The notes below the pieces were generated by a model that worked only from the letters and a program-made list of their open reading frames with translations, had not been told where the DNA came from and ran no database searches. Positions 1-20,979 of a stretch of DNA of 20,979 bases are shown piece by piece. The stretch is taken from positions 1 through 20,979 of the IMG/VR virus record IMGVR_UViG_3300049489_000375. One strand, written 5' to 3'. Numbering within the stretch: position 1 is the stretch's first letter; the number at the start of each line of letters is the position of its first letter. The position numbers were made by a program, and so were the translations under genes. This DNA comes from a virus.

Positions 1-154
1 TCTTAATCGTGCGAGTTGTTTCAACACTCACAAATGCGTGTCCACAACACGGACACGATTGATAGGCGCAAGCAACCTTGGTATGACACTTGGGACAATA
101 CTTGCCAATTTTCGGCTCTTTGTAACCGGCGGGCTTGCTGTAATTCTTTCCCAT
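1..154 (-). CDS. Small zinc-ribbon protein, C-terminus outside window
   Basis: Reading leftward from an ATG at 154, an open frame runs off the left edge. It is preceded by AAGGAG with a 6-nt spacer. The visible 51 residues begin MGKNYSKPAGYKEPK and contain CPKC at about residues 20-23 and CPCCGH about ten residues later. This paired-cysteine arrangement is typical of a zinc ribbon. Zinc ribbons of this size bind nucleic acid or protein, but nothing indicates which applies here, and I do not recognise the family. It has its own sigma-70-type promoter at 195-222. The 3' end is missing, so its full length is unknown. Confidence 0.75.
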   Translation of the reverse strand, partial: MGKNYSKPAGYKEPKIGKYCPKCHTKVACAYQSCPCCGHAFVSVETTRTIK

Positions 155-194
155 TCGTTTCTCCTTGGTTAGATGTGTGACTGATTACTCCCTC

Positions 195-222
195 ATTATA
201 TACCTATATATCGGTATGTCAA
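195..222 (-). promoter_or_regulatory. Sigma-70-type promoter of the left-edge gene
   Basis: On the minus strand TTGACA (222-217) is followed after 16 bp by TATAAT (200-195). The spacer contains CCGATA and the -10 is followed by GAGGG. These features are shared with four other promoters in the region (824, 1949, 2517, 3507). Confidence 0.8.
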
Positions 223-253
223 TACATAAATATAAGATAAAAAAGCAATTTTG

Positions 254-271
254 TTTGGCATGAGATTTGCT
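254..271 (+). promoter_or_regulatory. Sigma-54-type -24/-12 motif, copy 1
   Basis: TTTGGCATGAGATTTGCT matches the RpoN consensus TGGCAYG-N4-TTGCW, with the required GG-N10-GC spacing. It points rightward into a GC-rich hairpin segment with no gene. Promoter activity is inferred from the motif only. Confidence 0.5.
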
Positions 272-366
272 GTTCCCCTCCATCGGGGGGCGCGGGGGCG
301 CGGCTTACCCACCCGATTGGGTGGTCCCCTCCCCCCCCGATTGGGGGGAGGGGTTGCCCGCCATCA
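272..366. repeat. GC-rich hairpin segment of the intergenic repeat family
   Basis: The segment contains successive stem-loops: CCCTCC/GGGGGG around ATC, CCACCCGATTGGGTGG, and an 11-12 bp C-rich stem closed by GATT near 331-355. It resembles the segments after the sigma-54-like motifs at 959, 2042 and 2576. No U tract follows on the minus strand, so it is not an obvious terminator for the gene at 367-777. I see no coding sequence in it. Confidence 0.5.
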
Positions 367-777
367 TCACACCTCACACACCAAAGTCTTGGAAATGTGT
401 GCGGTTTCGACCACCTTGCACTTGCCACCCGCACGAAGGGGGGTCTTGTAGTAGAACGACAGAGCCTCGAAATCCTTGGAGATGGGCCGCACCGTCACGT
501 TGACCATGTGCTTGCCGTCAGTTGTGGAATCGCAAAGGTACTTGCCCTCCACCTTGACGCGACCAACCGCCTTACGCAGTTCGGGCAATTGTTCCCGCGT
601 GATGCGAATGGAATTCTGGTAACGCATATTCCATTCGTCATCGTTGACCTTGATCGTTTCGACACGGCCCGCGAAATCCTCCAATTGCCTGCCGTACTTC
701 TGAACACTTTCGACAGTCCGAGTGAAGTCCTTGGTAGCGCGTGCGATGGCCTTGGCGAGATTGTCACTGAACGTCAT
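367..777 (-). CDS. Hypothetical 136-residue phage protein
   Basis: The ATG at 777 is preceded by AAGGAG with an 8-nt spacer, and TGA is at 367-369. The sigma-70-type promoter at 824-851 lies just upstream. The 136-residue product starts MTFSDNLAKAIARATKDF. Its N-terminal 45 residues look helical and charged. The C-terminal half is rich in beta-type stretches, including KHMVNVTVRPI and EALSFYYKTP. I do not recognise it and see no catalytic motif or membrane segment. A long open frame on the opposite strand (397-861) is antisense shadow. The strong ribosome site and promoter favour this frame. Confidence 0.8.
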   Translation of the reverse strand: MTFSDNLAKAIARATKDFTRTVESVQKYGRQLEDFAGRVETIKVNDDEWNMRYQNSIRITREQLPELRKAVGRVKVEGKYLCDSTTDGKHMVNVTVRPISKDFEALSFYYKTPLRAGGKCKVVETAHISKTLVCEV

Positions 778-823
778 TTCTCGATCTCCTTGTGTGATGT
801 GGTACTGAACACGTTACACCCTC

Positions 824-851
824 ATTATATAATAGGTATCGGCACTGTCAA
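824..851 (-). promoter_or_regulatory. Sigma-70-type promoter of the 367-777 gene
   Basis: The minus strand reads TTGACA (851-846), a 16-bp spacer containing CCGATA, and TATAAT (829-824), followed by GAGGG. It is the same promoter form as at 195-222. Confidence 0.85.
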
Positions 852-891
852 TAGGCTTTGATTAGATATTTTCGGAATTATTTTCTTTGTG

Positions 892-976
892 TTTGGCACG
901 CTATTTGCTATCCCTCTATTGGGTGGTTTGCGTTTGGCATGAAATTTGCTGTGCGTTTTTTGGCATGAGATTTGCT
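892..976 (+). promoter_or_regulatory. Triple cluster of sigma-54-type motifs (copies 2-4)
   Basis: Three 18-bp copies face rightward at 892-909 (TTTGGCACGCTATTTGCT, a full consensus match), 933-950 and 959-976. All keep GG-N10-GC. They start about 41 bp beyond the -35 of the divergent sigma-70-type promoter at 824-851. No plus-strand gene lies downstream before the minus-strand terminator at 1061-1087. Promoter function is inferred. Confidence 0.55.
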
Positions 977-1060
977 AGTCCCCCCTATCGGGTGGCGCGC
1001 GCGCGCCCCCTAACCCCCCGATGGAGGGGTGCGGCGCAGCAGGCTGTTTTGGCAAATACA
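977..1060. repeat. GC-rich structured segment after the motif cluster
   Basis: A C-rich/G-rich hairpin (CCCCCCTATCGGGTGG), a GCGCGCGCGC run and a second hairpin (CCCCCCGATGGAGGGG) follow directly after the motif triplet. The order matches the second half of the elements at 2081 and 2612. The segment ends with TTTTGGCAAATA, a partial echo of the sigma-54-type motif also seen at 2707-2718. No coding sequence is seen. Confidence 0.45.
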
Positions 1061-1087
1061 ATAAAAAACCCCCCGAATAGAGGAGGG
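1061..1087 (-). terminator. Rho-independent terminator of the tRNA-like/zinc-protein operon
   Basis: On the minus strand CCCTCC, a 7-nt loop and GGGGGG (one G-T pair) are followed by TTTTTTAT. It lies downstream of the RNA genes at 1176-1490 and plausibly ends the transcript started at 1949-1976. Confidence 0.65.
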
Positions 1088-1133
1088 ATGCTCGCAGTAC
1101 GAGTGTCACTCTATCGAGGGGTTAATGTGGATT

Positions 1134-1149
1134 GGGTGCTAGCACCCAC
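1134..1149. repeat. Perfect 16-bp palindrome
   Basis: TGGGTGCTAGCACCCA is its own reverse complement. Two smaller inverted repeats (CTCG/CGAG and GAGTG/CACTC) lie close by at about 1090-1115. The site sits between tRNA-like RNA B and the terminator. It could be an RNA hairpin or a protein-binding site, and nothing distinguishes the two. Confidence 0.5.
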
Positions 1150-1175
1150 AAACGTCTGTCCCACTACAGTATCAG

Positions 1176-1308
1176 TGTCCACCACTGGATTCGAACCAGC
1201 AAAGCAGTCTCAACTTACTTTATAAACCCACATACCCTAGAGCTTATGAGGCTTTCGAGCCGCACGATGTTTAAGCGCTGCACAACGTGCGTTATGTTGT
1301 TAGTGGAC
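1176..1308 (-). ncRNA. tRNA-like RNA B with an insertion in the anticodon region
   Basis: The 5' GTCCACT (1308-1302) pairs with the 3' GGTGGAC (1183-1177) as a 7-bp acceptor stem with one G-T pair, followed by a discriminator A. A T arm with loop TTCGAAT and a 5-bp stem lies at 1184-1200. A possible D stem is CAAC/GTTG with a 9-nt loop, but that loop lacks the usual GG, and position 8 is not T. Between the D-like and T arms are about 90 nt instead of the usual 22-40. They include a GGCT-CGAA-AGCC tetraloop hairpin. No CCA is encoded. The total is 133 nt, too long for a normal tRNA. It could be an interrupted tRNA, a decayed tRNA or a tRNA mimic, and no anticodon can be assigned. Confidence 0.5.
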
Positions 1309-1322
1309 AAGCAAAATAAGGC

Positions 1323-1490
1323 TGCGGGTCGCGAGCATCGAACTCGCTTATGCGTTATCGTTTCAACCGCCTAGATGTGTGACGCTGTTCTAATCTCACA
1401 CACAGCGAGTATTAAAGCGTATTAGCGGTGCAACTTGTACTTCGTCGCCAACTTACTTAGATAACTCCGATGCCCAACCGGCCCACCCGC
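1323..1490 (-). ncRNA. tRNA-like RNA A with a ~100-nt insertion in the anticodon loop
   Basis: The 5' GCGGGTG (1490-1484) pairs with GACCCGC (1330-1324) over six of seven positions, followed by discriminator A. The T arm at 1331-1347 has a perfect 5-bp stem and loop TTCGATG. The D arm is CCG-GTTGGGCAT-CGG with the expected GG. Next comes GTTAT, whose complement ATAAC occurs just before the T arm, so a 5-bp anticodon stem forms if about 105 nt between them loops out or is removed. The insert contains nested inverted repeats (CGCTGT/ACAGCG, GTGTGA/TCACAC, ACCGC/GCGGT). It is shorter than ordinary group I introns. The interrupted-tRNA reading is inference. Position 8 is G, which is atypical. Confidence 0.5.
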
Positions 1491-1568
1491 ATATTGTTTT
1501 AATGGACTATCGCAATCTTTCTACAATTTTCCCAGTGTGCCATATTGCAGGCTCTTGGCGTTTGCAGA

Positions 1569-1748
1569 CTAGTCCGAAGAATCTACTTCATATTGAATCT
1601 TGCAAATTGGGCAACTATAGTACGAATAACAACGCCACGTAGCAGACCGCACCACTTCGGGCATGTGACCCTTGGCACGGCACTCCGTCAATTCGACGGG
1701 ATTTTCTTTCCAACCATTCATCAGACCGAGATTCTTCACGTTTTCCAT
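1569..1748 (-). CDS. Small Cys-containing hypothetical protein
   Basis: The ATG at 1748 is preceded by GGAG with an 8-nt spacer, and the stop is TAG at 1569-1571. The product is 59 residues, starting MENVKNLGLMNGWKENP. It has a Cys at about residue 23, a His at about 28, and CPIC near residues 46-49, a possible metal-binding set. It lies 2 nt after the stop of the gene at 1751-1930 and is clearly co-transcribed with it. An upstream ATG at 1778 is in frame but sits inside the preceding gene and lacks a ribosome site, so I prefer 1748. The family is not recognised. Confidence 0.7.
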   Translation of the reverse strand: MENVKNLGLMNGWKENPVELTECRAKGHMPEVVRSATWRCYSYYSCPICKIQYEVDSSD

Positions 1749-1750
1749 TT

Positions 1751-1930
1751 TCAAAACTCCAAGTAGGGACGTAGCCATTCGTACTCATCCATATCAAATT
1801 CTTCTGCAATCTCCAGCATTGCACTAGCTGTTGCGTCAGGCAGATCGTCGTCTAACACCAACGCAAGTTCGTTTTTCGCTTCGCGTATACGCACGCCAAG
1901 CGAACCAAGCGATTCGAGTTTCATCATCAT
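1751..1930 (-). CDS. Small acidic hypothetical protein, first gene of operon
   Basis: Three consecutive ATG codons occur at 1930, 1927 and 1924. AAGGAG lies 4, 7 and 10 nt upstream of them, so 1930 or 1927 is the likely start. The product is 57-59 residues, starting MMMKLESLGSLGVRIREAKNEL and ending in an acidic segment (LEIAEEFDMDEYEWLRP) before TGA at 1751-1753. It looks like a small helical protein and I do not recognise it. The sigma-70-type promoter at 1949-1976 is immediately upstream. The next gene starts 2 nt downstream, and the tRNA-like RNAs follow on the same strand. Confidence 0.75.
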   Translation of the reverse strand: MMMKLESLGSLGVRIREAKNELALVLDDDLPDATASAMLEIAEEFDMDEYEWLRPYLEF

Positions 1931-1948
1931 CGTTCTCCTTGTCCCTTT

Positions 1949-1976
1949 ATTATACTATACTTATCGTCTATGTCAA
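1949..1976 (-). promoter_or_regulatory. Sigma-70-type promoter of the 1930-1176 operon
   Basis: The minus strand has TTGACA (1976-1971), a 16-bp spacer containing GACGATA, and TATAAT (1954-1949). It belongs to the same promoter family as the others in this region and drives two small genes and probably the tRNA-like RNAs. Confidence 0.85.
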
Positions 1977-2016
1977 GCCCCTAACTAAAGAAATAAAAAA
2001 AATAATTTTGTTTGTG

Positions 2017-2059
2017 TTTGGCACGCCATTTTCTTGGCACGTTTGGCACGCTATTTGCT
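2017..2059 (+). promoter_or_regulatory. Sigma-54-type motif copy 5 with a degenerate partner
   Basis: TTTGGCACGCTATTTGCT at 2042-2059 is a full match to the -24/-12 consensus. A degenerate copy at 2017-2034 has TTTCT instead of TTGCT, so it lacks the -12 GC. An extra TTGGCACG lies between them, so the site looks partly duplicated. It faces rightward into the structured repeat at 2060-2167. Confidence 0.55.
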
Positions 2060-2183
2060 AACACCCCCCAAATGGGGGGCCGCAGCCGATTAGATTAGGA
2101 AGTACATGCCTATTCTTTCCCCCCTATCGGGGGGCGAGGCCGCGCCCTCGCGCCACCCGTTGGGGGTATTTCAACTAACCAAT
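2060..2183 (+). ncRNA. Candidate small RNA / structured repeat R1
   Basis: No gene lies here. A CCCCCC-AAAT-GGGGGG hairpin comes first. Next is the repeat core GCAGCCGATTAGATTAGGAA (2082-2101) with TACATGCCTATTC after it, then CCCCCCTATCGGGGGG and a GC-rich tail ending near 2167. The same order recurs at 2594-2716 and, without the first hairpin, at 4000-4080. A sigma-54-type motif lies just upstream and a strong hairpin at 2184-2210 just downstream. Transcription is inferred only. Confidence 0.4.
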
Positions 2184-2210
2184 AAAAAAAGCCCCCCTTT
2201 CGGGGGGCTT
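2184..2210 (-). terminator. Rho-independent terminator of the acidic-protein gene
   Basis: The minus strand reads AGCCCCCC-GAAA-GGGGGGCT followed by a run of T. It begins 12 nt after the stop of the gene at 2222-2461. Confidence 0.9.
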
Positions 2211-2221
2211 CCTCTCACATT

Positions 2222-2461
2222 CTATTCGTCGCCGTAATAGCCATAATCTTCATCGGTGCCCCACCCACAAGAGCGGAGCACATCAGCATCGGCCTCCACA
2301 TCGTCGCGGAACCCGTCCCACGGCTCGTCGTCGATGCAGTCGTCCTCATACTCGTCGTACTCGGACATATCATCACCCAGATTGTCGAGGTAGGCATTGT
2401 ATTCCTCCTCGTCAGCCGCCGTCCAACCTTCACGCGAATCTTGAAATTCTCGGTACGTCAT
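2222..2461 (-). CDS. Very acidic 79-residue protein, possible DNA mimic
   Basis: Three ATG codons in a row occur at 2467, 2464 and 2461. GGAG at 2472-2469 leaves a 7-nt spacer only for 2461, which I take as the start. The product (MTYREFQDSREGW...) has 30 Asp/Glu in 79 residues, only four Arg and no Lys, giving a predicted net charge near -26. Several Tyr and Trp are interspersed. Small proteins this acidic in phages include DNA mimics such as Ocr and inhibitors of host DNA-binding proteins. That role is inference, because no sequence family is recognised. The gene stands alone, with its own promoter (2517-2544) and strong terminator (2184-2210), and has a leader of about 45 nt. Confidence 0.8.
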   Translation of the reverse strand: MTYREFQDSREGWTAADEEEYNAYLDNLGDDMSEYDEYEDDCIDDEPWDGFRDDVEADADVLRSCGWGTDEDYGYYGDE

Positions 2462-2516
2462 CATCATACTCCAAAATGTGAGAGAGAGAAGAAACCAACC
2501 GTCCTTTCGTGCCCTC

Positions 2517-2544
2517 ATTCTATCATATTATATCGGCCTGTCAA
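2517..2544 (-). promoter_or_regulatory. Sigma-70-type promoter of the acidic-protein gene
   Basis: The minus strand reads TTGACA (2544-2539), 16 bp containing CCGATA, and TAGAAT (2522-2517), then GAGGG. It has one mismatch from the -10 consensus and is otherwise the same family form. Confidence 0.8.
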
Positions 2545-2575
2545 TAGGTAAAACTAAAATAAAAAAAACATTTTA

Positions 2576-2593
2576 TTTGGCACGACATTTGCT
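2576..2593 (+). promoter_or_regulatory. Sigma-54-type motif copy 6
   Basis: TTTGGCACGACATTTGCT matches the full -24/-12 consensus with GG-N10-GC. It faces rightward, 32 bp beyond the -35 of the divergent sigma-70-type promoter. Confidence 0.55.
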
Positions 2594-2716
2594 AACTATC
2601 CCCCCCATTTGGCGCAGCCGGTTGGATTAGGAAGTACATGCATATTCATTACCCCGCTATCGGGGGGTGCGGGGCCGCCCCCTCGCCACCCGTTGGAGGG
2701 GCATTATTTTGGCAAA
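2594..2716 (+). ncRNA. Candidate small RNA / structured repeat R2
   Basis: The segment is non-coding. From 2612 it repeats the element at 2081: a GCAGCCGGTTGGATTAGGAA core, then TACATGCATATTCATTACCCC, a C/G hairpin around TATC, and GCCGCCCCCTCGCCACCCGTTGG. It ends in TTTTGGCAAATA before the terminator at 2717. The upstream sigma-54-type motif and downstream hairpin delimit a unit of about 120 nt. Confidence 0.4.
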
Positions 2717-2742
2717 TAAAAAACCCCCCTTTCGGGGGGCTT
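2717..2742 (-). terminator. Rho-independent terminator of the 3463-2747 operon
   Basis: The minus strand reads GCCCCCC-GAAA-GGGGGG followed by TTTTTTATTT. It starts 5 nt after the stop of the gene at 2747-2950. Confidence 0.85.
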
Positions 2743-2746
2743 TCTC

Positions 2747-2950
2747 CTAATCGCAAACGATTTCAATTTTGCACAACTCTGGATCATCCAGAAGGAATCC
2801 GGCCTCAGTGCCAGATCGGTCAGAAATCAACTGAATCGCGGGAGCATACTCCTCTTTGCCCCTCATTTTGATCAGTTGTCCGGTGACGATCCAAGGACGA
2901 CCATGAGACACGTAATGCAACACAACTCTCGCGGGACGACCAAGTTTCAT
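2747..2950 (-). CDS. Hypothetical 67-residue protein, last gene of operon
   Basis: The ATG at 2950 is preceded by GGGGA with a 7-nt spacer, and TAG is at 2747-2749. The product begins MKLGRPARVVLHYVSHGRPW. It alternates beta-type and charged segments and contains LLDDPELCKIEIV near the end. I see no motif or membrane segment and do not recognise it. It is the third gene of the operon started at 3507-3534, and the terminator at 2717-2742 follows directly. Confidence 0.75.
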   Translation of the reverse strand: MKLGRPARVVLHYVSHGRPWIVTGQLIKMRGKEEYAPAIQLISDRSGTEAGFLLDDPELCKIEIVCD

Positions 2951-2967
2951 TTTGTTTCCCCTAAAGA

Positions 2968-2983
2968 CCCCCCACGCGGGGGG
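2968..2983 (-). other. Intercistronic C/G hairpin without U tract
   Basis: A CCCCCC-ACGC-GGGGGG stem-loop lies between the genes at 3004-3201 and 2747-2950. On the minus strand it is followed by TCTTTAG only, so it is at best a weak terminator. It has the same position as the hairpins at 3229, 4380, 4764 and 5025. Confidence 0.6.
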
Positions 2984-3003
2984 CCTTGGTTACGGATTGG
3001 ACA

Positions 3004-3201
3004 CTAAACGGCGGGTTGAGCGTAGGGACGCACGTTGACGATGTGAGCACGGCGGAATGATCGCCAACCGTTCTCGGTCATCAACTTCCATCCCCATTCG
3101 TGTTCTTCGCGGACTTCGCCGCGATAGGTCTTTGTCTCCCCATTCTGAGCGGTGTACTCGAACTCGACCCACGATTCAATCTGAAGCGTAACTGTAGCCA
3201 T
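3004..3201 (-). CDS. Small hypothetical protein, paralogue of the gene at 4803-4988
   Basis: The ATG at 3201 is preceded by GGGAG with a 7-nt spacer. The 65-residue product (MATVTLQIESWVEFEYT...) is rich in Trp, Tyr and charged residues and looks like a small beta-barrel-type fold. It matches the protein at 4803-4988 at 48 of the first 56 positions, diverging only at the C-terminus. The family is not recognised. Conserved blocks are GETKTYRGEVREEH and LMTENGWRSFRRA. An in-frame upstream start at 3219 is possible but has no ribosome site. It lies between the genes at 3266-3463 and 2747-2950 in one operon. Confidence 0.8.
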   Translation of the reverse strand: MATVTLQIESWVEFEYTAQNGETKTYRGEVREEHEWGWKLMTENGWRSFRRAHIVNVRPYAQPAV

Positions 3202-3228
3202 TGGACTACTCCCAAACACGTTGATCTC

Positions 3229-3252
3229 AGCCCCCCCACAGCGGGGGGGGCT
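3229..3252 (-). other. Intercistronic C/G hairpin with ACAGC loop
   Basis: An AGCCCCCCC/GGGGGGGCT stem with loop ACAGC (plus strand) starts about 14 nt after the stop of the gene at 3266-3463. No U tract follows, so it may stabilise or partly terminate the operon transcript. Confidence 0.6.
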
Positions 3253-3265
3253 TATCCCACACTAA

Positions 3266-3463
3266 CTATCGGGTTCTCGTTCCCTCCCAATCGTAATCAA
3301 ACAGACGATCAATTTCATTGTCCAGTAACGCCCTGGCAGATAGCAGACCTAGAGCTAACTCACTGCCATATCCGTTGATTGTGATAAGATCAGAAAGTTG
3401 GCGACGAACTGCCCGCAACGAATCCATAGCACCAATAGCAGCAATAGTGTCGATCTTAGCCAT
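3266..3463 (-). CDS. Hypothetical 65-residue helical protein, first gene of operon
   Basis: The ATG at 3463 is preceded by AAGGA with a 9-nt spacer. The product begins MAKIDTIAAIGAMDSLRAVRRQLSDL. It appears almost entirely helical, with alternating hydrophobic and charged residues, and ends in the acidic stretch DNEIDRLFDYDWEGTRTR. I do not recognise it. It is the promoter-proximal gene of a three-gene operon (3463 to 2747) driven from 3507-3534, with hairpins after the first two genes and a terminator after the third. Confidence 0.75.
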   Translation of the reverse strand: MAKIDTIAAIGAMDSLRAVRRQLSDLITINGYGSELALGLLSARALLDNEIDRLFDYDWEGTRTR

Positions 3464-3506
3464 CCCGCGATTCCTTGTGTTAGTGTTTCGTTCCCGTTAC
3501 ACCCTC

Positions 3507-3534
3507 ATTGTACTATAGTTATCGTCCATGTCAA
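3507..3534 (-). promoter_or_regulatory. Sigma-70-type promoter of the 3463-2747 operon
   Basis: The minus strand reads TTGACA (3534-3529), 16 bp containing GACGATA, and TACAAT (3512-3507), then GAGGG. It belongs to the conserved early-type promoter set of this region. Confidence 0.8.
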
Positions 3535-3574
3535 TAGGTATTCTTTACGGAAAAAAGAATTTATTTTGTGTTTT

Positions 3575-3637
3575 TTTGGCACGATAATTGCTACGCAAAT
3601 GCCATGCCAAAACTGCTACTGCAAATGCCATGCCAAA
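3575..3637. promoter_or_regulatory. Sigma-54-type motifs copies 7-9, in opposing orientations
   Basis: One copy faces right (3575-3592, TTTGGCACGATAATTGCT). Two face left (3594-3611 and 3620-3637, reading TTTGGCATGGCATTTGC on the minus strand). All retain GG-N10-GC. The leftward copies point toward the sigma-70-type promoter at 3507-3534 and its operon, so they could in principle also drive it. Confidence 0.5.
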
Positions 3638-3649
3638 AAATAAATAAAA

Positions 3650-4100
3650 AAAATAAATATCTTTCGAGGGATGACCATACCCCCCATAAGATAAAAAAAT
3701 AAAAAAAAATAGCTATCTTTCGGGGGGGGGCCATACCCCCCGGCGGACTGGGTTATATTAGCTAGTACATGCCTATTCATTACCCCACTTTTGACTAACA
3801 CCACACCCCCCATCGGACTGGGTTATATTAGCTAGTACAGACCTGGCAATTGACCCCACTTTCAGCTAACTACCATACCCCCCATTGGGGCAGCCGATTA
3901 CATCGGCTAATACATGTGCAAATCTCATGCCAAACCATGCCTGAGCAAATACCATGCCAAATAATATTATCTTTCGGGTGGGCATCATACCCCCCAAGCG
4001 AGCCGGTTAGATCAGCAAGTACATGTGTGTTCAATACCCCGCTATCGGGGGGTGCGGCCCCGCCCCCTCGCCCCCCGATGGATGGGTAGTTTATAGAGAC
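3650..4100. repeat. Non-coding array of degenerate repeats
   Basis: There is no credible gene here. Three copies of a TATCTTTCG-G-run unit ending in CATACCCCCC (about 3658-3684, 3713-3740 and 3968-3994) alternate with four copies of a GGTTAGATTAG-AAGTACAT unit (3744-3790, 3814-3862, 3889-3918, 4000-4080). Copies at 3744 and 3814 share GGACTGGGTTATATTAGCTA. Two leftward sigma-54-type motifs are embedded (3917-3934, 3944-3961). Spacing is irregular and copies are diverged, so this is not a CRISPR array. It looks like successive duplication of the structured element found singly at 2081 and 2612. Confidence 0.6.
3917..3961 (-). promoter_or_regulatory. Sigma-54-type motifs copies 10-11, leftward
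   Basis: On the minus strand TTTGGCATGAGATTTGCA (3934-3917) and TTTGGCATGGTATTTGCT (3961-3944) both keep GG-N10-GC. They sit inside the repeat array, and function is inferred. Confidence 0.5.
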
Positions 4101-4124
4101 AAAAAAGCCCCTCTTTCGAGGGGC
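4101..4124 (-). terminator. Rho-independent terminator of the 5362-4131 operon
   Basis: The minus strand reads GCCCCTC-GAAA-GAGGGGC followed by TTTTTTG. It starts 7 nt after the stop of the gene at 4131-4292. Confidence 0.9.
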
Positions 4125-4130
4125 GCGTTG

Positions 4131-4292
4131 TTACTGTTTGATTAGTATGTCAATGACGTGATCGAGTTCCTTCACGCACTCCTTGAGTCTATCTTTCGGT
4201 ATACCCTCGGGCAGAATGAATGCCTCTGCTCGTATGTCAGTACGAATGTTCTGTACCTTACGAATCAGATAGTACTTGTCACTCATACTCAT
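4131..4292 (-). CDS. Hypothetical 53-residue protein, last gene of operon
   Basis: The ATG at 4292 is preceded by GGGAG with a 4-nt spacer, and a second ATG at 4286 has a 10-nt spacer. The product (MSMSDKYYLIRKVQNIRTDI...) ends DHVIDILIKQ before TAA at 4131-4133. It is charged and probably helical in its second half. The family is not recognised. The first 14 nt overlap the end of the membrane-peptide gene at 4279-4368, implying translational coupling. A strong terminator follows at once. Confidence 0.7.
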   Translation of the reverse strand: MSMSDKYYLIRKVQNIRTDIRAEAFILPEGIPKDRLKECVKELDHVIDILIKQ

Positions 4293-4368
4293 TGTGCTCC
4301 CTCTCATTCAGAATGAACATCACGATACCGCCAACTATCAACCCACAACAAAGACCTGCAATGAACAT
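4279..4368 (-). CDS. 29-residue single-span membrane peptide
   Basis: The ATG at 4368 has GGGAG 7 nt upstream. The frame encodes 29 residues. FIAGLCCGLIVGGIVMFIL (residues 2-20) is an uninterrupted hydrophobic segment long enough to cross a membrane, followed by the charged tail NEREHNEYE. The stop (TGA, 4279-4281) lies inside the next gene, which starts at 4292. Small hydrophobic phage peptides include holin-like, superinfection-exclusion and host-membrane-targeting proteins. Nothing here chooses among these. It is short, so chance is possible, but the ribosome site, operon position and overlap support it. Confidence 0.55.
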   Translation of the reverse strand: MFIAGLCCGLIVGGIVMFILNEREHNEYE

Positions 4369-4379
4369 CGTCTACTCCC

Positions 4380-4402
4380 GCCTCCCCCCTTACGGGGGAG
4401 GC
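4380..4402 (-). other. Intercistronic C/G hairpin
   Basis: A 9-bp GCCTCCCCC/GGGGGAGGC stem with a 5-nt loop starts 15 nt after the stop of the gene at 4417-4731 and 11 nt before the membrane-peptide start. No U tract follows. Confidence 0.6.
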
Positions 4403-4416
4403 TTATCCTATTGCGA

Positions 4417-4731
4417 CTATCGAATGTAACCCGCGTCTCTGTCGCCCCAAAATGCATCGCTGCATCCGGCGGCACGATACGCTCCGTATTCTTCCATCAT
4501 GCGGAGGTGAGACTCGCCATCGTCACTATGTCCAGCGTATTCGTCTACGTCACCAACTGCATCAGGATTGTTCTCGTAAGCATACCCCTCGCAAGAGGTA
4601 CAGTACTTTTCCCCTCTCACATCGCTCCCATTGCTCTTGACTACCTGCAAGTACTTTTCACAGGTTCGGACCATCTCGCCACAGCAGACACATTTGACCC
4701 ATTTGGTCGCTTCTCGTGTTTCGATATGCAT
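4417..4731 (-). CDS. Zinc-ribbon hypothetical protein
   Basis: I chose the ATG at 4731 (AAGG with a 9-nt spacer) over an in-frame start at 4776, which lies beneath the upstream hairpin. The product is 104 residues, starting MHIETREATKWVKCVCCGEM. Cysteines in KCVCCGEMVRTC (about residues 14-25) and YCTSC (about 43-47) form a probable two-half zinc ribbon. The C-terminal half is acidic (DAVGDVDEYAGHSDDGESH) and ends in a Tyr/Asp-rich tail. Such proteins often contact nucleic acid or act as adaptors. The role is unknown. It is the third gene of the 5362-4131 operon. Confidence 0.75.
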   Translation of the reverse strand: MHIETREATKWVKCVCCGEMVRTCEKYLQVVKSNGSDVRGEKYCTSCEGYAYENNPDAVGDVDEYAGHSDDGESHLRMMEEYGAYRAAGCSDAFWGDRDAGYIR

Positions 4732-4763
4732 TGTACTATACCTTACTCGAAAGACCCTTGACC

Positions 4764-4790
4764 CAAGCCCCCCCACAGCGGGGGGGCTTG
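4764..4790 (-). other. Intercistronic C/G hairpin with ACAGC loop
   Basis: An 11-bp CAAGCCCCCCC/GGGGGGGCTTG stem with loop ACAGC starts 13 nt after the stop of the gene at 4803-4988. On the minus strand it is followed by GGTCAAG, not a U tract. It is very similar to the hairpin at 5025-5051. Confidence 0.65.
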
Positions 4791-4802
4791 TCTGACCATC
4801 TA

Positions 4803-4988
4803 CTAGACCAATACGCGGGGGTTGACTATGTTAGCACGGCGGAAAGACCGCCATCCGTTCTCCGTCATGAGCCGCCACCCCCAATCATGTTCCTCGCGAA
4901 CCTCGCCACGATAGGTCTTTGTTTCACCACTCATTGTGGTGTACTCGAATTCGACCCACGTTTCGACTTGCAGTGTAACCGTTGCCAT
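4803..4988 (-). CDS. Small hypothetical protein, paralogue of the gene at 3004-3201
   Basis: The ATG at 4988 starts a 61-residue protein (MATVTLQVETWVEFEYT...). It matches the product of 3004-3201 at 48 of the first 56 residues, with conservative changes such as Ile/Val, Lys/Arg and Glu/Asp, so both copies appear to be under selection. The ribosome site is weaker here (AGGGTGAAGCG before ATG). It lies second in the 5362-4131 operon, flanked on both sides by ACAGC-loop hairpins. The function is not recognised. Confidence 0.8.
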   Translation of the reverse strand: MATVTLQVETWVEFEYTTMSGETKTYRGEVREEHDWGWRLMTENGWRSFRRANIVNPRVLV

Positions 4989-5024
4989 CGCTTCACCCTA
5001 CCTGATTAGGAAGTACACTTGACC

Positions 5025-5051
5025 CAAGGCCCCCCACAGCGGGGGGCCTTG
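5025..5051 (-). other. Intercistronic C/G hairpin with ACAGC loop
   Basis: An 11-bp CAAGGCCCCCC/GGGGGGCCTTG stem with loop ACAGC starts 12 nt after the stop of the gene at 5063-5362. The same GGTCAAG follows on the minus strand as at 4764, and there is no U tract. Confidence 0.65.
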
Positions 5052-5062
5052 ACCTGATCAGA

Positions 5063-5362
5063 CTACACTTCGAAAGCCGAAATTTCGGCTTCCGAATGCT
5101 CGTCATAGAACCGAGCCAGATCTGCGACCCTCCCTTTGGTCCCTGGCTCAAAAGTAGTGATTCCGGCTTTGATGCTATCCTCGAAAGGCCGGACCCGCTT
5201 GCCAACTTTACGTTTTCGAATTGTCCACAATGGGAGGTTACAATCATTGAAAGCATACGGTTCTTCGATATATCGTACCTTCACTCCCTTCGGCTTGTTT
5301 GTTGGACTGCAATCTACATTGAACATGCTCGCCAACTCAAGAGCAGTAAACCTTTCGACCAT
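5063..5362 (-). CDS. Hypothetical 99-residue protein, first gene of operon
   Basis: The ATG at 5362 is preceded by AAAGGG with a 7-nt spacer. The product begins MVERFTALELASMFNVDCSP. It has a basic middle (WTIRKRKVGKRVRPFEDSIK) and an acidic C-terminus (FYDEHSEAEISAFEV). The N-terminal segment could be a short helix-turn-helix, and the basic stretch would suit nucleic-acid binding, but no family is recognised. A -10-like TATAAT lies at 5412-5407 without a good -35. It heads a five-gene operon ending at 4131. Confidence 0.7.
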   Translation of the reverse strand: MVERFTALELASMFNVDCSPTNKPKGVKVRYIEEPYAFNDCNLPLWTIRKRKVGKRVRPFEDSIKAGITTFEPGTKGRVADLARFYDEHSEAEISAFEV

Positions 5363-5449
5363 CGTGCGACCCTTTCCGGTTTAACGTATCGACCAGCCCC
5401 GCCAGCATTATATAGGCAATCTGGCCCGATTCCGAATATTTTTTTTCGT

Positions 5450-5482
5450 GTCGTAAACCCTTATGGCATAAGGAGTTGCGAT
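5450..5482 (-). repeat. 33-bp dyad repeat, inverted copy
   Basis: Read on the minus strand this matches the copies at 5551 and 5615, and the sequence TCCTTATGCCATAAGG is shared in form. Its core CCTTAT-GCC-ATAAGG is a perfect dyad. It could be an operator, recombination site or origin element. Confidence 0.6.
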
Positions 5483-5550
5483 CACGCATGATATATCTAG
5501 CAATTGCCCCCACTTCTGGATTCCAGATCGGGGCCGATGGGTGCCGAATC

Positions 5551-5583
5551 GTCGTAAGTCGTTATATATCAAGGGTTTATGAT
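5551..5583 (+). repeat. 33-bp dyad repeat, direct copy 1
   Basis: The copy begins GTCGTAAGTCGTTATATATC and continues AAGGGTTTAT. It differs from the copy at 5615-5647 at only a few positions, and the copies start 64 bp apart. Confidence 0.65.
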
Positions 5584-5614
5584 CCCGCTCTTATGGGGGG
5601 GCGTTCTGGCTCAA

Positions 5615-5647
5615 GTCGTAAGTCCTTATATATCAAGGGTTTACGTC
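5615..5647 (+). repeat. 33-bp dyad repeat, direct copy 2
   Basis: The copy begins GTCGTAAGTCCTTATATATC and continues AAGGGTTTACG. CCTTA and AAGG form the inner arms of the dyad, and CGTAA and TTTACG form the outer arms. Confidence 0.65.
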
Positions 5648-5847
5648 AATCGGTTCGATGCCCCCCGTATTCGTTTTTTGGCACACCCCTAGGGTAATAA
5701 CGGCGGAAACTCCGCCCCTATCGGTATTTTTGGGGAGGGGTGGCATTCTATTTTAGGGTCGCGTGGGGTCGCGCCGCGCCCTGAAAAGATAAGGTCGTTC
5801 AAACATAACGCCGACTTTCAAAAATGAATGTCCCACCCAAACCACCG

Positions 5848-6135
5848 TCATCGCTGCATGTGAACATTAAAGCTTTGACGAGATGCCTCTGTCACAGCAA
5901 GTCCCGGCTGATCCCTATTATCAGAAATATATTCTCTGACAACTTCCTCTTGCTCCAATTGAACCTCAAGTAGCTCCATCTCATTATCTACTAATTTTTC
6001 ACGCAGTTTCTTAACGCCCCGAACATAATTTTTAATTTTATCAATACGCTTCTCAGTTGGCTTATTGCAGGCAAATTCGCCATTATATCTAGCTACTAAG
6101 TTCTTACGACGACGCTCTTTTTCTGATTTTTTCAT
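5848..6135 (-). CDS. Hypothetical basic/coiled-coil protein, divergent to the packaging operon
   Basis: I take the ATG at 6135, which has AAGGA 7 nt upstream. A TTG at 6159 in the same frame is a weaker alternative. The product is 95 residues. The first 45 are strongly basic (KKSEKERRRKNLVARY), followed by a probable coiled coil (about residues 35-75, LREKLVDNEMELLEVQLEQEE). The fold is not recognised. It is the only leftward gene next to the rightward operon and has its own promoter, whose spacer and start region carry palindromes, so it may be regulated or be a regulator. This role is inference. Confidence 0.7.
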   Translation of the reverse strand: MKKSEKERRRKNLVARYNGEFACNKPTEKRIDKIKNYVRGVKKLREKLVDNEMELLEVQLEQEEVVREYISDNRDQPGLAVTEASRQSFNVHMQR

Positions 6136-6189
6136 TTTTTGGTCCTTATCTTTAGACAAAACCTTATAGTTGCCCCAATATATAGTATA

Positions 6190-6204
6190 GGAACACAGTG
6201 TTCC
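6190..6204. promoter_or_regulatory. Palindromic operator candidate
   Basis: GGAACACAGTGTTCC is a perfect 7-bp inverted repeat around one base. It lies just downstream of the leftward -10 (6210-6215), so a bound protein would block that promoter. A minus-strand TATACT (6189-6184) abuts it. Confidence 0.6.
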
Positions 6205-6209
6205 ACACT

Positions 6210-6238
6210 ATTATACCCTGGTATATGCCAGGAGTCAA
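6210..6238 (-). promoter_or_regulatory. Leftward sigma-70-type promoter with palindrome in spacer
   Basis: The minus strand has TTGACT (6238-6233), a 17-bp spacer and TATAAT (6215-6210). The spacer is mostly CCTGGCATATACCAGG, a 16-bp palindrome with a single mismatched pair (6218-6233). It would transcribe the gene at 5848-6135. The same interval holds the ribosome site of the rightward gene at 6252, so both directions could be controlled here. Confidence 0.65.
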
Positions 6239-6251
6239 GGAGAAAATTATT

Positions 6252-6422
6252 ATGGTCCAAAAAATTTCCGCAGAACTCTCCGTCGTGGCAGCCACGCCGG
6301 AACTTGCAAAAGCAGTTGCTTGCGACTTAGAGCTTGCAGACGGTGACTTAGAAGAACTATTAAAGAAAGCTGAAGCCGATGAACGAAATAGTCCTAAAGA
6401 CGATACAAAAAGTGTGTCATAA
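6252..6422 (+). CDS. Hypothetical 56-residue acidic protein, first gene of packaging operon
   Basis: The ATG at 6252 is preceded by AAGGAG with a 9-nt spacer. A GTG at 6198 in frame lies inside the operator palindrome and is unlikely. The product begins MVQKISAELSVVAATPELAK, and its second half is acidic (LELADGDLEELLKKAEADE). The family is not recognised. The last 44 nt overlap the sigma-like gene at 6379 in another frame, which suggests coupled translation. Confidence 0.65.
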   Translation: MVQKISAELSVVAATPELAKAVACDLELADGDLEELLKKAEADERNSPKDDTKSVS

Positions 6423-6945
6423 ATTAGCGCCCAAATACGTGTTTGGCTTCTACTCGATAGAGGATATCGAGCAAGAAGCCTTTATATTAGCGTTAACAGC
6501 ATTGCCTTATTTTAATCCCGAACTTTCGGCACTAGAAACATTTCTATACGTACATCTTAATAATAAACTAAAAACATTTAAGCGCGACCATTATCTCCGA
6601 AAGGATTTTACGTGCGCCTATTGTCACCGGAATGATCCAGAGTGCGAATATTGCCAGAAAAGAGAGTGGAAACACGCCGCAAAGAAACACATCATGGAAC
6701 CAATTGATATAGACAATGTGAACGGTGATGTGGAACGCAACATGTATGAGGACGCAGATTTTCTGGCCGACGTAGAATTGCAGGAACTCCTTTCTATTAT
6801 AAATAAGGAACTTCCACTTAATTTACGAGAAGACTATTTGAAGATGACAGAAGGTTTTCCTATACCCAAGCAAAAGAAACAAGCGATAGAACAAAGTATC
6901 TGTGGAATTTTAGAGGATAGTGGGTATCTATATGAGCGAAAATAA
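6379..6945 (+). CDS. Divergent sigma-70-family-like factor with zinc knuckle
   Basis: The 188-residue product resembles small phage sigma factors. YSIEDIEQEAFILALTALPY (25-44), with FNPELSALETFL and LNNKLKTFKRDH after it, has the pattern of sigma region 2 (a D-x-x-Q-E-x-F helix, then an N-x-L/K-x-F-K-R-D helix). CAYCHRNDPECEYC (C79, C82, C89, C92) is a probable zinc-binding insert. The C-terminal 45 residues (LPLNLREDYLKMTEGFPIP..AIEQSICGIL) look like a reduced region 4. Family membership is inferred from pattern. The likely role is directing RNA polymerase to phage promoters, and the three AAAAYGGAGTATAATA motifs are candidate targets. It overlaps both neighbours. Confidence 0.6.
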   Translation: MNEIVLKTIQKVCHKLAPKYVFGFYSIEDIEQEAFILALTALPYFNPELSALETFLYVHLNNKLKTFKRDHYLRKDFTCAYCHRNDPECEYCQKREWKHAAKKHIMEPIDIDNVNGDVERNMYEDADFLADVELQELLSIINKELPLNLREDYLKMTEGFPIPKQKKQAIEQSICGILEDSGYLYERK

Positions 6946-7726
6946 GCGCGGTCCTTGGTCTGCTGACGAGAAACAATACATAGCTGCAAACTGCGGAAAG
7001 ATGACCGCATTAGAAATATCTAAACATCTACAAAGAAATACCGAAGCAGTTGCCACGTATATAAAAAAGAATCATGCTAACTCCTTCACCGAAACTGCCA
7101 GAGGTGCAGAATATGATATAAGGAATAGTCCTGTATGGGCAGACCTAGAACGCCAATTTTCCAAGGACGAGTTGAATATGTTCCTCTTTCATTGGGGGCG
7201 AATAATCAGCCAGTTCCGAGATGACGTATATCCCACCGAAGAAATGCAGGTTGTAGACACAATCAAGCTTGAGCTATTAATGAACCGATGCTTAAGCCAA
7301 CAACAAAATTGCATGGAGACAATAAGGGCTTTAGAAAATCAACTCCTTTTTGAGCGCGGACAAGAACAAAAAAACGCCGCCGAGATCGGTAATCTGGAGA
7401 GACAGATTGCTATTTTGCGCGCCGCACAAGAGAGTTTGAACACTGACTATCAGAACATGTTAAAAAAGAAGAACGATATTCTGAAGGAGATGAAGGCGAC
7501 CAGAGATGCCCGTATTAAACACCTGGAGTCAAATCGTAATAACGTTTATGCCTTAATAAAACAAATCGTGGAAAATAAGCAGATGCGCACTCGTTTGGGT
7601 CTTGAGATGGAGAAGATGCGGCTAGCCGCAAACGCCGAGTATGAACGCCTCTCTGAGTATCATATCTACGCAGACGGCAAAGCGGACCAACCATTTCTAA
7701 CACCGGAGAATGTGAATGATGAATAA
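6932..7726 (+). CDS. HTH/coiled-coil protein, candidate small terminase subunit
   Basis: The ATG at 6932 gives 264 residues. A GTG at 6920 is in frame but its ribosome site is too close. The first 50 residues (GPWSADEKQYIAANCGKMTALEISKHLQRNTEAVATYIKKN) have the spacing of a Myb/SANT- or HTH-type DNA-binding domain. Residues about 110-240 are mostly coiled coil, with heptads of L, I and M and many K/E. An N-terminal HTH plus coiled-coil oligomerisation region upstream of the large terminase matches small terminases in general architecture. No direct family match is claimed, and a transcription regulator is also possible. It overlaps the sigma-like gene by 14 nt. Confidence 0.6.
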   Translation: MSENKRGPWSADEKQYIAANCGKMTALEISKHLQRNTEAVATYIKKNHANSFTETARGAEYDIRNSPVWADLERQFSKDELNMFLFHWGRIISQFRDDVYPTEEMQVVDTIKLELLMNRCLSQQQNCMETIRALENQLLFERGQEQKNAAEIGNLERQIAILRAAQESLNTDYQNMLKKKNDILKEMKATRDARIKHLESNRNNVYALIKQIVENKQMRTRLGLEMEKMRLAANAEYERLSEYHIYADGKADQPFLTPENVNDE

Positions 7727-8069
7727 GGAAATTTTACAAAAAGGTATTGATCAGAATTTATTGGTTTTTGATCAAGATGGTGCAGAAAATAAATTAACTA
7801 CTAGACTATCGGGACTAATGATAGATGTTTGTTTGTTAAATTATAATAAGAGATTAACAGATATTTATGTGCCGACAACCATGCTGGTTCCAGATTATGA
7901 AACATCTGCCGGATTAACTGTACATCGAGAGGTTGGATTAAATCAGGATGGCGAATTACTTAAATACTATTTGGACCAGCATAACTGTCTATATTTGACT
8001 GGCAATCATAAAAATCTAGTTGTGGCAACAGGGCCAGATGGCGCTGTATTATTAGGGAGCGTAGCATGA
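7716..8069 (+). CDS. Hypothetical 117-residue phage protein
   Basis: The ATG at 7716 has GGAG 7 nt upstream. A second ATG follows directly at 7719. The start overlaps the end of the previous gene by 11 nt. The product begins MMNKEILQKGIDQNLLVFDQ, is mixed in composition and probably alpha/beta, and ends GPDGAVLLGSVA. There are no cysteine clusters, membrane segments or catalytic motifs that I recognise. The base composition is AT-rich, like the downstream genes. Confidence 0.8.
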   Translation: MMNKEILQKGIDQNLLVFDQDGAENKLTTRLSGLMIDVCLLNYNKRLTDIYVPTTMLVPDYETSAGLTVHREVGLNQDGELLKYYLDQHNCLYLTGNHKNLVVATGPDGAVLLGSVA

Positions 8070-8311
8070 GCAATCGAAGAATAACAACAAACAAAGTTAA
8101 TCGTATATTAATCAATGGTGTGGAGCCGACTAATACTAAAGTAATCGAATTTTCAAGCAATTTTACTTTCGATCAATGTTTTTGTTCATGCTCACTGAGA
8201 CATCCATATCCATATCATTTAGTTGGCACGCATTGGACTACTGTAGAAGAACACTATCCAGATTGCCCAAACGCTGATCCTAAAAGATTTGTTGATATAG
8301 TAAGGGACTAA
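8066..8311 (+). CDS. Hypothetical 81-residue Cys/His-rich protein
   Basis: ATGA overlaps the previous stop, and GGGAG precedes the ATG at 8066 by 6 nt. The product contains CFCSCSLRHPYPYH (about 38-51) and HYPDCPN (about 63-69), so Cys and His residues could hold one metal ion. It is otherwise unrecognised. It lies in the tightly packed packaging operon. Confidence 0.75.
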   Translation: MSNRRITTNKVNRILINGVEPTNTKVIEFSSNFTFDQCFCSCSLRHPYPYHLVGTHWTTVEEHYPDCPNADPKRFVDIVRD

Positions 8312-8312
8312 A

Positions 8313-8522
8313 ATGATGCATAGTACTAAACGATTATATTTTCCAGACGCCGTAGAACCAGATACTCAGTATGATAAATACCCTATACTAATACCGCAAT
8401 TTACTAAAGCTGAACACGAACAAATAAAACCTATACCACCTATAACTATGGAAATGAGAATGAGTGAAGCCTGGGATCAATTCATCGCCCAAAAGAGAGA
8501 CAACTATTATCATGGCCTATAA
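8313..8522 (+). CDS. Hypothetical 69-residue protein
   Basis: The ATG at 8313 has AGGGA 5 nt upstream and lies 1 nt after the previous stop. The product begins MMHSTKRLYFPDAVEPDTQY. It is rich in Pro and Tyr in its first half and charged at the C-terminus, with no recognisable domain. The end overlaps the HNH gene start (8512) by 11 nt. Confidence 0.75.
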   Translation: MMHSTKRLYFPDAVEPDTQYDKYPILIPQFTKAEHEQIKPIPPITMEMRMSEAWDQFIAQKRDNYYHGL

Positions 8523-8778
8523 AAAAAGATTAGATCCCGACTATCAAGATTTTCGCCGCAAAGTTTTAAGACGGGATAAATATACCTGTCAAATGCCGAA
8601 CTGTGGTAAAAAACACTCACTAGTAATTCATCATATTATACCCTATGCAAAATGCTATGCTTTGAGGACCGATGTGAACAATGGTATCACGCTATGTAAA
8701 GCTTGCCATAAATGCACATTTCGAAAGGAACAAATGTACGCACATCTTTTTCTTACTATTATAAATGGAAATACATAA
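8512..8778 (+). CDS. HNH endonuclease
   Basis: The ATG at 8512 gives 88 residues (MAYKKRLDPDYQDFRRKVLR...). The HNH signature is complete: YTCQMPNC (C26, C31), VIHHIIPY (H40, H41), NNGITLC (N56/N57), and C62-x2-C65-H66. HNH proteins cut DNA with a metal ion. In many tailed phages a small HNH nuclease encoded near the terminase is needed for packaging (as HK97 gp74). The position four genes after the HTH protein and upstream of the large terminase fits that role. It could instead be a free-standing homing-type enzyme, although its place in an overlapping operon argues against a recent insertion. Confidence 0.85.
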   Translation: MAYKKRLDPDYQDFRRKVLRRDKYTCQMPNCGKKHSLVIHHIIPYAKCYALRTDVNNGITLCKACHKCTFRKEQMYAHLFLTIINGNT

Positions 8779-8960
8779 TGAAACTGCGACGTGCTAGAAT
8801 TGAGTTAGATTATGATGAACTAAAAGTTTTATGTCACCATTATGCTATAGATAAGGAAGAACCCACTATGGTTGAAATTAATGGTAAAGAATATCCAGCA
8901 ATACTACATGTGGAAAAAACAAATGGTTCATTTTTTATAAAATTGGATATATGTAGATGA
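8778..8960 (+). CDS. Hypothetical 60-residue protein
   Basis: The ATG at 8778 shares its A with the stop of the HNH gene (TAATG) and has GGAAA upstream. The product begins MKLRRARIELDYDELKVLCH and contains VEINGKEYPAILHVEKTNGSFFIKLDI, a beta-rich segment suggesting a small barrel or sheet. The family is not recognised. It is translationally coupled on both sides. Confidence 0.75.
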   Translation: MKLRRARIELDYDELKVLCHHYAIDKEEPTMVEINGKEYPAILHVEKTNGSFFIKLDICR

Positions 8961-9457
8961 TTATATTACAAGATACTAAAGAAAAGTTGCCCTGGAATCT
9001 TACTGCCTATGGTCAATGCGACGAACAACGCGAAGCGCATTTACTTGAGGGGGACTACACTCTTGCTGACTATCCTCTTTTAATAGCGATTGAGCGCAAG
9101 CGCAATACTAGCGAGATTGCTATGAATCTGGGTCGTAAATTTAAACAATTTCAGGCCGAAATGGATAGATTACAACAATACCGTTTCAGGTATGTGCTAT
9201 GTGAATTTTTTGAACCAGAAGTAGCAAATTATCCACACTCTAGTAAGTTACCACAAGCAGTCAAGGCCCAAGTTCGTGTCAATGGTAAGTTTTTACTATC
9301 AAGAATAAGTTATCTACAAGATACATATGGTATAGAATTTATTTATTGCGGCAATCGTAAAGCCGCGATGACTAAAGCGATGGAGTTATTAATAAATGCA
9401 GAAAATATCGTCAGAAAAGAGAGAGTTGACACAGAGCGAAGCCGCAGCGATAATTAA
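8957..9457 (+). CDS. ERCC4-type structure-specific nuclease
   Basis: The 166-residue product matches the ERCC4 (XPF/Mus81) nuclease domain pattern. It has an early Asp in LQDTKEKLPW (D6), LLEGDYTLADY with G32-D33-Y34, and the core IERKR (45-49) followed by NTSEIAMNLG. The family core is ERK-x3-D. Here the Asp position is replaced within TSE, so one metal ligand may be supplied by Glu53. Family enzymes cut flap or branched DNA. Next to the terminase it may trim branched replication intermediates before packaging, as T4 gp49 does in a different fold. This role is inference. The start overlaps the previous gene by 4 nt, and the end overlaps terminase by 62 nt. Confidence 0.75.
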   Translation: MIILQDTKEKLPWNLTAYGQCDEQREAHLLEGDYTLADYPLLIAIERKRNTSEIAMNLGRKFKQFQAEMDRLQQYRFRYVLCEFFEPEVANYPHSSKLPQAVKAQVRVNGKFLLSRISYLQDTYGIEFIYCGNRKAAMTKAMELLINAENIVRKERVDTERSRSDN

Positions 9458-11414
9458 TGATGCGTGGTTAGGTATACGTGTTGATGAATCCAAAATATAT
9501 AATCCTCTTGCTACAATTCCGCGAGAATTCGAGGATGAACCCCACATGTACATACTCTGGCTTATGCAACAACCAGAGTATTTTAGTTTTATCTGTAAAG
9601 AAATTCTTAATGTAGAACTTTTGCCAATTCAAGCACTTATGCTTCGTGAGATGTGGCACAGGCGATTTCCGATGCTTATCGCAAGTCGTGGTTTTGGTAA
9701 GTCATTTATGTTGGCTGTTTATTCTCTCTTAAGAATCTTATTACTTCCATCTCGTCGCGTGGTTATATGCGGTGCGGCATTTCGTCAATCTAAGGTTATT
9801 TTTGATTACATGGATGCGATTTGGAAGAACGCACCATTATTAAGAGACATTATGGGAAATTCCATAACCAATGGCCCTAAACGCGATGTAGACATGTGCC
9901 GCTTTCATCTGGGCGATAGCGTAGCTATTGCCCTCCCTATTGGCGACGGTCAAAAGATTCGTGGTCAGCGCGCAAACGATATTATCTCTGATGAGTTCGC
10001 TGCCACCAGCCGTGACGTATTTGAAAACGTTATCGCCGGTTTCGGTGTCGTTAGGTCCAGCCCTGTGGAAGCTGTTAAAGAACGTGCCACAAAGGACTTA
10101 GCGCAACGATTTAATATAGCAATTCCGTACTCTACTAATAATCGACAAGACAACCAAATCATATTGAGCGGTACTGCTTATTACGACTTTAACCACTTTG
10201 GTGAATACTGGAAGCGCTGGGGAAAGATTATTAGAAGCAAGGGTGAAAAGGACAAACTAGAATTATTATTTGGCGACGGTAATGTTCCCGAGGATTTTGC
10301 CTGGACTGATTATTCTATTATAAGATTGCCATTTGAACTTATACCACGGGGTTTTATGGATGAGGCTATGGTAGCACGTTCTCGCGCAACTATCCATACT
10401 GGTATTTATATGATGGAATTTGGTGCTGTCTTTAGTAATGATTCTAATGGCTTCTTTAAGAGAACTTTAATTGAGTCGTGTGTTCTGACCAATGATAATG
10501 AAATAACGCTCCCAAGCGGTCCTGTGCATTTTACAGCCATGCTACGCGGTTACTCAGACCGCAAGTATGTGATTTCTGTGGACCCAGCTTCAGAAGTAGA
10601 TAATTGCGCTATCACTATTTTAGAACATTATACGGATCATCGCAGAATCGTGTACGTCTGGACTATTACTCGTAAAGAACATAAAGAGCGTATTAGACTA
10701 GGGTTATGTCAAGAAACAGACTTTTATGCTTTTATTGCGCGCCGTGTTAGAGATCTTATGAAGATGTATCCATGTATAGCTTTACCTATAGATACTCAAG
10801 GTGGCGGTATAGCCTTAATGGAATCACTACATGATTTAGATAAACTACAAGAGGGTGAGGTTCCAATTTGGCCCATTATAGATCCAAACAAGCCAAATCC
10901 TGATACAGACGGTCAACCAGGACTTCATATTATACATCCTATTAACTTTTCTTCTGCCGAGTGGACTGGTGATGCTAATCACGGTTTACGTAAAGACTTT
11001 GAAGATAAAGTATGTATATTTCCGTTCTTTGATAGTTTAAGTTTAGGTCTTGCTGCCATTAATGATGAGCAAGGCAATAAGATATATGATACTCTTGAGG
11101 ACTGTTTACTAGAGATTGAGGAGCTTAAGAATGAATTGTCCACTATTGTCGTAACACAGACTCAAACTGGTAGAGATAGGTGGGACACTCCAGAAATTAA
11201 ACTTCCTGGTAACAAAAAGGGTAGAATGCGTAAAGACCGCTATTCTGCACTATTAATGGCTAATATGGTATCTAGAACATTAGCAAGAAACCCTTTAATC
11301 CAGTTTCAAGAGTCAGAGGGTGGTTGGGCTAAAGCCTTTAAGACCCAACCTGACGGCAAGGAATACGTGGGATCAGCGTGGCTAGCTAACTCTCTAAGTG
11401 GATTATACGACTAA
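9396..11414 (+). CDS. terL: Terminase large subunit
   Basis: The 672-residue product is the ATPase/nuclease motor that packages DNA into the prohead. Walker A is SRGFGKS (97-103), Walker B is DIISDEF (195-201) with catalytic E200, and the coupling-type motif is ILSGTAYYD (256-264). The C-terminal RNase-H-like nuclease shows D396 in ISVDPASE and D466 in PIDTQGGG. The later acidic ligand is not assigned. The length is in the range for large terminases, somewhat long. The ATG at 9396 has GGAG 10 nt upstream. A 62-nt overlap with the nuclease gene suggests coupling, though a later start is possible. It ends the first rightward operon. Confidence 0.95.
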   Translation: MQKISSEKRELTQSEAAAIINDAWLGIRVDESKIYNPLATIPREFEDEPHMYILWLMQQPEYFSFICKEILNVELLPIQALMLREMWHRRFPMLIASRGFGKSFMLAVYSLLRILLLPSRRVVICGAAFRQSKVIFDYMDAIWKNAPLLRDIMGNSITNGPKRDVDMCRFHLGDSVAIALPIGDGQKIRGQRANDIISDEFAATSRDVFENVIAGFGVVRSSPVEAVKERATKDLAQRFNIAIPYSTNNRQDNQIILSGTAYYDFNHFGEYWKRWGKIIRSKGEKDKLELLFGDGNVPEDFAWTDYSIIRLPFELIPRGFMDEAMVARSRATIHTGIYMMEFGAVFSNDSNGFFKRTLIESCVLTNDNEITLPSGPVHFTAMLRGYSDRKYVISVDPASEVDNCAITILEHYTDHRRIVYVWTITRKEHKERIRLGLCQETDFYAFIARRVRDLMKMYPCIALPIDTQGGGIALMESLHDLDKLQEGEVPIWPIIDPNKPNPDTDGQPGLHIIHPINFSSAEWTGDANHGLRKDFEDKVCIFPFFDSLSLGLAAINDEQGNKIYDTLEDCLLEIEELKNELSTIVVTQTQTGRDRWDTPEIKLPGNKKGRMRKDRYSALLMANMVSRTLARNPLIQFQESEGGWAKAFKTQPDGKEYVGSAWLANSLSGLYD

Positions 11415-11467
11415 GTTTATTTCATTTTGTCCACAAAAAATGTTTCATTTTTGTACCTAATCAAACT

Positions 11468-11488
11468 AAAACGGAGTATAATATAGTA
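11468..11488 (+). promoter_or_regulatory. Candidate phage promoter before portal gene
   Basis: AAAACGGAGTATAATATAGT shares AAAAYGGAGTATAATA with sites at 13835 and 16990. It contains a TATAAT-like core but no -35 match. It lies 40 nt before the portal ATG. Confidence 0.6.
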
Positions 11489-11527
11489 ATACTATTACTA
11501 ATTCTATTACAATTGGATTACCTCAAA

Positions 11528-13813
11528 ATGGCTAAAAATGAAGAAATGTATATAACTGGGCCGAACTCATTTAAGGCTTATGCAAGTCAAAATAGTGAGG
11601 AGTTTAGCCCAGCCTCGATTCCGCGTGGACGCGCACAGGCGTACCAGTCAAGAACTTTTGAGAACTGGGACACCAATGTGTCTGTACGTAGCGACTATAA
11701 TCGTGGTGACTACGAATACTTTAGACCATCTTATACGGTTCCACAAGAGCAAAAGAATATCATCTCTATGTGTATGGCCGCCTATCAAAAGGTGGGTTTA
11801 GTACGTAATGTTATAGATTTGATGGGCGACTTTGGTTCCCAAGGCATACGCATTCAACATCCTATTAAATCCACTCAAGATTTCTACAATAACTGGTTCG
11901 AAAAAGTTGGTGGCCCTATGGTATCTGAGCGATTTATGAATTTGCTCTATAGGGCTGGTCAGGTTGTCATTAAGGCGTCTTATGGCAAGGTTACTGTTAC
12001 CGAAGAACGCAAAATGAAGAAAAGCAAAGCTGCTGAAGAAGTTAAACTTCCTAAAACAACAGTAACCAAGCGTGAGATACCTTTACAATATACCTTTATG
12101 GATATTCTTAGCTTAGAGGTTTTAGGTCAAGAGGTTTCGGCGTTTGTTGGTCAACCAGCATTAGCTTTAAGATTAACCCCAAAATTAAAATCTACTATTA
12201 CTGCCCTAATGGCCGATAGAGAGAAGCTAACAGTTGAAATTCAGAAAATGATGGACCGTATCCCAAAGGATGTTGCCGAGGCAATTAAAAAGGGCCAGCA
12301 ATATTTACCCCTTGATATGGACAAAACATCTGTCTACTATTATAAAAAAGACGATTGGCAGCTATGGGCAGATCCACTAATAGCATCATTATTAGACGAT
12401 CTTCTAATGCTAAATAAGTTAAAGCTTGCCGATATTTCAGCTCTAGATGGAGCTATCTCTAATATTCGTCTATGGACTCTTGGTATAATAGGAGATAGTC
12501 CAGCTACCAGTATTATGCCCACCAAAGCTGGTATTAACAAACTGCGCAGTATTCTATCTAACAATGTGGGTGGTGGAGTTTTAGATCTAGTTTATGGTCC
12601 AGAGTTAAAGTTTACTGAATCCAACAGTCAAGTCTGGCGATTCTTAGGATCTGAAAAATATCAAGTCACTCTTAATAATATTTATGAAGGTCTTGGTATT
12701 CCATCCTCATTACGTGCCGGTAAGGGGCAATCTAATACCGGAAACTATGTTGGTCTTAATACTCTTGTAAAGAGACTTCAATATGGACGCGCTATGTTAA
12801 CAGACTTCTGGAATAAAGAGCTTAAATACATACATAAGGCGATGGGTTTTCCTGGCTCTCCTCCTAAAGTCGTGTTTGACTTTATGGCTTTAGCTGATGA
12901 GGCGGCAGAGAAGAAATTGCTTATGGATCTATGGGACCGCGACATTATTTCTGATGAGACGATTGTTGAGTTGTTTGGTAGATTGCCAGACATCGAAAAG
13001 GCCCGCGTTAAGAAAGAGGCTAGAGATAGGGCTAATGAAGTTATGCCATACAAAGCAAGTCCATTCCATAATCCTGATAAAGAGCATGATTATCGCAAAA
13101 TCTTGTTACAACTTGGCACATTCGCTCCATCTGAAATCGGTATTGATCTACAAGATCGTAAGACCGACGAACAAAGCCATATGGAGAAGATACATGAGCA
13201 AGAAATAGAGAAGATGGATAAGGAGATGAAAAACGAGCTTAAGATGCAAGACAAGCAAAATGAGTTTGAGGCTCCATTTAAACAACAAGAGACAGATAAT
13301 AAGATTGCCCTACAAAAGGATCAGCAAAAGTTCAAACAAGGTCTGATGAAAAAGCAGGTTCAACAAAAGAAAACAGGAACTCCTGGTAGACCTAAAAATG
13401 TTACAGAAACTAAAAAACGCAAGTCTAAACCTACAGAAAGACCAAGCACTAAGGCCGACTTTATGAATTTGGTCATGTGGGCTAACTCTGCGCAGGATCA
13501 GATTTCCGAGATGGTTACGAAATCCATATTGGTTGGTTTTGGCAAGGCCACTTTACGTAGCCTATCTAATGCCGAATTTGATATGTATGAAAAGGTAAAA
13601 TTGGACATATTATGTAGTCTATTACCTTTTGAAGAAATTACTGAGGAAAAGGTATATAATGCCTTAGCTAATAATCAAGGTATTAATATGGCTATTGCTG
13701 GGTCAGTTAAAACCCTACAAGCGCAATTTGTGCTTTCTAGGAATAGACAACCAAAAGTAGATGAATTGCGTCAAATCTACTCTACAGCATATGCTTTAGT
13801 CTATGAAAATTAA
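11528..13813 (+). CDS. Portal protein
   Basis: The 761-residue product (ATG 11528; a TTG at 11513 is in frame but without a better ribosome site) is placed as portal by position after terL and by its early region. YQKVGLVRNVIDLMGDFGSQ followed by GIRIQHP, and MNLLYRAGQVVIKASYG, are typical of portal cores. Residues about 540-615 are very charged and probably coiled coil (HEQEIEKMDKEMKNELKMQD). A basic segment with TPGRPKNV (about 617-624) follows, and then a helical C-terminal domain of about 110 residues. Portals form the dodecameric ring that DNA enters. This one is long, and the C-terminal part may be an extra domain. It has its own promoter-like motif. Confidence 0.85.
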   Translation: MAKNEEMYITGPNSFKAYASQNSEEFSPASIPRGRAQAYQSRTFENWDTNVSVRSDYNRGDYEYFRPSYTVPQEQKNIISMCMAAYQKVGLVRNVIDLMGDFGSQGIRIQHPIKSTQDFYNNWFEKVGGPMVSERFMNLLYRAGQVVIKASYGKVTVTEERKMKKSKAAEEVKLPKTTVTKREIPLQYTFMDILSLEVLGQEVSAFVGQPALALRLTPKLKSTITALMADREKLTVEIQKMMDRIPKDVAEAIKKGQQYLPLDMDKTSVYYYKKDDWQLWADPLIASLLDDLLMLNKLKLADISALDGAISNIRLWTLGIIGDSPATSIMPTKAGINKLRSILSNNVGGGVLDLVYGPELKFTESNSQVWRFLGSEKYQVTLNNIYEGLGIPSSLRAGKGQSNTGNYVGLNTLVKRLQYGRAMLTDFWNKELKYIHKAMGFPGSPPKVVFDFMALADEAAEKKLLMDLWDRDIISDETIVELFGRLPDIEKARVKKEARDRANEVMPYKASPFHNPDKEHDYRKILLQLGTFAPSEIGIDLQDRKTDEQSHMEKIHEQEIEKMDKEMKNELKMQDKQNEFEAPFKQQETDNKIALQKDQQKFKQGLMKKQVQQKKTGTPGRPKNVTETKKRKSKPTERPSTKADFMNLVMWANSAQDQISEMVTKSILVGFGKATLRSLSNAEFDMYEKVKLDILCSLLPFEEITEEKVYNALANNQGINMAIAGSVKTLQAQFVLSRNRQPKVDELRQIYSTAYALVYEN

Positions 13814-13834
13814 CAAAATATATCCAAAATAAAA

Positions 13835-13853
13835 AAAATGGAGTATAATACAT
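13835..13853 (+). promoter_or_regulatory. Candidate phage promoter before protease gene
   Basis: AAAATGGAGTATAATACAT is the second copy of the shared motif, 14 nt before the protease start at 13867. The ribosome site GAGGAG follows it directly, so any leader would be very short. Confidence 0.6.
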
Positions 13854-13866
13854 CGAGGAGTTAAAT

Positions 13867-15366
13867 ATGATTCCAATTTATAAATATGAAAAAGACGCCG
13901 GTTTAGGTGAAATCATCCAAGCCAGCGCATCTATGGCCTATACAGTAAGTATTAATAATATCACTTTAGATCCTCATGAATTACATGATATTAATAGATT
14001 ACTTTTAAGTAGCGCTATGGCGAATCCAGATCAGTTTGATCTATTCTATCTTGAATCTATATTAGCTTCGGTTGGCTGGAACCAGAATGACGATGTGTTT
14101 GACCGCTTAGAAACTTGGGCCGCTAGAAAAACGCCGGTTGATAAGCAATTCAATCTTATGCACAATGAGAAAGATATTATTGGTCATCTTACATCATCTA
14201 GAGTAGTTGATTTTGATGGTGGCACAATACCTGATACTATATTAGTTGACCAGCTTCCAGAAAAGTTTGATATAGTCGTTGGTGCTGTATTATATCGCAC
14301 TTGGTCAGATCCAGATCTTCAAAAACGTATGAATACGCTTATTGAAGAAATTACTGCTGGCGGTAAGTGGTGCGTATCAATGGAGTGCCTTTTCAGAAAC
14401 TTTGATTATGCTGTTATGGATAGTACCGGCATTAATAAAGTTTTAGCCCGTAATGAACAAACTGCGTTCCTAACTAAACACTTGAGAGTGTATGGTGGAA
14501 CTGGTGAATATGATGGATACCGTATTGGCAGATTGTTACGTAATTATACCTTTAGTGGTAAGGGACTAGTTGATAGACCCGCAAATCCACGTAGCAATAT
14601 TACTAATTTTAATGAGAAGACTGAACCGAGTTCGTTTGTGGCTGCTGCTACAACATTAGAAGAACTCAACATTTCCAAAGAGGAGATACTAATGGCGAAT
14701 GAAATTGTTGTTTATACAAAAGAACAATATGACGCATTAAAAGCCGAATTGGATACACTTAAGAGCGCTTCTCAGCAGGCCACCAAGAAAGAGATTGATG
14801 AGTTGAAGGCAGAGATTGCCGAATTAACTACTCAGAACCAAGCTCTTTCTACCGAGCTTGAGGCCAGCAAAGAAGTTTCAGAAGCAAAGGCAACTAATGT
14901 CTCTGCTTTAGAGACTGAATTGGCTGAAGTCAAAGCGAAGTTGGCGCAAGCTGAAGATGCTATTAAGCAATCTGAAATTCAAGCAGTTAATGCTGCTCGT
15001 AAGGCTTTGTTACTTGCAAGAGTAGACGAAGCTAAAGCTGATCTTTTGGTAGAAAAATTTGCAAACGCTTCACAAGAGATGTTTGATGCTTTGGTTGATT
15101 CACTACCTGTTAAGGCTGCTGATGATACAGAAGCAAAATGTGGTGATAAGAAGAAAGATGAAAGTGAAGCAAAATGTGACGAAGAAACAGAAGACAAAAA
15201 AGAAGAAGATTCTTGTGCAGAAGTTAAGAGCGATCTTGATGATGCCAAGGCAACTGCTGACGCTTCTATGTCAACTGGTGGTACTCAAGAAGAAGAAACT
15301 CTACGTAGCAAAGCTTCTGCTTGGTTTTCACAAAATGTTTTGCGCTCAACTCACAAGAATAACTAA
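13867..15366 (+). CDS. Prohead protease fused to scaffold
   Basis: The 499-residue product has two parts. Residues 1-250 resemble phage prohead serine proteases: FNLMHNEKDIIGH with candidate catalytic H99, and GGKWCVSMECLF with candidate S171 in the V-S-M-E signature, followed by the conserved end KGLVDRPANP. Residues 276-400 are a long coiled coil, and 410-465 a Lys/Glu/Asp-rich tail, as in scaffold proteins. An internal ATG at 14692 with a strong ribosome site could make the scaffold alone. The start has GAGGAG with a 6-nt spacer. In such systems the protease removes the scaffold and trims capsid proteins during maturation. Confidence 0.85.
   Translation: MIPIYKYEKDAGLGEIIQASASMAYTVSINNITLDPHELHDINRLLLSSAMANPDQFDLFYLESILASVGWNQNDDVFDRLETWAARKTPVDKQFNLMHNEKDIIGHLTSSRVVDFDGGTIPDTILVDQLPEKFDIVVGAVLYRTWSDPDLQKRMNTLIEEITAGGKWCVSMECLFRNFDYAVMDSTGINKVLARNEQTAFLTKHLRVYGGTGEYDGYRIGRLLRNYTFSGKGLVDRPANPRSNITNFNEKTEPSSFVAAATTLEELNISKEEILMANEIVVYTKEQYDALKAELDTLKSASQQATKKEIDELKAEIAELTTQNQALSTELEASKEVSEAKATNVSALETELAEVKAKLAQAEDAIKQSEIQAVNAARKALLLARVDEAKADLLVEKFANASQEMFDALVDSLPVKAADDTEAKCGDKKKDESEAKCDEETEDKKEEDSCAEVKSDLDDAKATADASMSTGGTQEEETLRSKASAWFSQNVLRSTHKNN
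14692..15366 (+). CDS. Nested in-frame scaffold protein (internal start)
   Basis: In frame with the protease gene, ATG (codon 276) is preceded by AGGAG with a 6-nt spacer, as good as any gene start here. The product would be 224 residues, starting MANEIVVYTKEQYDALKAEL: the coiled coil and charged tail without the protease. This is the layout of lambda C/Nu3 and related capsid modules. Whether it is used is inferred from the start signal. Confidence 0.65.
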   Translation: MANEIVVYTKEQYDALKAELDTLKSASQQATKKEIDELKAEIAELTTQNQALSTELEASKEVSEAKATNVSALETELAEVKAKLAQAEDAIKQSEIQAVNAARKALLLARVDEAKADLLVEKFANASQEMFDALVDSLPVKAADDTEAKCGDKKKDESEAKCDEETEDKKEEDSCAEVKSDLDDAKATADASMSTGGTQEEETLRSKASAWFSQNVLRSTHKNN

Positions 15367-15384
15367 TTTTAGGAGAATATATAA

Positions 15385-15855
15385 ATGGCTCTAAAAGCAG
15401 ATAGAATTCATGTTGATAGCCAGATTGATTATTTCATGAATGAGACAGCAGAGCGCGGTGGAATCGTAAGTGTTTCTACGGCTGGCTCTGGTGCCGCAAT
15501 GGATCAGGCTCAACAGTTAGCCACATATAAGGCTGTAGCATCTGGTGTTTTACCACTTGGTGTTCTTATGTGTGACGTTGTAAATAACGATCTTACTCGC
15601 GTCCATGAAAATTGGCACAAAGAGGAAGTTCAAATCGGTGGTAAGGTTACAATTTGGAACAAGTGTACTGTTGTAACGAATAGAATCGTTGGCACTCCAA
15701 CTGCTGGTAGTTTAGCATATGTTGGTCCAAGTGGTTTACTTGCTGGCGCTCCATATCAAACAGATGATACGGGTGGTGCTCGCACTCCAGTTGGTCGCTT
15801 CTTGTCCACAAAGGACGAAGAAGGATTTGCTAAAGTTTCTATTAACCTACCTTAA
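15385..15855 (+). CDS. Capsid decoration/stabilisation protein
   Basis: The 156-residue product is encoded directly between the protease/scaffold and major capsid genes, the usual place for a head decoration protein. It starts MALKADRIHVDSQIDYFMNE. It then has a Gly/Val/Thr-rich beta segment (VSVSTAGSGAA..SGVLPLGVLMCDVVNNDL) and ends with RTPVGRFLSTKDEEGFAKVSINLP. The PLGVL..DVV and PVGRFL patterns recur in small trimeric decoration proteins. Identification rests on position and general form. AGGAG lies 9 nt before the ATG. Confidence 0.7.
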   Translation: MALKADRIHVDSQIDYFMNETAERGGIVSVSTAGSGAAMDQAQQLATYKAVASGVLPLGVLMCDVVNNDLTRVHENWHKEEVQIGGKVTIWNKCTVVTNRIVGTPTAGSLAYVGPSGLLAGAPYQTDDTGGARTPVGRFLSTKDEEGFAKVSINLP

Positions 15856-15884
15856 TTAAATGGTAATTGAAGGAGATAATTTAA

Positions 15885-16895
15885 ATGGCTGATAAAGTTA
15901 GATTAACAAAGCCTGAACAACATGTCATCGACATGATTATCCGTTCTGGTGATCTAGATACTTCTGTCGCTTTCCCAGCCCAGCACGAATTGGCAAAAGC
16001 TCTTGAGATGCCATTACGTCAGGGTGTTTTGGTAGGAGACGTAGTTACTAGTATCTTTGAGAGTCTTCCAATGGCTCCTGGTACTTCAGTTGAGTTCCCA
16101 CTTGACTTGCTAGCCCCAGGTGATGAAGACCAGTTCGTTGCTTATACGAATCCAGGTAATGGTCGTATTGCAGAGCGTCAGGTCGAAGGTGACTATGTTC
16201 AAGTTCCTACCTATGGTATTGCCAGCTCAATCGACTGGTTGCTACGTTATGCTCGCGAAGCCCGTTGGGACATCGTGGGTCGTGCTATGCAGGTTCTTGA
16301 AGCGTCCTTCGTAAAGAAGATTAATGATGACGGTTGGCATACATTGTTAACCGCCGGTGCAGACCGCAACATTTTAGTATTCGATGCCGATGCAACTGCT
16401 GGTCAGTTTACAAAGCGTCTAGTATCTTTAATGAAATCTGTTATGGTACGTAATGGTGGTGGAAATACTGGTTCCATTCGTCGTTCCAAGCTTACCGATC
16501 TATTCCTAAGCCCAGAAGCTTTAGAAGATATTCGTAACTGGGGCGTTGATCAGGTTGATGATACAACCCGCCGTGAGATTTACACCGCTGCTGATGGTAC
16601 TATTAATCGTATTTTCGGTGTTAACCTACAAGATTTAGTTGAATTTGGTGAAGCTCAGGAATATCAGACCTTCTTCACTAGCCAACTAGGTGGCTCTTTA
16701 GCTACTGGTGACTTGGAATTAGTTGTTGGTATGGACATGTCCATTAACGACAGCTTCCTAATGCCAGTTAAGCAACCTGTCACAATCTTTGAAGATCCTA
16801 CCCTACATCGTCAGCAACGCGCTGGTGTTTATGGTTGGGCTGAACTAGGCTTTGCCGTACTAGATAACCGCAGAATCCTATTGGGTTCTCTATAA
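15885..16895 (+). CDS. Major capsid protein (HK97 fold)
   Basis: The 336-residue product is placed as the major capsid protein by position after scaffold and decoration genes, its length, and its strong ribosome site (AAGGAG). Sequence features fit an HK97-type shell protein. They include an N-terminal helical arm (RLTKPEQHVIDMIIRSG), a P-domain-like segment ending in VPTYGIASSIDWLLRYAREA with the long helix RWDIVGRAMQVLEASFVKKI, and the late LELVVGMDMSINDSFLMPVKQP followed by an A-domain-like end. No delta domain with a cleavage site is obvious, so the scaffold is separate. Codon use is more conserved and GC-balanced than in its neighbours, as expected for a highly expressed gene. A terminator follows. 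Confidence 0.85.
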   Translation: MADKVRLTKPEQHVIDMIIRSGDLDTSVAFPAQHELAKALEMPLRQGVLVGDVVTSIFESLPMAPGTSVEFPLDLLAPGDEDQFVAYTNPGNGRIAERQVEGDYVQVPTYGIASSIDWLLRYAREARWDIVGRAMQVLEASFVKKINDDGWHTLLTAGADRNILVFDADATAGQFTKRLVSLMKSVMVRNGGGNTGSIRRSKLTDLFLSPEALEDIRNWGVDQVDDTTRREIYTAADGTINRIFGVNLQDLVEFGEAQEYQTFFTSQLGGSLATGDLELVVGMDMSINDSFLMPVKQPVTIFEDPTLHRQQRAGVYGWAELGFAVLDNRRILLGSL

Positions 16896-16928
16896 TCTAT
16901 ATAGTTAAATCTATAGTATTAAAATTAA

Positions 16929-16958
16929 ACGGGGTTGAGCAATCAGCCCCGTTTTTTT
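16929..16958 (+). terminator. Rho-independent terminator after capsid gene
   Basis: A 10-bp stem (ACGGGGTTGA/TCAGCCCCGT, one G-T pair) with loop GCAA is followed by TTTTTTT. It ends the protease-decoration-capsid transcript. Confidence 0.9.
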
Positions 16959-16989
16959 GTATACATGCCAAAATGCTTGGAAAAAGCCC

Positions 16990-17010
16990 AAAATGGAGTA
17001 TAATATGGTA
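16990..17010 (+). promoter_or_regulatory. Candidate phage promoter before LamG gene
   Basis: AAAATGGAGTATAATATGGT is the third copy of the shared motif, 30 nt before the ATG at 17040 and just after the terminator. That position is where a new transcription unit must begin. Confidence 0.65.
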
Positions 17011-17039
17011 GAAAAAGCGTTTATTCAATAGAGGTAAAT

Positions 17040-17834
17040 ATGAGGCGTCCAGACAATTTTTTTATAAAAACCGACCATCCATTAGCAATGGGTCTAATGT
17101 TCGCCGGTTTATCAAGTTTGGACTCAGAATCTATATATTTTGACTCATCACCATACCGTAATAACGCGCATCCACTAGATTCTCAAAGAACATATTTAGA
17201 TTTTTCATATTTACATAATCGTCGTGGATTTAGTATAAATGCTTCCGCTACCACTTATGCGCTTTATTTAACTAGAGCCTTAAGTTTTCCTGTTTTAACA
17301 ATAGCTATGTGGTTAAGGACTAAAGATAATGGAACATATAGATGTCTACTTGGATCTGCATCTAATAGATTTAATGGTGTAGATAATTATCGCTGGTCAT
17401 ATAATAGTGGTGCTATTGGTGATGCAGTTACAAGATGGGATGGTCATGTTGGCGTATTACACCATACCATATTTACTATTGATTCTCCAAATTCTAATAT
17501 TCATCACTGGAGAGATAAATCATATAGAGGATTTGGTACAAACGCAGCTTTTAGTACAGCGCCAAATTTCAATATGATTTTTGGCGATAATTCATGGCGC
17601 AGTAATTTTTATTGCGATATTGCTGATTTATTAATTTACAACCGTTTTTTAAATTCAGCAGAAATCAATCAATTAGGCGATCCATCTAATATAATGTTGG
17701 ATGGTTTTATACAATATCCAAAACGTAAACTTTTCTCATATTATAATATTCCTACTATTACAACAACTGCTAAAAAGCGACGTGTTGCTATTAGTAGTAA
17801 ATTAGGATATATTATTACTAGTGGTTATTTTTAA
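17040..17834 (+). CDS. LamG-like jelly-roll structural protein, single module
   Basis: The 264-residue product is one copy of the module repeated three times in the gene at 18725. It starts RRPDNFFIKTDHPLAMGLMF, then has the DSSPYRNNAHPLD segment. Next comes a beta-sandwich core with FPVLTIAMWLRTKDNG and the typical LamG end CDIADLLIYNRFLNSAEINQ. It closes with QYPKRKLFSYY, which recurs in the other modules. Concanavalin/LamG folds in phages often bind carbohydrate or decorate virions. Which applies here is unknown. It has its own promoter-like motif. Confidence 0.75.
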   Translation: MRRPDNFFIKTDHPLAMGLMFAGLSSLDSESIYFDSSPYRNNAHPLDSQRTYLDFSYLHNRRGFSINASATTYALYLTRALSFPVLTIAMWLRTKDNGTYRCLLGSASNRFNGVDNYRWSYNSGAIGDAVTRWDGHVGVLHHTIFTIDSPNSNIHHWRDKSYRGFGTNAAFSTAPNFNMIFGDNSWRSNFYCDIADLLIYNRFLNSAEINQLGDPSNIMLDGFIQYPKRKLFSYYNIPTITTTAKKRRVAISSKLGYIITSGYF

Positions 17835-17845
17835 AGGTAAAATAA

Positions 17846-18154
17846 ATGGCATATATAGATATTTATACGGCTGCTACAGCAGTAGATAGTGTTTTGTTAA
17901 AACAGGTTACAGTAGCCCTATTTAAGGCGGCTGTTGATATTATTGGCGAAAGTGCTGGAACAGCAAATCATGCTAATAGAATCGTGTGGGCGAAAAAAGT
18001 TACTGGCAGTGCTGATACTTTAAAATCAGAAGCATCTCGCTGGATTTGGAAGGTTTTAGAAAATACTACAATCCAAGCTGCGCCAACCACATCTCCAGAT
18101 AACGACATACAATTTGCAGTAAATAGCATTTTAGATTATGTTGTACAACAATAA
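17846..18154 (+). CDS. Small conserved-looking phage structural protein
   Basis: The 102-residue product begins MAYIDIYTAATAVDSVLLKQ. It appears mostly helical, with Ala- and Val-rich segments (VTVALFKAAVDIIGES, RWIWKVLENTTIQAAP) and an acidic Asn/Asp turn before FAVNSILDYVVQQ. The helical form, size and place after the capsid gene suit a head-completion or neck protein, or a capsid-associated one, but I cannot assign it. AAAGG lies 8 nt before the ATG. No cysteines or membrane segment are present. Confidence 0.7.
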   Translation: MAYIDIYTAATAVDSVLLKQVTVALFKAAVDIIGESAGTANHANRIVWAKKVTGSADTLKSEASRWIWKVLENTTIQAAPTTSPDNDIQFAVNSILDYVVQQ

Positions 18155-18164
18155 GGAATAATAA

Positions 18165-18725
18165 ATGGCTCAAATTACTACAGCTACTTCAGGAACGCCA
18201 TTTTGCTGGGCGCAATCTTCTCAGTATAATAGCGCTTTAACTGGCATTACCAGAACTCATGATATTACTTTGGCTAGTTTAGCTGCTAATGCCGCACGAC
18301 AGGGAACGAAGGCTGATTTAGGTGAACAACGAGCTGGTGGTTATGTTGTGAAAGTTGGAGCTAGATTAGTTGCAACACCAACCGCTGGTGGACCAATAGA
18401 ATATTACTGGAGTTCTTCTCCATCTGCAACAGCAGCGCTTGCTAATACTGGCGGCGTTAGTGTTAGTGGTATGGATATACCCTGGGGTCCAGGTGGTGCG
18501 GCTGAAGCAGATATTGACGAATGGAAGCAGCAGCTTTCATTTGTTGGTGTGTTGCCAGTTGCAGCAGACGGCGAAGTAGATCAGGTAAAAGTTATTAATT
18601 CATATTTTGTTCCACCAGAACGATATGGACAATTTATTGTAAAGAATGATGCCAGCACAGCCTTTTCCGCTTCTGTGTCTGGCGTTTATATTGCCATGAC
18701 TCCAGTTACAGATGATGTTAACTAA
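18165..18725 (+). CDS. Hypothetical 186-residue virion protein
   Basis: The product starts MAQITTATSGTPFCWAQSSQ. It is rich in Ala, Gly, Ser and Thr and predicted mostly beta (GGYVVKVGARLVATPTAGGPIEYYW), ending with VSGVYIAMTPVTDDVN. AAGGA lies 7 nt before the ATG. The composition and position between two LamG genes suggest a structural, possibly fibre- or decoration-type, protein. The family is not recognised. The stop shares its last A with the next ATG (TAATG), so the next gene is translationally coupled. Confidence 0.7.
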   Translation: MAQITTATSGTPFCWAQSSQYNSALTGITRTHDITLASLAANAARQGTKADLGEQRAGGYVVKVGARLVATPTAGGPIEYYWSSSPSATAALANTGGVSVSGMDIPWGPGGAAEADIDEWKQQLSFVGVLPVAADGEVDQVKVINSYFVPPERYGQFIVKNDASTAFSASVSGVYIAMTPVTDDVN

Positions 18726-20979
18726 TGAAATTGTCACAAAGACCTGAAAATTTTACCATTAATTCAAATCATAGTCTATTAAATGGTTTAATATGGGCTG
18801 GTCTTGGATCATCTAAAGGATCGAATAAATTTGTAGACTCATCTCCAAGATGTGCAAATGGATCATTAGTTAATTGTATACCATCTCAAGATTGGAAATA
18901 TGATAACTGGTTAAATAGATTTTGTGTTAGCTTAACATCTGCTAGTACTAAATATATTAATGGACCAACCTATACTGGAGCCCCAACACAATTTTCATTT
19001 TCAGTATGGTCATATAGAACTGTAGCCGCAAGCTGGTCGTCTCCATTAAATAGTGAAGATATTAATGCGGATCGTAATGGATTTTCTCTTTATTTTCAAA
19101 GCGATCAAATAGTTGTTGAAACATGTACTGCGGCAGCATTTACCTATTATATGTGTGGTGCATCTAGTAGTACTAGAAATGTTTGGGAACATTATATAGT
19201 CACATTTAATAATGGCTATTTATATGTATACTTAAATGGTAAAATAGCTACAGCAACGGGTGGTGCTACACAAGGAACTTTTTTAAATCCAGTGCTTGGC
19301 ACATATCCATTTAGATGTGGTGCAGATGGACCTTTAAATTTTTCAAGTTTATATACTGGACTTATTGCTGATCCAATGGTATGGATAGGAAGAACTCTTG
19401 GTAAAAATGAAATAGACATATTATCAGATCCAAGTAATTCCATGTTAAGTGGATTAATACAATATCCTAAAAGAAAATCGTTTCTTGGCTATACTTTACC
19501 AACATCTCCAATAGTTGAAAATGTTACAATTGTTAAGCGCGCCGGTACAAAACTTACAAAACGTCCAGACAACTTTGTTATTAATCAAGATCATTATTTA
19601 GCTAATGGATTAATTTTTGCTGGATGTGGAAAATCTCCTGGTGCTACAACTTATGTAGATAGCTCTATATATCAAACTAATGGCATATTAACAACAATGA
19701 CGCCCACAATAGACTGGGTGTGGGATGATAAGATCGGACAGTGGGTTTTAGAGTTTGATGGTTCAGATGATTATGTTCGTGTAGAAAGTATTCCATCTTT
19801 TAGATTGGCTGGCAATAAAAGTTTATGCTGCTGGGTTAAAATGCCAACACTATCAACTGGATGTGGTTTTACTGGTAAATCAAACTCAACAGTATATGGT
19901 ATGGCATTAGGATATGGCTGGAATGGTAATGGATTTATGGCGTTGTGCTGGAATAGTACAAATAATCCGTGGATAGCCAGAGATGCCACAAGAGATTATG
20001 AATGGTGCCATTTAACTGCCGTACAACATGGAACTACACGATATATATATGTTTGGGATTCGCAGGGCTTAAGAACATCATCGTGGACAACAGGCACTCA
20101 TTCGTGGGATCATGCTGACCCATTTAGAATTGGAGACGCTGGTGCTCAGAAGCCACCCAATGGAACTAAAATTGGTTCTGTATTAGTTTATAATCGCGCG
20201 CTTAGCGCGGCAGAAACTAAAGTATTGGCTAACCCATATGATCCAATGATGGATGGCTTATTACGTGTACCAAAAAGAAAATACTACACTGCCCCATATT
20301 CAGAACCTCTGACTCCTACTGCTCCACGCACTAATTATGCAATTGTAAAAGCAAGACCTGTTAGAAAATTAACTGAGCGTCCTGAAACATTTACTTTAGA
20401 TTATAATAATAGATTAGCTGATGGTTTAGTATTTGCTAGTTTAGGAAATAGCGCTGGTAGTAATTATTCGTCTGATTCTAGTCTATATAATACTCCAGGC
20501 TCACTAGTTGGAATGAGTCCATCAAAGATTCAATGGTCTGCACAAATTAATAGAAAGTTTTTTGCATTCGCCGGAACAACTGGAGTTCCACAATATAGTG
20601 CTCATCCAGCAAGATCACAATACAATTTAGTTAAACAGGGAACTATAGCATTTTGGGCTAAGGCTGAATTACTAGATAACTCATTGCAAGATTGTATTAT
20701 TAAAGGTGGTGCAGCGTGGGCAGTAAATGATTGGAGCGTATGGTTTAGTTCTAATCAATTTGGTGGAAACATTGCTAATGGAACATCTGCATTAAGTACT
20801 AGTGGACCAAGAACACCAACCATAACGGATAGTACAAAATTTAATCATGTATGTTTTACATGGTATTTTAATGGTACTCAAAGCGTTACAAAAATGTATT
20901 TTAATGGCATATTAAATCAAACTGTAAATACTGCTATTATACCACAAGATAGAATTTATACATTTGGTATTGCGCGTGA
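18725..20979 (+). CDS. Multi-module LamG-like virion protein, 3' end outside window
   Basis: From the ATG at 18725 the frame stays open for 751 codons to the right edge. Three modules are visible, with the RPxxF landmark at residues 6 (RPENF), 280 (RPDNF) and 552 (RPETF), about 272-274 residues apart. Each has an N-terminal [RxNHxLxxGL-(I/V)(F/W)A] motif, a DSS turn, a LamG/concanavalin-like beta sandwich, and, in the first two, an end of the form GLIQYPKRK or GLLRVPKRK. The second has YNRALSAAETK, the standard LamG closing helix. Likely a fibre, whisker or capsid-surface protein binding a glycan. That function is inference. No ribosome site is evident, so translation is probably coupled. Confidence 0.8.
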   Translation, partial: MKLSQRPENFTINSNHSLLNGLIWAGLGSSKGSNKFVDSSPRCANGSLVNCIPSQDWKYDNWLNRFCVSLTSASTKYINGPTYTGAPTQFSFSVWSYRTVAASWSSPLNSEDINADRNGFSLYFQSDQIVVETCTAAAFTYYMCGASSSTRNVWEHYIVTFNNGYLYVYLNGKIATATGGATQGTFLNPVLGTYPFRCGADGPLNFSSLYTGLIADPMVWIGRTLGKNEIDILSDPSNSMLSGLIQYPKRKSFLGYTLPTSPIVENVTIVKRAGTKLTKRPDNFVINQDHYLANGLIFAGCGKSPGATTYVDSSIYQTNGILTTMTPTIDWVWDDKIGQWVLEFDGSDDYVRVESIPSFRLAGNKSLCCWVKMPTLSTGCGFTGKSNSTVYGMALGYGWNGNGFMALCWNSTNNPWIARDATRDYEWCHLTAVQHGTTRYIYVWDSQGLRTSSWTTGTHSWDHADPFRIGDAGAQKPPNGTKIGSVLVYNRALSAAETKVLANPYDPMMDGLLRVPKRKYYTAPYSEPLTPTAPRTNYAIVKARPVRKLTERPETFTLDYNNRLADGLVFASLGNSAGSNYSSDSSLYNTPGSLVGMSPSKIQWSAQINRKFFAFAGTTGVPQYSAHPARSQYNLVKQGTIAFWAKAELLDNSLQDCIIKGGAAWAVNDWSVWFSSNQFGGNIANGTSALSTSGPRTPTITDSTKFNHVCFTWYFNGTQSVTKMYFNGILNQTVNTAIIPQDRIYTFGIAR

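What the first reader, a model, noticed from the sequence alone, without database searches (positions are those of the whole stretch)
254..3961. Eleven copies of a sigma-54-type promoter motif in the intergenic spaces
At least eleven 18-bp copies (254, 892, 933, 959, 2042, 2576, 3575 rightward; 3594, 3620, 3917, 3944 leftward) read TTTGGCAYG-N4-TTGC-like, all with GG-N10-GC spacing. This matches the RpoN -24/-12 consensus. They are not upstream of recognisable genes: rightward copies face GC-rich non-coding segments, back to back with sigma-70-type promoters of leftward operons. A phage carrying an array of RpoN promoters that drive no proteins would be unusual. They may drive small RNAs or titrate host sigma-54. 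The motif could alternatively be a protein-binding site of another kind.
Basis: partly seen in the sequence, partly recalled or inferred. Interest (0 to 1): 0.8.

Follow-up and report, generated by a model that had tools for sequence, protein, structure and literature searches.

The report
Sigma-54 site array beside phage promoters
A family of uncultured bacterial viruses carries clusters of DNA sites that look exactly like docking sites for a host transcription factor, sigma-54, set at fixed distances from the viruses' own early gene switches; the sites seem to tune those switches rather than switch on genes themselves.

Summary
Eleven exact copies plus one degraded copy of TTTGGCAYG-N4-TTGC lie at 254-3961. 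A sigma-54 weight matrix built from 29 Salmonella ChIP sites finds exactly these 12 sites in the 20,979-bp window and nothing else.

The array is not a curiosity of one contig. Scanning all IMG/VR with a purely non-coding version of the motif returned 114 stretches. At least 71 belong to one phage family, recognised by shared terminase, portal, capsid and region-2-only sigma genes. In large contigs the sites are mostly confined to one early region.

Most array sites are not gene promoters. They sit upstream of consensus sigma-70 early promoters, in either orientation, at fixed distances. On the opposite strand the distances repeat every 10.6 bp. In the window, all five early promoters of the array carry one, 32 or 41 bp from the -35 box.

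A minority class in relatives is promoter-like: site, 13 bp, leader, ATG. Orthologous genes in sister phages start from a sigma-70 promoter with a similar leader.

Best reading: host sigma-54 polymerase docks beside early promoters and modulates them, in an unknown direction. Small RNAs are not supported; a sponge or another protein remains possible. Host and function are unproven.

The parts
254..270 (+). sigma-54-type site, 32 bp from the -35 box of the leftward promoter at 222-195
892..908 (+). sigma-54-type site, 41 bp from the -35 box of the promoter at 851-824
933..949 (+). second tandem sigma-54-type site
959..975 (+). third tandem sigma-54-type site, 26 bp after the second
2017..2033 (+). 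degraded sigma-54-type site (TTTC for TTGC), 41 bp from the -35 box at 1976
2042..2058 (+). sigma-54-type site, 25 bp after the degraded one
2576..2592 (+). sigma-54-type site, 32 bp from the -35 box of the promoter at 2544-2517
3575..3591 (+). sigma-54-type site, 41 bp from the -35 box at 3534; convergent partner of 3595
3595..3611 (-). sigma-54-type site, convergent with 3575, pointing to the promoter at 3534 (gap 60)
3621..3637 (-). sigma-54-type site, tandem with 3595 (26 bp)
3918..3934 (-). sigma-54-type site in duplicated cassette
3945..3961 (-). sigma-54-type site, tandem with 3918 (27 bp)
195..222 (-). leftward sigma-70 promoter TTGACA-16-TATAAT
824..851 (-). leftward sigma-70 promoter TTGACA-16-TATAAT
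1949..1976 (-). leftward sigma-70 promoter TTGACA-16-TATAAT
2517..2544 (-). leftward sigma-70 promoter TTGACA-16-TAGAAT
3507..3534 (-). leftward sigma-70 promoter TTGACA-16-TACAAT
2060..2180 (.). palindromic GC-rich block of the cassette (copies at 2616-2738 and 4001-4123)
   Evidence: families D1, D2, D6
2192..2207 (-). leftward intrinsic terminator (similar at 1069-1087, 2724-2739, 4107-4124)
6379..6945 (+). phage sigma factor with region 2 only (T4 gp55-like by size and layout, from memory); marks the family and lies to the right of the array
9396..11414 (+). large terminase, family marker

Best explanation
The array is a set of strong host sigma-54 (RpoN) docking sites that the phage family keeps directly upstream of its sigma-70 early promoters. 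RNA polymerase carrying sigma-54 (or sigma-54 alone) would sit there as a silent closed complex. Because it is held at fixed distances, on one face of the helix for the opposite-strand sites, next to the AT-rich upstream element of the early promoter, it would modulate that promoter: stimulate it as reported for the divergent Po/Pr pair of Pseudomonas putida, or gate it when the host has much sigma-54 polymerase. Shown here: the sites, their sigma-54 identity by sequence, their conservation across the family, their register with sigma-70 promoters, and a gene-driving sub-class with correct sigma-54 geometry. Inferred: occupancy by sigma-54 in the host, and the effect on early transcription, including its sign.
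For: Independent sigma-54 matrix picks only these sites. The motif is constant across phages whose terminases share only about 51% identity, as expected for an unchanging host factor. Of 405 strict sigma-70 promoters in the fetched loci, 69 have a sigma-54-type site within 140 bp upstream, against 1 in an equal control window. Gaps peak at 31-33 bp (opposite strand) and 36-38 bp (same strand); after removing near-copies, 10 of 24 and 6 of 12 stay in the peaks, and the opposite-strand gaps follow a 10.6-bp period (R 0.76, Rayleigh p about 1e-6). In relatives, a sub-class has site + 13 AT-rich bp + ATAAGAAAGAGAG + ATG. Orthologues in sister phages use TTGAC-TATAAT in front of a similar leader (L086 versus L066, 88% identical protein; L045 versus L092, 74%; L049 versus L031, 67%), so the motif stands in for a promoter with the transcript start where sigma-54 would put it. 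No RpoN DNA-binding domain in 39 related records.
Against: Host unknown, so RpoN presence is not shown. Tandem sites 26 bp apart and convergent pairs 19-22 bp apart cannot all hold a full holoenzyme at once. The array sites differ slightly from the promoter sub-class (AT before TTGC in 75% versus 0 of 9, partly a retrieval bias). The helical phasing is clear only for opposite-strand sites; the same-strand sites fit periods near 11.5-12 as well. The close relative L012 has the same cassettes but only one site with one mismatch among its promoters, so the sites are dispensable. Promoters beside sites are not weaker than others (its control set is contaminated with chance hits), which gives no hint of activator dependence.
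Confidence: 0.45

Rival explanations
1. Another DNA-binding protein, encoded by the phage or the host, reads the motif as an operator upstream of early promoters; the likeness to the sigma-54 consensus is convergent.
For: Orientation-independent, helically phased placement, tandem spacing of 26-28 and 35-38 bp, convergent and divergent pairs are typical of operators. The array motif has extra conserved bases.
Against: The match to an independent sigma-54 matrix is complete, the degenerate positions (C/T, G/A) are those of sigma-54 sites, and a sub-class works as a promoter by position.
Confidence: 0.22
2. Sponge: many strong sites, multiplied by phage replication, titrate host sigma-54 or its polymerase.
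For: Several exact sites per genome in one early region, no gene behind most of them, non-productive context in the window.
Against: A sponge does not need a fixed distance to sigma-70 promoters, and a handful of sites per genome is a weak sponge early in infection.
Confidence: 0.18
3. The sites are ordinary sigma-54 promoters for small or antisense RNAs running into the palindromic blocks and the 3' ends of neighbouring leftward operons.
For: Sites in the window face structured GC-rich blocks; some relatives have a terminator pointing the same way just after the site (e.g. L041:4554, L020:110).
Against: No strand asymmetry of folding, no Rfam family, blocks differ between phages, convergent site pairs, same-strand sites pointing into sigma-70 promoters.
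Confidence: 0.1
4. Passive baggage: the motif is part of a recombining intergenic promoter-terminator cassette and its spacing is copied with the cassette.
For: Cassette copies are repeated in the window and T4-type phages carry such promoter/stem-loop cassettes (cited in PMC4503421).
Against: The bases between site and promoter differ strongly while the spacing stays; two orientations each have their own fixed gap.
Confidence: 0.05

Closest known systems
Divergent Po (sigma-54) / Pr (sigma-70) promoter pair of the Pseudomonas putida dmp genes (Johansson et al. 2008, cited in PMC3844500; the paper itself is not held)
   Same: A non-overlapping sigma-54 site lies back to back with a sigma-70 promoter, and sigma-54 polymerase controls the sigma-70 promoter (its published title).
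   Different: There it is one pair with a gene behind each promoter; here it is a repeated phage array, in both orientations, mostly with no gene behind the sigma-54 site.
Sigma-54 binding sites outside gene promoters in bacterial chromosomes (Salmonella, PMC3844500)
   Same: Consensus sites in odd places and orientations, with proposed repression or activation of neighbouring promoters.
   Different: Chromosomal sites are scattered, and those inside genes score lower there; here they are clustered, strong and phased to sigma-70 promoters.
Promoter-early stem-loop cassettes (PeSL) of T4-type phages (Arbiol 2010, Comeau 2014, cited in PMC4503421; not held)
   Same: Repeated intergenic cassette of early promoter and stem-loop between small early genes.
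   Different: The sigma-54-type site is an added part, to my knowledge not described for PeSLs.
Stoperators of mycobacteriophage L5 (from memory)
   Same: Short asymmetric repeats in phage intergenic regions.
   Different: L5 stoperators have one orientation relative to transcription and are bound by the phage repressor; here both orientations occur and the sequence is that of sigma-54 sites.

Membership tests
sigma-54 (RpoN) promoter | GG-N10-GC core with TGGCAYR-N4-TTGC consensus | tested here: met
   12 sites at 16.2-22.3 bits with a Salmonella ChIP matrix
sigma-54 (RpoN) promoter | transcript start about 12 nt after the -12 element in front of a gene | tested here: inconclusive
   Not seen at any window site; in relatives the sub-class has the geometry and a leader like that of sigma-70-driven orthologues. 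No transcript data.
sigma-54 (RpoN) promoter | host has rpoN and an enhancer-binding protein | not testable with these tools
   Host unknown; four MAG-binned relatives fall in four unrelated groups. Phage relatives carry no RpoN DNA-binding domain; activator-type AAA hits only in records outside the family.
Po/Pr-type control of a sigma-70 promoter by an adjacent sigma-54 site | non-overlapping sigma-54 site next to a sigma-70 promoter at constrained distance | tested here: met
   all five array promoters in the window
Po/Pr-type control of a sigma-70 promoter by an adjacent sigma-54 site | sigma-54 polymerase occupancy changes sigma-70 output | not testable with these tools
   needs in vitro transcription or rpoN mutants
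PeSL cassette of T4-type phages | repeated intergenic unit of terminator stem-loop plus early promoter | tested here: met
PeSL cassette of T4-type phages | carried by a T4-type phage and mediating gene shuffling | tested here: inconclusive
   Region-2 sigma present; the terminase's nearest named relatives are Bacillus phages and Microcystis phage MaeS at 22-25% identity. Shuffling not tested.
L5-type stoperator | one orientation relative to transcription | tested here: not met
   same, convergent and divergent arrangements

The most novel reading that the evidence does not exclude
A whole family of large uncultured phages uses the host sigma-54 polymerase as a built-in class-I-like regulator of sigma-70 early promoters, docking it in helical register upstream of them, and also exchanges sigma-70 and sigma-54 promoters in front of the same early genes, so that early expression follows the host's sigma-54 state.
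Probability: 0.3. Interest if true: 0.88.

Novelty: new variant of a known kind. Interest (0 to 1): 0.72.

Why it matters
Sigma-54 is normally discussed as a promoter factor that waits for an activator. A phage family that places strong sigma-54 sites beside its sigma-70 early promoters would be natural evidence, repeated many times in evolution, that a silent sigma-54 polymerase can regulate its neighbour. It would also link phage early expression to host nitrogen and stress status. The question is directly testable with purified E. coli proteins on DNA from these sequences, without knowing the host. No description of such arrays in phages turned up in the library searched, which holds open-licence papers only.

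Tried and rejected
Phage-encoded RpoN: no hit in 39 records. Small RNAs: forward and reverse folds equally stable (133 of 228 favour forward; 52 of 97 among strong ones). G-U versus A-C counts in the palindromes: the pattern was symmetric, so the result is not usable. Conserved GATTAGGAAGTACATG element in the blocks: neither the ribosome-site-like bases nor the ATG is kept between copies, so not read as a leader gene. Weaker -10 boxes beside sites as a sign of activator dependence: not found, and the control set was impure. Host by prophage or MAG: four hits in unrelated taxa, not trusted. Known phages with the array: none found; best hit is a few sites near the end of Shewanella phage 1/40, not an array of this kind. 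Two relevant papers are not held.
Full report
What was checked. The eleven copies are real and exact, and a twelfth with one mismatch lies at 2017. To test the sigma-54 reading without circularity I built a matrix from 29 intergenic sigma-54 ChIP sites of Salmonella (PMC3844500, Table 3, read). Over the whole window it finds exactly these 12 sites at 14 bits or more, with 16.2-22.3 bits, inside the range of the real Salmonella sites (16.0 and up). Shuffles of the first 5 kb give 0.05 sites on average.

Where the window comes from. It is an IMG/VR virus record of 20,979 bases. The right part holds late genes: terminase (9396), a portal-position protein (11513), a capsid-position protein (15885) and lectin-domain proteins. 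A short sigma factor with only region 2 lies at 6379-6945. The left 5.4 kb is a row of small leftward genes with consensus TTGACA-16-TATAAT promoters and leftward terminators. Portal and capsid are named from gene order only.

Relatives. Scanning the whole viral collection for TTTGGCAYGNNATTTGCTA, a non-coding pattern, gave 114 stretches. At least 71 of them belong to one phage family, recognised by the same order of sigma, D5-like regulator, HNH, terminase, portal and capsid genes. Terminases of the family span about 51-81% identity to a reference member. In large contigs of the family (66-224 kb) the exact sites fall mostly within a few kb beside the sigma gene. No phage in the annotated collection is close: the best terminase hits are at 22-25% identity.

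Register with sigma-70 promoters. Among 405 strict sigma-70 promoters found in the loci, 69 have a sigma-54-type site within 140 bp upstream; an equally long window downstream has 1. On the opposite strand the gap to the -35 box peaks at 31-33 bp, on the same strand at 36-38 bp. After discarding near-copies 36 promoters remain, with 10 of 24 opposite-strand gaps at 30-33 and 6 of 12 same-strand gaps at 35-38. The opposite-strand gaps cluster near 21.5, 31.6, 41.5, 54 and 64 bp, a period of 10.6 bp (R 0.76; cluster-level permutation p 0.012); same-strand gaps are too few to fix a period. The DNA between is AT-rich (0.77), like an upstream element, and differs in sequence. In the window the five array promoters have sites at 32, 41, 41, 32 and 41 bp. 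Neighbouring sites prefer 26-28 and 35-38 bp in tandem, 19-22 bp convergent and 22-23 bp divergent.

A gene-driving sub-class. About ten unique sites in relatives are followed by 12-13 AT-rich bases, a leader ATAAGAAAGAGAG and a start codon. Orthologous genes in sister phages start from TTGAC-TATAAT with a similar leader 4-8 bases after the -10 box. The 13-bp distance equals the sigma-54 distance from -12 to the start. This natural exchange of promoters is the strongest argument that the motif is read by sigma-54. None of the window's sites is of this kind.

Who reads the motif. Not the phage sigma: late genes in the window and relatives share GG(T/A)GTATAATA. No RpoN domain is encoded in 39 related records. 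Enhancer-binding-type ATPase hits fall only in records outside the family. So host RpoN is the candidate, and host identity is the main gap: four genome-bin hits point to four unrelated groups.

What it most likely does. Orientation independence and fixed distance argue against gene or small-RNA promoters and against a pure sponge. The published title of Johansson et al. 2008, cited in PMC3844500, states that sigma-54 polymerase controls a sigma-70 promoter from a non-overlapping divergent position; my memory is that occupancy stimulates it. The simplest model is that the phage family uses this effect at its early promoters. The sign of the effect is not determined; promoters beside sites are not weaker than others. 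Steric limits at tandem and convergent sites mean that either one holoenzyme binds at a time or free sigma-54 binds. A different protein with a sigma-54-like site remains a serious rival.

Limits. Family loci were retrieved partly by the motif itself, so motif frequencies inside the family are biased upward; the register, synteny and promoter-exchange results do not depend on that bias. Promoter calls are consensus matches. There are no transcript or binding data. L012, a close relative of the window, keeps the cassettes with one imperfect site, so the sites are an optional part.

Noticed in passing
window about 11,495; 13,858; 17,010 and relatives: Late-gene promoter of the family: GG(T/A)GTATAATA extended -10 with no -35, upstream of the portal and downstream late genes; likely read by the family's region-2 sigma factor.
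   Followed up: partly
L073, L126, L130 (218-361 kb contigs) and L028/L089/L100: Phage lineages outside the family have sigma-54-type sites 34-50 nt before start codons, several in a row on one strand, which look like true gene promoters.
   Followed up: partly
L057:1664-4720, L070:9920-13132, records of L042 and L048: Terminase genes with a roughly 350-residue insertion; in the records of L042 and L048 it lies at the Walker A motif. Hint and LAGLIDADG domains indicate inteins.
   Followed up: partly
L049:450 and 3520, L031:1746, L072:2339, L086:5453 and 6941, L051:10892: Gene-driving sites share an upstream inverted repeat like GCGTTTTTCCCGAGGAAAACGC about 20 bp before the motif, a possible activator site.
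   Followed up: no
L026, L041, L117, L057 early regions: Paired palindromes CTGCCATTTTGGCAG follow the sites; other members have CGTAAG..CTTACG or C6..G6 palindromes in the same place. Function unknown.
   Followed up: partly
window 1100-1560: A stretch without a clear gene contains a tRNA T-arm-like sequence (GGTTCGAATCC on the - strand), but ARAGORN and Rfam find no tRNA.
   Followed up: partly
window 17040-20979: Late proteins with Laminin_G_3 (concanavalin-like) domains, three copies in the last open frame; probably receptor-binding or decoration proteins.
   Followed up: no
L139 (Gemmataceae-binned, 60% GC) and L012: Family members without a real array; useful for testing whether array loss follows host sigma-54 status.
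   Followed up: no
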